Positions 1-64,000 of a stretch of DNA of 64,000 nucleotides are shown here, in pieces. The notes under the pieces are model-generated. The model saw only the letters and a program-made list of their open reading frames with translations, made no database searches and was not told the origin of the DNA. The position numbers and the translations under genes were made by a program. The DNA lies in NCBI RefSeq assembly GCF_000744775.1, contig NZ_JQMP01000004.1, forward strand, positions 62,001 through 126,000. The letters are read 5' to 3'. The DNA comes from Thermorudis peleae. Lineage in GTDB: Bacteria; Chloroflexota; Chloroflexia; Thermomicrobiales; Thermomicrobiaceae. Positions within the stretch are counted from its first letter, which is position 1. Every line of letters starts with the position of its first letter.

Positions 1-1
1 C

Positions 2-1072
2 GTCTTTGCCGGCATTGCGATCGCCTTCCTCTCGTTTGGTGTCTGGGCACATCACATGTTCACCGTTGGCCTGGGCACTGTTCCGAATGCAGTCTTTGCG
101 ACAACGACCATGCTGATCGCGATCCCGACCGGCGTCAAGATCTTCAACTGGCTTGGAACACTCTGGGGTGGATCAATTCGCTTCACGACAGCAGCACTGT
201 ATGCGATTGCCTTCATCCCGCTTTTCACGATTGGCGGCATCTCTGGTGTCATGCATGCCAGTGTGCCACTTGACTACCAGCAGCACGATACCTATTTCAT
301 TGTTGCCCACTTCCATTACGTACTTGGACTTGGCTCACTCACGGCCATTCTGGCGGGCATTTACTTCTGGTTCCCGAAGATGTTCGGACGGATGCTTGAT
401 GAACGGCTGGGCAAGATTCAATTCTGGGTCCAGATCATTGGTATGAACTTGACCTTCTTCCCCATGCACTTCCTCGGCATTGATGGGATGGAGCGGCGAT
501 ACTACACATGGCCAGCTGGCTTCGGGTATGAGCCTTGGCACCTGATGGCGACCATCGGCGCCTATATCCAGGCTCTTGGTTTCTTGATCTTCCTTGTCAA
601 TGTCGTGAAGACCTTCCGCCAGCCAGCAACAGCACCAGCAGATCCGTGGGATGGCCGTACACTTGAGTGGTCTATTCCGTCGCCTCCTCCAGCCTACAAC
701 TTCGCGCGAATCCCAATCGTTCGTGGCCGTGAAGCGTGGTGGCTTGAGAAGTATGGAACCAGCCATCAGCCGACCCGCCGTCCACAACCAGCTACGCAGC
801 CACCTATCGCTGGTGGTCAGCCTGACAGTGAGGCCCATCATGCAGAAGACGACGCACTCCTCATGATGCATCTGCCCAATCCATCGTGGATGCCGCTTAT
901 TACGTCAATCGGGTTGACAATTATGGCGGCCGGTGGGATTGTCTACCGAAGCGAGTCATTCCATAGTCTTGGATTCCCGGTGATCGGTATTGGCGCGGTC
1001 ATTGTGTTAATTAGCTTGCTTGGTTGGGCGTTCGAGCCAATCCATGGTAGCCACGCCCCTGAGCATGCGTAA
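2..1072 (+). CDS. ctaD: Cytochrome c oxidase subunit I, C-terminal part (5' end outside window)
   Basis: Catalytic subunit of an aa3-type heme-copper oxidase, reducing O2 to water in the cytoplasmic membrane while pumping protons. The reading frame is open from base 2, upstream of the first ATG at 56, so the gene enters the window already in progress (356 residues visible). Visible landmarks are the CuB ligand pair in VWAHHMF, and the heme ligand region HDTYFIVAHFHYVLG. After the last canonical helix there is a proline/histidine-rich linker and two further hydrophobic segments (about residues 285-350 of the visible part), a C-terminal extension found in some fused or elongated subunits I. It is followed after 48 bp by subunit III and then by a subunit IV-like gene, forming one operon. 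Identity is secure; only the start is missing. Confidence 0.96.
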   Translation, partial: VFAGIAIAFLSFGVWAHHMFTVGLGTVPNAVFATTTMLIAIPTGVKIFNWLGTLWGGSIRFTTAALYAIAFIPLFTIGGISGVMHASVPLDYQQHDTYFIVAHFHYVLGLGSLTAILAGIYFWFPKMFGRMLDERLGKIQFWVQIIGMNLTFFPMHFLGIDGMERRYYTWPAGFGYEPWHLMATIGAYIQALGFLIFLVNVVKTFRQPATAPADPWDGRTLEWSIPSPPPAYNFARIPIVRGREAWWLEKYGTSHQPTRRPQPATQPPIAGGQPDSEAHHAEDDALLMMHLPNPSWMPLITSIGLTIMAAGGIVYRSESFHSLGFPVIGIGAVIVLISLLGWAFEPIHGSHAPEHA

Positions 1073-1120
1073 ACACTTGGATTGGCAAACGGCACGTTGC
1101 AGGAGAGGAAGGAGTAACCC

Positions 1121-1723
1121 GTGAGCGGAACGGCAGTGAGCCACGCTCCGGAAGAACACGCGACAAACACCGGTATTTCAAATAACAAGCTCCTCATGTG
1201 GACCTTCCTGGCCTCCGACTGCATGTTCTTCGGTTCTCTCATTTGGGTCTACATGGCGTACCGTGGGCGGAGCGTACAGGGGCCGTATCCTCAGGATGTC
1301 CTCAACATCCCTTACACCTCGGTGAGCGCTGCAGTTCTGCTCCTGAGTAGTTTGGCCATGGTGCTCGCGCTTCACGGTATTCAGCACGGAAATATGCGCC
1401 GGTTTCGGGTTTGGCTCGCAGCAACTGCCGTTCTTGGCACGCTTTTCCTGGGCGGCCAATACTATGAGTTCACCGAGTTCTACCGCCACGGCCTGTCGCT
1501 GCAGCAAAATCTCTTTGGCACGACCTTCTTTGTCCTCACCGGATTTCACGGCACACACGTCGGTATTGGAGTGATCTGGCTGCTCATCTTGAATTTGATG
1601 TCGTTTTTTGGGAAGCTTACTCCAGCAAACGCTGAGCGCGTCGAGGTTGCTGGGCTCTATTGGCACTTTGTTGACATTGTCTGGATTGTCATCTTCACAC
1701 TCGTGTACCTGATTCCATACTAG
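1121..1723 (+). CDS. ctaE: Cytochrome c oxidase subunit III
   Basis: Structural membrane subunit of the aa3 oxidase, 200 residues with about five hydrophobic helices, the length expected for the short bacterial form. Family signatures are FLASDCMFFGSL near the N-terminus, GQYYEF in the middle and FHGTHVGIG, HFVDIVWI toward the end. The GTG start is chosen because a strong purine-rich ribosome site (aggagaggaaggag) lies just upstream, and no ATG fits better. It sits between subunit I and the small subunit IV-like gene with short spacers, so all three are likely cotranscribed. Confidence 0.95.
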   Translation: MSGTAVSHAPEEHATNTGISNNKLLMWTFLASDCMFFGSLIWVYMAYRGRSVQGPYPQDVLNIPYTSVSAAVLLLSSLAMVLALHGIQHGNMRRFRVWLAATAVLGTLFLGGQYYEFTEFYRHGLSLQQNLFGTTFFVLTGFHGTHVGIGVIWLLILNLMSFFGKLTPANAERVEVAGLYWHFVDIVWIVIFTLVYLIPY

Positions 1724-1757
1724 GGCTGTCCGGGCAGCAGGAAAGGCAAGGAAAGCA

Positions 1758-2063
1758 ATGGCCAGCCGAGCGCCAGCATCAGCTACACAGTCGTCTCACC
1801 CAACGCAATTGACCTATGTGCGCGTTGCCGTAGTCCTCACGATTGTCACCGTCTTTGAAGTAGCAACCTATTACCTGCAACATGTTCTTGGACCAGTTAT
1901 GATTCCGCTCTTGCTCACTCTCGCTGCTATAAAATTTGTCTTGGTTGTTGGATTTTACATGCATTTGAAATTCGATCCCCCACTGCTTCGCGGAGTCTTT
2001 GGCTGGGGGCTCTTCGTCGCGATGGCGATCATTGTAACGATGATTGCACTCTACAAGCTCTAG
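1758..2063 (+). CDS. Cytochrome c oxidase subunit IV-like membrane protein
   Basis: A 101-residue protein with three hydrophobic segments and the motif GFYMHLKF, typical of prokaryotic subunit IV (the CtaF / COX4_pro type) that packs beside subunits I and III. ATG follows the SD-like ggaaaggcaaggaaagc. It is the last gene of the oxidase operon: 34 bp separate it from subunit III, and a GC-rich imperfect hairpin follows downstream. Its exact contribution to the complex is accessory. Confidence 0.85.
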   Translation: MASRAPASATQSSHPTQLTYVRVAVVLTIVTVFEVATYYLQHVLGPVMIPLLLTLAAIKFVLVVGFYMHLKFDPPLLRGVFGWGLFVAMAIIVTMIALYKL

Positions 2064-2128
2064 CAGCGTTGCAAGGAAGGAGCTTTCCTGACCGAACAGC
2101 CGCTGGCTTTTCCACGGCAAGATTCGTC

Positions 2129-2176
2129 AACGCGTCCGGCCTGGGACGCACACGTGGCTCGGGCCGGCGTTTCTCT
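2129..2176 (+). terminator. Putative terminator after the oxidase operon
   Basis: An imperfect hairpin: AACG and CCGGCC (2129-2141) pair with GGCCGG and CGTT (2162-2171) with a three-base bulge, followed by a short T/C-rich tail. It lies between the oxidase operon and hppA. The stem is good but the U tract is weak. Confidence 0.4.
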
Positions 2177-2236
2177 GCCTAGTTCTAAAATATTTGGTGA
2201 TGACGTGTGCAGCTTGGTGGGAGGGGAACGTGTAGC

Positions 2237-4294
2237 ATGGTCACAACTGGACTTGTCATTGCAATCGTGGCTGCACTTGCGGCAATTCTCTATGGCGCCG
2301 CTCTAGTACGCTGGGTACTGGCTCAGCCAGCTGGCGACGAGCGTATGCGTGCCATCGCTAGCGCAATCCAAGAAGGCGCGGAAGCCTACATGCGTCGCCA
2401 GTACACTGTTGTGGCAATTGTCGCAATCGTCATCGCGGTTCTTCTTGCGCTGCTTGTGAGCCCAACGACGGCAATTGGCTTCCTCATTGGCGCTATTGCG
2501 TCAGCGCTTGCTGGTTTCATCGGCATGAGCATCGCGGTGCGGGCAAATGTCCGGACGGCCGAAGCAGCCAAGCGCGGGCTGGAATCCGCACTTCGTGTCG
2601 CCTTTCGTGGCGGCTCGATTACTGGCTTGCTGGTTGCCGGACTCGGACTCCTCGCGGTAAGCGCCTTCTATACCGTCACGCGCAACGTTGACGCGCTTGT
2701 CGGTCTCGGCTTTGGTGGAAGCTTGATTTCGGTCTTTGCGCGCATCGGTGGCGGAATCTATACCAAAGCTGCTGATGTTGGCGCCGACCTCGTGGGGAAG
2801 GTTGAAGCAGGCATTCCGGAAGACGACCCGCGCAACCCGGCCGTTATTGCTGATAATGTCGGAGACAACGTTGGTGACTGTGCCGGCATGGCAGCTGACC
2901 TCTTCGAGACCTATGCCGTAACCGCTATTGCCGCTATGCTCCTTGGTCATCTCGTTTTTCACAACGAGCAAGCTGTCGTCTTTCCCCTCGTCCTTGGCGC
3001 AGCATCAATCGTGACATCGATTATCGGCACCTTCTTCGTTCGCCTCGATCAGAGCCGCTCAATTATGCGGGCCCTCTACAAAGGGCTTGCGGCAAGCATG
3101 ATTCTTGCGGCAATTCTCTTCTACCCCATTACCGCATGGTTGATGGGCTCAAACACGGTGATTACGAATACCCCAGTGACGCTCTATGGCATTACGCTAG
3201 CACTCTCAGCAACAACCAAGCTCTGGCTGTGTGCTCTGATCGGCTTGATCGTTACCATTGGTGTCGTCATCTTCACGGAGTACTACACTTCAGAAAAATA
3301 CAGCCCCGTCAAGCAGATTGTCCTTGCCTCTGAAACAGGACACGCAACCAACATCATCTCCGGACTTGCAGTGTCAATGCGAGCCACTGCCTTGCCGATT
3401 GTCTTAATCGCGCTGGCAATCTACACTGCCTACAACCTCACCGTCACGCCAAATGCTCCGTATTCTGGGCTGTATGGACTTGCCGTTGCGGCAATGGCTA
3501 TGCTCTCAATGACCGGCATGATCGTGGCAATCGACTCGTTCGGTCCAATTACCGACAACGCTGGTGGCATTGCTGAGATGGCGGAACTGCCGGACAGTGT
3601 CCGGGACGTGACCGATCCGCTTGATGCGGTTGGCAACACAACGAAGGCCATCACCAAGGCCTACGCGATTGGATCAGCAGGTCTGGCAGCGCTTGTCCTC
3701 TTTGCATCGTACTTCCTTGAAATCAGCGGTAAGGTGCAGTTTGAACTTTCCAATCCACGGGTGGTCATTGGCCTGCTCATCGGCGCCGCGTTGCCTTATC
3801 TCTTCGCAAGCATTCTGATGGATGCTGTCGGCAAGGCTGGCGGCGCAGTAGTTCAAGAAGTACGCCGGCAATTTCGGGAAATTCCGGGCTTACTTGAAGG
3901 GCGCGCGCGACCAGAGTATGGCCGCGCTGTTGACATTGTGACGCGTCGGGCTTTGCGCGAGATGCTTGTCCCAGCGCTGATCCCAGTGCTCGGTCCGATC
4001 ATTGTTGGCCTGACACTTGGCAAAGAGGCAGTCGGTGGGCTTTTGATCGGTTCAATCACCACCGGTCTCTTCGTTGCCATCTCGATGACCACGGGTGGCG
4101 CAGCGTGGGACAACGCGAAGAAAGCCATTGAGGCGGGAGCACAGGGTGGAAAAGGCAGCTTTGCTCACCAGGCCGCTGTTACCGGCGATACTGTCGGCGA
4201 CCCATACAAGGACACCGCTGGGCCAGCCGTCAACCCGATGATCAAGGTCGTCAATATCGTTGCCCTTCTGCTGGTCGCAGCACTCAGCTGGTAG
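2237..4294 (+). CDS. hppA: Membrane-bound proton-translocating pyrophosphatase
   Basis: Integral membrane H+-PPase of 685 residues with about 16 hydrophobic segments; it hydrolyses pyrophosphate and pumps protons. The PPi/Mg site is visible in [13 protein letters not shown], followed by the acidic run DNVGDNVGD. The site that sets potassium dependence reads GNTTKAITK: lysine where K+-dependent enzymes have alanine, so the enzyme should be K+-independent. An upstream in-frame GTG at 2207 exists, but ATG 2237 is preferred because gggagggg at 2218-2225 is a good ribosome site. A TAAAAT at 2186-2191 could be the -10 of its own promoter. A perfect 15-bp hairpin terminates the gene. Confidence 0.95.
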
Positions 4295-4315
4295 TCATCG
4301 TTCCACTTCGAAGAC

Positions 4316-4352
4316 ATACCCCCACCGTCTCCACTCCAGACGGTGGGGGTAT
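4316..4352. terminator. Bidirectional intrinsic terminator between hppA and rbsK
   Basis: A perfect 15-bp stem (4316-4330 with 4338-4352) and a 7-base loop, GC-rich at its core with A/T-rich ends, lying between convergent hppA and the ribokinase gene. It can act for both directions; the hairpin abuts the ribokinase stop codon. Confidence 0.85.
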
Positions 4353-5300
4353 TTATGTGGCATGGTCGACGAGATTATTGTGAAGCGGTTGGCGCGCAAC
4401 CGCGTCTGCAATTTCAGCTCGTGTCGGCAGGGAAGGCTGCGCACCCGCTCGCTGCACTGCGATTGCCCCGGCCCACACAGCCCAGGGGGCAAGGTTCGCC
4501 CAGGACCATCCCTCAGCGCGAAGTGCCACTAGCACGCCAATGAAGGCATCGCCAGCGGCCGTCGTGTCGACTACAGCAACACGCGGTGCTTCGACAAGGA
4601 ATTGCTGATGCTCAAAGCAGAAGAGTGCACCCTCCTGACCAAGTGTGACGACGACAACCCTGGGACCACGTGAACGGAGTGCAGCAGCAAGCTTGACAGG
4701 AGCATCGTCAGCCAGGCCACTGAGTTGCGCTGCTTCGGCACGATTCACAATCAACACATCGATGAATGGCCACAGTTCGTCAATCATCCCTGCTGGCGGG
4801 GTTGCATTGAGCACCGTCGTGCTCCCCTGCCCGCGCGCAAGTCGAAAGGCTTCAAGCACAGCCGCCGCTGGGATCTCCAGCTGAGCACACCAGATGTCAG
4901 CATCAGGCAGAAGATTGCTTATCCAAAGATCACGAATATCTGTGGGCGATAGGGTCCCATTTGCCCCTGGAAAGACACTAATGGTATTTTCGCCATTGTC
5001 AGCGACGTGAATTACCGCAACGCCGCCTGGCACGCCATGACGTCGCAGTACACGCGTTATGTCAATGCCCTCTTCTTCAAGATCACGGATCCGTTCATGA
5101 CTAAAGGCATCATCACCAACAGCGCCGATAAAGATCGTCTCGGCACCACAGCGCGCGGCAGCAATGGCCTGGTTTGCCCCTTTGCCACCGCCATAGACGG
5201 CGAAGCCGTTCGCCGTCAGGGTCTCACCCGGTTGGGGAAACCGCGGAACACGAACGACGAGATCGGTGTTGATGCTGCCGACAACGACGACCCGGCCCAT
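4353..5300 (-). CDS. rbsK: Ribokinase-like PfkB family sugar kinase
   Basis: A 315-residue PfkB-fold kinase, most likely phosphorylating ribose at O5. N-terminal motif [12 protein letters not shown] and [13 protein letters not shown] match the first PfkB signature; DTTAAGDAF near the C-terminus is the second signature with the catalytic aspartate and anion hole, and the DTxAAGD version is the ribokinase form. The frame is open further upstream, but the ATG at 5300 is one base from the stop of the upstream transglutaminase gene, pointing to translational coupling. Its link to that operon is unexplained, as there is no ribose transporter or rbsD nearby. Another carbohydrate substrate cannot be excluded. 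Confidence 0.85.
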
Positions 5301-5301
5301 C

Positions 5302-8145
5302 CTATACCCGTTGCGGTTCCCAGACAATCTGTCGATCGCGGCGCCAGAAGTACAGGACACGGCGGAGGAAGCAACCGCGCAGGACTGTCCACGCATGCTG
5401 TGCCTGCTGCAGTTCCTCAGCAGATAAGGTGTGTTTGCCGTATTGTTCGCGAGTATAGAGATCAGCAAGAAGACGAGCTGCATATCGCGCTTCAGGAAAA
5501 ACGCGGCCAAGAAGGCGGGCAAATTCATACGGCGTCAAACTTGCGCGCCAAGGAATGCCTGTCCAGCGTGCTGCTCGTTGCGCTTTCAGCATGAGGCGCG
5601 CAGCCGGGCGCAATCCGCGCGTTCCCCACGACCACGCAAGCGTAAAGCACGAGAAGAGAAGCAACACCGCAAGCACAACTCCTGCTAAGATCAGCGACGT
5701 GCGCGAGTGCGCTGCGGCATTCTGATCAGGAATTGGACCGACCGCTCCTGACCCTTCGGCGGCGAAGGGATCGTTCAGTTCAGCTCGGCGCTCATCAACA
5801 GCTGAGGTGACACCACTTGTCCCACTCAGGACATCAGAACCGCTGGTGCTATTCGGCGCGTTGAATTCGCCGCGACCAACGATGGCTCGCGCCGCAGTCG
5901 GTTCAAAGGTAATCCAGCCGTAGCCCGGGAAAAATACTTCGACCCAGGCATGCGCATTTCGGTCACGATAGAGGAACCCATTGACCTGCGGATCAAAGTC
6001 GCCAGGATAATAGCCGGTGACGAGACGACTCGGAATGCCGAGAATCCGGAGCAGTTCGACCATAGCACTGGCGTAGTAGGTGCAGTAGCCTTCTGGTCGC
6101 TGAAACAGGACATAGTCCACGACGTCATCAGTCGGCGGGGCCGGAACGTTCTCGTTATAGGTAATGTGCTGGCGGAGGTATTGCTCAATCGTGACCGCAA
6201 CGTCGTATGCATTGGTCTTCCCGGCGGCAAGCGATTGGGCCAGTTGGCGCGTGCGATCAGAAACAACTGATGGAAGTTGCGTATAGCGCTGGTAAATCGA
6301 TTCGGGATAAATCCCCCAGTCGGTCACAATGACGCCCTGATCGCCTGGGACAAACGTTGTACTCTCGCTAATGAGCGACGCAAGGCAATTCGGAATCCCA
6401 CTCGCACAGGGATACCGTGGAGGCAGCCAGGCAGCGGAAGGATTGGGTTCCTGAACAGGGGCGGCTTCACTTGCTTTGCGCAACTGGTCAGGTGTTGCCG
6501 TGCTAAATCGAGCAGTAACGGTATACTGCGTCCCTTTCTTCATCGTATCCTGGACAAATGCAGCAGTTACATCGTTGTAATCAGGAAGCATACCTGAAAC
6601 CGTTATGTATCGAACACGATAGTGCTGGTTTACTGGACCAATAAAGAAGTGAACTCGGATGCCCTGCGTCCGCAACTGTTGCAATTGTTGGGCAATTGCA
6701 CTCCATTCTGCTGGCAACGCTAACGTCGGTGATGACGACTCGGTTGCTGACGGTGTTGGAGAGGGCTGCTCCCCTGAGGGGGTCGCCTGAGGCGTTGGCG
6801 TAGCCGGAGGTGGCGTAAAATCCGCCTGCTGGAGCAACTGAACGAGCGGCCAGAGAACTGGTGAGACTGAAGCAGCTGATGCTTGCTGGACATCGATGAC
6901 CATCCGGTTATAGCTAAACCAGCTCAATTCCACGCGCGACGGCTGATCAAGGGAAACAAGGTCACCGCTGGTGAAGAAAACTGGGCCCCGTGGCGAAAGA
7001 ATCTCGATTTGGAACGTATGCGGTTGTCGCGCTTGGTCTACCCATGCCGACTGAGGAAGGGGCTGATTTGCCGGTAAATCAAGCATCGGCGTCGTTGGTG
7101 TCGAGGAAGCGGTACTCGACTGTACTACCGATGCAGGCGGATTGCTCACAGAAGTCCGTGACTCCGGTGCGACATCAGCAATCCAGGTCCGCCCCGTAAA
7201 CGTGCTGTAGCGCTGCGCAACCAGGTAGGGAGCGACATCGCCGCGAACTACTAAGACCGGATCATTGCTCAGTTGCAGCGGCCCGCCAACGTCAAAACTG
7301 GTACTGAAGCTTGCGAAGCCACCGACACCAAATGCTCCTCCCGGTCCGCGGATGGAAGGAAACCAACGGGCCAGCGTATTTCGTGTCTCAATCCACGGCC
7401 CATTGACGCGCTGCCACATTGACGACATTCCATCATTGCGGGTCGTAAACGGGACGATCCAGCCCAAAACGAGCACACCAAGAGCCAGATAGCTGAGTGT
7501 CCAGAGTGCTTGCCAGATCAATGACGGTGTGTATGGGATACCAAGGCGTCGCCAACGCAACTCCCGAAGCGCGAAGTGGACGCGGCCAACGAGAATCATC
7601 GCAAACAAGAGATAGAAAATGAGCAGTGCCACCGAAACCTGACGGGAGAACCCAAGATTCGTAAGAAGAACGATTCCTGGAACAATGACACTCAACCAGG
7701 CATGCTGGCGTCGGAAGACGAGCCAAGCGGGGAATGCGCCGATGAGATAATGCAACACTGCCATGAGTGCCAGAAACAAGTAGAAATCCTGCGCCTGGCC
7801 ACCATGGCGAACGGCGTATACCCATTCACTCCACCGTTCCCAAAGGAACGCAAGCTTCGCACGATCACCGCCGATGGAATCAGGCAATACGCCAACGAGC
7901 TGCCATGCAATAACAACAGCACCGATCGCGAGGTTACCAAGCCATGCAAGCCACTCAGGAATTGATAACGCGGCGAGAATAAGGCTTGCTATAACACCAA
8001 GAACCGTAATGATAGGCAAAATCTGGAGATCATCGCTCCAATTCGCTTGTTCGGTTGAGAGCGCCGCCAGCCAGCAGATCCCCAGCACTAACCAGACAGA
8101 CATCCAGCCACTTGCTGGACGAAGCCGGCTGAACACGGCCGACAT
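5302..8145 (-). CDS. Transglutaminase-like membrane protein (TgpA type, with DUF4129-like tail)
   Basis: A 947-residue membrane protein: five or six hydrophobic helices in the first 230 residues, a long external part with a low-complexity Pro/Ser/Thr stretch (about residues 440-475), a transglutaminase core around residues 640-760, one more helix near 830, and a cytoplasmic C-terminal domain. The Cys-His-Asp triad is seen in GYCTYYASAM, RNAHAWVEVF and TFEPTAA. ATG 8145 is preferred over the upstream GTG 8163 because aaaggag sits 8 bases before it. Together with the DUF58 and MoxR genes immediately upstream it forms a widespread bacterial set that probably assembles or remodels surface proteins or peptidoglycan; the substrate is unknown. 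Confidence 0.88.
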   Translation of the reverse strand: MSAVFSRLRPASGWMSVWLVLGICWLAALSTEQANWSDDLQILPIITVLGVIASLILAALSIPEWLAWLGNLAIGAVVIAWQLVGVLPDSIGGDRAKLAFLWERWSEWVYAVRHGGQAQDFYLFLALMAVLHYLIGAFPAWLVFRRQHAWLSVIVPGIVLLTNLGFSRQVSVALLIFYLLFAMILVGRVHFALRELRWRRLGIPYTPSLIWQALWTLSYLALGVLVLGWIVPFTTRNDGMSSMWQRVNGPWIETRNTLARWFPSIRGPGGAFGVGGFASFSTSFDVGGPLQLSNDPVLVVRGDVAPYLVAQRYSTFTGRTWIADVAPESRTSVSNPPASVVQSSTASSTPTTPMLDLPANQPLPQSAWVDQARQPHTFQIEILSPRGPVFFTSGDLVSLDQPSRVELSWFSYNRMVIDVQQASAASVSPVLWPLVQLLQQADFTPPPATPTPQATPSGEQPSPTPSATESSSPTLALPAEWSAIAQQLQQLRTQGIRVHFFIGPVNQHYRVRYITVSGMLPDYNDVTAAFVQDTMKKGTQYTVTARFSTATPDQLRKASEAAPVQEPNPSAAWLPPRYPCASGIPNCLASLISESTTFVPGDQGVIVTDWGIYPESIYQRYTQLPSVVSDRTRQLAQSLAAGKTNAYDVAVTIEQYLRQHITYNENVPAPPTDDVVDYVLFQRPEGYCTYYASAMVELLRILGIPSRLVTGYYPGDFDPQVNGFLYRDRNAHAWVEVFFPGYGWITFEPTAARAIVGRGEFNAPNSTSGSDVLSGTSGVTSAVDERRAELNDPFAAEGSGAVGPIPDQNAAAHSRTSLILAGVVLAVLLLFSCFTLAWSWGTRGLRPAARLMLKAQRAARWTGIPWRASLTPYEFARLLGRVFPEARYAARLLADLYTREQYGKHTLSAEELQQAQHAWTVLRGCFLRRVLYFWRRDRQIVWEPQRV

Positions 8146-8166
8146 TCCGTACACTCCTTTCACCCG

Positions 8167-9465
8167 CTAGGCCCAGTTACTGGTTGCCAAGGTTGCTGAC
8201 CAGGCTGGGGACGTCAGTGCTCGCGCGATGTCATCACCATACTTGATCAGGATAGTCGGAACCCCAAGTGCAGCTAAACTCGCCACTGGTGCAAGCGTTT
8301 GAGGCTTTCCGCTTGTGAACGTGCTCGGCTCAATGACGATAGCAATACTGCGGATCTGCCGCTCGGCGAGGTCAACCAAGGCACGCACCCATGCTTCTTC
8401 GGGCGATGGCGTGATCACAGCAAGGATCGATCGGCGATTGACAAGCCCAAGGTCTTCCGCCAAAACCTGATCAAGTCTCCGCATGCCGTCTGCCTGCAGC
8501 ACGGCCAGGTGCTCAAGAATTTTGACAAGTTGCCGTGCCCCTCGATCAGCTGGAACAACAACTGGTTCGCGCGTGTTGAGAATCACGCCAACAGCGTGAT
8601 TCTGATCGAGAAAGTGCCGCGCGAGTGAGGCCGCAACGGTCACGGCATACTCCTCCGTCGAATCCAGCCAATAGCGTAACGGAAGACGACCGTTGCTTGT
8701 TCCCGCAACAGCGGGTGGCAGATGATCGGGCGCAGGAGCACGGACATGATAGCGGCTATCACCATCAACAACAATCCAGAGGTCAGCTGAAGGATCAAGC
8801 TCAAACTCTTTCACCATCAGTCGACCGGTTCGTGCCGTGACTGACCATGCAATACGGTTAAAGCTATCGCCTGGCACGTAATCGCGCACGCCAGCGGCAT
8901 TGGGAGTCACAAATGGAGTGCGTCGCTGTAGAGCGTTTCCGCCCGTTGATTCACCGAAGGGTAAGCGAAAACCCGTCAAATCAACCGTCGCTGGATACAC
9001 AATGAGTTCATGTTCATATGGAACAACTTTACGTACCGAAAAAAGGCCAAACGGATCGCCGCTTGCCAACGTCATTGGTCCAAGGCGAAAACGGCCACGG
9101 CGAGCACACCACGTCTGCACTTTCCAATTCGCAACATCGTGCGGTCCAAGACGAATGACACGGCTTACCTGATGGCCTGGTAGTGTTGACTGGTCCAGCA
9201 CTTCTACCCAGAGCTTCGAGAAGCGGCTCTGATTTTCCACACGCAAGCGTTCTATTAATAAGTCACCGACTTGGGCACGATCAGAGAGTGTCTGGCGAGT
9301 AAGCACGAGGCCACGCAGGCTAAGACGGCTCCAGAGATAGGAGAGCAGTAAGAGGCCGAGCAACATGAAGAACAGCTTGTCGAAAACTGACCAGCGATTA
9401 AGCTGTGCCAGTATGAGAAGCAGCAGTGCCAGCGCCGTCACTTTTATCCAGTTCATCGCCAACAC
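8167..9465 (-). CDS. DUF58 domain protein
   Basis: A 432-residue protein with two hydrophobic helices at the N-terminus followed by a soluble part. The DUF58 signature YVPGDSFNRIAWSVTAR is present near the middle, leading into a von Willebrand A-like fold (DLWIVVDGDSRY). The GTG start at 9465 lies 4 bp after the moxR stop; an ATG at 9456 is an alternative. DUF58 proteins act with MoxR AAA+ ATPases, probably as the effector moved by the ATPase, and here are followed by the transglutaminase. No direct enzymatic activity can be assigned. Confidence 0.85.
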   Translation of the reverse strand: MLAMNWIKVTALALLLLILAQLNRWSVFDKLFFMLLGLLLLSYLWSRLSLRGLVLTRQTLSDRAQVGDLLIERLRVENQSRFSKLWVEVLDQSTLPGHQVSRVIRLGPHDVANWKVQTWCARRGRFRLGPMTLASGDPFGLFSVRKVVPYEHELIVYPATVDLTGFRLPFGESTGGNALQRRTPFVTPNAAGVRDYVPGDSFNRIAWSVTARTGRLMVKEFELDPSADLWIVVDGDSRYHVRAPAPDHLPPAVAGTSNGRLPLRYWLDSTEEYAVTVAASLARHFLDQNHAVGVILNTREPVVVPADRGARQLVKILEHLAVLQADGMRRLDQVLAEDLGLVNRRSILAVITPSPEEAWVRALVDLAERQIRSIAIVIEPSTFTSGKPQTLAPVASLAALGVPTILIKYGDDIARALTSPAWSATLATSNWA

Positions 9466-9469
9466 TCAG

Positions 9470-10471
9470 CTAACTGTGAAATGGTAAGCGTGCCCACGGT
9501 GATGCCGGTTGAGCAGCTCGCACCGGCTGAGAACCCGGAACAGGAACACGCGCAAGAACGTCCTGGACAATGGACCGGCTATCAACATTGCGCATGCGGG
9601 CAGCCGGATTGACGATGATGCGGTGAGCAAGGGTTGGCTCAGCAAGCTCTTTGACGTCATCGGGAATGACATAGTCACGTCCCTGCATCGCGGCCCACGC
9701 TCGCGCAGCGTTATAGAGCGCGAGTGACCCGCGTGGACCAGCACCGAGATAGACTTCATCATGCTGTCGCGTGGCTTCCACCAGCGAGACAATATACTCC
9801 TTCAAGAGATCATCAACCTGGACATGACGAACGGCTTCTTGGGCTGCAACGAGTTCCTCAACCGTCACCACTTGGCGAAGTTGCTCGAGCGGATGTTGAT
9901 AATGTTGACGATCAAGGATTTCGACTTCACCACGATGACTTGGGTATCCAAGAGAAAGCCGGATAAGGAAACGGTCAAGCTGTGCCTCTGGCAGCGGAAA
10001 CGTTCCTTCATATTCAATCGGATTCTCGGTCGCTAACACAATGAATGGAACAGGCAAGGCATAGGTAACACCGTCGACAGTGACCTGGTTTTCCTCCATC
10101 GCTTCAAGGAGCGCTGACTGTGTTTTCGGCGTTGCCCGGTTGATCTCATCAGCGAGCACAATCTGGGCGATAATTGGACCAGGTCGATACTCGAACCGAC
10201 CAGTCTGCTGGTTATAGACGCTTACACCAGTGACATCAGATGGAAGCAAGTCTGGCGTAAATTGGATTCGCTTGAAGCTACAGCCAATACTCCGCGCAAT
10301 CGCCTTGGCCAAAACCGTCTTCCCAACACCCGGCACGTCTTCAATGAGGACATGTCCGCGACAAAGCAGTGCAACAAGGACAAGTCGGACTTCACGCGTC
10401 TTGCCAACGATCACGCGCTCGACGTTCTCGCTGATCCGCGTCGCAAGCTCCTGGACATCAACACTACTCAT
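9470..10471 (-). CDS. MoxR family AAA+ ATPase
   Basis: A 333-residue AAA+ chaperone-like ATPase. The Walker A is [14 protein letters not shown], Walker B is VLADEINRA, and sensor 1 lies in VLATENP, all in the usual MoxR order; the C-terminal lid domain follows. The ATG at 10471 is selected over GTG 10477 because aaggag with a 5-base spacer precedes it. It heads the moxR-DUF58-transglutaminase-rbsK operon. MoxR proteins are thought to help metal insertion or assembly of partner complexes, here most likely the DUF58 protein. Confidence 0.92.
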
Positions 10472-10772
10472 TGCCACTCCTTAAGTTCAGGGCACGAGTG
10501 CATCACAACGCTTGCGCATAGCCGACAGATTCATGCACGAATACTCACCGTGCACAGCAGACGGAGAGGAATCCGCCTGAATGATAGTGCACGTTGCGTC
10601 ATTGACTGCCCCTTTCGCAAGGCAACCGTGATTATAGCAATTGCCGCCATGGCACAGACGGCTCACATCCCCACAGAATGAAAGCACCCCACTGTAACCA
10701 AAAAGAAAACGCCCGCTGAACAAGCGCTGCGTCCGTATAATCGCAGAGACAAGAATGTAAGGAGGACATGGT
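10472..10772. promoter_or_regulatory. Divergent intergenic region between moxR and polA
   Basis: 301 bp without a convincing ORF, separating two divergent units. A TATAAT at 10736-10741 is a candidate -10 for polA, with no good -35 at the usual distance. On the other strand TATAAT at 10636-10631 could serve moxR. I see no strong operator-like palindrome. Confidence 0.45.
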
Positions 10773-13547
10773 ATGCCATCTGGGCGCTCCGCAACGCAAC
10801 GGCCACGTCTGCTCCTCGTCGATGGTCATGGCCTCGCGTACCGTGCCTTTCATGCCCTGCCAGATACTTTGACAACAAGCAAAGGAGAGCCAACCAACGC
10901 CGTTTTTGGCTTTACGAGTATGCTGTTGGAAGCACTCAACCAACTGAAACCCGATTATGTCGTTGTTTGCTTCGACGCAGGCCGAACCTTTCGCCATGAC
11001 CAGTTCACCGCATATAAGGCACACCGGCCAGAAATGCCAGATGACCTGCGACAGCAAATGGAACGCATTCGGCAAGTCGTTGAGGCGCTTGGTATTCCCA
11101 TCTTTGCTCAAGAAGGGTATGAAGCTGACGACCTCATCGGAACACTTGCCCAACAGGCTGTTGCGCAAGGTTTCGACGTCGTCATCGTGACCGGCGACAA
11201 CGATCTGTTGCAACTTGTGAACGGCCATGTCCAAGCCATTTTGCCTGGACGGCAACGCTTTGGTGAATTTCGCATTTTTGACCGAGAGGCGGTGCTTGCA
11301 CGCTACGGGATCCCCCCCGAACGCATCCCGGACTTTAAGGCGCTGGTTGGCGACAGTTCAGATAACATTCCTGGTATTCCAGGAATCGGCGAAAAGACGG
11401 CAACGAAGTTGCTTCAACAGTACGGCTCACTGGAGGGGATTTACGCGCACCTTGAGGCAATTACTCCACCACGGATTCGTGAAGCCCTGGCTACGCATCG
11501 CGAAACAGTATGGCAAAGTCGGGACCTTGCGACAATCGTTCGCGATGCGCCAATGACGATTGACTGGGAACAATGCCGCTTTGGTTTGTTCGACCGCAAC
11601 CGCGTCCTTGAGCTTTTCCGGGAGCTTGAATTCCGGAGCCTGGTCAATCGGTTGCCGGAACCGCGACATGCTCAGCCTCAGACTGCAGCAGCGCAGCCTC
11701 CTCTTGCGCAGCACTGCCAGATTGTTTGCGATCCTGACAGTTTAGCACGGCTGCAGGAAGATATCGCCCACACGCGCGCAATCGCGCTCGATGTCGAGAC
11801 AACAGCTCTCCACCCCATGTATGCTGAACTGGTCGGCATTGCACTTGCGACAAGCCCCGAGCGTAGCTACTACATTCCCCTCGCCCACGCGAGCGCCGAC
11901 GCACAACTGTCACGGGACGCGGTCCACCATGCCCTGAGCCCCCACTTCACACGACCAGATCTCACCATTTACGCCCACCATGGGAAATATGACGCGCTTG
12001 TCCTGGAGCGAGCCGGTTTTGCGCGTCCGCACATCGACTTTGACACCATGATTGCCGCGTATCTCCTCGGTGAAAGCGCGCTGGGATTGAAGGAGCTTGC
12101 CTTTACCAAGCTCGGGATTGAAATGCAGCAGATTGAAGAGCTGATTGGCAAAGGGCGAGCTCAACTCACGATGGACCAAACACACATTGCACACGCCGCC
12201 CGGTATGCCTGTGCTGATGTAGAAGCGACCTATCGCCTTGTTGACGTACTGCGTCCGGCCCTCGCCGAGCAGCAGCAAGATCGCCTCTTCCATGAGATTG
12301 AATTGCCGCTGATTGACGTCCTGATCGACATGGAAAAGACGGGAGTCGCTATCGATACCGACTTTCTTGCAACACTTTCCCACCATACTGCTGGACAACT
12401 CCGCCAGCTGGAACGCCGCATTTACGATCTTGCTGGGCATCCTTTCAATATCAATTCAACCCAGCAACTCGCGCATGTGCTCTTTGAAGAACTGCGACTC
12501 CCGCGGGGACGAAGAACGAAAACAGGCTACTCGGTCAGTCAAGACGTGCTCGAAACCCTGCGCGAAAGTCATCCAATTGTCGATGCGATTCTCGAATATC
12601 GACAGCTCCTCAAACTCAAATCAACGTATATCGACGCTTTACCACGGCAGGTGCACCCGCAAACCGGTCGCGTCCATACGATCTTCCACCAAACGGTCGC
12701 CGCAACAGGCCGACTCAGTTCGTCCGACCCGAACCTGCAGAATATCCCGGTTCGGAGTGACATTGGCCAACAGGTGCGTCGAGCCTTCATCGCCGATAAC
12801 CGGCCAGCGTTCCGACTCTTTGATGAACCAGCGGTATTTCTCTCGTGTGACTACTCGCAGATTGAGCTTCGCCTCATGGCGCACTTTAGCGGTGACGAAG
12901 CGCTCTTATCGGCCTTTGCGGAAGGCAAGGATATTCATGCAACCACTGCAGCCGAAGTCTTTGGGATCGACATCGAGAGTGTTACTCCGGAACTTCGCCG
13001 GATCGCGAAAGTCGTCAACTTTGGCATTCTGTACGGCATGCAAGCATTTGGGCTCGCGCGTGATACTGGCATGAGTCGAAGCGAAGCCCAGCGTTTCATT
13101 GAACGCTACTTTCAGCGGTTCCCAGGAGTAAAGCGCTATCTCGACAATGTCAAACAGCAGGCAGCCGAACGCGGATACGTCGAAACGCTCTTCGGCCGAC
13201 GCCGCTATGTCCCGGATATTACGTCAAGCAATCCAAATCGACGCCAAGCAGCCGAGCGGATCGCTGTCAACATGCCACTACAGGGCACGGCTGCCGACAT
13301 TATGAAGCTGGCGATGCTTCGCATTCATCGCCAGCTTCGCGAGCACGGGTTACGCAGTCGCATGGTTCTTCAAGTGCACGATGAATTGCTCTTTGAGGCA
13401 CCCGAATCGGAAGTCACTCAGCTTGCATCCCTCGTCATCCGCGAGATGGAACAGGTCGTGACATTGCGGGTGCCACTCGTGGTCGAAGCCAAAGCGGGCC
13501 CGAACTGGGCTGACCTTGAGCCACTGCAAATCAAACTAGCGCAGTAG
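10773..13547 (+). CDS. polA: DNA polymerase I
   Basis: Family A polymerase of 924 residues for Okazaki fragment maturation and repair. The N-terminal 5'-3' exonuclease (about residues 10-290) shows LLVDGHGLAYRAFHA and the helix-hairpin-helix IPGIPGIGEKTA. The middle 3'-5' exonuclease (about 320-510) keeps ALDVETT and YACADVEAT, so its metal-binding acids look intact, unlike Taq polymerase. The polymerase part has motif A (SCDYSQIELR), motif B (RRIAKVVNFGILYG) and motif C (LQVHDELLF). ATG 10773 follows aaggagg; an ATG five bases upstream is out of frame. Confidence 0.97.
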   Translation: MPSGRSATQRPRLLLVDGHGLAYRAFHALPDTLTTSKGEPTNAVFGFTSMLLEALNQLKPDYVVVCFDAGRTFRHDQFTAYKAHRPEMPDDLRQQMERIRQVVEALGIPIFAQEGYEADDLIGTLAQQAVAQGFDVVIVTGDNDLLQLVNGHVQAILPGRQRFGEFRIFDREAVLARYGIPPERIPDFKALVGDSSDNIPGIPGIGEKTATKLLQQYGSLEGIYAHLEAITPPRIREALATHRETVWQSRDLATIVRDAPMTIDWEQCRFGLFDRNRVLELFRELEFRSLVNRLPEPRHAQPQTAAAQPPLAQHCQIVCDPDSLARLQEDIAHTRAIALDVETTALHPMYAELVGIALATSPERSYYIPLAHASADAQLSRDAVHHALSPHFTRPDLTIYAHHGKYDALVLERAGFARPHIDFDTMIAAYLLGESALGLKELAFTKLGIEMQQIEELIGKGRAQLTMDQTHIAHAARYACADVEATYRLVDVLRPALAEQQQDRLFHEIELPLIDVLIDMEKTGVAIDTDFLATLSHHTAGQLRQLERRIYDLAGHPFNINSTQQLAHVLFEELRLPRGRRTKTGYSVSQDVLETLRESHPIVDAILEYRQLLKLKSTYIDALPRQVHPQTGRVHTIFHQTVAATGRLSSSDPNLQNIPVRSDIGQQVRRAFIADNRPAFRLFDEPAVFLSCDYSQIELRLMAHFSGDEALLSAFAEGKDIHATTAAEVFGIDIESVTPELRRIAKVVNFGILYGMQAFGLARDTGMSRSEAQRFIERYFQRFPGVKRYLDNVKQQAAERGYVETLFGRRRYVPDITSSNPNRRQAAERIAVNMPLQGTAADIMKLAMLRIHRQLREHGLRSRMVLQVHDELLFEAPESEVTQLASLVIREMEQVVTLRVPLVVEAKAGPNWADLEPLQIKLAQ

Positions 13548-13624
13548 CCCTTGCTCAATGCGCGACGAGACAGTACAATCCGTAACAGCGAACGTGGTGT
13601 GCGGGACGTGGAGGGTGTGAGTGT

Positions 13625-13876
13625 ATGCCAATTTATGAATACGAGTGCACAGCCTGCCACCATCGCTTTGAGGTGACCCAGCGCTTTAGTGATGAGCCCG
13701 TGCGCACCTGCCCGCAGTGTGGTCAGAGCGTGCGGCGACTTCTGTTCCCGGCTGGCATTATTTTCAAGGGATCAGGTTTCTACGTTACCGATAACCGCAA
13801 GAGCAACGGCGCATCCAGCGACGGTGCGGAAAAGCGCGAGACTGCGAGCGCAACATCGGAGAGCAAGAACGACTAG
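13625..13876 (+). CDS. FmdB-like zinc-ribbon protein
   Basis: An 83-residue protein starting MPIYEYEC with two CxxC pairs (CTAC and CPQC) about 20 residues apart, the putative regulatory FmdB zinc-ribbon fold, then a flexible charged tail. It follows polA by about 77 bp and could be cotranscribed. Function is unknown; the family often sits beside unrelated housekeeping genes. Confidence 0.85.
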   Translation: MPIYEYECTACHHRFEVTQRFSDEPVRTCPQCGQSVRRLLFPAGIIFKGSGFYVTDNRKSNGASSDGAEKRETASATSESKND

Positions 13877-13911
13877 CATCGTTCGACAAACACACAAATC
13901 CGAAGAACTTC

Positions 13912-13940
13912 ATGGAGAGGGCTTGCCTCTCCATTCTTTT
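13912..13940 (+). terminator. Intrinsic terminator after polA / zinc-ribbon gene
   Basis: A perfect 9-bp stem (13912-13920 with 13926-13934) with a 5-base loop, followed by TCTTTT. It closes the polA transcription unit before cysS. Confidence 0.8.
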
Positions 13941-14102
13941 CTGTTCACAGCATCGAAGACATTGCTGCATCATCGTAGGAGCATCATGACTTGCGGCAAA
14001 TCCGACATACCATAGTTATCACCGCACTACCCTTGGCAATCGAGCAGTTGGCCTGCACAATAGTCCAGCGAAGGTCAGTGCGGTGGTGGATAGGTGTGAT
14101 CA

Positions 14103-15509
14103 ATGGGGTTACAGATTACGACGACACTTGGGAGAGTCAAGGTTCCTTTTGAACCACTCGAGCCAGGCATTGTGCGCATGTACGTCTGCGGACCGACGGT
14201 CTACGCTGACGCGCACATCGGCCACGCAATGTCAGCGATTGTTTTTGACACCATCCGGCGTTATCTCGAGTATTCAGGTTATCAGGTTATTTACGCCACC
14301 AACTTCACGGATATTGACGACAAGATTATTCAGCGGGCAGCGACACTCGGCATTCCACCGCAGCAACTGGCAGAGCAACTGATCGAGGACTGGCTCGACG
14401 AAACAGCTGCGCTCAATGTCAAACCAGCAACGATCTATCCGAGAGCGACGCAAGAAATCCCAACCATCATCGAAATGGTCAAGGGGCTCGTTGATAAAGG
14501 CTATGCCTATCCGGTCGAAGGTGGCGATGTCTTTTTCCGCGTGCGCGCGTTCCCGAACTATGGCAAGCTTTCTGGACGCTCCCTTGACGAGATGCTCGCG
14601 GGAGCACGGGTTGAAATCGATCCACGCAAAGAACACCCAATGGACTTTGCGCTTTGGAAAGGGGCCAAACCAGGCGAACCAGCATGGGAAAGTCCCTGGG
14701 GCCCGGGACGTCCAGGGTGGCACATTGAGTGCAGCGCGATGATTTATCGCCACTTAGGCCCACAAATCGACATCCATGGTGGAGGCGCAGACCTGATCTT
14801 TCCTCACCATGAGAATGAAATTGCCCAATCAGAAGCATTTACCGGAAAATCACCGTTCGTTCGATATTGGCTGCACAACGGGCTGCTGCAGCTTGGCGGC
14901 GAGAAAATGAGCAAATCATTGGGCAATCTCATCACGATTCGTGAACTACTGGAACAAGGAGGCGGGCAAGCCTTCCGGTTGTTCGTCCTTACGTCTCATT
15001 ACCGCAGTCCACTTGCCTTCACCGAAGAAGCATTCGCCGCGGCAAAGCGCGGGCTGGCACGTCTGCAAAGTGCCGTTCGCGGGTACCAGCCTGACGAACC
15101 GTTACCAGCGCCGCCGGATGAGGAGATTGTTCGCCACGCGAATGAGACTCGCACCGGATTCGTTGCAGCAATGGATGATGATTTTAACACCCCAGAAGCA
15201 TTGGCCCGACTTTTTGAACTTACTCGCGCAATCAACCGCGCCCAGGCAACGGGTGCGAGCCGTGCCGGCATTCGCTATGCTCAAGCCACACTCTATGAAC
15301 TCGCTGGTGTCCTTGGCTTGCGTCTTGATGAGCCTGAATCACCGCGTGGGCGCGAAGCTGAACCCTTCATCGAACTTCTGCTTGAAGTGCGTTCAGCACT
15401 CCGCGAGCAGCGGCAGTGGTCGCTCGCTGACCGGATTCGCGATCGCCTCAACGAACTTGGGGTGACGGTCGAAGATACCCCGCAAGGGTCAACCTGGCGC
15501 TGGACATGA
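14103..15509 (+). CDS. cysS: Cysteinyl-tRNA synthetase
   Basis: Class I synthetase of 468 residues charging tRNA-Cys. Near the N-terminus [17 protein letters not shown] carries the first zinc cysteine and the HIGH motif; GWHIECSAM and [12 protein letters not shown] provide the other zinc ligands, and [11 protein letters not shown] is the KMSKS loop. The C-terminal DALR-like region follows. The ATG is preceded by a modest site (ggataggtg). Its stop overlaps the start of rlmB (ATGA), indicating coupling. Confidence 0.97.
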
Positions 15510-16258
15510 CATCGACACCCCCATCACGGTCACAGGAGTGGCTCTACGGGCGGAACGCTGTCTGGGAAGCGCTGCACGGCCGAAGGCGCCACCGACAACT
15601 CTTGGTAGCACAAGGGACGGAACACCACGGTCGCGTCCAAGCCATTATGACGGCCGCGATGGAGCGTGGTATCCGGGTACACCTTGTTCCACGGCACCAA
15701 CTTGAGCAGTATGTGGGCCAGGTCAATCATCAGGGCGTGCTTCTTGAGACCAGCGCATATCCCTATGTCCACCTTGACGTCATCCTTGCACAATCCCACC
15801 GTCGCCCAATCCTCGTCCTTGACCATCTTCAAGACCCACAGAATGTGGCGACACTCATGCGCACAGCAGATGCCGTCGCTGTAGCTGGCATCATCATCCC
15901 CGAGCGGCGGGCGGCGGGTATCACGCCCGCCGTTGTCAACGCGTCAGCAGGCGCGGTTGAACATCTGCTCGTCGCGCAAGTGGTCAATCTAAGCAGGGCG
16001 CTTGGAGAACTCCGCGAAGCGGGGTATTGGCTCGTCGCACTTGAGCCAGGGCCGACAGCGCACAATCTCTTCACCGCTGATATTCCGACTCCTGTTGGAT
16101 TGCTTGTTGGCTCAGAAGGCAAGGGACTTGCGCCAACGCTCCTACGGCAAGCCGATGTACAGGTAGCTCTCCCGATGCGCGGTCACGTCAGCTCGCTCAA
16201 CGCAGCGGTCGCTGGATCCATTGCCCTCTACGAACTCCTCCGGCGCGAATCACTGTAG
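15506..16258 (+). CDS. rlmB: 23S rRNA (guanosine-2'-O-)-methyltransferase, RlmB/TrmH family
   Basis: A 250-residue SPOUT methyltransferase predicted to 2'-O-methylate G2251 of 23S rRNA. The N-terminal substrate-binding domain begins with [13 protein letters not shown]; the catalytic part has [19 protein letters not shown] (motif 1), GSEGKGL (motif 2) and [13 protein letters not shown] (motif 3, trefoil knot). It overlaps the cysS stop by four bases, a frequent cysS-rlmB pairing. Paralogous TrmH-family specificity cannot be fully excluded. Confidence 0.93.
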
Positions 16259-16320
16259 ACTAAAGCGCCCGTTTTTCGGGCTCGTTCCTGAATCTGGTAG
16301 AGTAAGGAGCGTGCGTGTGC

Positions 16321-16350
16321 TTGCACGCACGAGTACAGTTGCGGTATAGT
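16321..16350 (+). promoter_or_regulatory. Candidate promoter of the rplI-dnaB operon
   Basis: TTGCAC (16321-16326) and TATAGT (16345-16350) are separated by 18 bases, 86 bp before rplI. A GTGCGTG/CACGCAC inverted repeat (16311-16317 with 16324-16330) overlaps the -35. The box GG(T/C)A.AGTAAGG recurs three times in this leader (near 16301, 16348 and 16402). Confidence 0.5.
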
Positions 16351-16436
16351 AAGGCGCGAAGACCTCGCGTCCGTACGCAGAGTACCGTGACAGAGTGGCA
16401 CAGTAAGGCGTGGTGCAGAGGAGGCGAGGGAATCGT

Positions 16437-16958
16437 ATGAAGGTCATCTTGCTCCAAGATGTGAACCCGCTGGGTGAAGCTGGTGCAATTGTTACCGTCT
16501 CTGACGGGTATGCGCGAAACTTCCTCATCCCGCGTGGGTTAGCCGAGCCAGCGAGCCCCTCAACCTTAAAGGCGGCCGAACAACGCCTGGCTGCTGAGCG
16601 GCGACGCATCGCACGCGAAGAAGAAGCACAACGTGCGCTTGCTGAGCGGCTGAATGGCCTACGGATTGTTATCGCTGCGCGGGTCGGTGAGCGAGGCCGG
16701 CTCTATGGTTCGATCACCGCGCAGGACATTGCTGACCGACTCAGTGAAACTGTTGGCGAAGCGATTGATCGACGCCGTATCCTCCTCGATGAGCCAATTC
16801 GCTCAATTGGGGAGCATCCGGTAACTGTCCAACTCGCAGGTCGCCTGCGCCCGGTTGTCACCGTTGTCGTCACCTCGCCGGAAGAAGCGGCAGAGACGAC
16901 GGCTCCAGCAGCTTCCACCGCAGCAACGGCTCAGGCTACGGAGGAATCGGAAGGATAA
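16437..16958 (+). CDS. rplI: 50S ribosomal protein L9
   Basis: Bridging 23S rRNA-binding protein, 173 residues against the usual 148 or so. The N-terminal domain MKVILLQDVNPLGEAGAIV with SDGYARNFLIPRGLA is canonical; a long helix and the C-terminal domain follow. The extra length is an Ala/Thr/Glu-rich tail after about residue 150. ATG 16437 is used, not an in-frame upstream start, because gaggaggcgaggg lies before it and L9 proteins begin at this point. Five bases separate it from dnaB. Confidence 0.96.
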   Translation: MKVILLQDVNPLGEAGAIVTVSDGYARNFLIPRGLAEPASPSTLKAAEQRLAAERRRIAREEEAQRALAERLNGLRIVIAARVGERGRLYGSITAQDIADRLSETVGEAIDRRRILLDEPIRSIGEHPVTVQLAGRLRPVVTVVVTSPEEAAETTAPAASTAATAQATEESEG

Positions 16959-16963
16959 CGCGT

Positions 16964-18316
16964 ATGGCGGACGTGGCAGCCGAACCGATTGAACAGCTGC
17001 CACCCCATAACATCGAAGCCGAGCAAGCCGTCTTAGGAAGCTTGCTGATCGACCGCGACGCGATTATTCGCGTCGCGTCGTTCCTTCGGCCTGATGACTT
17101 TTACCGGAGCAGTCACCGCTTTATCTACGAGGCTATTTTGACCCTCTACAATCGACGCATTCCGCCCGACTTTGTCACCGTTGTCGATGAGCTCGAGCGA
17201 ACTAACCGGCTCGAGGCCTGTGGAGGTGTCAGTTACCTGACAGAGTTACTGCAAGTCGTGCCCAGCGCGGTGCATGTCGAATACTACGGGCGCATTGTCG
17301 AGCGTACCGCAACAATGCGCCGGTTGACCGAAGCTGGGGCAGAAATCATCAAGATCGGGTACAGTGAGCATCTCGACGTCGAAGAGGCGCTCGAACAAGC
17401 GGAGCGCGCTATTTTCAACGTATCCCAGCGGCGAACGACGCGTGATTTTGTCACCGTCGGCGATGTCCTTGAGCAGTACTTTGATAAGCTCGACTACATT
17501 CAACAACACCGCGGCGAAGTGCTTGGTGTGCCCACTGGCTATACTGACCTCGATAAGCTCACCGGCGGGCTCCAACGTTCTGACTTGATCATCCTCGCGG
17601 CACGGCCGTCGGTCGGGAAAACCTCGTTCCAGCTTGGCATTGCACACAACGCAGCAACCAAGCACGGCAAGACGGTGGCAATCTTCAGCCTTGAGATGTC
17701 GGCCGAACAACTGGTGCAGCGACTCCTCGCCATGGAAACGGGCGTCGATACTCACCGCCTCCGTCTCGGCTATATCGATGAGCAAGAGTGGGATTTGATC
17801 TCGCGCGCCTTTGGACGCCTCGCCCAAGCCCCCATTTTTATTGATGACACACCCGGCATTAGCGTGATGGAATTGCGGAGTAAGGCTCGGCGGCTCATGG
17901 CCGAGCATGGACTTGACCTCATCATCGTGGATTACCTGCAACTGATGCAAGCACGCCGGACTGATAACCGTGTCCAGGAAATTTCCGAAATTTCACGGGG
18001 GCTCAAAGAGCTTGCGCGTGAGCTCAACGTTCCGGTGCTTGCACTCTCGCAGCTTTCCCGCGCGGTTGAAACGCGAACCGACCACCGGCCATTGCTGTCC
18101 GACTTGCGCGAATCCGGCTCGCTTGAGCAGGATGCGGATGTTGTCATCTTCATCTACCGCGAAGAACTCTACCATCCTGATACTGACAAGCGCGGGATTG
18201 CCGAGGTTATCGTTGCCAAGCACCGCAATGGCCCTACGGATACGGTGTACTTGCGATTCTTCGATCGTACCGCACGCTTTGCTGATCTTGAACTCTACCG
18301 CGATCCAGATCAATAG
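16964..18316 (+). CDS. dnaB: Replicative DNA helicase DnaB
   Basis: Hexameric 5'-3' replication fork helicase, 450 residues. The N-terminal primase-interaction domain starts with PPHNIEAEQAVLGSLL; the RecA-like domain has Walker A ARPSVGKTSFQLGIA, Walker B LIIVDYLQLM, and the LSQLSR and arginine-finger region near LRESGSLEQDAD. No intein is present. It lies directly after rplI and before a DnaD-like protein and a helicase loader, so the whole replication-initiation set is in one operon. Confidence 0.97.
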   Translation: MADVAAEPIEQLPPHNIEAEQAVLGSLLIDRDAIIRVASFLRPDDFYRSSHRFIYEAILTLYNRRIPPDFVTVVDELERTNRLEACGGVSYLTELLQVVPSAVHVEYYGRIVERTATMRRLTEAGAEIIKIGYSEHLDVEEALEQAERAIFNVSQRRTTRDFVTVGDVLEQYFDKLDYIQQHRGEVLGVPTGYTDLDKLTGGLQRSDLIILAARPSVGKTSFQLGIAHNAATKHGKTVAIFSLEMSAEQLVQRLLAMETGVDTHRLRLGYIDEQEWDLISRAFGRLAQAPIFIDDTPGISVMELRSKARRLMAEHGLDLIIVDYLQLMQARRTDNRVQEISEISRGLKELARELNVPVLALSQLSRAVETRTDHRPLLSDLRESGSLEQDADVVIFIYREELYHPDTDKRGIAEVIVAKHRNGPTDTVYLRFFDRTARFADLELYRDPDQ

Positions 18317-18345
18317 GAGTTCCCCATAACCGCTTGGAGGAACGT

Positions 18346-19089
18346 GTGTCAACGCCATTTGGTGCAGCGCCAACAGAAATCAGCATACTGCCACGCTCCT
18401 TCATCGAGCGCGTGATCCGAGAAGTGCGGGATCTCGCCGAGCTGAAGGTCATTTTGCTCATTGCAACGGCACAGCTCGAAGGTCAGCCCTTCTACGCGGC
18501 ACCAGAGGAGTGGGTTCGCCAGCATCCATCGCTGCACCGCGGCTTACATCCCGTCGGCACGGATAGTTCCGCCGACGAAGCCATTCAGCGTGGTATTGAA
18601 CGCGCCGTGGCACATGGATTGCTCGTCCGCATCCTGGTTCGCCATCCCCAGACTGGCGCGGCCACAAACTGGCTCCTCCTTGGCACGACACAGGCGCATC
18701 AGTACGTGCACCAATTGGCATACCATACTGTTCCCTGGCCAACGCCAACGAGTAGCCCAGCCCTCGTTGAACCAGTACGGCCGTCAGTCTTCCAGCTCTA
18801 CGAACAGAATATCGGGCCACTCACGCCCCTGCTTGCTGAAAAAATTGCGGAAGCGCTTGAGGAATATCCGGTCGAGTGGGTACAGGACGCCATCGAAGAG
18901 GCGGTAAGCTATGGAAAACGGCACTGGCGGTACATTCAACGCATTCTGGAACGGTGGGCGGCGGAAGGACGGGAAACTGCGTCCACTCGGCGAAATCATT
19001 CCACTGCCGAACCGCTTGATCCAGCGAAATACCTCACCGGGAAATACGCGCCGCTCTTCCGACCAGAGCGAGACGTGCCCGGTCTGTAA
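18346..19089 (+). CDS. dnaD: DnaD-like replication initiation protein
   Basis: A 247-residue protein. The N-terminal half resembles a winged-helix region; the C-terminal segment from about residue 145 to 210 is a DnaD/DnaB_2 domain (VFQLYEQNIGPLTPLLAEK, ending with WRYIQRILERW, the YxxxIxxxW type motif). DnaD-family proteins help open DNA and recruit the helicase. GTG 18346 is chosen since ggagg sits 5 bases upstream; TTG 18334 is also possible. Its last 179 bases overlap the helicase-loader gene in another frame. Confidence 0.82.
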   Translation: MSTPFGAAPTEISILPRSFIERVIREVRDLAELKVILLIATAQLEGQPFYAAPEEWVRQHPSLHRGLHPVGTDSSADEAIQRGIERAVAHGLLVRILVRHPQTGAATNWLLLGTTQAHQYVHQLAYHTVPWPTPTSSPALVEPVRPSVFQLYEQNIGPLTPLLAEKIAEALEEYPVEWVQDAIEEAVSYGKRHWRYIQRILERWAAEGRETASTRRNHSTAEPLDPAKYLTGKYAPLFRPERDVPGL

Positions 19090-19759
19090 GGGCGCGGGCT
19101 TCCTTCGGTTCGATGTCCCATACGGCCACCCGAATTTTGGCCGCCTTATTCCCTGCGAGTGCAAGATTCAGGAACGAGAGCGGCTTCAACGGGACCTGTA
19201 TAAGGAACTCAGCGGCCTTGCTCATCTGGAGGACTTGACATTCGATCGCTTCGATCCGCTCGTTCCGGGTGTTCAAGAAGCCTATCAGGCGTGCCTCGAC
19301 TATGCACGGAATCCTAACGGCTGGATTCTGCTGATCGGTCAATACGGATGCGGGAAGACCCATCTTGCTGCAGCTATTGCGAACTACTTGCTCGAGAATC
19401 AGCGGCTTTTCCCGCTCTTTACTGTTGTGCCGGATTTGCTCGACTATCTGCGAGCCGCGTTTGCGCCTGACCAAACGACGACCTATGACGAGCGATTCGA
19501 GCAGATCCGGAATGCCAGCGTCCTCGTCCTTGATGACCTTGGAACGGAGCACACGACGCCATGGGCGGCCGAAAAGCTCTATCAGATCTTCAACTATCGC
19601 TATAACCTGCACAAACCGACCATCATCACAACGAACTGTGATCTTGACCGGCTCGATCCACGCATCCGCTCACGCCTCTGCGATCGAGCCATCTGCCGGC
19701 ATGTCTACATTGCCGCGGGCGACTACCGTCTGCGACGCGCACGGCTGCGCTTACCCTAG
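18911..19759 (+). CDS. dnaI: DnaC/DnaI-type helicase loader ATPase
   Basis: AAA+ ATPase of up to 282 residues that would load DnaB. Around residue 56 it has CPVCKGAGFLRF, and CEC follows about 30 residues later, forming an N-terminal zinc site; Walker A is GQYGCGKTHLAAAI and Walker B VLVLDDLGTE. Start choice is uncertain: ATG 18911 is the only ATG upstream of the zinc site and lies inside dnaD. Because CPVC itself overlaps the final codons of dnaD, real out-of-frame overlap is needed whichever start is used; a TTG shortly before the cysteines could shorten it. Confidence 0.88.
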   Translation: MENGTGGTFNAFWNGGRRKDGKLRPLGEIIPLPNRLIQRNTSPGNTRRSSDQSETCPVCKGAGFLRFDVPYGHPNFGRLIPCECKIQERERLQRDLYKELSGLAHLEDLTFDRFDPLVPGVQEAYQACLDYARNPNGWILLIGQYGCGKTHLAAAIANYLLENQRLFPLFTVVPDLLDYLRAAFAPDQTTTYDERFEQIRNASVLVLDDLGTEHTTPWAAEKLYQIFNYRYNLHKPTIITTNCDLDRLDPRIRSRLCDRAICRHVYIAAGDYRLRRARLRLP

Positions 19760-19837
19760 GAAACCGTCAGGAATAATCGGGACGAATTTCCCCTTTGCGT
19801 TCGTCGCGGCACAGTCCATGCTCACACTAACAGGCAG

Positions 19838-21685
19838 ATGCAGCGAAAGGGCGCAAGGATGGCGGCAGTTCAGGCTCACCCCTTAACCGCAACACTGGTC
19901 ACCTTCTGGGAACGCGCACTCAATCAGCCAGAGGTCCTCTCGGAAACTCAGCGTCAGGCAATGCAGGCAGCCCTAGCCAGCCAGCGCATGAGTGCGCGCG
20001 ATCTCCTCTGGCGCGCCATTGGCGAGCACCCCCAGCAGTTTGGGCTCTACGCGACCCTCGCTGAACTCCTGATCCTGGATGACGAGCCTGAGCACGCCGC
20101 AACACTCTGTCAACGCCTGCAGGCCGTCGCTGCCTTGCAGCCTGTTCCGGAACTGAGCCGTGCGCTCTCCCGACTACAGCTGCATCTCGTGAAAACACTC
20201 GATCCTCAGACGTTGTGTGCTGTGGCGACGCACCTCATCACCGAAGGAGATGCGATAGAACAGGACACCTATCTCCCAACGCTCCTTGCGCTCCTTGCAG
20301 ACCAAGATCGTGACAGAGCACGAGACCTTGCCGAGCAGTGGTTCACCCACACCAACCGGCCTCCAGCCTGGTGGTCGTCTGTCTACCATCATCTCCTGGC
20401 AACACACCGCGTGCCGGAACATGCTCCTGAGCCCGTTCCCACCCCACAAACCAGTCAGGAGTGGGCGTTGGCCCTCCTTTGGCACACGCTTCGCGCTCCG
20501 GAGGAGGGGATTGAAACCTTACAGCACCTGCTCGAACGCGTGCGGCAGCAGGAGCTTGACGTCGATGTAGTCTTGCGCACGCTTCAGCCCTTCCTTGCGC
20601 TCTTTCCACCCGCATTGCCTGCCTCGCTTGTGACAGCGAGCCTATGGCTGGCGAGTGGCAACATCAGCGCTGCTGCACAGGCAGGCGAAACACTGCGCGC
20701 TGCCGCCGACTGGCGTATCCAGCTCCTTGGGCATGTCATGACAGGCTACGCCCAGCTTGCGCTTGGCCATCACCAGGCAGCGCTGGAGCCAATCCACACC
20801 GCGTTTGCATTGCTCCAACGCCATCCCGAAGGCGTTGGAACGCTCGCACACCTCGTCACACCACCTGTAACACTGCCGGTCATTGCCGAGCTTCTGTGCC
20901 GGCTCCTTGTCCAAACCGGTAAGCTCAACGAACTAGCCGAGATCGTTGCCAACCTGGTTGCGTCAGCCACGATCGCGCCCGCGCAAGCGCAAGCATACGC
21001 GCGCCTCCTCATCCAACGGGGCGCACCCCAGCACGCTCGTCGGATTCTTCGGCAGGTCGCGGAGATCCAGCAACAGCAGCGCGACATTCGGGGGTATGTG
21101 CAGACCCTTCGCGAACTCGTTGTCCTTGCGCCTGATGACGCGGGTGTGCGGGACACATTCGTTCACGCCGCAGCAACACTGGGGATCGAGCCGGCGCTCA
21201 ATCTCCTTGAAGAACTCGCGCTTCATCTCGGCACCCGTGGCTATCGCGGGGCAGCGAGCGCGTTGCTGCAACGCGCAACCGAGCTTGCGTTGATGTCTCC
21301 GTCGGCCTGGCCACGTATTCCACGGCTGTACGAGCAACTCATCACCTTTGCTCCGGATGATCTGACGCTTCGGCACGCTGCCGTGACCGCATTTATCCAG
21401 ATCGGGCAGCGCGATCACGCGAAAGCCCAACTGCGAGAAATCGCGCGGCTTGCCATCGCCCGCAATGAACCAGAGAACGCCCTTGCCGCACTCCACCAGG
21501 TTGTCGCCCTGGATCCGCAGGACCCAGAAGGCTATCACCGACTTGGTGAGCTCCTTGTCTCACTTGGAGAAATCGAGCAGGCCGAGCGCGTCTATCGGCG
21601 TTTGCTGGCACTCACGCCAAACGATGCCATCGCAAAAGCGCGGCATGCAGCGTTATCGCAGCATCAACGGTCGGCAGACGCATAA
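19838..21685 (+). CDS. Large TPR-repeat protein
   Basis: A 615-residue, almost wholly helical protein without membrane segments or signal peptide. Degenerate tetratricopeptide-like units run through most of its length and are clearest at the C-terminus, in GYHRLGELLVSLGEIEQAE followed by RRLLALTPND. ATG 19838 is the listed start; ATG 19859 is an alternative closer to an aagg. It stands between the helicase loader and cdaA in the same orientation. A scaffold role is plausible for a TPR protein, but nothing points to a partner. Confidence 0.75.
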   Translation: MQRKGARMAAVQAHPLTATLVTFWERALNQPEVLSETQRQAMQAALASQRMSARDLLWRAIGEHPQQFGLYATLAELLILDDEPEHAATLCQRLQAVAALQPVPELSRALSRLQLHLVKTLDPQTLCAVATHLITEGDAIEQDTYLPTLLALLADQDRDRARDLAEQWFTHTNRPPAWWSSVYHHLLATHRVPEHAPEPVPTPQTSQEWALALLWHTLRAPEEGIETLQHLLERVRQQELDVDVVLRTLQPFLALFPPALPASLVTASLWLASGNISAAAQAGETLRAAADWRIQLLGHVMTGYAQLALGHHQAALEPIHTAFALLQRHPEGVGTLAHLVTPPVTLPVIAELLCRLLVQTGKLNELAEIVANLVASATIAPAQAQAYARLLIQRGAPQHARRILRQVAEIQQQQRDIRGYVQTLRELVVLAPDDAGVRDTFVHAAATLGIEPALNLLEELALHLGTRGYRGAASALLQRATELALMSPSAWPRIPRLYEQLITFAPDDLTLRHAAVTAFIQIGQRDHAKAQLREIARLAIARNEPENALAALHQVVALDPQDPEGYHRLGELLVSLGEIEQAERVYRRLLALTPNDAIAKARHAALSQHQRSADA

Positions 21686-21743
21686 AGGAACACCTATGCT
21701 AGAATGAAGCTAAGAACTGGCGAGCAGGCCCACCCTGAAGCGA

Positions 21744-22670
21744 GTGATGATGCCGAATTTGCCATGGATCTTTTCCCGCCTTGATCTCCGTGCCCTTGTC
21801 GACATCTTCTCGGTCGCGTTGATCTTCTATTGGCTGCTCTGGGTCGCGCAAGGAACCCGCGCTGCCCAGCTCATTCGCGGTCTGCTTATTCTCATTGGCG
21901 CAGTTGTTGGTGCAGCGAATCTCTTCCATCTGCAAGCCCTCAACTGGTTACTGAGTCGCGCCCTTCCAGCCATCATCGTCGCTATTCCCATCGTTTTCCA
22001 ACCTGAGCTGCGGCGGGCACTTGAGCGCCTTGGCCATACCAGTGCCTGGCTTCGCTCTCCATTGTTCTCATCAGCGCCCGACCTGCAGCTTGAGCAAGTT
22101 GTGGAAGAGGTTGTGCGTGCCGCGACCCAGCTTTCTCGGTTGCGCTACGGGGCGTTAATTGTCATCGAGCGTGAGACTGGTCTGCAGGACTACGCAGACC
22201 GTGGTATCCCCCTCGACGCCCAGCTCACCCGGCAATTGCTGGTCAACATCTTCTTCCCCAATTCGCCGCTGCATGATGGCGCCGTCATCATCCGCGGTAA
22301 CCGGATCATTGCTGCTGGCTGTGTCTTGCCATTGAGCGATAACCCGTCATTGGACAGTCAGCTTGGCACACGTCATCGCGCAGGCCTAGGCATCACCGAA
22401 GAATCCGACGCAGTCGTCGTAATCGTGTCAGAAGAAACAGGGCAGATTTCCCTTGCCTATAGTGGGCGCCTCCACCGCAACCTCGACCCCGAACGGTTGC
22501 GCCGCATGCTCCGCGTGCTGCTCCGCCTCGAGCCAGTGCCTGAGCGTGTCCAGCCACGCGTGAGCCAGGCCGAACCCGAACGACTCCTCAGTGATGGTGC
22601 AAAAGACGATGCAAGTACGCAGCCTGAAACGACTGAGCAACAAGCCAAGGCTCCATCGCGCGTGGGCTAG
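21744..22670 (+). CDS. cdaA: Diadenylate cyclase CdaA
   Basis: Membrane enzyme making cyclic di-AMP from two ATP, 308 residues. Three hydrophobic helices at the N-terminus are followed by the DAC domain with the two catalytic motifs LHDGAVII (DGA) and GTRHRAGLGI (RHR). Start is one of GTG 21744, ATG 21747 or ATG 21750, which are consecutive; the choice hardly affects the protein. The end overlaps the next gene, a YbbR protein, as in the classical cdaA-cdaR pair. Cyclic di-AMP controls potassium and osmolyte transport in many bacteria. Confidence 0.93.
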   Translation: MMMPNLPWIFSRLDLRALVDIFSVALIFYWLLWVAQGTRAAQLIRGLLILIGAVVGAANLFHLQALNWLLSRALPAIIVAIPIVFQPELRRALERLGHTSAWLRSPLFSSAPDLQLEQVVEEVVRAATQLSRLRYGALIVIERETGLQDYADRGIPLDAQLTRQLLVNIFFPNSPLHDGAVIIRGNRIIAAGCVLPLSDNPSLDSQLGTRHRAGLGITEESDAVVVIVSEETGQISLAYSGRLHRNLDPERLRRMLRVLLRLEPVPERVQPRVSQAEPERLLSDGAKDDASTQPETTEQQAKAPSRVG

Positions 22671-23937
22671 TCTTCGTAGCCTCTTCAGCGCCGACAGTCT
22701 CGCCCGCTTCGTCATTTCGCTTGTCCTGGCCTTTGCGCTCTGGGCCTGGGTAACGGAACGGAACGATCCGGAAATTGCGCGAACACTTCCGGCTGTTCAG
22801 CTCACCACCCAGCATCTCAGCCCTGACCTGGCTATTCTCAGTGAGCTTCCTACGGTCGAGGTCCGGCTTCAAGGCCCACAGAGCGAATTGCAGGCACTCG
22901 AAAGCGGCAGCGTGACGGCGGTTGTTGACTTTAGTTCGGTGCATGCGCCAGGCACATACACACTTCCCGTCCACGTTCGTGCTCCCCGTTTTGTTCGCGT
23001 GCAGGACGTGGTTCCTGCACAAGTGACGGTGCAAATCGACAAGTTTGCCAAGCGTGACGGCATACCCGTTCAGCCACAAGGGCCAACGAGTACGCCACCG
23101 AATATCGTGGTGAAGTCACTGACTGTGACCCCAGAGACCGTCTCAGTCTCTGGGCCCCAGACTCTGGTCAATCAAGTGGTGCAGGCACAAGTGACCGTGC
23201 AGATCCAAGGACAAGCCGGCAGCTTCGACGCGACTGCGACTCCGGTGGTCGTTGATGCCAATGGGAATGCGGTGAAAGGAGTGCAGATCTCACCGTCGTC
23301 AGTCACCGTCCACGTGATCGTCGACGTTCGGGGTTCCATTCGCCGGGTGATTCCGCAGCTCGTCGGCACTGATCGTCTCGCACCAGGCTATGAACTCGCT
23401 GGGCCACCCACGGTTCTCCCCAACGACGAAGTGGTCATTGATGGCCCGCCGGATGCCGTCAATCAAGTCGCCTATCTGACTACCGTCCCAATCGATGTCA
23501 GCGGGTTACGCGAGTCCAAGATCTTCTGGGACGTTCCGCTGGACCTTTCGCATCTCCCCGCTGGCGTGCAGGTCGACCGCAAAACGGTCAATGTCGCGGT
23601 GCAAGTGCGTCAGGCAAGCGCAACGAAGACGATCCAAAATGTGCCCATTACGCCAATTAACGTACGGCCAGGAACGAAAGTCGACGTAACACCATCAACC
23701 GTAAGCGTCGACGTCGCTGGAGATCGGCCCCTGATTGACGCACTGACTGCAGGCGATATTGTGGTCACGGTTGATGTGAACTACGCAGAAAATGGGGTCT
23801 TCCAGCTTCCGGTGCGGGTTAGTGTGCCAGCCGGTGTTCAGTTCCAGCGGGTAACGCCAGACACCGTACAGGTCTCGGTGAGCCCAGCACAACAACAGGC
23901 GACACCAGCGCCAACGCCAACGCCGAAGAACCCGTAG
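22591..23937 (+). CDS. cdaR: YbbR-domain protein (CdaR-like regulator of CdaA)
   Basis: A 448-residue protein with one N-terminal transmembrane helix (FVISLVLAFALWAWV) and several extracytoplasmic YbbR repeats (each about 85-90 residues, with recurring VxVQ, VSVSGP and VxVDV strands), ending in a Thr/Pro-rich tail. The frame is open from GTG 22591, overlapping cdaA by 80 bases; ATG 22612 is a reasonable alternative. In Firmicutes this protein binds and tunes the cyclase. glmM, usually the third gene, is absent here. Confidence 0.86.
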   Translation: MMVQKTMQVRSLKRLSNKPRLHRAWASLRSLFSADSLARFVISLVLAFALWAWVTERNDPEIARTLPAVQLTTQHLSPDLAILSELPTVEVRLQGPQSELQALESGSVTAVVDFSSVHAPGTYTLPVHVRAPRFVRVQDVVPAQVTVQIDKFAKRDGIPVQPQGPTSTPPNIVVKSLTVTPETVSVSGPQTLVNQVVQAQVTVQIQGQAGSFDATATPVVVDANGNAVKGVQISPSSVTVHVIVDVRGSIRRVIPQLVGTDRLAPGYELAGPPTVLPNDEVVIDGPPDAVNQVAYLTTVPIDVSGLRESKIFWDVPLDLSHLPAGVQVDRKTVNVAVQVRQASATKTIQNVPITPINVRPGTKVDVTPSTVSVDVAGDRPLIDALTAGDIVVTVDVNYAENGVFQLPVRVSVPAGVQFQRVTPDTVQVSVSPAQQQATPAPTPTPKNP

Positions 23938-23945
23938 CGAGGTAG

Positions 23946-24530
23946 CTACGAAGAACTTTCGATTTGATGTGCGAGGAGTATCGCTTCGGCGATCTCACGC
24001 ATCGGCTTGCGTTTGTCCATGCTGAGCCGACGCATACGTTGGAACGCTTCCGCTTCGCTCAGCCCATGGACTTGCATGAGAATCCCTTTGGCACGCTCGA
24101 TGACTTTCCGCGCCTCGAGCGCTTCTTGTAGTTCAACGACCTGCCGCTCGAGCCGTTGCATCTCGTGAAATTGGGCAAGCGCCAGCTCAATGACGGGCAT
24201 GATTTCGCTCTCGCGGAATGGCTTGATGAGGTATCCTGCGACCCCGGCTCGCTTTGCCCGCTCGACAAGGTCACGTTCGCTGTAGGCCGTGAGCAAGACA
24301 ACCGGTGCCAGCCCTTCGCGTGTAATCGTCTCGGCGGCATCAATGCCATCGATCTCAGGCATTTTGATGTCAAGGATAACCAGATCGGGCTTGAGCTTGC
24401 TCACCAGCTCAAGCGCGGTACGCCCGTCTGCAGCCTCGCCGACGACGTCATACCCAAGGGAGGTCAGCAACTCGCGGAGATCAAGCCGGATAATTGGTTC
24501 ATCGTCCGCAATGACGATACGGGCTGGCAC
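23946..24530 (-). CDS. Response regulator with ANTAR RNA-binding domain (AmiR/NasT type)
   Basis: A 194-residue protein: receiver domain (residues 3-120; acidic pocket in ADDEP, phosphoacceptor in LVILDIKMPEIDG, switch Thr in LLTAYS, Lys in LIKPF), short coiled coil, and an ANTAR domain (about 135-190; ERAKGILMQVHGLSEAEAF). ANTAR proteins bind paired hairpins in nascent RNA to prevent termination. GTG 24530 is chosen since cgggag precedes it by 8 bases; the frame upstream runs into tRNA-Pro and is not coding. No histidine kinase is adjacent, so its partner is elsewhere. It converges with the YbbR gene, 8 bp apart. Confidence 0.9.
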   Translation of the reverse strand: MPARIVIADDEPIIRLDLRELLTSLGYDVVGEAADGRTALELVSKLKPDLVILDIKMPEIDGIDAAETITREGLAPVVLLTAYSERDLVERAKRAGVAGYLIKPFRESEIMPVIELALAQFHEMQRLERQVVELQEALEARKVIERAKGILMQVHGLSEAEAFQRMRRLSMDKRKPMREIAEAILLAHQIESSS

Positions 24531-24560
24531 TGCCTCGACTCCCGTTATCCTGCCAGCTTT

Positions 24561-24591
24561 GGAAAAGCGCCTCGCAGTCTCCTGCGAGGCG
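24561..24591 (-). terminator. Intrinsic terminator after tRNA-Pro
   Basis: A perfect 10-bp stem (24568-24577 with 24582-24591), a 4-base loop and, on the minus strand, CTTTTCC right after it. It lies between tRNA-Pro and the ANTAR regulator. Confidence 0.8.
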
Positions 24592-24598
24592 TCGCTTC

Positions 24599-24673
<75 letters not shown>

Positions 24674-24688
24674 GAATCTTGCTTTTCG

Positions 24689-24694
24689 AGTATA
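24689..24694 (-). promoter_or_regulatory. Candidate -10 element of tRNA-Pro
   Basis: TATACT on the minus strand, 15 bases upstream of the tRNA 5' end, in the context GTGCTATACT. The tRNA-Thr pair has a matching GGCTATACT. No clear -35 is seen. Confidence 0.5.
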
Positions 24695-24713
24695 GCACAC
24701 GAACGAGCGCAGC

Positions 24714-24754
24714 GTGCGTGCCGCGATTGGCCAGTTGCCGCTCGCGGCACGCAC
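24714..24754 (-). terminator. Hairpin after rplL
   Basis: A perfect 12-bp inverted repeat (24714-24725 with 24743-24754) with a 17-base loop, placed just after the rplL stop. There is no U run, so it may be an RNA 3'-end structure or an inefficient terminator. Confidence 0.5.
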
Positions 24755-24768
24755 CACCACCGCATCGG

Positions 24769-25167
24769 CTATTTGATCTCGACCTTGGCTCCAACAGCTT
24801 CGAGCTTGCTCTTGGCGTTCTCGGCCTCTTCCTTGGTGACACCTTGCTTGACCGGCTTGGGAGCCGACTCGACGAGATCCTTCGCCTCCTTCAAGCCGAG
24901 TTGCGTGAGCTCGCGCACCACCTTAATCACTTGAATCTTGTTGGGTCCGACATCGGTCAGCACCACATCGAACTCGGTCTTCTCTTCAGCGGCTGCTTCA
25001 GCTGCCTGCGCTGGGCCAGCCGCTGCTGGTGCGGCTGCAACGGCAACCGGCGCCGCGGTGACCCCAAAGCGCTCTTCCAACGCCTTCACCAGCTGCGAGA
25101 GCTCAAGCACGGACATCTGCTCAATAGCCGCGATAATCTCCTCAATTTTTTCCTGCCCAACTGCCAT
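24769..25167 (-). CDS. rplL: 50S ribosomal protein L7/L12
   Basis: Acidic stalk protein of 132 residues recruiting translational GTPases. The N-terminal dimerisation helix ([20 protein letters not shown]), Ala/Gly hinge and the C-terminal domain with [13 protein letters not shown] and [10 protein letters not shown] are all present. ATG 25167 follows a ggaggg site. It is last in the secE-nusG-rplKAJL order. rpoB does not follow; tRNA-Pro does. Confidence 0.97.
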
Positions 25168-25220
25168 CGTCTGTCCCTCCTACTCTGCTTCCTCAGTACG
25201 CCACGTCACGCGGCACGCGG

Positions 25221-25751
25221 TTACGCTGCCGCTTCGCCTTCCAGTTGCCGTGCACGCGCCTGCAAGACATAGAGCAGGGAACGCACGGGACCGGATAACA
25301 CGCTGACCAATCCGTAGAGCGGTGCCTGAAGACCACCGACAACCTTCGCCACCAACTCCGGGCGCGATGGTAACGTTGCTAACTGCTCGACATCCTGCGG
25401 GCTCAGCAACTGGCGGCCGAGCAGTGCCCCTTTGACCGTCAGGATCCGCGAGGAACGAACGAAGTCGTTGACCGCCTTTGCCGTCGCCACGGGATCACCG
25501 GTGGTATAGATCAGGGCAGTGGGGCCCTCCAGCAACGGCGTCATGACTGTCGTCCCGACCCGCTCAGCAGCGATCCGCGTCAACGTGTTCTTGACCACCC
25601 GTAACTTGGCATCGTGCTGTCGAAGCTGGCTTCGGAATCCCGTCAAGTCAGCAACCGTCAGGCCCCGGTAATCCGCCACAATCACTAGCTGCGACTGGTC
25701 CAGAATCGTGGCAATCTCGTCGATCTGCTGAGCCTTCTCTGGTGTGGGCAC
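25221..25751 (-). CDS. rplJ: 50S ribosomal protein L10
   Basis: Stalk base protein, 176 residues, which binds L7/L12 dimers by its C-terminal helix. Characteristic N-terminal IVADYRGLTVADLTGFRSQLR is seen. The start is GTG 25751, with a strong gaaggaggg before it. The upstream leader (25752-25930) contains a hairpin terminator-like element. Confidence 0.96.
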   Translation of the reverse strand: MPTPEKAQQIDEIATILDQSQLVIVADYRGLTVADLTGFRSQLRQHDAKLRVVKNTLTRIAAERVGTTVMTPLLEGPTALIYTTGDPVATAKAVNDFVRSSRILTVKGALLGRQLLSPQDVEQLATLPSRPELVAKVVGGLQAPLYGLVSVLSGPVRSLLYVLQARARQLEGEAAA

Positions 25752-25780
25752 ACCTCCCTCCTTCCCATGCGAATGCCCAC

Positions 25781-25822
25781 AAAAACGAGGCTCCCCTGCG
25801 CCGGGCAGACAACGCAGGGGAG
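25781..25822 (-). terminator. Attenuator-like hairpin in the rplJL leader
   Basis: On the minus strand CTCCCCTGCG pairs perfectly with CGCAGGGGAG (25813-25822 with 25791-25800, 12-base loop), followed by CCTCGTTTTT. It lies between rplA and rplJ, where many bacteria partly terminate or place the L10 autoregulatory leader. Confidence 0.75.
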
Positions 25823-25933
25823 CAACATACTGCGCTCCATCGTTCCCCGCGCCTCAGGTCGGATGATTAAGCGCAAACGCCCCGACCGTCTCCGGCGCAC
25901 ATGTCGTTGCAGCGAAGTGTAACACCTACCGGT

Positions 25934-26659
25934 TTACGCAACAAACTCCTGGGCTTCCGCCAACGTCTGGCTGACATCGAGCGGAACGCCCGGGCCCATC
26001 GTGCTGGCGACCGTCATTGAGCGAATGAATTGACCGCGAACTGCACCTGGCCGAGCACGGTTAATTGCATCAGCGAAGGTATACAGATTCTCCAGGAGTT
26101 GCTGATCAGTAAAATGTTTCCGGCCAATGACGGTATGAATGTTTCCCGTACGGTCATTGCGGAACTCGATGCGGCCACGCTTCACTTCCTGGATCACCCC
26201 GGGCAAGTCCTCGGGAACACGCACCACTGTGCCGGCACGTGGGTTCGGCATCAAGCCGCGGCGACCGAGAATGCGCCCCAACGGCCCAACCTTGCCCATC
26301 TGATCAGCCATGGCGATGGCCACATCAAACTCAAGCCAGCCCGACTGGATTTGCCGGATGAGCTCGTCACTACCGACGTAATCGGCCCCAGCTTCTTCGG
26401 CAACGCGTGCCGCCTCGCCAACCGCGAAGACCAACACGCGCGGTGTACGCCCAGTGCCATGCGGCAGGACGACCGTGCCGCGGACGTTTTGATCAGCTTG
26501 CCGGGGGTCGATGTTGAGGCGGAGATGGAGCTCAATCGCCTCATCAAAATCGGCGTACGCGATGCGCTTCACCAGCGCAACAGCATCCTTGGGCAGATAG
26601 AGCTTGCCGGGTTCGATCTGTTTTCGCGCTTCGAGGTAGCGCTTCCCATGCTTTGGCAT
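25934..26659 (-). CDS. rplA: 50S ribosomal protein L1
   Basis: L1 stalk protein, 241 residues. Conserved segments are FDEAIELHLRLNIDPRQADQNVRG, the GLMPNPRAGTV motif, and RSMTVASTMGPG at the end. ATG 26659 (MPKHGKRY) is used although the frame opens earlier, because L1 proteins begin here and an agggtgc site precedes. It follows rplK by about 70 bp. Confidence 0.97.
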   Translation of the reverse strand: MPKHGKRYLEARKQIEPGKLYLPKDAVALVKRIAYADFDEAIELHLRLNIDPRQADQNVRGTVVLPHGTGRTPRVLVFAVGEAARVAEEAGADYVGSDELIRQIQSGWLEFDVAIAMADQMGKVGPLGRILGRRGLMPNPRAGTVVRVPEDLPGVIQEVKRGRIEFRNDRTGNIHTVIGRKHFTDQQLLENLYTFADAINRARPGAVRGQFIRSMTVASTMGPGVPLDVSQTLAEAQEFVA

Positions 26660-26728
26660 AGCACCCTCCGTGGTTCTCGCGGAGCAGAACGCTCCTCCCA
26701 CACCTGATTCCGCAATGTCGCGCGTGCG

Positions 26729-27154
26729 CTATCCAACGATTTCGATGCCCATACTCCGAGCCGTCCCTTCAATCTGCCGCATGGCAGCTTCAAGATCAGG
26801 CGTATTGAGGTCCGGCAATTTGATCTGGGCAATCTCACGAATTTGCTCGCGCGTGACCCGCCCGACCTTCTGTCGCTTCGGGTCAGCTGCACCCTTTTCA
26901 ATGCCGGCTGCCCGCCGCAGCAGGTCAGCCGCCGGTGGTGTCTTGAGGACAAACGTGAACGAGCGATCCTCATAGACGGTGACCACCACGGGGATAATCT
27001 GGCCGGTGAGGTGAGCCGTCTTGGCGTTGTACTCCTTCACGAAGTTCATGAGCGCAACGCCGTGCTGACCCAGGGCTGGGCCGACCGGCGGCGCCGGCGT
27101 TGCCTTGCCCGCCGGAAGCTGCAGCTTGACGATTGCGCGAACCTTTTTGGCCAC
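26729..27154 (-). CDS. rplK: 50S ribosomal protein L11
   Basis: GTPase-centre protein, 141 residues. N-terminal [23 protein letters not shown] and C-terminal [10 protein letters not shown] are canonical. Start is GTG 27154, with a gggagggga ribosome site. Cotranscribed with nusG upstream (24 bp) and rplA downstream. Confidence 0.97.
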
Positions 27155-27178
27155 GAGAGATCTCCCCTCCCGCTCACA

Positions 27179-27763
27179 CTATGTCTCACGCTCAACCTGG
27201 AGGAAATCGAGCGTCACTGGCGTTTCGCGACCAAAGAAGGAAACCAGGACGCGGACCTTGCCTTTCTCGTAATCAACCTCGTCGACAACTCCACGAAAGT
27301 CCGTAAAGGGCCCATCGATGATCCGCACAGGATCACCTGGCATCAGCGTGACTTTAACCTTCGGCGCTTCGGTCTTCGTCCCTGACAAAATCGCTTGGGC
27401 CTCAGCATCGTCCAACGGCACGGGCCGGTTGCCAACCCCAACGAACCCGGTAACTCCCGGGGTGTTCCGGACAACGTGCCATGACTCATCATCAAGAATC
27501 ATGCGCACGAGCACATAGCCGGGGAACACTTTCCGCTCGACAGTCTGCCGCTGCCCACCGCGAATTTCCACTTCTTCTTGCACGGGCACAACGACGTCGA
27601 AGACTTTATCAGCGACGTCCATCGTCTCGATACGGTGGAGCAGGTTCTGGCGAACTTTGTTCTCATACCCGGAATAGGTATGAATAACATACCATTTCCC
27701 CGGTTGCTCCCCCGCTGATTCTGCACGCTTTTGTAACAGGCGCTCACGTAAGGTTCGTGGCAT
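27179..27763 (-). CDS. nusG: Transcription termination/antitermination factor NusG
   Basis: A 194-residue elongation factor. The NGN domain contains KWYVIHTYSGYENKV and FPGYVLVRM; the KOW domain near the C-terminus has PGDPVRIIDGPFTDFRG. No insertion domain is present. Lies 22 bp after secE. Confidence 0.97.
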   Translation of the reverse strand: MPRTLRERLLQKRAESAGEQPGKWYVIHTYSGYENKVRQNLLHRIETMDVADKVFDVVVPVQEEVEIRGGQRQTVERKVFPGYVLVRMILDDESWHVVRNTPGVTGFVGVGNRPVPLDDAEAQAILSGTKTEAPKVKVTLMPGDPVRIIDGPFTDFRGVVDEVDYEKGKVRVLVSFFGRETPVTLDFLQVERET

Positions 27764-27785
27764 AGCCTTCGATACTCCTCAAAGT

Positions 27786-28082
27786 TTAGAGTGCTTGGAT
27801 GAGATCCCAGAGGCGAACGAACAGCGCATCAACACCGCCAAGCAATAAGCCGAGGATCGCCGACAGGCCGATCACAATGAGCGTCAAGTTCCGCGTGGTC
27901 TCACGATCAGGCCAGGTGACCTTCTTAATCTCGCTTCGGACGTCAACAATCAGCTGTCGGACGGCCGCAAGGCGTGTCCGCTGCGCGCGCGGCCGAGCCT
28001 GTGCTTTCGCAGGCTTCTTCACTTGGGCACTTTTCGCCGCCTTGGCCTTGGTGCTTGCTTGGGTATCTGTCTTTGTTGCCAT
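27786..28082 (-). CDS. secE: Preprotein translocase subunit SecE
   Basis: A 98-residue protein with a long Lys/Ala-rich N-terminal segment (about 45 residues), the amphipathic SecE helix VRSEIKKVTWPDRETTRNLT, and one transmembrane helix. Start ATG 28082 is chosen because the upstream open frame has no family resemblance. The usual upstream rpmG and tRNA-Trp are missing. About 240 bp separate it from the next gene, a stretch holding repeated GGGTAT/GCTAT words but no ORF. Confidence 0.93.
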   Translation of the reverse strand: MATKTDTQASTKAKAAKSAQVKKPAKAQARPRAQRTRLAAVRQLIVDVRSEIKKVTWPDRETTRNLTLIVIGLSAILGLLLGGVDALFVRLWDLIQAL

Positions 28083-28322
28083 CGCGCTTTCCCTAAAAAC
28101 CGCAGCACCGTCATCATCGGGAGTGTAACACATTTGCCGCAGACACGCGAAGGGCATCCTCGTTGAGCGAGAACGTACGAAACGCGCGGCACAAGGATCC
28201 TGCAAACAGGGCCAGAAGAGCGAGTCCCCTTGATAGTGAACCATCTCGCCGCTTTTCCAGCGCGGGTATGGGTATGCGGCTATGCGCTATGGGCTACACG
28301 CCGCGCCCGTCCTTGCGTTGAA

Positions 28323-29312
28323 CTACCGCCCAGCAGCGACAGGATCAACCGGTGGGGTGCCATAGGTGTGGAACGTTGAGACGGTGGCAAGTCCCCACGC
28401 TTGGCCACGTTTCCGCTCAGCCTCGCTCCACACTACCGTCGTCCAGTCCGGCGCGAGGACAAGCCGGGCGCCCGGGCAGCCGATTTCAACCCGGTGTCCA
28501 CCTGGCTCGATAAGATAGAGGAACACGGTCTGCTGGATCGCGTGCTTGTGCGGGCCGTACTCGATGCGCACCCCTTGGTCAATAGCAATGTCGGCAGCCC
28601 GCAGTACTTCTTCGCGCGTGTCCACGGCGTAGCAGACGTGATGAAAGCGCCCTCGCGCACCCGTCTGATCTTCGGTGATTGCGACCTCGTAGCCTTTATT
28701 GTTCGCTGTTAGCCAGGCTCCTTTCTCGCTGCCGTCGTCGAAGATGATTGCCTCAGTGAAGCGTAGTCCTAGCACACGTTGTAGGTCGAGTCGTGTCGAC
28801 CGCACGTCGGCAGCGAAGAGATTGATATGGTCGAGCCGTCGGGCATTGCAGCCACGCGCTGGAAACCGTGATGCTTGGTTCTTCAGAGCGGGTCGCTGGG
28901 TCGGTGGCGCCTGATACCATTCAACTTCCCATAAGAGCTCGACGATATGCCCATCACTTGTCCGGAAGCGATAGGCAGGTCCGTGTCCTTCATCGCCGTC
29001 GATCCAGCCAATGCCCAATCCAGCTTGTTCAGCTAATGCAACGCAACGTGCCAGTGCCTCGGGTGATGTCGTGCGATAGGCAAAGTGTTCCATCGCGGCC
29101 GTCGGCCCAGCCGTCAGTTTCAGGGTGTGGTGAGCGTAATCGTCCCAGCCTCGCAGATAGACTGAATGTCCCCGTTCTCCACTGATCGAGAGCCCTACGT
29201 AGTCAGTAAAGAACCGAACGCTACCATCAAGATCTGGCGTCAACAGCTCGACATGGGCCAGATGTGCGACATCGAATCGCGGCTCGTCAAGCCAGAATCG
29301 TACGTCGTCCAT
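28323..29312 (-). CDS. Two-domain VOC extradiol (catechol-2,3-type) dioxygenase
   Basis: A 329-residue type I extradiol dioxygenase with two vicinal-oxygen-chelate modules (about 15-130 and 158-285). The iron ligands can be read in the second module: His162 in RLDHINL, His225 in RFHHVCYA and Glu276 in HRVEIG; HTYGTPP at the end is also typical of catechol 2,3-dioxygenases. ATG follows ggaggga. Last gene of the aromatic operon. With GalB- and GalC-like neighbours, the ring-cleavage substrate is plausibly gallate, 3-O-methylgallate or protocatechuate rather than simple catechol, but this is inferred only from context. Confidence 0.85.
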   Translation of the reverse strand: MDDVRFWLDEPRFDVAHLAHVELLTPDLDGSVRFFTDYVGLSISGERGHSVYLRGWDDYAHHTLKLTAGPTAAMEHFAYRTTSPEALARCVALAEQAGLGIGWIDGDEGHGPAYRFRTSDGHIVELLWEVEWYQAPPTQRPALKNQASRFPARGCNARRLDHINLFAADVRSTRLDLQRVLGLRFTEAIIFDDGSEKGAWLTANNKGYEVAITEDQTGARGRFHHVCYAVDTREEVLRAADIAIDQGVRIEYGPHKHAIQQTVFLYLIEPGGHRVEIGCPGARLVLAPDWTTVVWSEAERKRGQAWGLATVSTFHTYGTPPVDPVAAGR

Positions 29313-29350
29313 CAGTCTCCCTCCTACCTTGCCTCGGCGCGCTCACAGGG

Positions 29351-30016
29351 TCATCCCTGCGCAGCTCGTTGCCCTTCAACGACGGCACGTAGGCCATGTA
29401 AGTCGTAGGACAGTGCTCCGCGCCGGAGTTCTTCACGCATCCGGTGCTCACGCGCTGCCCGGGCGCGAGCAGCAGTCAGCACATCAGGTACCCGTGCCCG
29501 GGCTACGGTGACAGCCCCGTCATCGTCAAGGACAACGAGATCTCCCGGCTCGATCCTCGCCCCGCCAATTACTACGGGAGCATTCAGCGCGCCGACTTTT
29601 TCTTTCGTCGCCCCCCGCACGCGGATGAAGCGCGCCCAGACGGGTAACTTCATGGCACGCAGCTGGTCAACATCGCGCACAGCGGCATCGACGAGTAACC
29701 CAGCGGCACCCCGCACCTGGGCCTGAAGCGCCAGCAGTTCTCCGACCAGCGCCACCGGTTCCGGCTCAGGCATCGTGATGACGAGCACAACACCGGGACG
29801 CACCTGCTCCATTGCGGCATGCACCATGAGGTTATCTCCTTGGCCGCAGAGCACAGTCAGGGCCGGGCCACAGACCTGCGCGCCAGGCAGAATTGGCGTC
29901 AGTGGCACATCAATCAATCCTTGCCGGCCTGAAGCCTCATAGACTGTCGCAACTCCAAGCTCAGCGAGTTCAGCACACCACGAGCCAAGTTGGTCCTCAG
30001 GTATCTCCGTCGTCAT
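29351..30016 (-). CDS. RraA-family aldolase (4-carboxy-4-hydroxy-2-oxoadipate / HMG aldolase-like)
   Basis: A 221-residue RraA-fold protein. The family signature GLLVDAAVRDVDQLRAM carries the Arg-Asp pair that binds substrate and metal in HMG/CHA aldolases. In the protocatechuate and gallate meta pathways the related LigK/GalC splits 4-carboxy-4-hydroxy-2-oxoadipate to pyruvate and oxaloacetate. The start ATG overlaps the stop of the GalB-like gene (ATGA) and has gggagagg before it, so the two are coupled. An RNase E regulator role, also attached to the RraA name, is unlikely here. Confidence 0.82.
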   Translation of the reverse strand: MTTEIPEDQLGSWCAELAELGVATVYEASGRQGLIDVPLTPILPGAQVCGPALTVLCGQGDNLMVHAAMEQVRPGVVLVITMPEPEPVALVGELLALQAQVRGAAGLLVDAAVRDVDQLRAMKLPVWARFIRVRGATKEKVGALNAPVVIGGARIEPGDLVVLDDDGAVTVARARVPDVLTAARARAAREHRMREELRRGALSYDLHGLRAVVEGQRAAQG

Positions 30017-30756
30017 CTGGATACCTCTCCCTCATCGTGGCTCGGTAGCCAGCGAACGACGGCTGGTGTGATGCGCTGGAATGCTTCGGCATACCGAACC
30101 GTTGCATCCCCCGAGATCCGTCGGGCATGGTTACCGCGGCGTTCTGCTAGCTCAGTGTAGTAGTGCTGGAGGTATTGCTGTGAGCCAATCTGCTGCATCG
30201 CCATGATTTTTTGTTCATAGACTGGCGTAATATCAAGGAAGACGTTCGGCGTGAAGCCACAGAGTTCAGGCTGGTGCGGCTCGAAGCAGTAGACAACTGG
30301 GGGCTTCACCGTCTCAAATGCACTGGCGACACCAGCGCCCGACGCAAGGAGTCGTGCTCGCATCACTGCATCGTGTGTGACTGGGTGATCGGGGTTGAAG
30401 GGATCGTGTGGTGTGTGGGTGATAATGATATCGGGCCCGACATCGCGAATGAAGGCAGCCAGCCGCTCCAGAGCAGCCCGGTCAATTTCCAGGGGATAGT
30501 CGCCCAAGTCGAAGCAAACGAACTGTGCCCCCAGGATCTGCGCAGCACGTTCAGCTTGTTCGTGGCGAATCTGCTTGACCCGTTCAACAGTCTGCCCTGG
30601 CTCCTTCCAGAGTTCGCCAGATTCCCCCCGTTCACCATAGGACAGTGCGAGGACCGTTGCCTGTGCTCCTTGGGCAGTCGCTAGAGCAATGGCTCCAGCA
30701 GCTCGCCAGACAAAGTCGGCCGCGTGTGCTCCCACGACGAGCAGCCGTTTGGTCAC
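30013..30756 (-). CDS. galB: PIG-L family hydrolase, GalB-like 4-oxalomesaconate hydratase
   Basis: A 247-residue PIG-L/LmbE-fold zinc protein. The metal motif normally AHPDD appears as GAHAADFVWRA, and DPFNPDHPVTH supplies further ligands; the stretch LALSYGERGESGELWKEPG is characteristic of the GalB subgroup, which hydrates 4-oxalomesaconate to 4-carboxy-4-hydroxy-2-oxoadipate, rather than of GlcNAc deacetylases. GTG 30756 directly follows the stop of the preceding gene. The neighbour aldolase would act on its product. Confidence 0.8.
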   Translation of the reverse strand: MTKRLLVVGAHAADFVWRAAGAIALATAQGAQATVLALSYGERGESGELWKEPGQTVERVKQIRHEQAERAAQILGAQFVCFDLGDYPLEIDRAALERLAAFIRDVGPDIIITHTPHDPFNPDHPVTHDAVMRARLLASGAGVASAFETVKPPVVYCFEPHQPELCGFTPNVFLDITPVYEQKIMAMQQIGSQQYLQHYYTELAERRGNHARRISGDATVRYAEAFQRITPAVVRWLPSHDEGEVSR

Positions 30757-31686
30757 CTACTGCTCCTCTCCGAACGCGAGACGTCGAGTGTTGCGCACCG
30801 CCATCGTCCACACGGCGTCCTCGCTGAACCCTTCTGCCAGCAGCCGGTCGACGAAGAGCGCGAGGCCGTCCTCCACCGGCGGATTCGCCGGTTGGCCAAG
30901 GTCAGTACTTAGAACAACATGCTCCGGGCCCACCGCCTGGATATGGGCAATAGAGGTTTCCCAGGCCACTTTCCCACTGAGGATGGGGGCAAGACAATGC
31001 TCAATCCAGGCGCCAGCTTCGGCCAAGGCCACCTGGTCTGCACTGCTCAGCGCCTGGGTCGGGTAGTCGGGATGCGTGATTATGACATCGCGGATCCCAG
31101 CTGCGCGGGCAGCGGCTACCACCACCATAATTTCATCACGGCTCAGGTGCCCGGTTGCCAGAACGAGCTGGTGCTTGGCAACAACTTGGAGCACCTGGTG
31201 AAGCGCTGGCAGAGGCTGGCCCTGCTCGTCAACAACAGCAACTGGTGCTGCTTCGAACCCTGCTGCGCGAAGACTTTCCTGCAACTGTGCCCACTGGGGT
31301 AACGGTCCCTGGTGGTGTGCCAGGTGCTGCCGTTCGTTCACCGCATCAACAGTCGGCAGCCAGACGATCCGCGCCCCCTCGCGTGCGGCGATCTCGACGG
31401 CGAGTGGGTTCAACCCTCCAACCGCGGCGTTCAGCGTGAGCGAGCCAAGCGCGTGAACCTCTGGCACAGCCTTACGCAACACTGCTGCTCGCTCCGCAGT
31501 TGGCACGTAGTGTGACTTCAGTACGAAGCCAGCAAGGCCGAGGTCGCGAAAGCGGTGGGCAAGAGTAAGATCATCAATGCGCCGTGGCATAACGTCAGGA
31601 GAAATATGAATGTGAAGGTCTACTGCACCCTCGACCAACTTCCGCGCCCGTGCCGATGGCCTCGGGTATACTGCTGCGTCGCTCAC
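30757..31686 (-). CDS. DUF6282-like amidohydrolase-fold protein
   Basis: A 309-residue protein with the metallo-hydrolase start VDLHIHISPD (HxH), a TGHLS strand with His, IITHPDYP and a late acidic residue in VLSTDLGQ, the order of metal ligands expected in amidohydrolase-like TIM barrels. I recognise it as the DUF6282 type, whose reaction is unknown to me. Given its place between the demethylase and the GalB-like gene, a lactone or ring-cleavage-product hydrolase (as LigI does for pyrone dicarboxylate) is possible. GTG start with gaggagcgaac before it. Confidence 0.7.
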   Translation of the reverse strand: MSDAAVYPRPSARARKLVEGAVDLHIHISPDVMPRRIDDLTLAHRFRDLGLAGFVLKSHYVPTAERAAVLRKAVPEVHALGSLTLNAAVGGLNPLAVEIAAREGARIVWLPTVDAVNERQHLAHHQGPLPQWAQLQESLRAAGFEAAPVAVVDEQGQPLPALHQVLQVVAKHQLVLATGHLSRDEIMVVVAAARAAGIRDVIITHPDYPTQALSSADQVALAEAGAWIEHCLAPILSGKVAWETSIAHIQAVGPEHVVLSTDLGQPANPPVEDGLALFVDRLLAEGFSEDAVWTMAVRNTRRLAFGEEQ

Positions 31687-31718
31687 GTTCGCTCCTCGTA
31701 CGACCAGGCTTGCGTCGC

Positions 31719-33119
31719 TTAATGCCGAACAACCTTTCCCCGGTATTCTCGAGCAGCCGCTGAGTATGGCACCGGGCCGACCGTTGCCCGCAGCTCGACC
31801 TGAACATGCTGCTCAACCGACGGCTTGCGCGAACCGCCGTTTGGCTCACCCCACACGAGGATGACTTCGGTTCCTGGCTCAGCGTATGCTGGATCAAGCA
31901 TCGCTAGCGAGAGCATCTTCCCTTCGTTTGAGCTGTAGCCACAGAACGTCGAGATTCCAATGACCTCGCCATGCTGACTCCGTACCTGGTCATACATCCA
32001 AGTCGCATACTGCGAGAGCGGTAGATCGATGTACTTGGCACGCTCTCCCTTCGGCTTGGTGAAGAGGGTAGCAAACGCCCGTGCCACGTCCTCGCCATTC
32101 CAGGCCAAGGTCACCTTCTTGCGGTGTGGTTCAGTGGCCTTGGCTTGCAGGGCCTCGCGTCCAATAAAGTCGTGGTCAAACTTTAGCAACCGTCCGTAGC
32201 CCAACTCCCAGGGATCGAGATAGTAATCCTCAATGTGTGGAGCAACAAAGCTCCCGCCGAGCGAGCCAGTGGCTTCATAGCTCGTCGCTGGCAACCACTC
32301 GCGATACCCCCGCAAATCCTCACCGGTGTAGACCGCGGGCAATGGCGAAGGAATCCAACCCGATTCAAGCGTATTGGTCGCGTAGGCACGTGAGCCAACG
32401 TGGCGAATGCCGAACTCTTCGCCAGCTTTGAGAATCGCTTCCTTAACCGCTGGTCCTTCCTCAAACGGACCAAACAGTTCGCCCCCGGCTACCCCTGACA
32501 TGCCGTGGTGGAGCAAGCGAACGCGATGGCCGGCGATCGTGAGCCAGGTCATGTGGAAGAAGGGCACCTCAGGCAGCGGGCCCCCATGCAGCTTCTCTAA
32601 GAGCATGCCAGCTGCAGGGCCTTGGAGTTGATAGCGATAGACTTTGCGCGGCCGGTTCGGGTCCGTGACCGACCACTCGTCGCGCTCGACCGTAACGTTG
32701 TACCCACCGGTTTCGGCATGATACTGCACCCAATTGTGCAGCGAAGGGCGGCCGACAAGCTGGAACCGCTCAGGTTCGAGATAAAAGAGGATGCCGTCAC
32801 CGATGACATAGCCTGCTGGGGTACAGCCGACCATCTGCTTAGCCATGCCGGGCTCGAATCCTCGAAAGCTGTTGATTGCTAGATGCTCAAGCAGGCGAAA
32901 AGCATCAGGACCACTCACATAGAGGTCGGTCATGTGATACGAGAGGTCAAAGAGGCAGACAGTTTCGCGCCAGGCGTGCTGCTCGTCCCGCCAGTTCGAG
33001 TACTCTGGCCGCACTACGGGGTAGACCCGTGCTCCCGTCTGATTGTTGTAGAGATAGTCGACAATATTCGGTACGCTGCTGACAATATCCTGCAACGTTC
33101 GAGGTTTCTCACCTGTCAT
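31719..33119 (-). CDS. ligM: THF-dependent aryl O-demethylase, LigM/DesA-like (GcvT fold)
   Basis: A 466-residue GcvT/aminomethyltransferase-fold protein, very like Sphingobium LigM (vanillate/3-O-methylgallate O-demethylase) and DesA (syringate O-demethylase): shared blocks are FSNWR-type PEYSNWRDEQ, AYATNTLESGWIPSPLPA, YREWLPATSYEATG, IEDYYLDPWELGYG and KVTLAWNGEDVA, and the length matches LigM. The enzyme moves the methyl group of an aromatic methyl ether to tetrahydrofolate. Start ATG 33119 has gaggagcgaggag upstream; an earlier in-frame start adds 15 unlikely residues. The folate genes needed to recycle methyl-THF lie divergently at 36-38.5 kb. Confidence 0.87.
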   Translation of the reverse strand: MTGEKPRTLQDIVSSVPNIVDYLYNNQTGARVYPVVRPEYSNWRDEQHAWRETVCLFDLSYHMTDLYVSGPDAFRLLEHLAINSFRGFEPGMAKQMVGCTPAGYVIGDGILFYLEPERFQLVGRPSLHNWVQYHAETGGYNVTVERDEWSVTDPNRPRKVYRYQLQGPAAGMLLEKLHGGPLPEVPFFHMTWLTIAGHRVRLLHHGMSGVAGGELFGPFEEGPAVKEAILKAGEEFGIRHVGSRAYATNTLESGWIPSPLPAVYTGEDLRGYREWLPATSYEATGSLGGSFVAPHIEDYYLDPWELGYGRLLKFDHDFIGREALQAKATEPHRKKVTLAWNGEDVARAFATLFTKPKGERAKYIDLPLSQYATWMYDQVRSQHGEVIGISTFCGYSSNEGKMLSLAMLDPAYAEPGTEVILVWGEPNGGSRKPSVEQHVQVELRATVGPVPYSAAAREYRGKVVRH

Positions 33120-33307
33120 CGTGCTCCTCGCTCCTCTCCGATCTGATCGTGAAGATCTGCTCATATCAGGGGCAACGCCCTTACCTCACACGTCATCGCG
33201 GCATCGCTCCGAGTGTCGTTCAGCACTCGTACTTGCCCCAGCTGTACCAGGGAATCCTTGTTAACTAGGTCAGCCATCTACTCAGACCTGACCTCTAGTC
33301 GAGTAGT

Positions 33308-34669
33308 CTAGAAGGAAAGGTCATCGACGTTTCCGATCGTGTCAATCACAACATTCCCATAACTCCCATCCGGTAACTTCTGAACCTTCCGAATCAGCAC
33401 GGTAATGATCGGCCCTTGTGACTCGGCGTTGAAGCGGAACTCGCCGACTGGACCGATGAAGTGCACTTGACGGAGCGCCTGGAGGAACGTTTGCTTGTCT
33501 TCGACGTTCCCGTTGGTTGCATTCAACGCTTCGACAATAACTCGCGCTGCTAAAAAGCCCTGGTAGGCGAAGAGGTTCGCCTGGGCATTGTACTTAGCAC
33601 GGAAGGCATCGACGAACGCTTTGTTCTCAGGTGAGTTATAAAGCGGCGAATAGTGGAGCGACGTGATGACGTTCAGTGCAGCATCCCCCTCCTGACTAAG
33701 AATGTTTTCATCGACGAGGTCTCCAGGACCGGTCAGCGTGTACTTGTCCCGTAAACCAAAGTCGGTGAACTGGAGGACAAAGCGTACGGCATCCGCGCCC
33801 GAGTAGAATGCCCAGACGGCATCAGCTTGATACTGTTGAATGCGTTGTAGGTATGGCCCGTAGTCCTGCGTATTGATTGGTGCATAGACCTCGCCGACGA
33901 CCTTCCCGCCAGCTTGCTGGTAGCGCTTGCGGAACGCATCAGCCTTCTCATGACCGGCCGCGTAGTCAAGAGCCGTGAGGATGACACTTTTGTAACCGAG
34001 TTTCTGGTACACATAGTCACCGAACGGTGCCTCATACTGACCGTTAGCGAAAGAGACACGAAAAATGTAAGGGCTACGCATCTTGGGATCACGAGTGAGG
34101 CCTTGCAATCCAGCATTGGCGACGATCAGGGGTACCTGCTGTTGCACGACGTAGTCGCGGATAGCCGCGGCTTCGTTGCTGAGGGTCACGCCGGTCAGAA
34201 TGTGGACGCGATCCTGCTCGACGAGTTTGCGCGCTTTGGAAAGTGTCTGATCCGGACTATTCGCGCAGTCCTCAATATGAAGATCGATGGATCGTCCACC
34301 TGCCTTGTTCTGCACCTGATCAAAGTAGAGTTGCATGCCGCGTACCATGTTTTGCCCAAGTGATGAGTAAACACCGGTCATGTCGCCAAGCACGCCAATT
34401 ACCACTGGCCCTTGTCCGCTTGCCTGGGTGTTTGTAATCACTGTCGGAGTTGTCGCCATGGTGACCACAGAGGTAGGAGCGGTTGCAGCTTGGCTAGCCG
34501 TAGACGTGCTCGCAGCAGCTGTCGGGCTTGCAGCACTGCTGCTCGTCGCCTGGGTTGGGGTCACTGTTGACGCGCCACTACCACACGCACTGAGCAGCCA
34601 GCTGCCAACGAGGCCGCTACCAAGCAACTGGATCATTCTTCGTCGGGTCAGTGGGCGCCTGCTTTCCAT
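33308..34669 (-). CDS. Branched-chain-amino-acid-type ABC substrate-binding lipoprotein
   Basis: A 453-residue secreted lipoprotein: basic N-terminus with RRRMIQLLG, lipobox LLSACG (Cys about residue 29), a Ser/Thr/Ala-rich linker of about 60 residues, then a type 1 periplasmic-binding fold (VVIGVLGDMTGVYSSLGQNMVRG onward), the LivK/HAAT family that also binds aromatic acids. ATG follows gaggagg. It begins the operon of the O-demethylase, so the ligand may be a lignin-derived aromatic acid. No permease or ATPase gene is next to it, so the rest of the transporter must be elsewhere. Confidence 0.85.
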   Translation of the reverse strand: MESRRPLTRRRMIQLLGSGLVGSWLLSACGSGASTVTPTQATSSSAASPTAAASTSTASQAATAPTSVVTMATTPTVITNTQASGQGPVVIGVLGDMTGVYSSLGQNMVRGMQLYFDQVQNKAGGRSIDLHIEDCANSPDQTLSKARKLVEQDRVHILTGVTLSNEAAAIRDYVVQQQVPLIVANAGLQGLTRDPKMRSPYIFRVSFANGQYEAPFGDYVYQKLGYKSVILTALDYAAGHEKADAFRKRYQQAGGKVVGEVYAPINTQDYGPYLQRIQQYQADAVWAFYSGADAVRFVLQFTDFGLRDKYTLTGPGDLVDENILSQEGDAALNVITSLHYSPLYNSPENKAFVDAFRAKYNAQANLFAYQGFLAARVIVEALNATNGNVEDKQTFLQALRQVHFIGPVGEFRFNAESQGPIITVLIRKVQKLPDGSYGNVVIDTIGNVDDLSF

Positions 34670-35987
34670 TCAGGATTCCTCCTCAGTTCCCATGCCCACC
34701 CATGGAACACTTCTGATTCTGCTGTACCACCTTATGGTTACGGGGTTAGGACAGGCAAGCACCATGTTCAACAATGGTGGACAGCTGAGGTAATTTGCAG
34801 GATCAGCATGGCGTGGGAGCGAAGGGAACATGCACAGGTATCCGAACGGTCTGGTGCGTCATCTGGCTGCACGACCACCGTAGACCATGGGACAGGCCCG
34901 ATACTACACCCAAGTCTTCTTTAGCACCTAGCATAGTCTCACTGACCTAGGCCGCGTATTCAGGTAGTGGGCCAGCGGAGCCTGGCGGCACTGTCTGTGT
35001 CAGTCCCCGTGTTTGTCCCAGTCAGCGAGCCCGGCACTTCAACCCTGATCGGTTCTCAAGAGTGGTGCTGTTGGCATAGCCATCACTGGGCCAGCATTGC
35101 GGGCATAGGTCCGCTCAAGAACTGCTCGCTGGCCCAGGCTGGATCGCGGAAGTCCAGCTAGATTGAACAAACAGAGGATAATGCGGCCGCTTACGTCATC
35201 AACTCACCACCTTTGCAGCACAGCGGTCACGAGAATAGGTTAGTCAGAGAAGAAACAACCGGCTGCAATTACTGGCAAGGGTAACATTCGGAACCGTATG
35301 TGCCCTCTCGCAGAAGAGACAGGTATCGACCAGCGCATCGGTAAGACGTTCGCTGTTTTACTCCAGCGTCTGCTAGACAGCAAAAGCTGCGGAACTAAAG
35401 TAGTGGGAGTACCCAGTCCACACAGGACAGGATGTAACACCTTTCGTACGAAGCCGAACATCAGGGTGCGGTTTGCTCGTACTACCATACCGTTTGTCTG
35501 CATTTGTCAATACTATGGATACGGTCTCGTCACCGTTCCCCTTTTCTACCCATCTTGGTCACCCACTGCTTGCTCTCTCCATACAATTCAGCCACTGTAG
35601 CTAGTTCTGCAGGCTGGAATATTAGCTATCTCCATTTGCCGGGCACGGTCGGCAGAGATGATGTTCAGCAAGAGTGAACAGTGCGATTGCAGAGCCTGCA
35701 GCGACTCGCTACGGTCTACGTTGCGGCTGTCGGTTATGGACAGTCGCGCTGCCACTAGAGGGCAGGACGGCAGCGACGAAAGCAATGAACTGCAAGCCGC
35801 TGGCCGCGAGCAGGGCCTGCCTGTTGTGTTGACTGTCGACTGACTTGCAGCCTCTCTGGCAAGTCAGGCGCAGTGCCATCAGTTGGCCGGAGGAGCGTGA
35901 CTCCTCCTGCAGCGACAGCAAGATGCCCTGCAGCACTGCCCTCGCTAGGCTGCCGCTATGGGGTGAACAGCAGAAGGGATACCATGA
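34670..35987. other. Gene-free divergent region with structured leader
   Basis: About 1.3 kb without any convincing gene; open frames here are short, rich in Arg/Ser/Cys and lack family resemblance. It separates the O-demethylase operon (minus) from the folate genes (plus). Visible structure: CTGGGCCAGC at 35086-35095 repeated inverted at 35128-35137, and two strong hairpins close to the folate genes (35840-35867 and 35889-35907). Promoters and a regulator site for both units are expected here, but I could not identify a clean -35/-10 pair. Confidence 0.6.
35840..35907 (+). promoter_or_regulatory. Two hairpins in the leader of the folate operon
   Basis: CTGACTTGC (35840-35848) pairs with GCAAGTCAG (35859-35867), and GGAGGAG (35889-35895) with CTCCTCC (35901-35907). 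Both lie about 80-150 bases before the MetF-like start. No U tract follows, and they do not match a riboswitch class that I recognise. Confidence 0.4.
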
Positions 35988-36887
35988 ATGCGCGAGTGGC
36001 ACAAAGCCGCCACCCCGGAGGAAGTGTTCCATCGTCAGTGGGTTTGCCAGGTATTGTCTACGATGCGGCTCGAAGTTCTGCCCGGCGTCAATGTCGCTGA
36101 CCTTTTCACCAAGATTCCGCCGTCGCCCACGTTGACATTTACGGTCACGGCATCGCCTGCTCAGGGTCCCCAAGCCACGGTTGAGACAAGCCGAGTGCTG
36201 CGACAGTATGGGGTCCGGGTAGTACCTCATCTGGCTGCACGGACAATCCGCGATCAGGATGAGTTGGACCACCTTTGGGAGCAACTTGCGGCTGTCGGCA
36301 TCGACGAGGTTTTTGTCGTTGGGGGGGACCAGAAACAGCCGGCTGGTCATTTTCCCGATGGCCTAGCCTTACTTCAGGCCCTCCGTGCCTTGCGTCATGG
36401 ACCAAAGCGCCTCGGGGTGCCTGGCTACCCGGAGGGTCATCCGTCCATCCCGGATGACCGGCTGCGTGCGTCCCTGCTGGCGAAGCAGGAATTGGCTGAT
36501 TATGCCGTGTTGCAAATCAGCTTTGATCCCGATGCTGTGCTCACCTGGCTAAGCCAGATGCGCGAGCTTGGGTTCCGCCTGCCGGTCTATCTCTGCCTGC
36601 CTGGCACTCTTCGCCTCGATCGGCTCTTCCGGATTGGGTTGCGGCTTGGTCTGGGCAACTCACTCCGCTACCTCGAGAAGCAACGCGGGCTTGTCGGCCA
36701 CCTGCTTGCCGGCGGCATGCGGTACGATCCATGGCAGCTCATCGGCGAGCTGGCACGCCGACCTCCGACGCCGCAGGTCGGTATCGTGGGCATCCACTGG
36801 AGCACGTTCAACGCTGTCGAAGGTGTCCTCCGCTGGGTTACGGCCAAGCAGACGGAACTCGGCTGCACAGTGGAAGGGAGAGACTGA
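35988..36887 (+). CDS. metF: Methylenetetrahydrofolate reductase-like protein (MetF family)
   Basis: A 299-residue TIM-barrel protein resembling bacterial MTHFR: VVPHLAARTIRD, GIDEVFVVGGD and GYPEGHP are the usual folate/FAD-barrel signatures. Beside a LigM-like demethylase it would oxidise 5-methyl-THF back to 5,10-methylene-THF, reversing the biosynthetic direction. ATG 35988 has aaggga 8 bases upstream; an internal ATG at 36063 would remove a 25-residue extension of no known role. A second ATG four bases earlier (35984) opens a 38-codon ORF in another frame. The TGA stop overlaps the fhs start (TGATG). Confidence 0.82.
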   Translation: MREWHKAATPEEVFHRQWVCQVLSTMRLEVLPGVNVADLFTKIPPSPTLTFTVTASPAQGPQATVETSRVLRQYGVRVVPHLAARTIRDQDELDHLWEQLAAVGIDEVFVVGGDQKQPAGHFPDGLALLQALRALRHGPKRLGVPGYPEGHPSIPDDRLRASLLAKQELADYAVLQISFDPDAVLTWLSQMRELGFRLPVYLCLPGTLRLDRLFRIGLRLGLGNSLRYLEKQRGLVGHLLAGGMRYDPWQLIGELARRPPTPQVGIVGIHWSTFNAVEGVLRWVTAKQTELGCTVEGRD

Positions 36888-38542
36888 TGGCAGTGGAACA
36901 GACACAGCGGCTGCGCCCGATTGTCGAGGTCGCGACCGAGCTTGGCTTGCAGGAAGACGAGATCGAACTTTACGGGCCTTACAAGGCGAAGGTGCGGCTC
37001 GACGTTTTGCAGCGGCTTCCCGAGGCGACGGCAACGTATGTCCTGGTCAGTGGGATCAATCCAACACCGTTCGGTGAGGGGAAGACTACCGTCACAGTCG
37101 GGCTTGGTCAAGCCTTTGGCCGGCTCGGCAAGCGCTCAGCCATCACGATCCGGCAGTCCTCGCTCGGGCCAGCCTTCGGGACAAAGGGCGCGGGCGCAGG
37201 TGGCGGGGCCGCGCAGGTCGTCCCGTTCCCCGACTTAGCTCTGCATTTCACCGGCGACGGCCATGCCGTCACCACGGCTCACAATCTCTGTGCTGCCTTA
37301 CTCGATAATGCACTTGCCCACCGCCAGATTGCCCTCGATCCGCGTACAATCAGCTGGCCACGAGTACTCGACCTCAACGACCGAGCATTGCGCCGCATCG
37401 TCGTCGGCCTCGGCGACGACGAGAGCCTGGCGCGAGTCACTCGCTTCGACATCACCGCCGCTTCCGAGGTTATGGCGATCCTCGCGCTGGCCCGTGACTA
37501 CCGTGACTTGCGCGCACGGCTCGGCCGCATCGTCCTCGGCTACACCGTCGACCGCCAGCCAGTGACGGCTGAGGAGATCGGTGCCGCAGGCGCGATGGCC
37601 GCCCTGCTGGTCGATGCACTGAAGCCCAACCTGGTGCAGACGCTGGAGGGCACGGCTGCGTTCATCCACGCAGGGCCGTTCGGCAATATCGCGACCGGGA
37701 ACAGCTCCGTTATTGCTGACGTGATCGCCACCCGCCTGGCCGACGTGGTGGTAACAGAAGCAGGCTTTGGCACTGAGCTCGGTGCGGAGAAGTTCTTCCA
37801 TTTAAAGTGCCAAGCAAGCGGGTTAGCACCGCACGTAGCCGTGCTTGTCGCTACAGTGCGCGCTCTCAAAATCCAAGGTGGGCGCAGTGCACGTGAGGCT
37901 GAGTCGGGCGTTGAAGACCTGGCTGGGCTTGAGGCCGGGTTGGTGAACTTAGCCAAGCACATCGAGAACCTGCGCACGTTTGGCGTGCCAGTCGTGGTAG
38001 CCGTCAACCGCTTTCCAAGCGACACTCCGCGCGAGCTTGAGCGCGTGCTAACCGCCGCCCAGGAGTTCGGCGCCGCCGATGCTGCCGTCGCTGACGTCTA
38101 TGCCCGTGGCGGTGAGGGCGGGGTAGAACTCGCCCAGGCTGTATTGCGGGCGGCTGCGCCGACCCCACACTTCCAGCCGCTCTACGAGCCTGACTGGCCG
38201 CTGGAACGTAAGGTAGAAGCAGTGGTACGCACGCTCTACGGGGCAGGCACAGTGCGCTGGAGCACGGCCGCCCGGCGGCAGCTTACGCTGCTGGCCGAGC
38301 ACGGCTACGACCGGCTGCCGATCTGCCTCGCGAAGACGGCGATGTCACTCAGCCCCGATCCCAAACTCATTGGCCGACCTGAGGGCTTCCCAGTAGATGT
38401 ACGCGAGCTGCGCCTGATGGCGGGTGCGGGCTATGTAGCGGTGCTGCTCGGCAATATCCAGACAATGCCCGGCCTCGGCCGTCATCCGCTGGCGGCTGAG
38501 ATCGACATTGACGAACACGGGACGATTCACGGCTTGCGCTGA
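36887..38542 (+). CDS. fhs: Formate-tetrahydrofolate ligase
   Basis: A 551-residue ATP-dependent formyl-THF synthetase. Signatures: GINPTPFGEGKTTVTVGL (P-loop), GAGGGAAQVVPF followed by LHFTGDGHA, and the C-terminal MPGLGRHP. In C1 catabolism it can run backward, making formate and ATP from 10-formyl-THF. Start ATG 36887 overlaps the metF-like stop by one base and has ggaaggga before it. The enzyme for the interconversion in between (FolD) is not in the window. Confidence 0.95.
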   Translation: MAVEQTQRLRPIVEVATELGLQEDEIELYGPYKAKVRLDVLQRLPEATATYVLVSGINPTPFGEGKTTVTVGLGQAFGRLGKRSAITIRQSSLGPAFGTKGAGAGGGAAQVVPFPDLALHFTGDGHAVTTAHNLCAALLDNALAHRQIALDPRTISWPRVLDLNDRALRRIVVGLGDDESLARVTRFDITAASEVMAILALARDYRDLRARLGRIVLGYTVDRQPVTAEEIGAAGAMAALLVDALKPNLVQTLEGTAAFIHAGPFGNIATGNSSVIADVIATRLADVVVTEAGFGTELGAEKFFHLKCQASGLAPHVAVLVATVRALKIQGGRSAREAESGVEDLAGLEAGLVNLAKHIENLRTFGVPVVVAVNRFPSDTPRELERVLTAAQEFGAADAAVADVYARGGEGGVELAQAVLRAAAPTPHFQPLYEPDWPLERKVEAVVRTLYGAGTVRWSTAARRQLTLLAEHGYDRLPICLAKTAMSLSPDPKLIGRPEGFPVDVRELRLMAGAGYVAVLLGNIQTMPGLGRHPLAAEIDIDEHGTIHGLR

Positions 38543-38960
38543 GCCGCGTTCCTCGACATCCCAGCATCCGAAGCGCGGCACTCAGGCTGCGGCACATCGT
38601 CCAACGCATGCATACGATCTGTTCGCCTGACCGTGGCCAGGCGCGTCCTGCTCACGTCGCCTGGCCACTCCCGGTCTGCCCATAGTATCTCAGCGCGGTG
38701 CTACGACTTGTCCATACCCGAACCACCAGCCTCGTCCTCGTGTCCCTGCTGGGCTGCTCTGGCTGGTCGCGTGCTGGTCGAGACAGTTTCCACGAGGCTG
38801 CAATGTTCTGGCGCAAGAACGTGCGGCTTGGGCTCGACGTTGGTCGCGGCCATCCCCTAGGCTGGAACGATATGGCGCGGGAACCCCTGTCTTCTCGCAT
38901 TTTGGTCGATCATACGGCATCGTCGGCTGCGGCGGCTGACGATTGCGGAGGGGTGAAGCG
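38543..38960. other. Intergenic region after fhs
   Basis: About 420 bp with no convincing gene; a 118-codon ORF here (from 38698) has an erratic composition and no recognisable domain. The only clear structure is a perfect 11-bp inverted repeat at 38633-38643 and 38658-38668 with a 14-base loop, perhaps the end of the fhs transcript, although no U run follows. Confidence 0.5.
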
Positions 38961-40448
38961 ATGTCGGCGTCTCCACAGGCAAATGCTGAGGCAGGCGGGA
39001 GCGAGTGCGCCCTCTGGCTTCTGGTGGTGCTCGTGCCAGTACTGTTCTGGCTGAGCGGCGCCTGCGTCAATCACCATCTGAATGGACAGTATCAGGACGC
39101 CGTTCGGCAGCGGCTGGGGAGCAAGGCTGCGCAGGTCATCCGCGCCTATCCGACAGCGCAGGCGGCTTGCGCGCGGCAACTCCTCAACGAGGACTGGTGC
39201 ATGTTAGTGACGTTGAGCACGATCGTGCGGCGCGGCGGGGTGATTGGCGGGCTGGTCAGTATCGGCTTGCTGGTCGTGGTGGCCAACCGTGCCAGGCACG
39301 CCCAGCGCGACCCGACCCAGCTCCCACGCCTGTTCCGGCAGGCAGTCCAGCTCACCAGTCTGACGGCCGCGGGGCTCGGGTTAGGCTACGCCGTCCTCTT
39401 CGGCATCGTCGTTGCACTGGTTCCGATGGTCTTCTTCGGCTTGTTCTTCGGCCGGCTTGCCCTGGGCGTGCTCATCGTGAGTGGACTGGCCGCGTTGCGG
39501 GCGGCGAAGCTGGCGCTCACCTGGGGCAAGCCGCTCAGCCAGCGTGAGCCCTTCGCCGTTGCGCTGAGCCGGGTCGACGCCCCCGCCCTCTGGCGGTTGG
39601 TTGATACGGTCGCGCAGTACGTCGGCACCGCTGCCCCCGACCAGCTCCTGCTGACGCTCGAACCGAACTGCTATGCTGTTGAAGTCCCGGTGCAGATACC
39701 CAGCGGGACCGTGCACGGCCGCACGCTCTGCCTCTCCCTCCCCCTTCTCCGCGTATGGAGCGCCGATGAACTGGCGGCAGTCATTGGGCACGAACTCGCG
39801 CACTTCCACGGGGCCGACACGCGCTATGCCCGTGAGTTCGCGCCAGCCTTGCAGGGAGCACTCACCGCGCTGGGCCACTTGCGACAGACCATCAGCCGCG
39901 ACGTGCGCGCACTGGCCATCCTGCCGTGCATCCCGCTGTTCACCTTCACCGCTGGGCACTTTGTGCTCGCCAGTGCGCACTATTCGCGCCAGCGTGAGCT
40001 GCGTGCCGACGCGCTGGCCGCGCAGCTCGCTGGGGCACGGGCCATCGCAACCGCCCTGGTCAAGGTGGGCGTGGCTGCCGTGGCCTGGGAGCAGTATGCC
40101 GGCATGCTAGTAACCGGCAAGGGCGAGAATCTTCCCCCGGTGAGCACCGCACTGGCCGTGTGCGTCGCCGGGGAACTCAGCCAGCCCGCGCCACCGGCCT
40201 GGGTCGCAGCCGAGCACGTCGGACACCCGGTCGATCGCCATCCGCCACTGTCTCAGCGGCTGCAGGCGCTTGGCCTCACCCTGCATGAAGTCTGGCGACA
40301 GGCGAGCCTCCCCGCCCAACCGGCAAGCCTGCTGGTGCCAGCGTACCCGGTTATCGAACACCAGCTGACCACGCAACTCGTCCAGCTTCTTGGACTGACG
40401 CGCAACGCCAATGCCGCTGGTACACCACCACCGCCACCCACCGCCTGA
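38961..40448 (+). CDS. M48 family membrane metalloprotease
   Basis: A 495-residue membrane protein: one hydrophobic helix near the N-terminus, two or three around residues 90-190, then an M48 peptidase domain with the zinc motif VIGHELAHFHGAD (HExxH) and the downstream glutamate in RQRELRADALAA. M48 (HtpX/Ste24-like) proteases handle damaged membrane proteins or process signals. ATG 38961 is used because ggaggggtgaagcg precedes it; TTG 38943 is less likely. The gene converges with a YccF gene only 19 bp away. Confidence 0.87.
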   Translation: MSASPQANAEAGGSECALWLLVVLVPVLFWLSGACVNHHLNGQYQDAVRQRLGSKAAQVIRAYPTAQAACARQLLNEDWCMLVTLSTIVRRGGVIGGLVSIGLLVVVANRARHAQRDPTQLPRLFRQAVQLTSLTAAGLGLGYAVLFGIVVALVPMVFFGLFFGRLALGVLIVSGLAALRAAKLALTWGKPLSQREPFAVALSRVDAPALWRLVDTVAQYVGTAAPDQLLLTLEPNCYAVEVPVQIPSGTVHGRTLCLSLPLLRVWSADELAAVIGHELAHFHGADTRYAREFAPALQGALTALGHLRQTISRDVRALAILPCIPLFTFTAGHFVLASAHYSRQRELRADALAAQLAGARAIATALVKVGVAAVAWEQYAGMLVTGKGENLPPVSTALAVCVAGELSQPAPPAWVAAEHVGHPVDRHPPLSQRLQALGLTLHEVWRQASLPAQPASLLVPAYPVIEHQLTTQLVQLLGLTRNANAAGTPPPPPTA

Positions 40449-40467
40449 CGGCAGCGGACCGAGTAGG

Positions 40468-40938
40468 CTAAAAGCGCCGCAGCGTCGTCACCGCGGGCAG
40501 GCGGTTCCAGAGCCAGATCGCCAGCGGCAGGCCAATGAGCGTACCTGCACAGAGCCAGGCCAGGACGATCCAGAGCAGCGAGAGCCACCAGCCGATCAGG
40601 ACAAAGTAGACGGCTCGAAGCCAGAACGGCCGTTGCGGGAGTTCCTGCTGGGAGACGAGCACGATGCCCGCACGCTGCTCCACGGTTGTCCGCCGCGTTG
40701 GCTCACGGAGCGTTGCAATGCGGGGCACGTTGTTGATCATGGCCAAGCCAATTGGCATGGTGAGAATCAGCACAATCAGCAACCAGGCCAGCAACGACCA
40801 GGCTAACGAGGCCCAACTCCCGATGAAGATGAACCAGAACAGGGTAACCAGGAAGCTTGGGCCACGGCTCGGCATCTCGACGATCACAATGCGTTGCCCA
40901 TCGTTGGGCGGAGGCGGCAGTTCGTTTGACGCGGTCAC
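40468..40938 (-). CDS. YccF domain membrane protein
   Basis: A 156-residue protein with two similar halves, each with hydrophobic helices and the pattern IGSWASLAWSLLAWLL / IGWWLSLLWIVLAWLC followed by G.PLA or GLAM and N.(L/V)P, the repeated YccF (DUF307) unit. GTG 40938 has gaggaggaac upstream; earlier in-frame codons look non-coding. Function is unknown; some YccF proteins occur near stress genes. Confidence 0.75.
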   Translation of the reverse strand: MTASNELPPPPNDGQRIVIVEMPSRGPSFLVTLFWFIFIGSWASLAWSLLAWLLIVLILTMPIGLAMINNVPRIATLREPTRRTTVEQRAGIVLVSQQELPQRPFWLRAVYFVLIGWWLSLLWIVLAWLCAGTLIGLPLAIWLWNRLPAVTTLRRF

Positions 40939-41354
40939 AGCCGTTCCTCCTCTCTCTCCACCGTGGGCCTCTTTGGCTCCGCGGCGCCGTGCACCACCCA
41001 GACGGCGCGTCGCAGCGCATGGCAGCACCGGCATGCCGATCGCCGTCCACGCCTCGCACTCTCCGCAGTGGATGTCTCCAGCCACCATTAGTATCAATGC
41101 ATGGGAAACGAGAAGGGTGGGGTTCCCCTTATTTCCACTGCTTCGTGTACCGCCTTCGAACGTGAAGGGGAGCCAGGATGGTGGGTTCCCCCTTTACCGT
41201 TTCCACTGCTTCCCACTCGAGCCGTTCTCCCGCGCTCAGGTGCCTCTCCTTCAGTTTCCGCACCGAGACGTCGACATCATCACGTGATGCACGTCTTGAC
41301 GCCCTGCAGGTGAATCGGTCATCCTGTTCGGGGAAGGCACAAGGAGGTGGCGGG
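40939..41354. promoter_or_regulatory. Upstream region of the DISARM-like island with repeats
   Basis: 416 bp without a gene. It contains an imperfect direct repeat, GGTGG(G)GTTCCCC...TTTCCACTGCTTC at 41117-41144 and 41180-41212 (the 13-base end identical, 68 bp apart), and a perfect 12-bp palindrome CATCACGTGATG at 41278-41289, 65 bp before the DrmD-like start. These look like operator or promoter elements for the island; no -10/-35 pair is clear. Confidence 0.5.
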
Positions 41355-44270
41355 ATGAGCGTGCAGCCTGGGTCTGTGGTGCGGTTTCGCCATCGCCAGT
41401 GGGTGGTGCTGCCTGGCGACGACGTGGCGACGCTCGTGTTACGCCCCCTCACTGCCACGACGGACGATGCCATCATCGTCCACCGCGAGCTCGCCCAGTT
41501 ACTTGGCCACACCGTGCCGAGCGAGCGCATCGAGCCCGATCACTTCCCCATGCCCGACGCCCAGGCCATCGCCGATGCCGAGGCAGTGCGGTTGCTCTGG
41601 CAGGCCACGCGCTTGCAACTGCGGGAAGGAGCGGCACCCTTGCGCTCGCTAGGGCGCATCAGCGTGCGGCCACGGCCGTACCAGCTTGTCCCGTTGCTCA
41701 TGGCCCTCCGCCTCGCCCCGGTGCGACTACTCATCGCCGACGACGTCGGTGTCGGCAAGACGGTCGAAGCGGGCCTGATCGCCCGTGAGCTTCTTGATGC
41801 GGGCGATGCCCAGCGGCTGGCCGTCCTCTGCCCACCTGCACTCTGCGACCAATGGGCGACTGAGTTACGCGAGAAATTTCACCTCGAACCGGTCATTGTC
41901 GGCCCAGCGACACTCGGCCAGCTCGAGCGCCAGCTCCCCCCAGGCCGCTCCCTCTACCAGCACTACCGGGTGACGGTCATCAGCATCGACTTTCTCAAGC
42001 TGCCGCGCAACCGTGAGCCGTTCCTGCAGCACCCGCCCGACCTTGTCATCGTCGACGAAGCGCACGGTGTCGTTCCCGCAGGTGCTGGCGAGCGCGACCC
42101 GCGGCACTTGCGCTATGAACTCGTCTCAAAACTGGCACGCGATCCGCTCCGCCATCTGATCCTCTTGACGGCTACGCCACACAGCGGTATCCGCGATGCC
42201 TTCCAGCGTTTGCTCGGCTTGCTTAACCCGAGTTTTGCCAGCTGGCCACTCGACCAGCTCACGCCACAGCAGCAGCGTGAACTGGCCCGGCACCTCATCC
42301 AGCGCACCCGCGCCGACATCATCACCCAGTGGCCGGAAGCCCGCACGCTCTACCCCACACGCCAGGCGATCGAGCGCACCTACACGTTGTCGCTACCGTA
42401 CCGCCAGTTCTTCGAAGAGACTTTCGCCTTCTGCCGTGACCTCGTTGAGCGCAGCCGGAACTTACCCGATCGCCAGCGCCGTTTCCAGTGGTGGGCCGCC
42501 CTCACGTTGCTGCGCTGCGTGATGTCGAGCCCCCATGCCGGTGCCGAGGCGCTCGCACGCCGCCATGCCGCCCACGACGACGAGGCGACAGCGCTCATCC
42601 CCCTCCTCTGGGCAGATGAGGGCAGCGAGGAAGACGACCGTAGCGGCCTCGCGCTCGACCCGAGCGAGCGTCTTCCGAGCGACGAAGTACCGGCCACGCA
42701 ACTCGAAGCCGCAATCGTTGCGCCAAACGGCCTCGCGGAGGCAACCAAGCGCCGGCTTCGCCAACTCGAGCGGCTGGCCCGCGCAATCGCCCCGGCTGAC
42801 GACTCCAAATTGCAGCAGTGTATCGCGATCGTCCGCGAATTGATCGAGCAGGGCCGCAACCCGGTCATCTGGTGCATCTTCATCGACACGGCAGAGTATC
42901 TGGCAGCGCACTTGAAGCAGGCGCTGGCTGCCGCTGCCCCTGATGCCGCCGTCGGCTGTGTCACCGGCCGCCTCGGCGACGAAGAGCGCCGCGCCCGTGT
43001 CGCCGAATTGCTGCAGGCGCCGCGTCGGGTGCTGGTGGCGACCGACTGCCTCAGCGAAGGCGTGAACCTGCAGGAGGGGTTCGACGCCGTTATCCACTAC
43101 GACCTGCCGTGGAATCCGAACCGGCTCGAGCAACGTGAGGGGCGCGTCGACCGCTTTGGCCAGCCGCAGCCCACCGTGACCGCCGTCCGCTACTATGGCC
43201 GCGATAACCCCGTCGATGCCGAAGTTGTCGAGGTGCTGATCCGCAAGGCGACCCAGATCCGCCAGGCCCTCGGTGTACACGTGCCGGTGCCTGAGGACGA
43301 AGGCTGGCTGGCCGAGTTGCTCGTTCACCGTCTCTTCGAGCGGCCACGCCAGGCCCAGCTCGCGCTCCCCTTCGGCCCTGACCCGACCGAACAGCTCCTC
43401 CAACGCTGGGATGAAGACTCCCAACGCGAGCGGGCTCGCCGCACCCGCTTCGCACAAGCCGCCATCGACCCAGCAGCAGCAATCGAGGAACTCAACGCCT
43501 GCGATGCCGTCCTCGGTACGGAAGCTGACGTTCGCGATTTCGTGCTCGGCGCCGGCCAGCGCCTCGGGCTCCACTTTGTGCCCGACGAGGCGCAGCCAGG
43601 GGTATGGACGATCGACCTCAGCCCGGCTGCGCTGGTGACGGTGCCCGATGCGCTCCGTCTCGCCCTCCCCCGTGACCAGCGCGCCGGACGCTGGCGCATC
43701 ACCTTCGCTGATCCTCCGCCGGCCGGCGTGACCGCCCTGGTCCGCAACCATCCCTTCGTCGCCACTTTGGCACGCTATCTCTTCGAGCTCGCCTTCAGCG
43801 GACAGGCCACTGCCGCGGTAGCGCGGGTGGGTGTCGTCCGCACGAGCCTGGTGCGCGCCGTCACGGCCCTGGCCTTGCTCCGGGTACGCTACGCGGTCAG
43901 CCGGCCGAACCGACCTGACACCGTGCTTGAGGAAGCGCTCGTCGTTGGCTACGACCTGCTCGCTGAAACCTGGCTCGAGCCCGACCAGGCCCTGCCGCTG
44001 CTGGAACAGGCGCGCCCTGAGGCCGAGGTCGCGCTCGGCGAACGGCGCGAACTCGCCGCGTTTGCCCTGGACACGCTTGCGCCGCTCCTGACCCAGCCCG
44101 AACCACACGGCCCGCTGGGCATGCTCCTCGAGCGCCGAGCCGAGGCACTGCGTGCGGCATACCAACGGGTGCGCGAGGCAGCCCAAGCCAGCAAGCGCGG
44201 GCTCGACGTCCACCCGCTCTGGCCGCCTGACCTTGTCGCCCTGCTGGTCGCACAGCCGCGGCTGGGATAA
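41355..44270 (+). CDS. drmD: DrmD-like SNF2 helicase (DISARM class 1)
   Basis: A 971-residue SNF2-family ATPase. Motif I is IADDVGVGKTVEAGLI (about residue 130), motif II LVIVDEAHG, motif III LLTATPHSG, and the second RecA lobe has ATDCLSEGVNLQ and LEQREGRVDRFGQ. The family layout, long C-terminal part and an adjacent Eco57I-like methyltransferase are those of DrmD in class 1 DISARM phage defence; RapA-like helicases are the alternative. ATG 41355 follows aaggaggtggcggg; the frame opens earlier without a site. The methyltransferase starts 29 bp later, so both are likely cotranscribed. Confidence 0.85.
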   Translation: MSVQPGSVVRFRHRQWVVLPGDDVATLVLRPLTATTDDAIIVHRELAQLLGHTVPSERIEPDHFPMPDAQAIADAEAVRLLWQATRLQLREGAAPLRSLGRISVRPRPYQLVPLLMALRLAPVRLLIADDVGVGKTVEAGLIARELLDAGDAQRLAVLCPPALCDQWATELREKFHLEPVIVGPATLGQLERQLPPGRSLYQHYRVTVISIDFLKLPRNREPFLQHPPDLVIVDEAHGVVPAGAGERDPRHLRYELVSKLARDPLRHLILLTATPHSGIRDAFQRLLGLLNPSFASWPLDQLTPQQQRELARHLIQRTRADIITQWPEARTLYPTRQAIERTYTLSLPYRQFFEETFAFCRDLVERSRNLPDRQRRFQWWAALTLLRCVMSSPHAGAEALARRHAAHDDEATALIPLLWADEGSEEDDRSGLALDPSERLPSDEVPATQLEAAIVAPNGLAEATKRRLRQLERLARAIAPADDSKLQQCIAIVRELIEQGRNPVIWCIFIDTAEYLAAHLKQALAAAAPDAAVGCVTGRLGDEERRARVAELLQAPRRVLVATDCLSEGVNLQEGFDAVIHYDLPWNPNRLEQREGRVDRFGQPQPTVTAVRYYGRDNPVDAEVVEVLIRKATQIRQALGVHVPVPEDEGWLAELLVHRLFERPRQAQLALPFGPDPTEQLLQRWDEDSQRERARRTRFAQAAIDPAAAIEELNACDAVLGTEADVRDFVLGAGQRLGLHFVPDEAQPGVWTIDLSPAALVTVPDALRLALPRDQRAGRWRITFADPPPAGVTALVRNHPFVATLARYLFELAFSGQATAAVARVGVVRTSLVRAVTALALLRVRYAVSRPNRPDTVLEEALVVGYDLLAETWLEPDQALPLLEQARPEAEVALGERRELAAFALDTLAPLLTQPEPHGPLGMLLERRAEALRAAYQRVREAAQASKRGLDVHPLWPPDLVALLVAQPRLG

Positions 44271-44299
44271 CCTGCTGACTGTTTGAGAGGAGGATCGTC

Positions 44300-47200
44300 A
44301 TGGCCCTTACTCTGGAACGCCCTTTGACCAGTGCGCCAGCCCAGACGAGCGCTGGTGTGCGTCTGGTCGGTGGGCTCTTCGTCCCCGACTTGCTCGACCA
44401 GCTGCGGACCGATCCGACCTCACTCGACGGTCAGCGCCCAAGCGACTTCGGCTTCCCCGACGACCGCGCCCTGCGCGACGACATCGCTGAGGCCTACCGT
44501 GATGCCCTCGCCTGGTGGGACGTCTTTCAGCGCCGCCTCGCCCGCGTGCCCAAAGACGACCGTGCCGTTAGCCTGACCCGGGAGGAGTGGGTGCTCCCGC
44601 TGTTTCACCGCCTCGGCTACGAGCTCGTGCGCAACCCACGCGCCTACGAACTCGACGGGCAAACCTACGCCATTTCGCACCGGGCCGGCGAGAACGACGA
44701 CGCCCCGCCTGTCCACATCGCCGGGGCACGCCAGGAACTCGGCCGCGTCGATCCCTCCGGCCGACCGCGCCTCTCGCCTCACGCCCTTGTCCAGGAGTTC
44801 CTCAACCGCTCCGGCCAGCTCTGGGGCATCGCGACTAACGGTCTCACCCTCCGCCTGCTGCGCACATCGCCGCGGCTGCGCACTGAGACGTATGTCGAGT
44901 TCGATCTCGCTGCCATCTTCAGCGGCGAGCGCTATGGCGACTTCGTCGTCCTTTACCGGCTGCTCCACCGTAGCCGCCTCCCCACCGGACTGGAAGATGC
45001 CCCGTATTGCTGGCTGGAGCGCTATCACCAGCAGGGACAGGAGCAAGGAGCACGCGCCCGCGACCGGCTACGCGACGGCGTCGAGCGCGCTTTGCTGGCG
45101 CTCGGCAACGGCTTCCTGCGCCACCCGGCGAACGAAGCGCTACGCCAGCAGGTTGCAGCCGGTGAACTCTCCGCCAGCCGCTACTATGAGCTGCTCTTGC
45201 GCGTGGTTTACCGCCTGCTCTTCTTGCTCGTCACCGAGGAGCGCGGCCTGCTCGGCGGCAATACGATCTACTGGCAGGGCTATAGCCTCACCCGTCTCCG
45301 CCGCCTGGTCGAGGAATCGGCTCGCGACGACTATGACGACCTCTGGGCTGGCCTGCTCGCCCTCTTCCAGGTGCTACGCGATTCCACCCCGCAAGCCGAT
45401 GGCCAGCCGCTGGCCGCCCGGCTCGACCTGCCGGTGCTCGACGGCGACCTCTTCCGCGCTGAGCCATTCGAAGCATGGCGGCTCACCAACCGCGCCCTCC
45501 TCGACGCGCTCGCCGGCCTCTCCTTGCTGGCCGACGAGCAGGGTACCGTGCGACGCATTAACTACGCGGCGCTCGACGTCGAGGAGCTCGGCTCCGTCTA
45601 CGAGAGCCTGCTCGACCATGCCCCCGTCCTCGACCTTGCCGCCAGCGAGCCATTCAGCTTTGTCCAGGGGCAGGGTCTCGAGCGCAAGTCGACCGGCTCC
45701 TACTACACCCCGCCGGAACTCGTGCGCGAGCTGGTCGCCAGTGCGCTCGAGCCAGTGCTCGCGGCCCGGCTGCGCGGCAAAAAGACCAAAGACGAGCAGG
45801 AGCAGGTGATCCTCTCCCTCAAGGTCTGCGATCCAGCCGCCGGCTCCGGCCACTTCCTGCTGGCCGCTGCCCGCCGGCTCGCTCGCGAGCTGGCCCGGGT
45901 TCGCACCGGCGAGCAGGAACCAGCGCCCGAGACCGTGCGCGAAGCCCTGCGCGACGTCATTGCCCACTGCCTCTACGCCGTCGATAAGAACCCACTGGCC
46001 GTCGAACTCTGCAAGGTCGCGCTCTGGATCGAGGCCCATGTCCCCGGCCAGCCGCTCACCTTCCTCGACCACCGGATCAAGTGCGGCGACTCGCTGGTCG
46101 GCGTCTTCGACCTTGCAGTATTGCGGGATGGTATCCCCGACGAGGCATACGAGCGCGACGACGCGGCCGAGAAAGCGAAGGCGAGCAGCATCAAGCGACG
46201 CAACCGCCAGGAACGGGCTGGCCAGCTCACCCTCACGGCCGACGTTGTCGCCTTCGACAAGACGCTGCTCGACTTGGGGCGTCTCACTGAACATGTCGCG
46301 CAGATGCCCGAACGGACAATTGACGAGCGGCGGGCTAAAGAGCAGGCGTACCAGCAACTGCAGCGTGATCCCCGCTTCCGCCGCCTGCAGGCTGCCTGCG
46401 ACCTCTGGACGGCGGCCTTCTTCGCCGACCTGCGCCAGAGCGAGACCGTGCCGACGACCGACCACGTGCGCCAGGCCCTGGCCGGCACGCTCCACGATGC
46501 CCGCCTCACCGGCGCAGCCCAGGCGCTGGCCAGCGAGTTGCGCTTCTTCCACTGGCCGCTCGCGTTCCCGGACGTCTTCGTCCACGGCGGCTTCGACGTC
46601 GTCCTCGCCAACCCGCCATGGGAGCGAGTGAAGCTACAGGAAGAAGAGTTCTTCCGCGTCCGCGCCCCTCAGGTTGCCAGCGCTTCCAATGCAGCTGAAC
46701 GCAAGCGCCGCATCGCCGCGCTCGCCGACCAGGATCCAGCGCTCTATGCTGAATACCAGCAGGCGCTCCGCGCCGCCCAGGGCCAGAGCCGCTTTGTGCG
46801 CCAGAGCGGCCGCTTCCCACACGGTGGCCGGGGCGATGTCAACACCTACGCCGTCTTCACTGAACTCGCCTGGCACATGCTGGCGGCGAATGGCCGTGCT
46901 GGTCTCGTCATCCCGACCGGAATCGCGACCGACGACACCACCAAGCATCTCTTCGGAGCACTCGTCGCCAGGCGGGCGCTTGTCAGCCTCTTCGACTTCG
47001 AGAACCGCCGCGCGATCTTCCCAGGAGTGCACCGGAGCTATAAATTCTGCTTGCTGACGCTGACGCACAGTGAGCTGAGCGAGCCCGCCCGCTTCGCCTT
47101 CTACCTCCACCGGGTCGACGACCTGCGTGATCCGGAGCGCGTCTTCAGCCTGAGCCCCGCGGACTTTGCCCTGATCAACCCCAACACCCACACCTGCCCG

Positions 47201-48414
47201 GTCTTCCGCAGCCGCCGCGACGCGGAGATCACCCGGGCGGTCTACCAGCGTGTGCCGGTGCTGTGGCGCGATACCGCGGAGAACGACAGCTTTTCCGCGA
47301 GGTGCTCCGCCGTCTCGGAACGTCGCTCGGCGTCACGAAATCGACGCAGCCGAACCCGTGGGGCGTCGAGTTCCTGCGCATGTTCGATATGGCCAACGAC
47401 TCAGGACTCTTCCGCACGCGCAAGGAGCTTGAGGCTGCCGGCTACCGGCTGGTCGGCAACGTCTTCGTGCGTGGCGAGGAGCGGTATCTCCCGCTCTACG
47501 AGGCCAAGCTCGTGCACCAGTTCGACCACCGCTGGGCGAGCTACGGCGGCCCCGGCCGCTGGAACGCCGCCCCCGAGTCCGGCAGCCCGCCCTGGCTCGA
47601 GCAGCCCGCGCGCGATCGGGACGACGCCATTGCCCTCACGCAAGCGGCCAAGGCCGACCCTGAACTGGTCGTCCTGCCGCGCTACTGGGTGCCAGCGGCT
47701 GAGGTCGAGGCCCGGCTCGCGCGCAAGGGCTGGCCGCGCGGCTGGCTCCTCGGCTGGCGGGATATCACCAACGCAACGAATGAGCGCACGCTGATCGCCA
47801 GCGTCACCCCCCGGGTGGCAGTGGGGGACACCTTTCTCTTGTTGCTGCCCCACGAATCCTCGCCGATCATGATTGCCGGACTTTGTACAAACTTCAATTC
47901 ACTTGTTCTCGATTATGTCACCCGACTTAAAGCCGGAGGAACACACCTTAAATTCCATGTGACGAAGCAACTCCCCGTGCTGCCGCCGCAGGCCTACGAG
48001 CGGCCCTGCCCCTGGCGCCCAGGCGAGACCCTCGCCGACTGGATCCGCCCGCGGGTGCTCGAGCTGGTCTACACCGTCTGGGACCTCGCGCCGTTCGCGC
48101 GCGACCTCGGCGACGCCGGCCCGCCCTTCCGCTGGGATCCCGAGCGGCGGGCGCAGCTGCGCGCCGAACTCGACGCCGCGTACTTCCTCCTCTACGGGCT
48201 CAGCCGCAGCGAGGTCGAGTACGTCCTCGGCACCTTCCCCGTGCTGCGGCAGAACGAGGAGCGCTCCTTCGGCGAGTATCGGACAGCGCGGCTGGTGCTG
48301 GCCGCCTACGACGCGCTGATCACCGCCCAGACGCTCGGCGAGCCCTACCGCTCCCCGCTCCAGCCCCCGCCGGGGGACGCGGCAGCTCGGCACCGCGGCA
48401 CGAGCAGCAACTGA
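44300..48414 (+). CDS. drmMI: Eco57I-type adenine methyltransferase, DrmMI-like (frameshifted)
   Basis: A large N6-adenine methyltransferase split in two frames. The first frame (44300 on) contains the SAM motif [15 protein letters not shown] and catalytic [11 protein letters not shown]; the homology stops near 47264 at VYQRVPVLW, while the frame runs on without meaning to 47794. The second frame (47263-48414) carries the expected continuation, [22 protein letters not shown], and the recognition-domain end. Combined it would be about 1370 residues. Joining them needs a -1 shift between about 47266 and 47290. No good slippery heptamer is seen, so this is a mutation or a sequencing error, less likely programmed. 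ATG 44300 has gagaggagg upstream. Confidence 0.85.
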
Positions 48415-48939
48415 TTCGTCTGCAGGGAGACAGCATGAATCAGCCGCTCGCTTGAGCGAGCGCTGAGACCATTGCAGCGGTAAGCGCGCGATAGCAGTTC
48501 CACAGCAGGTGGCTCAGCGACACAGTGCCTGGGTCCAGGCCGGGTAAACCGCACGAATGGTCGTCTTTGTTTTCGACGAGTGCCGCAAGGGTCTTGCCAC
48601 ACGGGTCGCAAGGGCCATGTCACGTGGACGAACAAGGAACACCATCAAAGACGTCAGTGCGCAAAAGCCGAGTAGCAACCGACCAGCCGCGCTGAACACA
48701 ACGCAGTGCTTCTTCTGCAGTGCTCGCCAGCCCGTCGGATCTGCTTGGGCGGATAACAGCATGTCACCAGCACCAGTTGCATCGTTCGTACGCGGTTGAT
48801 AAACTTTTGGTGATGTAAATGCGCACCTGTACAGGAGGTAGTTGTGCTGGTTGACCGGGTCATTTGCACAAGGGGCTACCAGAATCCGGTACAGATAGTC
48901 CAGCGCCGGGATAGGCAATGGCAGCTGGTGGTCAGCAGT
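48415..48939. other. Gene-free stretch within the defence island
   Basis: About 525 bp with no gene that I can support; the longest open frame (minus, 48514-48918, 134 codons) has irregular composition and no domain. It is less GC-rich than the flanking large genes. Eight-base inverted words CGTCTTTG and CAAAGACG occur near 48560 and 48650. Confidence 0.5.
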
Positions 48940-49233
48940 TCATGCCTCAACGTCAACGGGAGTGGCGGAAGTTCCGGTGTTAAGCCATGCAAGAACACGT
49001 TCCAACACATGGCGGAGTTCGGTCCGCCACGCTTCCTCATCCAGGACGTGCTCGCTCCGCCAGACCACCAACGCCTCCAGATCGGCCACCACCTCGTCCG
49101 CCCTTGGCCCAAGGTGCTGTGCATCCCATCCTGGCAAGAGGACCGCTGTCACGAACTCATCCGGCGAACGCTCTCCAGCGAGCACTGCAGCGATTGAGCG
49201 AGCGACTTGTTCGAGGAAGGATTGCTCATCCAT
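48940..49233 (-). CDS. Small hypothetical helical protein in the defence island
   Basis: A 97-residue acidic, mostly helical protein (SFLEQVARSIAAVL..., then VVADLEALVVWRSEHVLD and WRTELRHVLERVLAWL). No domain is recognised. ATG 49233 is preferred because it shares the palindrome CATG with the start of the opposite gene; the frame also opens at 49260. The two divergent small genes may be a functional pair, but a toxin-antitoxin role is only a guess. Confidence 0.55.
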   Translation of the reverse strand: MDEQSFLEQVARSIAAVLAGERSPDEFVTAVLLPGWDAQHLGPRADEVVADLEALVVWRSEHVLDEEAWRTELRHVLERVLAWLNTGTSATPVDVEA

Positions 49234-49543
49234 GAATCCATCTCCAACCCGCGAAATCATCGTTGAGCCACTAGAACTACGCCGCCTCTTCCGCGACAGC
49301 GGGTTGTTGGAACGTTATCAACGCGGTGAGCTGACCGAAGAGATAAAGCGCAGCCGTCACGTGACCGATCCATTACACCCATTCTACTGCAACCACTCCG
49401 AAGTCGTGCGGCTGTTTGATGGCAACTTCAAAGTCGCCGTGATCCACCGCTATCGGAGAGCCGACGGGAGCCTCGCCGGCAGTGGCCTGCCCGATCCAAA
49501 GATGATCCGGATTGGTGACATCATCTACCGCACACCGTTCTAA
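49232..49543 (+). CDS. Conserved small protein with GxPDPK-type end
   Basis: A 103-residue protein whose C-terminal half, VIHRYRRADGSLAGSGLPDPKMIRIGDIIYR, resembles a group of short bacterial proteins of unknown function sharing a DGS...SG.PDPK pattern. ATG 49232 lies within CATG, overlapping the opposite start codon; the SD aggaagga is 12-18 bases upstream. It is followed by 238 bp before the DUF1998 helicase. Function is unknown. Confidence 0.6.
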   Translation: MNPSPTREIIVEPLELRRLFRDSGLLERYQRGELTEEIKRSRHVTDPLHPFYCNHSEVVRLFDGNFKVAVIHRYRRADGSLAGSGLPDPKMIRIGDIIYRTPF

Positions 49544-49781
49544 CTGGTGCGCTTTCCCGACAAACAGAGTGCCACACGGCAATTGCATTGGCCTGTTATC
49601 ACGTCATCTGTCACAGTGCAGCTGCCTGGCGGAACAGAAGCAACAACAGCGAGGAGGACATTCGTACGCTCGCGTTCGTTGACGGTATGCGCTATCCTTT
49701 GGTCAGCCCGTATGCTGCTGAGGCTGGCTCAGGCCGAGGCGCTGGCTTCACCGTCCGGTCTGTACGCAGGGAGAGCGGCTC

Positions 49782-52700
49782 GTGTCGATCTTTACCGTGC
49801 ATCAGCGTGTCCTCCAGGACTACCAGGACTTCATCCACTCGTTTGTTGTGGCCAGTGATCCGCGGATTCAAGAAGAGATTCGCCGGTTGCTCCTTGACGA
49901 GCAGCACCTCTGGCCAGAACCGCTCATCCAACTCTCGCCCACCTACCGCCGCGACGCCACCGTCGACGAGTTGGCAGCAGAGGGTATTCTGCATCCGACA
50001 ACCGCCCAGGTCTTCCGCCGGGCCGATGGCCAGTCCATCCGCCTCTACACCCACCAGGTTCACGCAATCCGAGCCATCCAGGCTGGCCGCAGCGTCGTCG
50101 TCACGTCGGGGACTGGCTCCGGGAAGAGCTACTGCTATTTCGTCCCGATCGTCGATACGGCCGTCCGGTTTCCTGAAGAGCCTGGCCCTATTGCCATCGT
50201 TGTCTACCCAATGAACGCGCTCGTCAACTCGCAGCACCAAGCGCTCAGCGAGCTGAAGCGCCACTACGAGGCACGCACCGGCCAGCCATTCCCGCTGCGT
50301 TTTGCTCGCTACACGGGCGAAACCCCCAACGAGGAGCGCGAGCGCCTCCGCCGCGAGCCGCCACACCTGCTCCTTACCAACTACGTCATGGCCGAACTCT
50401 TGCTCGACCGCCCTGAGGACGAGCCATTCATCCACCCCCGCCCCGATGCCCGTGCTCCCTTCTTCCTAGTCTTCGACGAGCTCCATACCTATCGCGGCCG
50501 CCAGGGGGCCGATGTCGCCCTGCTCGTCCGGCGGCTCCGGGCCCGACTCGAGCGCCCCCAGGTCATCCACGTCGGCACCAGCGCCACACTCGTCGCTCAT
50601 CGCAACGCAACGGCTGCGGAACGCCGGGAGGTCGTCGCCGACTTCGCCTCCCGGTTCTTCGGCCACCCCTTTACTCCAGCAGATATCATCGAAGAGACAC
50701 TCGTGCCCGCTACCGACGGAGGCCTGCCGACGCCCACTGAGCTGGCCGCAGCGCTCGAGAGCCCACTGCCAACCGAACGCGAGGCACTGCGCCGCCACCC
50801 GTTGACACGCTGGCTCGAGTATGCGCTCGGCGTCAGCCCCGAACCTGACGGCAGCCTGCGCCGCCGCATCCCGCGCTCGCTGGCCGCTGTGGCTGCCGAA
50901 TTAGCCGAACTCACCGGCTGTCCCCCGACCACGTGCGCCGAACGTCTCCGACAGGTGCTCGAAGCTGCCAGTCAGCCGCTTCCTCCAGTCGGCCAGCCGC
51001 TTTTCGCCCTGAAGCTCCATCAGTTCATCGCGCAGAGTCATGCGCTCTTCGCCACGCTTGAACCAGCGAACTCGCGGAGCTTTTCGACTGAATTGCACGT
51101 TGGTGGTGAGCGGCCCTTCTTTCCTCTCTGCTTCTGCCGTGTCTGTGGGCAAGAGTACTACCGGGTGGCCGTTCGGAATGACTGCGTCGTGCCGTATCCC
51201 CCGGCGACGCAGCTCGACGACGGCGAAGCCGTACTCGGCTACCTCGCCCTGGCTGAAGCGGTTCCCACATGGAGCAACGCTGATCTTCCCGACGAGTGGC
51301 GCGACGCCGACGGGCGGCTGCGTCCGACCTGGCGCGACCGGGCGCCCGTCCCTGTCTGGATCTTCCCTGATGGGCGATTGGTCGAAGGGGAAGTCGATGG
51401 AGCGCAGGCGGCATGGCTCCAACGCGAACGGTTCTGGATCTGCCAGTCCTGCGGCACGTGGTATGGCCGGCGCGAAAGCGAGTACCAAAAGCTGAGCTAC
51501 CTGGCCAGTGAAGGGCGCAGTTCGGCAACAACCGTCCTTGCCGTTTCTCTCCTCCGCCATGCCCGCTTCCTTGGCGGTCGCGATAAGCTGCTCACCTTCA
51601 CTGACAGCCGGCAGGACGCCTCGCTGCAGGCCGGGCACTTCAACGACTTTGTGCATGTCGCCGTGCTCCGCTCAGCGCTCTATGCCGCCCTGAAAGAACA
51701 CGGCACGCTGCACTTCGATACCGTCGCCACGGAAACAGTCAAGCAGATGGGACTCGAGCTGGCCGACATTGCCCGCGAGCGCCAACTGAACCCAAAGTCG
51801 TTGCAAGCGCACCAGGTCTGGGAAACATTCTACGAGCTGACGGAGTACCGCCTCTATGAAGACCTGTACCGTGGCTGGCGAGTGGCCCTGCCGAACCTCG
51901 AGGACGTGGGCTTGCTGCACATCGACTATGTCGGGCTCGAGGAGTTGACCGAAGACGACACGGAGTGGGCCGACACGCCACTCGCCACTGTCTCCCCCGA
52001 GCGCCGTTACCAGCTGCTCCGCGTGCTTCTTGACTACCTGCGCCGACAGCTAGCAATTGCCACACCGCTGCTCAATGACGAGGCGGCCCAGCGCCGGCTG
52101 CGCAAGCAGGCCATCGAGCTACTGAACGAGTTTTGGGGGCTTGATCCTAGCCAGGCAAGCCTGCGCCGGGCTACCCGATTCATCTGGCCAGCCCCGACAA
52201 ACGACGATGAAGGCGCACGCAGCCTCTCGCCACGCACGGCGCTTGGTCGCTTTTTCTGCCGTGAGCTGAGGCTCGACGCAAAAGCGTACGAGAGCGCCAT
52301 GCCCCAGATCCTCCAACGCCTTGCCTCCTATGGCCTGCTCAGGGCCACACCCATCGCTGACAGTACCGGAAAGAAGGTAGCGTACCAACTCCAACCGAGC
52401 GCACTTTGCTGGAAGTGTGGTGACGGCACTCCAGTGCTCGACCCGCTTGCCCAGCCTCAGCCAAGCTCAGCTGAGCGTCGATCAAACCGCTTCTTCCGGC
52501 AGTTCTACCAGGATGCGGCCAGGGAACTCGGCGCGCTTGAAGCCCGCGAGCATACCGCCCAGGTCGTTGCGTCCGGCGAACGTGTCCGCCGGGAACGGCG
52601 CTTCCGTTGGGCCGAAGAAGACCGCACCGACCCAACCCTCGGGCGTCGTCTCCCTTACCTGGTCTGCTCACCGACGATGGAACTCGGCGTCGACATCGCC

Positions 52701-54830
52701 GACCTCGACTTCGTCCACCTGCGCAACGTGCCGCCTACTCCAGCTAATTACGCTCAGCGCAGCGGCCGGGCCGGTCGGCAAGGGCAACCAGGCCTCATCC
52801 TCACATTCTGCGGCGCCTGGAACCAGCACGACCAATACTTCTTCCGCCACCGTGACGAGATGGTCGCAGGCGCTGTCCGTGCTCCGCGCATTGATCTGGC
52901 CAACGAAGCTCTTCTGCAGTCGCATGTGCTCGCTGAGTGGCTTTCAGAATCGGGTCTGGCGCTCCACGAGTCGATCGAGACGGTGATTGACACCGAGCAC
53001 CGCCCTGAGCTGCCACTGCGTGAACTGATTCGCGCTCACCTGGTGCTCAGGCCAGCGCAACGCGAGCGACTGCTCCGTCGGCTCGACCGCATCTTTGGCC
53101 CCAGCGACAAGGAACTGCTCGGACAGCACGGCTGGTTCAACCAGCGCTGGCTCGAGCAACTGGTCGAGGAGGCGCCGCAGCGCTTCGACCGCGCCTTTGG
53201 CCGCTGGCGCGAACTCTTTCGGGCCGCAACGGAACAACTCGATGAGGCCCATAAGCGCTTGAGCGTCGCCCGGGGCCAAACCGAACAGGATGAAGCACGA
53301 CGTCTCCAAGACGAAGCGTTACGGCAACGGAACCTCCTCCTTCAGCAAAATGTTGCCCGCGAGGAGAGCGACTTTTACCCCTATCGCTACCTCGCCACTG
53401 AAGGGTTCTTGCCCGGCTATAACTTCCCTGCTCTACCGGTGCGCGCCTGGGTGCCTCGGGGCGACGGCGAGTACATTGCCCGGCCACGCTTCTTAGCCGT
53501 GACAGAGTTCGCACCAGGGAACATTGTCTATCACGAAGGGAGTAAGTGGCGGTTTAGCCGGTTCATCGCTCCCACGGGTGAACTGCAGTCTCGGGTGGTC
53601 ACCCGCAAGCGCTGTCTACGGTGCGAGAGCTTTGCCGAGCCAACCGACGACCTCTGTCCCGGCTGCGGCCAAGAACTGAGTGGGGCTGCCTTCGAATTGC
53701 TGTCCTTCCTCGAGATGCCGAACGTCTGCCTCGAGCGCGACGAGCGCATCACCTGTAACGAGGAAGAGCGGCAATTGCGGAGCTATGTTCGCAAGATAGC
53801 CTACCGGACTGCACCGAATGGGCCAGATAGCCCGATTGAGGCCGACGTGCTGGTCGATGGCCAACCGCTGCTGCGGCTTCGCTACGCCCCATCGGCAACC
53901 TTGCTCACACTCAATATGGGCTGGCGGGCAAGCGGCGCGTTCGGCTTCCAGATCGACCTGGCCAGCGGAGAAGTCAAGATGGACGACGAGAAATTTACTC
54001 AGTCCTCTAGGTCACCGGCCACAACGAGCAACTGGCAGCGCCTCGCCCTGGGCGTGCAGGAGACGCGCAACCTACTCTTCGTCTTCCACCTTGACCCAGA
54101 ACTCCGCCGCGATGCGAAACTGCGTGCCTCCCTGCGGGCGGCCTTACAGCGCGGCATCGGTGCAACATTCCAACTCGAGGAACGCGAGTTGGGAGTCGTC
54201 GAGGTCGGCCAAGACGAGTACCACGCTCTGCTCTTTATTGAGGAAACCGAAGGTGGCCTTGGTGTCCTACGGCGCATCCTCGAGGATTCAGACGCGCTGG
54301 CCGAAGTCGCCCGCGAAGCTTTGCGCCTCTGCCATTTCGCACCTGAGACTGAAAAGCCCACCTGCACCAGCGCATGCGCCGAATGCTTGCTGAGTTATAC
54401 CAACGCCCGCGATTTCGCCTTGCTCGACCGCTTCGCCGTGCGTCCACTGCTTGAACAGCTCGTCCGCGCCGAGACGCGCCTTCGGGTCGGCTCCCGGGAC
54501 GCTGCTGCCCACTATGCCTGGCTCCAAACACGCTGTGAGTCGTCACTCGAACGGCAATTCCTTGATATCCTCTGGCAACACCGCTTGCGTCTGCCAGACG
54601 ACGCGCAGCGACTCATCGAGACGCCACGGTGCCGCGCTGACTTCTTCTACCAGCCGAACGTGCTCGTCTTCCTTGACGGCCCGGTGCACGATCAGCCTGA
54701 CCAGCGACATCTTGGCGAGCGAACCCGGCGCATCCTCCTCGCGGCAGGCTACCGCGTGGTCGTGCTTCGGTACGACCAGGATCTGCTTGCCCAGATGCAA
54801 GCCTATCCTGACATCTTTGGCACCGCTTGA
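49782..54830 (+). CDS. DEAD/DEAH helicase with DUF1998 region and C-terminal Vsr-like nuclease fold
   Basis: A 1682-residue MrfA/DrmA-DrmB-like helicase. Walker A TSGTGSGKSY (about 109), DELHTYRG (about 231), GTSATLV, and in lobe two SPTMELGVDIADL with QRSGRAGRQG (about 990). Zinc pairs CRVCG, CQSCG, CWKCG and CLRC...CPGCG follow; the DUF1998 cysteine cluster is CTSACAECLLSY (about 1526). The last 100 residues have ESSLERQFL, CRADFFY and VLVFLDGPVHD, the Glu, Asp and D-G-x-x-H pattern of PD-(D/E)XK Vsr/DUF559-type nucleases. DISARM normally has DrmA and DrmB as separate proteins. GTG start with gcagggagag upstream. Confidence 0.85.
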   Translation: MSIFTVHQRVLQDYQDFIHSFVVASDPRIQEEIRRLLLDEQHLWPEPLIQLSPTYRRDATVDELAAEGILHPTTAQVFRRADGQSIRLYTHQVHAIRAIQAGRSVVVTSGTGSGKSYCYFVPIVDTAVRFPEEPGPIAIVVYPMNALVNSQHQALSELKRHYEARTGQPFPLRFARYTGETPNEERERLRREPPHLLLTNYVMAELLLDRPEDEPFIHPRPDARAPFFLVFDELHTYRGRQGADVALLVRRLRARLERPQVIHVGTSATLVAHRNATAAERREVVADFASRFFGHPFTPADIIEETLVPATDGGLPTPTELAAALESPLPTEREALRRHPLTRWLEYALGVSPEPDGSLRRRIPRSLAAVAAELAELTGCPPTTCAERLRQVLEAASQPLPPVGQPLFALKLHQFIAQSHALFATLEPANSRSFSTELHVGGERPFFPLCFCRVCGQEYYRVAVRNDCVVPYPPATQLDDGEAVLGYLALAEAVPTWSNADLPDEWRDADGRLRPTWRDRAPVPVWIFPDGRLVEGEVDGAQAAWLQRERFWICQSCGTWYGRRESEYQKLSYLASEGRSSATTVLAVSLLRHARFLGGRDKLLTFTDSRQDASLQAGHFNDFVHVAVLRSALYAALKEHGTLHFDTVATETVKQMGLELADIARERQLNPKSLQAHQVWETFYELTEYRLYEDLYRGWRVALPNLEDVGLLHIDYVGLEELTEDDTEWADTPLATVSPERRYQLLRVLLDYLRRQLAIATPLLNDEAAQRRLRKQAIELLNEFWGLDPSQASLRRATRFIWPAPTNDDEGARSLSPRTALGRFFCRELRLDAKAYESAMPQILQRLASYGLLRATPIADSTGKKVAYQLQPSALCWKCGDGTPVLDPLAQPQPSSAERRSNRFFRQFYQDAARELGALEAREHTAQVVASGERVRRERRFRWAEEDRTDPTLGRRLPYLVCSPTMELGVDIADLDFVHLRNVPPTPANYAQRSGRAGRQGQPGLILTFCGAWNQHDQYFFRHRDEMVAGAVRAPRIDLANEALLQSHVLAEWLSESGLALHESIETVIDTEHRPELPLRELIRAHLVLRPAQRERLLRRLDRIFGPSDKELLGQHGWFNQRWLEQLVEEAPQRFDRAFGRWRELFRAATEQLDEAHKRLSVARGQTEQDEARRLQDEALRQRNLLLQQNVAREESDFYPYRYLATEGFLPGYNFPALPVRAWVPRGDGEYIARPRFLAVTEFAPGNIVYHEGSKWRFSRFIAPTGELQSRVVTRKRCLRCESFAEPTDDLCPGCGQELSGAAFELLSFLEMPNVCLERDERITCNEEERQLRSYVRKIAYRTAPNGPDSPIEADVLVDGQPLLRLRYAPSATLLTLNMGWRASGAFGFQIDLASGEVKMDDEKFTQSSRSPATTSNWQRLALGVQETRNLLFVFHLDPELRRDAKLRASLRAALQRGIGATFQLEERELGVVEVGQDEYHALLFIEETEGGLGVLRRILEDSDALAEVAREALRLCHFAPETEKPTCTSACAECLLSYTNARDFALLDRFAVRPLLEQLVRAETRLRVGSRDAAAHYAWLQTRCESSLERQFLDILWQHRLRLPDDAQRLIETPRCRADFFYQPNVLVFLDGPVHDQPDQRHLGERTRRILLAAGYRVVVLRYDQDLLAQMQAYPDIFGTA

Positions 54831-54847
54831 GCCCGCTGGCATCACTA

Positions 54848-55393
54848 CTAATCGACCGGCCCTGCATCCCACGCCTGCTCACGCCACACCGTGCGCAGCA
54901 ACAGCGCAGCCCATGCCGCCCCTCCCAGCACTTTGGCGGCGAATTCCACCGCTGTCAGCCCGACCTGCAGCGACCCAAAGGCTACCAGGGGCCAAACCAG
55001 CGAGTCAGCGAACGCTGAGGCAAGGTTCGACGTGTTGACTCTGGTGAAGCGCGGAAATCGCCGCGCGAGATGGTAGACCAAGGTGTCAGTCAAGCCGGCC
55101 GCCAGGAATGCGCAGAACGATGCCAACGCAATCCGGCTCGCCGCACCGTTGACCAGCGCCGAAAGCACGCTACCCGTGCCAATCAGCCCCAGCATCCGTA
55201 ACCAGAGTCCTCGCCCTTCCCAGTGCTCGTGCAACGTGTCGCGGACCACAAGGTCGACCGCGATGAAGATAAAACAGATGAGGAAGTCGAATACCGCAAA
55301 CCAGCGCAGCGGCACCCGCGCAGCCACGAATGCAGCGGAGAGATTTGCGGCCACTACCGCAGCAAGGTACCCCGCGACGAAAAGAGCCGGCAT
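54848..55393 (-). CDS. VUT family (DUF165/YhhQ-like) membrane transporter
   Basis: A 181-residue protein with five or six hydrophobic helices (FVAGYLAAVVAANLSAAF at the start; SALVNGAASRIALASFCAF in the middle; ASAFADSLVWPLVAFG late), matching VUT/DUF165 proteins that import queuosine precursors. ATG 55393 (MPALFV) is used, as upstream codons look non-coding. It converges with the large helicase gene, 17 bp apart. No preQ1 riboswitch is seen upstream and no queuosine genes are near. Confidence 0.75.
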   Translation of the reverse strand: MPALFVAGYLAAVVAANLSAAFVAARVPLRWFAVFDFLICFIFIAVDLVVRDTLHEHWEGRGLWLRMLGLIGTGSVLSALVNGAASRIALASFCAFLAAGLTDTLVYHLARRFPRFTRVNTSNLASAFADSLVWPLVAFGSLQVGLTAVEFAAKVLGGAAWAALLLRTVWREQAWDAGPVD

Positions 55394-55702
55394 CTGAGAC
55401 CCTGCATCTCCTTGACGAACACGCCTACTGCGGCCGCATACGCGACCGTGTCCGGTACTTGACAAGGATAGCGAAACGCTCCGCACATGCATGGCTATGA
55501 AAGCCATTGAACTGGCAGATACTTCTGCACCCATACCCATTCTCTCCAGGCAGTGCTGACCTCAAGCAGCACATAGGCATGCTCGAAGTGTCTCGCGCAG
55601 CTAAACCGCGAGCTCATGCCTGTTCAAGGCCAAGACATGAGTAGCCGGATTGCGGCCGGTTTCCGCGCTGGACCACGCGCGAACAAAGGAGGGCAATCCG
55701 TT

Positions 55703-55786
55703 ATGTCAACAATTTGCTGCATGCAGGGTTACACGTGGCCCGACCTGGCAACCTCGCCAGACCCAACCGCTGTGCCAAATGCATAA
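55703..55786 (+). CDS. Possible 27-residue peptide
   Basis: ATG 55703 is preceded by aaaggaggg with a 10-base spacer, a very strong ribosome site for so short a frame. The peptide begins MSTICCMQGYTWP and has two adjacent cysteines. No homology is recognised, and no modification or transport genes are next to it. It may be a leader peptide or a chance ORF. Confidence 0.25.
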   Translation: MSTICCMQGYTWPDLATSPDPTAVPNA

Positions 55787-55932
55787 CGGTCAGGATCCTG
55801 TACGCGTGATAACGAGGCTTCATCAGCAGAGACACGCGAAAGCAAATGCGGCAGTTGGACGGGAACCCCTTTCTTCTCACTTCATGGGGATACTTGTGCA
55901 GCAAGTGGTAAGACACAGGAAGGAGCATGTCA

Positions 55933-56241
55933 ATGGCTTCGCTCACCCGGTCATGCACAAGTACCCGGATCTGGCGATGGACACCCCGCACGAAGATGAA
56001 GCATTTCGCCGAGCACCAGGAGTATGTCAGGCGTTGGCGAAAGTGGGTGATGGATTTCGAGCTGATAACTGTCGGCTATTATACCGACTCGGCCGACTAC
56101 TGGAGCCGCACGGTCATCATCACCATGCCAGACGGCACCGTCGTGACCGTGCCAGGTCAGCTCGCCAAGCAGATTCGGGATGCTTTCCGCAATGCCAAGA
56201 TCACTATTTCGACCAAAAATCAGTCTTTCGACCGACAATAG
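55933..56241 (+). CDS. Hypothetical protein, 102 residues
   Basis: ATG 55933 has aaggag with a 7-base spacer (an ATG six bases earlier is too close to the site). The N-terminal 24 residues are Arg/Thr-rich; after them HFAEHQEYVRRWRKWVMDFE and VIITMPDGTVVTVPGQLAKQIRDAF read like a real small folded domain. Function unknown. The ORF could also be a remnant of a longer gene. Confidence 0.4.
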   Translation: MASLTRSCTSTRIWRWTPRTKMKHFAEHQEYVRRWRKWVMDFELITVGYYTDSADYWSRTVIITMPDGTVVTVPGQLAKQIRDAFRNAKITISTKNQSFDRQ

Positions 56242-56638
56242 CTGTAAGTAACTCAGCAATGTCATCAGCAACTCCGCTCAGGTATTTGATCGGGCCATGC
56301 TGAAGTGGGCGAACGACCAACCTGCACCATGGAATGTCCACTGCTGCCATCTCGCAGAAGCCTGGGCAGCGCGGGAGTGGGCGCAGGGACACGCCCTCCT
56401 CCCGTGACGGCTGCTAGGGCCAGAGGTCATTGCCAGCGATTGCCAGTCCGTTTGCCAGTCAAACGCGGAAGCAGCTCACTCCGCACAGGCCGCAGCATGC
56501 CAAATGCCAGCCGCTGCAACCGAAGGCCACCTGGCCGCCGTGCGCATTGCAGCATGGTTGCAGGACACGCGGCGTGAGCGACACGCAGCGGAAGCCAATC
56601 TGTTGCTTGGTTCCGCGTCCTGCTGCGGGTTTTCGGGG

Positions 56639-56710
56639 AGCCGGTGAAGGGATTCGAACCCTTGACCTGCTGTTTACGAAACAGCTGCTCTACCGCTGAG
56701 CTACACCGGC
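56639..56710 (-). tRNA. tRNA-Thr (anticodon CGT)
   Basis: 72 nt cloverleaf: acceptor GCCGGTG/CACCGGC, D arm GCTCAGCGGTAGAGC, anticodon arm GCTGT-TTCGTAA-ACAGC (anticodon CGT), and T arm AGGGTTCGAATCCCT. CCA is not encoded. It lies downstream of a second tRNA-Thr. Confidence 0.95.
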
Positions 56711-56713
56711 TTC

Positions 56714-56789
56714 TGGAGCCCACGCCGGGACTCGAACCCGGGACCTCAATCTTACCAAGATTGTGCTCTGCCTCCTGAGCTACGTGGGC
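56714..56789 (-). tRNA. tRNA-Thr (anticodon GGT), CCA encoded
   Basis: Cloverleaf with acceptor GCCCACG/CGTGGGC, D arm GCTCAGGAGGCAGAGC, anticodon arm CAATC-TTGGTAA-GATTG (anticodon GGT), T arm CGGGTTCGAGTCCCG and a genomic CCA (56716-56714). Three bases separate it from the next tRNA, so both come from one transcript. Confidence 0.95.
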
Positions 56790-56808
56790 CCAGGCGTGCA
56801 CACTGGGC

Positions 56809-56838
56809 AGTATAGCCGATCACCACCGACGCACGCAA
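56809..56838 (-). promoter_or_regulatory. Candidate promoter of the tRNA-Thr pair
   Basis: Minus strand TTGCGT (56838-56833), 18-base spacer, TATACT (56814-56809), 19 bases before the first tRNA. The GGCTATACT context resembles that of the tRNA-Pro promoter. Confidence 0.5.
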
Positions 56839-57197
56839 CCCTCCCCACCACCGGGGCCACGTGGCAGCAGTTCGCGGCCGCCGGTTGTGCCCAGCATGGC
56901 CATGGACGCGGCGGCTCTGCTTCTGGCGGCGGCTGGATCGGCAACTCGCCGGTCAGGCCCCATGGCCGTGCCCCCTGTCAGGCCGCCGGGTTGGCTGACC
57001 ACCGATCCCCGTTGCTGCCCAGCACGCCGGTGTGCGCCGTGATCACGCCTGGTGTCCGCGTCGGCCTTCGCGGCATCACCTGTCCCGTCCCCCATCTCGC
57101 CGACGAGACCCTCACGCGCCGTCCACCGATGTCATGGGCGTCAGCGGTGCGCGTCCGCGGTGCTGCATCACACGGCAATTGCGGGTTGCGCGCCTGC
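56839..57197. other. Intergenic region upstream of the tRNA-Thr pair
   Basis: About 360 bp, GC-rich. Open frames in both directions are Arg/Pro/Ala-rich shadows typical of this composition, and I see no gene or clear regulatory element. Confidence 0.45.
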
Positions 57198-58130
57198 CTA
57201 CGCGACGACGCGCTCAGGGGTCACCGCAGAGGCAGCTGGTTCCCAGGACGGGCCACCATACTGCTCAACGCCAATGCCAAGGCGCCCGAGCAACGTCGCA
57301 ATCCAGCGCGCCTGGTACGGCAGGGGATCAACCGGCACGCCGGGCGCATGCGAATCTGACCCCGCGCTCACGAGCAACCCGCGCGCCGTGGCGAACATGC
57401 GATACTGCCGCACCTGCTCATCCGTGTGACTGCGGTAGTGCGCCTCGATGCCATCCAGCGGCACGGCGTCGAGCAGCGCCGCCAGTTGCTCAAGGCTGAA
57501 CGGCCCGCCGATGTCAGCCCGTCCCGGATGGGCAAGCACGCAGAGCCCGCCAGCTTCGTGCGCAATCGCCACCGCCTCCTCAATCGGCACGCCCACCCGC
57601 ATCGGCTCGCCATAGCGTTTGGTCAGCTCATGCGCGGTCGCCAGGTTGGTCGCATGCCCATCGCGGATCGCCGCCTGTAGCACGTGCACCGGCCGGAGCG
57701 GGCGTCCATCGACAACGGCCTCCAGCGAGGGCAGGGCATAGCCGTGTGCCGTCAGGACGGCAATCCCGCGCTCGGCAGCCTCCCGCAACTGCCGCTCCAG
57801 GCGCTCGAGGAACGCCACAAAGCGCTGGCCACGCGGCGAGGTGAGATCGATGCCATAGACGAGCACGTGGCACTCACGGTCGCCCCACCACGTCGTTACC
57901 TCAATGCCGGGCACGACGACCATCCCACGCTGCTCAGCGAGCGCGCGCACCCGCGGCACGGCCCGCATGGTGTCGTGGTCGCAGACCGCCACGACGCGAA
58001 AGCCGCGGTCAGCAAGGTGGGTAACGAGCGCCTCTGGCGTCCACCCCCCGTCACTTTCACGGGTATGCAGGTGCAGGTCCACCAGCGCGTCCGGCGGCAG
58101 GCTGAGCACCATCGGCGTTTCGGCGATCAT
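57198..58130 (-). CDS. PHP domain phosphoesterase
   Basis: A 310-residue PHP protein (polymerase and histidinol phosphatase fold). Metal motifs: LVDLHLHTRESDGG, VAVCDHDTM, CVLAHPGRAD and SAGSDSHAPG, in the normal order. This group includes nucleoside-bisphosphate phosphatases and RNase AM-like enzymes; the substrate is unresolved. ATG 58130 follows aaggaggg. Divergent from the Nif3-like gene, with 82 bp between them containing the palindrome CAGTATACTG. Confidence 0.87.
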   Translation of the reverse strand: MIAETPMVLSLPPDALVDLHLHTRESDGGWTPEALVTHLADRGFRVVAVCDHDTMRAVPRVRALAEQRGMVVVPGIEVTTWWGDRECHVLVYGIDLTSPRGQRFVAFLERLERQLREAAERGIAVLTAHGYALPSLEAVVDGRPLRPVHVLQAAIRDGHATNLATAHELTKRYGEPMRVGVPIEEAVAIAHEAGGLCVLAHPGRADIGGPFSLEQLAALLDAVPLDGIEAHYRSHTDEQVRQYRMFATARGLLVSAGSDSHAPGVPVDPLPYQARWIATLLGRLGIGVEQYGGPSWEPAASAVTPERVVA

Positions 58131-58212
58131 GCTCCCTCCTTGGGCAACACGCCCCTCTGGTCGCAGTATACTGCCTGCAGGATGCCGACGGGGCGTGAAC
58201 GAGGGGATCGGA

Positions 58213-58968
58213 ATGCAGATCGCTGAACTGGTGGCCTTTTGCGACCAGCTGCTGGCAAGCGCGCGCTTTCGCGACAGTGCGCTCAACGGGCTCCAGGTCG
58301 AGGGCCGCGGGACAACGCAACGCCTGGCCTGCGCTGTCAGCGTCAGCCAGCGGGTGATCGAGCAGGCGATTGCCTGGGGGGCCGACACGTTGCTTGTCCA
58401 CCACGGCCTCTTCTGGGGCGAACGCGCCGGGCCGATCAGCGGCGTCCTGCGCCAGCGCCTCGCCCTGCTGCTGCGACACGACCTTGTGCTGATCGCCTAC
58501 CATTTGCCACTCGATGCCCACCCTGAGCTCGGCAACAACGCCCAGCTCGCGCACGCGCTCGGGCTGCAGCCGGTTGAGCCGTTCGCCGAAATCGGCGGCA
58601 TGCCGATCGGGTGCATCGCCCAGGCAGCGACGCCGCCATCGCTCGCCAGCCTCGTTGCTCGCGTGCGGGACGTGACCGGGCGCGAGCCGCTCGTGCTCCC
58701 CGGCGGGCCTGAACCGATCGAGCGGCTCGCCATTGTCAGTGGCGCTGGCGCGCACACCCTGCCCGAGGCTGCCGCACGCGGCTGCGCGGCACTGTTGACC
58801 GGCGAAGCCCGTGAACCGAGCATGGCCCTGGCTCGCGAACTCGGCATCACGTTGATCGCCGCCGGCCACGAGGCCACCGAACGGCTCGGCGTGCAAGCGC
58901 TCAGCGCCGAACTCGCCAAGCACTTCGGGCTCGAGACCACGTTCTTGCCTGATCCAAACCCCGTCTAG
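58213..58968 (+). CDS. Nif3-like dinuclear metal centre protein
   Basis: A 251-residue Nif3/DUF34 protein. The metal ligands are seen in LLVHHGLFWG, IAYHLPLDAHPELGNN, LTGEAREP and AAGHEATERLG. The family has been annotated as GTP cyclohydrolase I type 2, but the true function is uncertain. ATG 58213 has gaggggatc before it; the longer open frame is not supported. Confidence 0.9.
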   Translation: MQIAELVAFCDQLLASARFRDSALNGLQVEGRGTTQRLACAVSVSQRVIEQAIAWGADTLLVHHGLFWGERAGPISGVLRQRLALLLRHDLVLIAYHLPLDAHPELGNNAQLAHALGLQPVEPFAEIGGMPIGCIAQAATPPSLASLVARVRDVTGREPLVLPGGPEPIERLAIVSGAGAHTLPEAAARGCAALLTGEAREPSMALARELGITLIAAGHEATERLGVQALSAELAKHFGLETTFLPDPNPV

Positions 58969-59038
58969 GCTCGCACTGCCCAGGTCAGGCTGCGTTGCCG
59001 TTGCAACGACATACGGGGGAGAGAGGAAGGAGTACACC

Positions 59039-60391
59039 ATGAGCCAGCAGATCGCCGACGTCTTCAAAGCCTATGACGTCCGCGGGATCTTCCCGGACGA
59101 GCTCACGCCAGAACTCGCCTACCGGATTGGCCGCGCGTTCGTGGTCTACCTCCAGCCGCGCCATGTTGTCGTGGGGCGCGACATGCGCGTCTCCTCCCCA
59201 GTCCTCGCCGCTTCGCTCATTGAGGGGTTGCGCGACCAGGGCGCCGACGTCACCGACATCGGGCTCATCAGCACTGACGGCCTCTACTTCGCCGTCGGCA
59301 AGTACGGCTTTGACGGCGGCATTATGGTCACCGCCTCGCACAACCCGCCGGAGTACAACGGCTTCAAGCTCTGCCGTGCTGAGGCGCAAGCGTTGAGCAT
59401 GGACCAGGGCATCGGCGAGATTCGCGACCTCGTGCTCGCCAACCAGTTTCCTGATCCGCCACGCCGCGGCACACTCGAACAGCGTGACATCCTGGCCGAC
59501 TTCGCCGCTCACGTCCTCTCGCTCATCGATCGATCGGTGATCCGGCCGATGAAGATTGTGATCGACGCGGGCAACGGCATGGGCGGGCTGGTAGCTCCGG
59601 CCGTCTTCGGCCAGCTGCCGGTGACGGTCGTGCCGCTCTACTTTGAGCTGGACGGCCGCTTCCCGAACCACGTGCCGAACCCGATCGAGCCGGAAAACAT
59701 CAAGGACTTGCAGCGCGCCGTCGTCGCCGAGCGGGCTGACCTCGGTATCGCCTTCGATGGCGATGCTGACCGAATGTTCATCCTCGACGAACACGGCCAC
59801 TTCGTCGGCGGCGACATGGTCACCGCGCTCGTCGCCAAAGCCCTCCTGCGCAAGCATCCTGGCGCAGCGATCGTCTACAACCTGATCTGCTCGCGGGCCG
59901 TGCCCGAAACCATCCGCGCTGAGGGCGGTGTGCCCATCCGCTCCCGCGTCGGCCACTCCTTCATCAAGGCGCTGATGCGCCAGCACGACGCGATTTTCGG
60001 CGGCGAGCACTCCGGTCACTTCTATTTCCGCGATAACTGGTACGCGGACTCCGGCATCATCGCAGCGCTGACCGTGCTCGAGCTGCTCTCGCGTGAAGGG
60101 GTCACGGTGTCAGCGGCGATCCGGCCGATCGACCGCTATGTCCGCTCGGGCGAGATCAACGTGACCGTGCGCGACATCCCGCGCGTGCTCGGCGGGCTCG
60201 AGGAACACTTTGCCGATGGGGAGATCGACCACCTGGACGGCCTCACGGTGAACTACCCCGACTGGTGGTTCAACGCCCGGCCGTCCAACACCCAGCCGTT
60301 GCTCCGCATCAATATCGAGGCGACGACGCGCGAGTTGCTCGAGGCAAAGAAGACGGAGATCCTCGACCTTGTCCAGCGCCTGGCGGAGTAA
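59039..60391 (+). CDS. Phosphomannomutase/phosphoglucomutase
   Basis: A 450-residue alpha-D-phosphohexomutase. Catalytic serine in TASHNPPEYNG, metal-binding FDGDADRMF, sugar-binding GGEHSGHFYF, and phosphate-binding RPSNTQPLLR, all in order, of the ManB/AlgC type. It interconverts hexose 1- and 6-phosphates for cell-surface sugars. Strong ggagagaggaaggag upstream. The DUF402 gene starts 5 bp after its stop, so they are cotranscribed. Confidence 0.94.
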   Translation: MSQQIADVFKAYDVRGIFPDELTPELAYRIGRAFVVYLQPRHVVVGRDMRVSSPVLAASLIEGLRDQGADVTDIGLISTDGLYFAVGKYGFDGGIMVTASHNPPEYNGFKLCRAEAQALSMDQGIGEIRDLVLANQFPDPPRRGTLEQRDILADFAAHVLSLIDRSVIRPMKIVIDAGNGMGGLVAPAVFGQLPVTVVPLYFELDGRFPNHVPNPIEPENIKDLQRAVVAERADLGIAFDGDADRMFILDEHGHFVGGDMVTALVAKALLRKHPGAAIVYNLICSRAVPETIRAEGGVPIRSRVGHSFIKALMRQHDAIFGGEHSGHFYFRDNWYADSGIIAALTVLELLSREGVTVSAAIRPIDRYVRSGEINVTVRDIPRVLGGLEEHFADGEIDHLDGLTVNYPDWWFNARPSNTQPLLRINIEATTRELLEAKKTEILDLVQRLAE

Positions 60392-60396
60392 GCGCG

Positions 60397-60900
60397 ATGG
60401 TCGCCTTGCCCCAGCCTGGCCAACGGGTCACGGTCGTGAAACTGGCGCCAGACGGCACGGAATCGGCGCGCTACACCGGCACGGTCGTCCCCGGACACGC
60501 CGGCTGGCTCGTCGTCGCAGCGCAGTGGACGATGCGCGCGGTCACGACTGGCCCGCTGACGTTTACCCCCGGCGATCGCTTGCTAGAGTACTTCTCCGTC
60601 GTGGAGCCGATCAACGCCTTTGCGGTGTTCGCGCCCGACGACACGTTCAAGGGCTGGTACATCAACGTGTCGTGTCCGGCCGTCTACAGCGATGGCCAGC
60701 TGGCCTGGCGTGACCTCTACCTCGACATTGTCGCGGTTCCCGGCGGCGTGCCCGTCGTGCTTGATGAAGCCGAGTGGCGCGCCTCCCCGCTGGCGCAGCC
60801 CGGCTCAGCCGAGGCCGTGTGCATCCTCGAGGCACGCGACCGCGCGCTCGCCGCGCTTGCCGCGCGGGAGTACCCGTTCGCGACCGTGCCCCCACGCTAG
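60397..60900 (+). CDS. DUF402 domain protein
   Basis: A 167-residue protein with the DUF402 features EYFSVVEPINAFAVFAPDDTFKGWYINVSCPAVY and DLYLDIVAVP, the fold shared by FomD and nucleoside tri-/diphosphatase Ntdp. The conserved acidic and lysine residues (DD..KGWY, D.YLD) suggest a metal-dependent phosphohydrolase, but the substrate is not known. Follows the phosphohexomutase directly. Confidence 0.85.
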   Translation: MVALPQPGQRVTVVKLAPDGTESARYTGTVVPGHAGWLVVAAQWTMRAVTTGPLTFTPGDRLLEYFSVVEPINAFAVFAPDDTFKGWYINVSCPAVYSDGQLAWRDLYLDIVAVPGGVPVVLDEAEWRASPLAQPGSAEAVCILEARDRALAALAAREYPFATVPPR

Positions 60901-60965
60901 CGCAGCACTGCGCGTTCGCCGTACAATTGCACATCAGCGCGAGTCAGGCGAAAGGGCGCCAGACG

Positions 60966-61631
60966 ATGCGGGGGAACACGGGAGGACAAGCGAGCAGCGA
61001 ACGCTGGCTGACCATCGACGAAGCCAGCCGGTTGCTCGGCGTCGGGCAGTCGACGTTGCGCCGGTGGAGTGATAGCGGCAAACTGCCGGTCTACCGCACC
61101 GCTGGTGGGCATCGCCGCTTTCGCGAAAGCGACGTGCTCGCGATGCTGCGGAGCGGCGCGCGCCCCCGCGGCCGGCTCAGCCATAAGGTGCTGGCTGACC
61201 GCTCAATCGTCGCCTATCGCACTGAGGTGCTCCAGTCGGCCAGCGAGCGGCCATGGCTGAGCGCGTACCGGCCCGAGCAGCGGGAGGAACTTCGTCACTT
61301 AGGCCGGCAGCTGGTCGAGCTGACCTTCCGGGTCGTCACCCGGCGCGATCAGCGCACCGTGCTCCTCGCGCAAGCGCAGGCGATTGGCCGGCGGTATGGT
61401 GAGCTGAGTCGCGCGGCCGGCCTCACGGTCAGCGACGCGGTCGAAGCGTTCTTGCTCTTTCGCCAGCCCGTGTTGCGGGCCCTCGAACAACTCGCGGACG
61501 AATCGCCGATTCCTGCCCCGCGGCTGATGCATGCGGTTGCTGAGGTCACGCACCTGCTCGACACAGTCTTGCTGGCCGTGCTCGACGCGTGTAGCCAGCC
61601 AGTGCAGAGCGGAGCAACGACGAAAGGGTGA
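60966..61631 (+). CDS. MerR/BldC-like HTH protein with C-terminal sensor-like domain
   Basis: A 221-residue protein. Residues 12-60 form a winged helix of MerR/excisionase type (WLTIDEASRLLGVGQSTLRRWSDSGKLPVYRTAGGHRRF), usually DNA binding. The C-terminal 140 residues are helical and resemble an RsbR-N or regulator-sensor helical bundle (YGELSRAAGLTVSDAVEAFLLFRQPVL). ATG 60966 is chosen; upstream codons overlap the DUF402 end in another frame. The TGA overlaps the next start. Confidence 0.78.
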   Translation: MRGNTGGQASSERWLTIDEASRLLGVGQSTLRRWSDSGKLPVYRTAGGHRRFRESDVLAMLRSGARPRGRLSHKVLADRSIVAYRTEVLQSASERPWLSAYRPEQREELRHLGRQLVELTFRVVTRRDQRTVLLAQAQAIGRRYGELSRAAGLTVSDAVEAFLLFRQPVLRALEQLADESPIPAPRLMHAVAEVTHLLDTVLLAVLDACSQPVQSGATTKG

Positions 61632-61858
61632 TGACGGTGGAAGACGAGCGGGCAATTCTCCAGCGCGAATTCGGCGGTGGGCGCAATATGATCGCCTGTA
61701 CCCTCTGTGGCCAGCTGATCACGCGGCGCCAGGCACGCGCGGTCTCTGGCGCTGAAGCCGGGATGCCCAACGTCGAGTATGTCCTGCTCTGCCCGGAATG
61801 CTGGCGTGAGCTTCGGGGCGAGGACACAGTGCCGATCATCGCCCCCGACGAAGCTTAG
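61631..61858 (+). CDS. Small zinc-ribbon protein
   Basis: A 75-residue protein with CTLCGQ and CPECW separated by about 31 residues, a probable zinc ribbon. ATG 61631 begins inside the previous stop (GTGATGA; GTG 61628 is an alternative). Its stop overlaps the stop of the opposite gene in TTAG (61855-61858). No function is known; it may act with the HTH protein it is coupled to. Confidence 0.7.
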   Translation: MTVEDERAILQREFGGGRNMIACTLCGQLITRRQARAVSGAEAGMPNVEYVLLCPECWRELRGEDTVPIIAPDEA

Positions 61859-62958
61859 CGCACCTTGCCACGCGCCAGCACGCGCCACGTCGCCACCACG
61901 TCGCCGTCACGCACGACGAACAGCTCATCCTGCAGGTTGACCACTGGGCAGACGTGGTTGGGGATTACTTCAACGCGGTCACCAACCTGTAATCCCTGGC
62001 AGTGCGGCGGCAGCTGCACAAAGGCGTGCTCTTCGTTGAGCCGCGTGATCACGGCATCCGGGCACTCGACGAGGTAGCCGTGCCCGTGTCGCCCCGGCGG
62101 TGGCGGATCCATGGCAAGCGTCTTTGAGCCAGCATCGAGGATGGCACGGTCGGGCGCGGGCCGGCTGATCACCGTCGTGAGGATGCGCAAGGCACAGCGC
62201 TCCGGACCGATCCGGCCGAAGCGGAACGACGCCGCGTCGTAGAACACGTACGTGCCCGGGCGCATTTCCGTGATCCCCGGGACAGCGGTGGTCACGAAGG
62301 CCGCCGGCGTTGAACCAACACTGACCACCTCAACCGGAATACCCGACCGGCGCAGCAGCTCAGCCGTCGCCACCATCGCCTCACCAGCGGCACGCCCAAG
62401 CCGCTCGAGCTCAGCAGTATCAGCGGCCCGGCCAGCATGTCCTTCGTGCGTCATCAGCCCGCGCAGCCGGAGCCCCGGCATCTGCACGACTTCCCGGGCA
62501 AGGCGCAAGGCAGGCTCCCCGGGCAGCACGCCCGCGCGGCCAAGGCCAGCGTCAATCTCCAGCAGCACATCCAGCACCGTGCCAGCCGCCTGCATCGCCC
62601 GCGAGAGCGGCTCGGCCACGGCCACGCTGTCGACGGCGACGGTCACGTGCACGCGCTCCATCAGGTTCAGCAGGCGACGGATCTTCGCCTCGCCAACAAT
62701 CTCATAGGCGATCAACACGTCATGCAGCACGCCAGCATCAGCCAACGCTTCCGCTTCACCGAGCTTGGCGCACGTATGGCCAACCGCGCCGAGCTCAGCC
62801 TGGCGGCGCGTGATCTCAGCAGTCTTGTGCGTCTTAATGTGGGGGCGCAAGGCGAGGCCATGCGCCCGGGCATAGCTCGCCATCTCCGTCAAGTTCTGCT
62901 CCAGCACATCGTCGAAGACGACCAGGCAGGGCGTATCAAGCATCTCCCGATAGGACAC
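61855..62958 (-). CDS. D-threonine aldolase / DSD1-like PLP enzyme
   Basis: A 367-residue fold-type III PLP enzyme (alanine racemase-like N-terminal barrel). LRPHIKTHKT holds the PLP lysine; the late PNHVCPVVN has the His and Cys zinc ligands typical of D-threonine aldolase and D-serine dehydratase. Substrate could be a D-3-hydroxyamino acid. GTG 62958 is preferred because aaaggag lies 8 bases before it; ATG 62976 has no site. The start overlaps the end of purN. Confidence 0.85.
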   Translation of the reverse strand: MSYREMLDTPCLVVFDDVLEQNLTEMASYARAHGLALRPHIKTHKTAEITRRQAELGAVGHTCAKLGEAEALADAGVLHDVLIAYEIVGEAKIRRLLNLMERVHVTVAVDSVAVAEPLSRAMQAAGTVLDVLLEIDAGLGRAGVLPGEPALRLAREVVQMPGLRLRGLMTHEGHAGRAADTAELERLGRAAGEAMVATAELLRRSGIPVEVVSVGSTPAAFVTTAVPGITEMRPGTYVFYDAASFRFGRIGPERCALRILTTVISRPAPDRAILDAGSKTLAMDPPPPGRHGHGYLVECPDAVITRLNEEHAFVQLPPHCQGLQVGDRVEVIPNHVCPVVNLQDELFVVRDGDVVATWRVLARGKVR

Positions 62959-63616
62959 GAGGGTCACTCCTTTCATCAGCCGGAGCCGGTGGCAGAATGC
63001 GCACCCGCCGACCCTCGATCCGCAACCGGCCAGCAGCGTAGAGCCGAATCGCCTCAGGGTAGAGGCGGCATTCTTCGGCGAAGACCCGGGCCCCTAATGT
63101 CTCTGGTGTATCGTCGTCTTCCACCGGGACACACGCCTGCAAGATAATCGGCCCAGCGTCGAGTTCATCCGTCACGAAGTGCACCGTGCATCCACTGACC
63201 TTGACGCCAGCCTCGAGCACGGCCTGGTGCACACGCTCGCCGTACATCCCTTTGCCACCAAACAGCGGGAGCAGCGAGGGATGGATGTTGATGACCCGGC
63301 CAGCGTACGCCGGCCGCACCGGCAAGCGCTTGAGAAACCCAGCCATCACCACGAGATCGACAGCATACTGGTCGAGCGCAGCGTAGACCGCCTCCGCGAA
63401 CGCCGAGCCCTTCACCTGCCGCGCATCAACGACGACCAGGGGAACGCCAAACTGCGCCGCAAAGGCGTTCCCCGGCGCATCCGCTCGGCTGCTCACGATG
63501 ACAACGACCTCGGCTGGCAACGCCCCCGCCTGCTGCTGACGCAACAGATTGAGCAACGTCCGTCCAGTGCCTGAGATCAACACGCCGAGTCGCAACCGGC
63601 GCACGCAATCCCCCAT
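62936..63616 (-). CDS. purN: Phosphoribosylglycinamide formyltransferase
   Basis: About 226 residues; uses 10-formyl-THF to formylate GAR in purine synthesis. [16 protein letters not shown] is the N-terminal loop (a Thr-Arg variant of the common RGSN), [19 protein letters not shown] holds the catalytic Asn and His, and DELDAGPII the catalytic Asp. Start ATG 63616 or GTG 63604 (the latter with gggggat before it). Divergent from guaA, another purine gene, about 110 bp away. Confidence 0.93.
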
Positions 63617-63727
63617 CCACGATGCAGAGCGCAGCAGCCGCTGCCCCCGCGGGATAGAATGGAGGACAGCGCGCCATTGCGCAAGGGCGCGCGGCACAGG
63701 CACATGATGAAGGAGCAAGCACGTCGT

Positions 63728-64000
63728 ATGGAGCAGACCGCTAACGCCGCCGCGCTGGGTCGCCCGGCAACTGGTGTCGACGCGGTGGTCGTACTTGACT
63801 ACGGCTCCCAGTACAGCCAGCTGATTGTGCGCCGGGTACGCGAAGCCCACGTCTACGCCGAACTCTGGCCGCATGATGTGGCCTGGGAAGACGTTGCACC
63901 GCTGCAGCCGAAAGGCGTGATCCTCTCGGGCGGACCCGCAAGCGTCTACGAGCCCGGTGCGCCACAGCTGCCACGTTGGGTCCTCGAGCGTCGCCTCCCT
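63728..64000 (+). CDS. guaA: GMP synthase (glutamine-hydrolysing), N-terminal part
   Basis: The first 91 codons, cut by the window end. [20 protein letters not shown] and [13 protein letters not shown] are the start of the class I glutamine amidotransferase domain of GuaA. ATG 63728 is used (aaggag 12 bases upstream); ATG 63707 is in frame and also possible. It makes GMP from XMP. Confidence 0.93.

Follow-up and report, generated by a model that had tools for sequence, protein, structure and literature searches.

Three plus-strand genes in the heat-loving bacterium Thermorudis peleae form the core of a locus that poses a question of classification: do a SNF2/RapA helicase, an N6-adenine methyltransferase and a helicase of 1682 residues amount to a compact and undescribed form of DISARM, as a sequence-only reading had proposed, or does the arrangement belong to a system that already has a name? 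We examined the locus within a window of 64,000 nucleotides (bases 62001-126000 of contig C4; the genome comprises 2.93 Mb in 4 contigs), from a host whose nearest relatives are members of the Thermomicrobium family. The answer that we favour, with a probability of about 0.88, is that the locus is an ARMADA type I anti-phage system, consisting of armA, armB and armC without armD; it adds one member to the published type I and does not constitute a new subtype. Its features are as follows.

41355 to 44270, plus strand: armA, a BrxHII/DrmD/DpdE-like RapA (SNF2) helicase of 971 aa, its start placed from homologs and an AGGAGG-like site
44300 to 47794, plus strand: armB, first part, a PglX/DrmMI/YeeA-like N6-adenine methyltransferase by profile matches and motifs
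47285 to 47355, plus strand: insertion in armB, about 65-71 bp extra in comparison with relatives, with a 4-bp direct repeat (GAAC) at both sides
47263 to 48414, plus strand: armB, C-terminal part, in a shifted frame, with about 60-74% identity to the intact armB C-terminal part in Thermomicrobium-family relatives
48940 to 49233, minus strand: short member of a divergent gene pair, 97 aa from MDEQSF, judged a passenger
49232 to 49543, plus strand: second small gene of the pair, 103 aa (MNPSPT), judged a passenger, with relatives away from ARMADA
49782 to 54830, plus strand: armC, a YprA/DruE-like DEAD helicase of 1682 aa, by profiles, alignment and models
armC domains, in approximate residues: RecA1 90-271; winged helix-turn-helix (wHTH) 717-880; Helicase_C 956-1001; helical region 1081-1186; OB-CON and MZB/DUF1998 1220-1536; Vsr nuclease 1587-1680

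ARMADA, as described by Bell et al. 2025 (PMC12458937), has three constituents: ArmA, a helicase of the BrxHII/RapA kind; ArmB, a PglX-like methyltransferase; and ArmC, a YprA-like helicase whose C-terminus is a Vsr nuclease. All three families can be recognised here. The armA reading frame opens at 41178, and homologs begin at the ATG at 41355, with the AGGAGG-like site upstream; the product retains an intact Walker A motif (GVGKT) and DEAH box. Its best PADLOC profiles are DpdE (561 bits) and DrmD (293 bits), bearing out the DrmD-like SNF2 helicase originally proposed, though DpdE is the better match. The DrmMI-like methyltransferase of that proposal is likewise upheld, both by profiles and by the motifs DPAAGSGHF and NPPW, which are intact.

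The description of the 1682-residue protein as a DEAD helicase with DUF1998 and a Vsr-like nuclease also held, in profile searches as in fold searches. Profiles identify DEAD, Helicase_C and MZB/DUF1998 in the sequence; alignment with 14 homologs runs over the full length, and the motor motifs are invariant. When an AlphaFold model of residues 1040-1682, built from 38 sequences (mean pLDDT 87), was used in a fold search, the OB-CON-DUF1998 part resembled MrfA (Z 12.1) and DrmB (Z 10.2), and the last 95 residues matched the Vsr nuclease 1cw0 (Z 8.1 over 92 residues, rmsd 2.7 A) as well as the homing nuclease I-Bth0305I (Z 9.5). Residues E1590, D1620, D1632 and H1636 are near-invariant among homologs, and the C-terminal tail is, on the strength of the model, a predicted Vsr-type nuclease. 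Published ArmC proteins carry a BrxA-like helical domain after RecA1, and a beta-barrel with CxxC motifs and a MarR-like wHTH inserted at RecA2 (PMC12458937). In a second model, of residues 262-960 (pLDDT 87), a helical domain is predicted to follow RecA1 at about 278-397, with BrxA not among the fold matches listed; strands and a winged helix are also predicted, the winged helix finding only weak matches (Z below 7). CxxC motifs occur at residues 452, 554 and 876.

Which type of ARMADA this would be depends on what accompanies the three genes. Type II has an additional downstream gene for ArmD, a RelE-UvrD/GajB-like helicase that is essential in E. coli type II, whereas type I has no ArmD and a single zinc-binding insertion in the OB region (PMC12458937). 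Here the gene after armC is Vut_1-like and on the minus strand, and no ArmD match occurs within the window, so the downstream ArmD that marks type II is missing. The OB region of ArmC contains one CxxC pair (1278/1292), as in the description of type I.

The names returned by profile searches nonetheless point in several directions. PADLOC 2.0 (2023), which predates ARMADA, labels the locus DpdE plus DrmMI plus DruE, and the top scores of ArmC, 304 bits for DruE3 and 293 bits for DruE1 against 52 bits for DrmA, would by themselves suggest a Druantia-type system; in the same library DruE is the top profile for the E. coli ArmC as well. We find that identification scarcely credible: among the families listed in the profile scan, none of the operon genes was recognised as DruH/STY4851-like, and the tail is of the Vsr and not the PLD type. 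A maximum-likelihood tree of 38 ArmC/DruE-type proteins, obtained by a quick search in which ARMADA II was represented by one reference and Druantia III by two, sets ArmC apart from Druantia III and places it within the ARMADA type I clade (99-100% SH-aLRT). Outside that clade fall E. coli ARMADA II, Druantia III and also the Druantia-like proteins of the same bacterial family. As judged from these scores and this placement, ArmC is a YprA helicase of the ARMADA/Druantia branch and not a fusion of DrmA and DrmB, contrary to the earlier suggestion that a fusion had replaced those two proteins.

The same evidence bears on whether the locus might be a DISARM subtype of its own, not yet described, with a single protein standing in for DrmA, DrmB and DrmC. 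DrmD and DrmMI are indeed among the profiles that match ArmA and ArmB, and ARMADA and DISARM class 1 have two proteins in common (PMC12458937), but the large protein favours DruE over DrmA, falls in the ARMADA I clade, and is accompanied neither by a separate DrmB-type gene nor by a linked PLD nuclease. A second MZB/DUF1998 match is absent from the genome, whose sole MZB match lies inside ArmC, and PLDc_2 matches once, on a different contig and unlinked to the locus, so the standard DISARM gene set is absent; the complete drmABC that might have lain nearby outside the window was not encountered. As the arrangement has moreover been published and named, we consider a new DISARM subtype very improbable. 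What stands of the DISARM-like description is thus the DISARM-related pairing of methyltransferase and helicase, together with the fused helicase-DUF1998-nuclease; what falls is the label of compact DISARM, the system being read instead as ARMADA type I, along with the claims of an undescribed subtype, since the layout already bears the name ARMADA (PMC12458937), and of a defence island, since housekeeping genes flank the locus on its sides.

A survey of the three-gene set across genomes had been suggested from the outset, and the trio does recur. Scanning named genomes yielded 586 candidate stretches encoding relatives, of which the best 80 were kept, a sample biased to the nearest relatives. 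Among these best 80 of 586, ArmA and ArmB adjoin ArmC on the same strand in 61 loci, and ArmA lies at a contig end in 5 more; ArmA is present in every locus with sequence on the informative side (66/66), the other 14 of the 80 being without such sequence. The 586 candidate stretches, the recurring trio and the 14 end-to-end homologs together show that chance is not the explanation. Linkage of the ArmC helicase to the methyltransferase in other genomes, together with the Vsr tail, also rules out an ordinary MrfA repair helicase, the reading under which the two genes would have been unlinked elsewhere. Against viral contigs, a single-protein ArmC query found no relative. Gene order is less constant than gene content: C-A-B in 51 of the 61 full trios and A-B-C, the order found here, in 10, with at least five changes required on the tree and a difference even between two close genomes of the Thermomicrobium family (G011 and G016). 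In the published description the usual type I order is C-A-B, with A-B-C in many archaea and cyanobacteria (PMC12458937).

Several of the related loci merit a brief record. On a plasmid of Thermus thermophilus SNM3-3 (L046), an ARMADA-like locus with a downstream ArmD match has BREX brxL on one side and type III-A CRISPR genes on the other, and its ArmC clusters with a haloarchaeal ArmC and not with the other Thermus type I protein. On a conjugative plasmid of Nocardioides sp. JS614 (L033), ARMADA I is the neighbour of the DISARM genes drmA and drmB, of a cytosine methyltransferase gene and of McrBC genes, all lying next to one another. Four loci in same-family genomes (L132-L135) encode a further YprA helicase, Druantia-like and about 1500 aa long, that ends at MZB, with no nuclease tail recognised; in L132 it is preceded by an 809-aa gene that matched no Pfam or PADLOC family.

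Identity is one matter and integrity another. The homology of the first armB frame to its relatives stops at about 47284, after which the frame continues out of register to its stop at 47794, and homology picks up again in another frame at about 47356. An insertion of some 65-71 bp, the size varying with where its edges are placed, has therefore shifted the frame; it occurs nowhere else in the genome, relatives give only short weak matches to it, and its length exceeds that of an ordinary single-base sequencing error. In five same-family relatives (G005, G009, G011, G013 and G018) armB is a single open frame of 1374-1478 codons from stop to stop, and it is uninterrupted in 40/44 named loci that show both halves, these too drawn from the best 80 of 586. 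Neither of the two small genes once thought to be further components can keep that role: the frame at 47263-48414 is the C-terminal part of armB displaced by the frameshift, and the other is half of the passenger pair. From the comparison of sequences, armB in this genome is probably damaged or in two pieces, barring an error of assembly; the cut falls ahead of its C-terminal third, probably the part that recognises the target. Such a cut would probably impair the system, unless the pieces cooperate or the assembly is wrong. By analogy with E. coli ARMADA II, in which the ArmB NPPW motif is essential, this ARMADA copy is probably inactive, unless ArmB can function as two cooperating pieces.

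It may then be that the locus is ARMADA I in the form of a degraded, non-functional relic with a dead armB and undecayed motors, an interpretation compatible with the ARMADA I identity that competes only with a working copy, and on which we are evenly divided. The frameshifting insertion, set beside the single armB frame of the five relatives and of most named loci, speaks for it, as does D. radiodurans MP1, where armB is also divided between two CDS and an IS element is present; armA and armC, by contrast, are fully open, with all motor residues and the nuclease-motif residues of ArmC present. That these two genes are intact implies that the lesion is recent, that the assembly is at fault, or that the halves of ArmB complement each other. 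In D. radiodurans R1 the ARMADA I locus lies on plasmid MP1 (L030, 12001-24891), with ISDra3 as the element interrupting armB, which is annotated there as two CDS, and adjoins a HicA toxin gene and a McrB-family gene.

Between armB and armC, the start codons of the divergent pair (48940-49543) overlap in one CATG, and neither gene has a Pfam match. The pair is kept at the same place in two same-family ARMADA loci only (G005 and G009), with mismatches falling mostly at third codon positions, a bias that reflects coding constraint on both genes. Homologs also occur outside ARMADA, adjacent and divergent in G007 and G002; because they are found in genomes and places without ARMADA, the pair are, on present comparisons, passengers and not ARMADA components. 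They are perhaps toxin-antitoxin-like, which is a guess. In Thermomicrobium relatives (L035, L037, L038 and L039) the content of the same gap varies, including MBL-fold proteins, an IrrE/ImmA-like peptidase, a SpoVT/AbrB-like gene with PIN, and a NERD-UvrD helicase. A speculative reading, which we hold to be unlikely, is that the gap in this group is an insertion hotspot gathering defence-like genes, the divergent module among them, around a three-gene system that works without ArmD and here perhaps with ArmB as two polypeptides.

How would a type I system operate? In E. coli, ARMADA II stops phages without killing the cell, and this protection depends on the motors of ArmA and ArmC and on the NPPW motif of ArmB (PMC12458937); the related DruE is a helicase-nuclease that loads on 3' ssDNA and cuts long DNA (PMC13192584); in the literature we found anti-phage activity shown for E. 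coli type II and no experimentally tested type I. A scheme for type I can be extrapolated from three sources: the genetics of E. coli ARMADA II, the biochemistry of DruE from Druantia III, and DISARM. ArmB would methylate adenines of host DNA as a self mark, and unmarked DNA would be inspected by ArmC together with ArmA, a double-strand DNA translocase. ArmC may load on single-stranded, replication-type DNA, its DEAD motor unwinding the DNA beneath a canopy of OB-CON-DUF1998, with the C-terminal Vsr-type nuclease then cutting what has been unwound. Taken as a whole, this scheme has in our estimate about as much chance of being right as of being wrong. The present analysis thus has consequences of three kinds: 1) a DISARM-like locus labelled by a profile library of 2023 receives a second reading as ARMADA; 2) type I gains thermophilic loci, which close relatives such as Thermomicrobium sp. 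CFH 73360 (L052) carry in intact form and which are suited to asking whether ARMADA defends without ArmD; 3) a warning attaches to this particular genome, where the methyltransferase is probably broken.

Set against known systems, the locus shares with ARMADA type I its BrxHII/RapA helicase, its PglX-like methyltransferase, its YprA-like helicase with DUF1998 and Vsr tail, its three-gene composition and its position on the tree, and differs in having a frameshifted armB, the order A-B-C instead of C-A-B, and a divergent gene pair between armB and armC. With ARMADA type II, as found in E. coli NCTC 12900 and on an E. coli plasmid (L047), it has in common the order A-B-C and the three protein families, but it has no ArmD, its ArmC measures 1682 aa as opposed to 2113 aa, and it occupies a separate branch. 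The DruE of Druantia III likewise joins MZB/DUF1998 and a nuclease tail to a YprA-like helicase, and provides the top PADLOC profile for ArmC, whereas Druantia III has a PLD nuclease where Vsr is found here, a DruH partner, and no core methyltransferase. DISARM class 1, finally, resembles the locus in its DrmD-like helicase and DrmMI-like methyltransferase, and is unlike it in possessing separate DrmA and DrmB and a linked PLD protein, DrmC.
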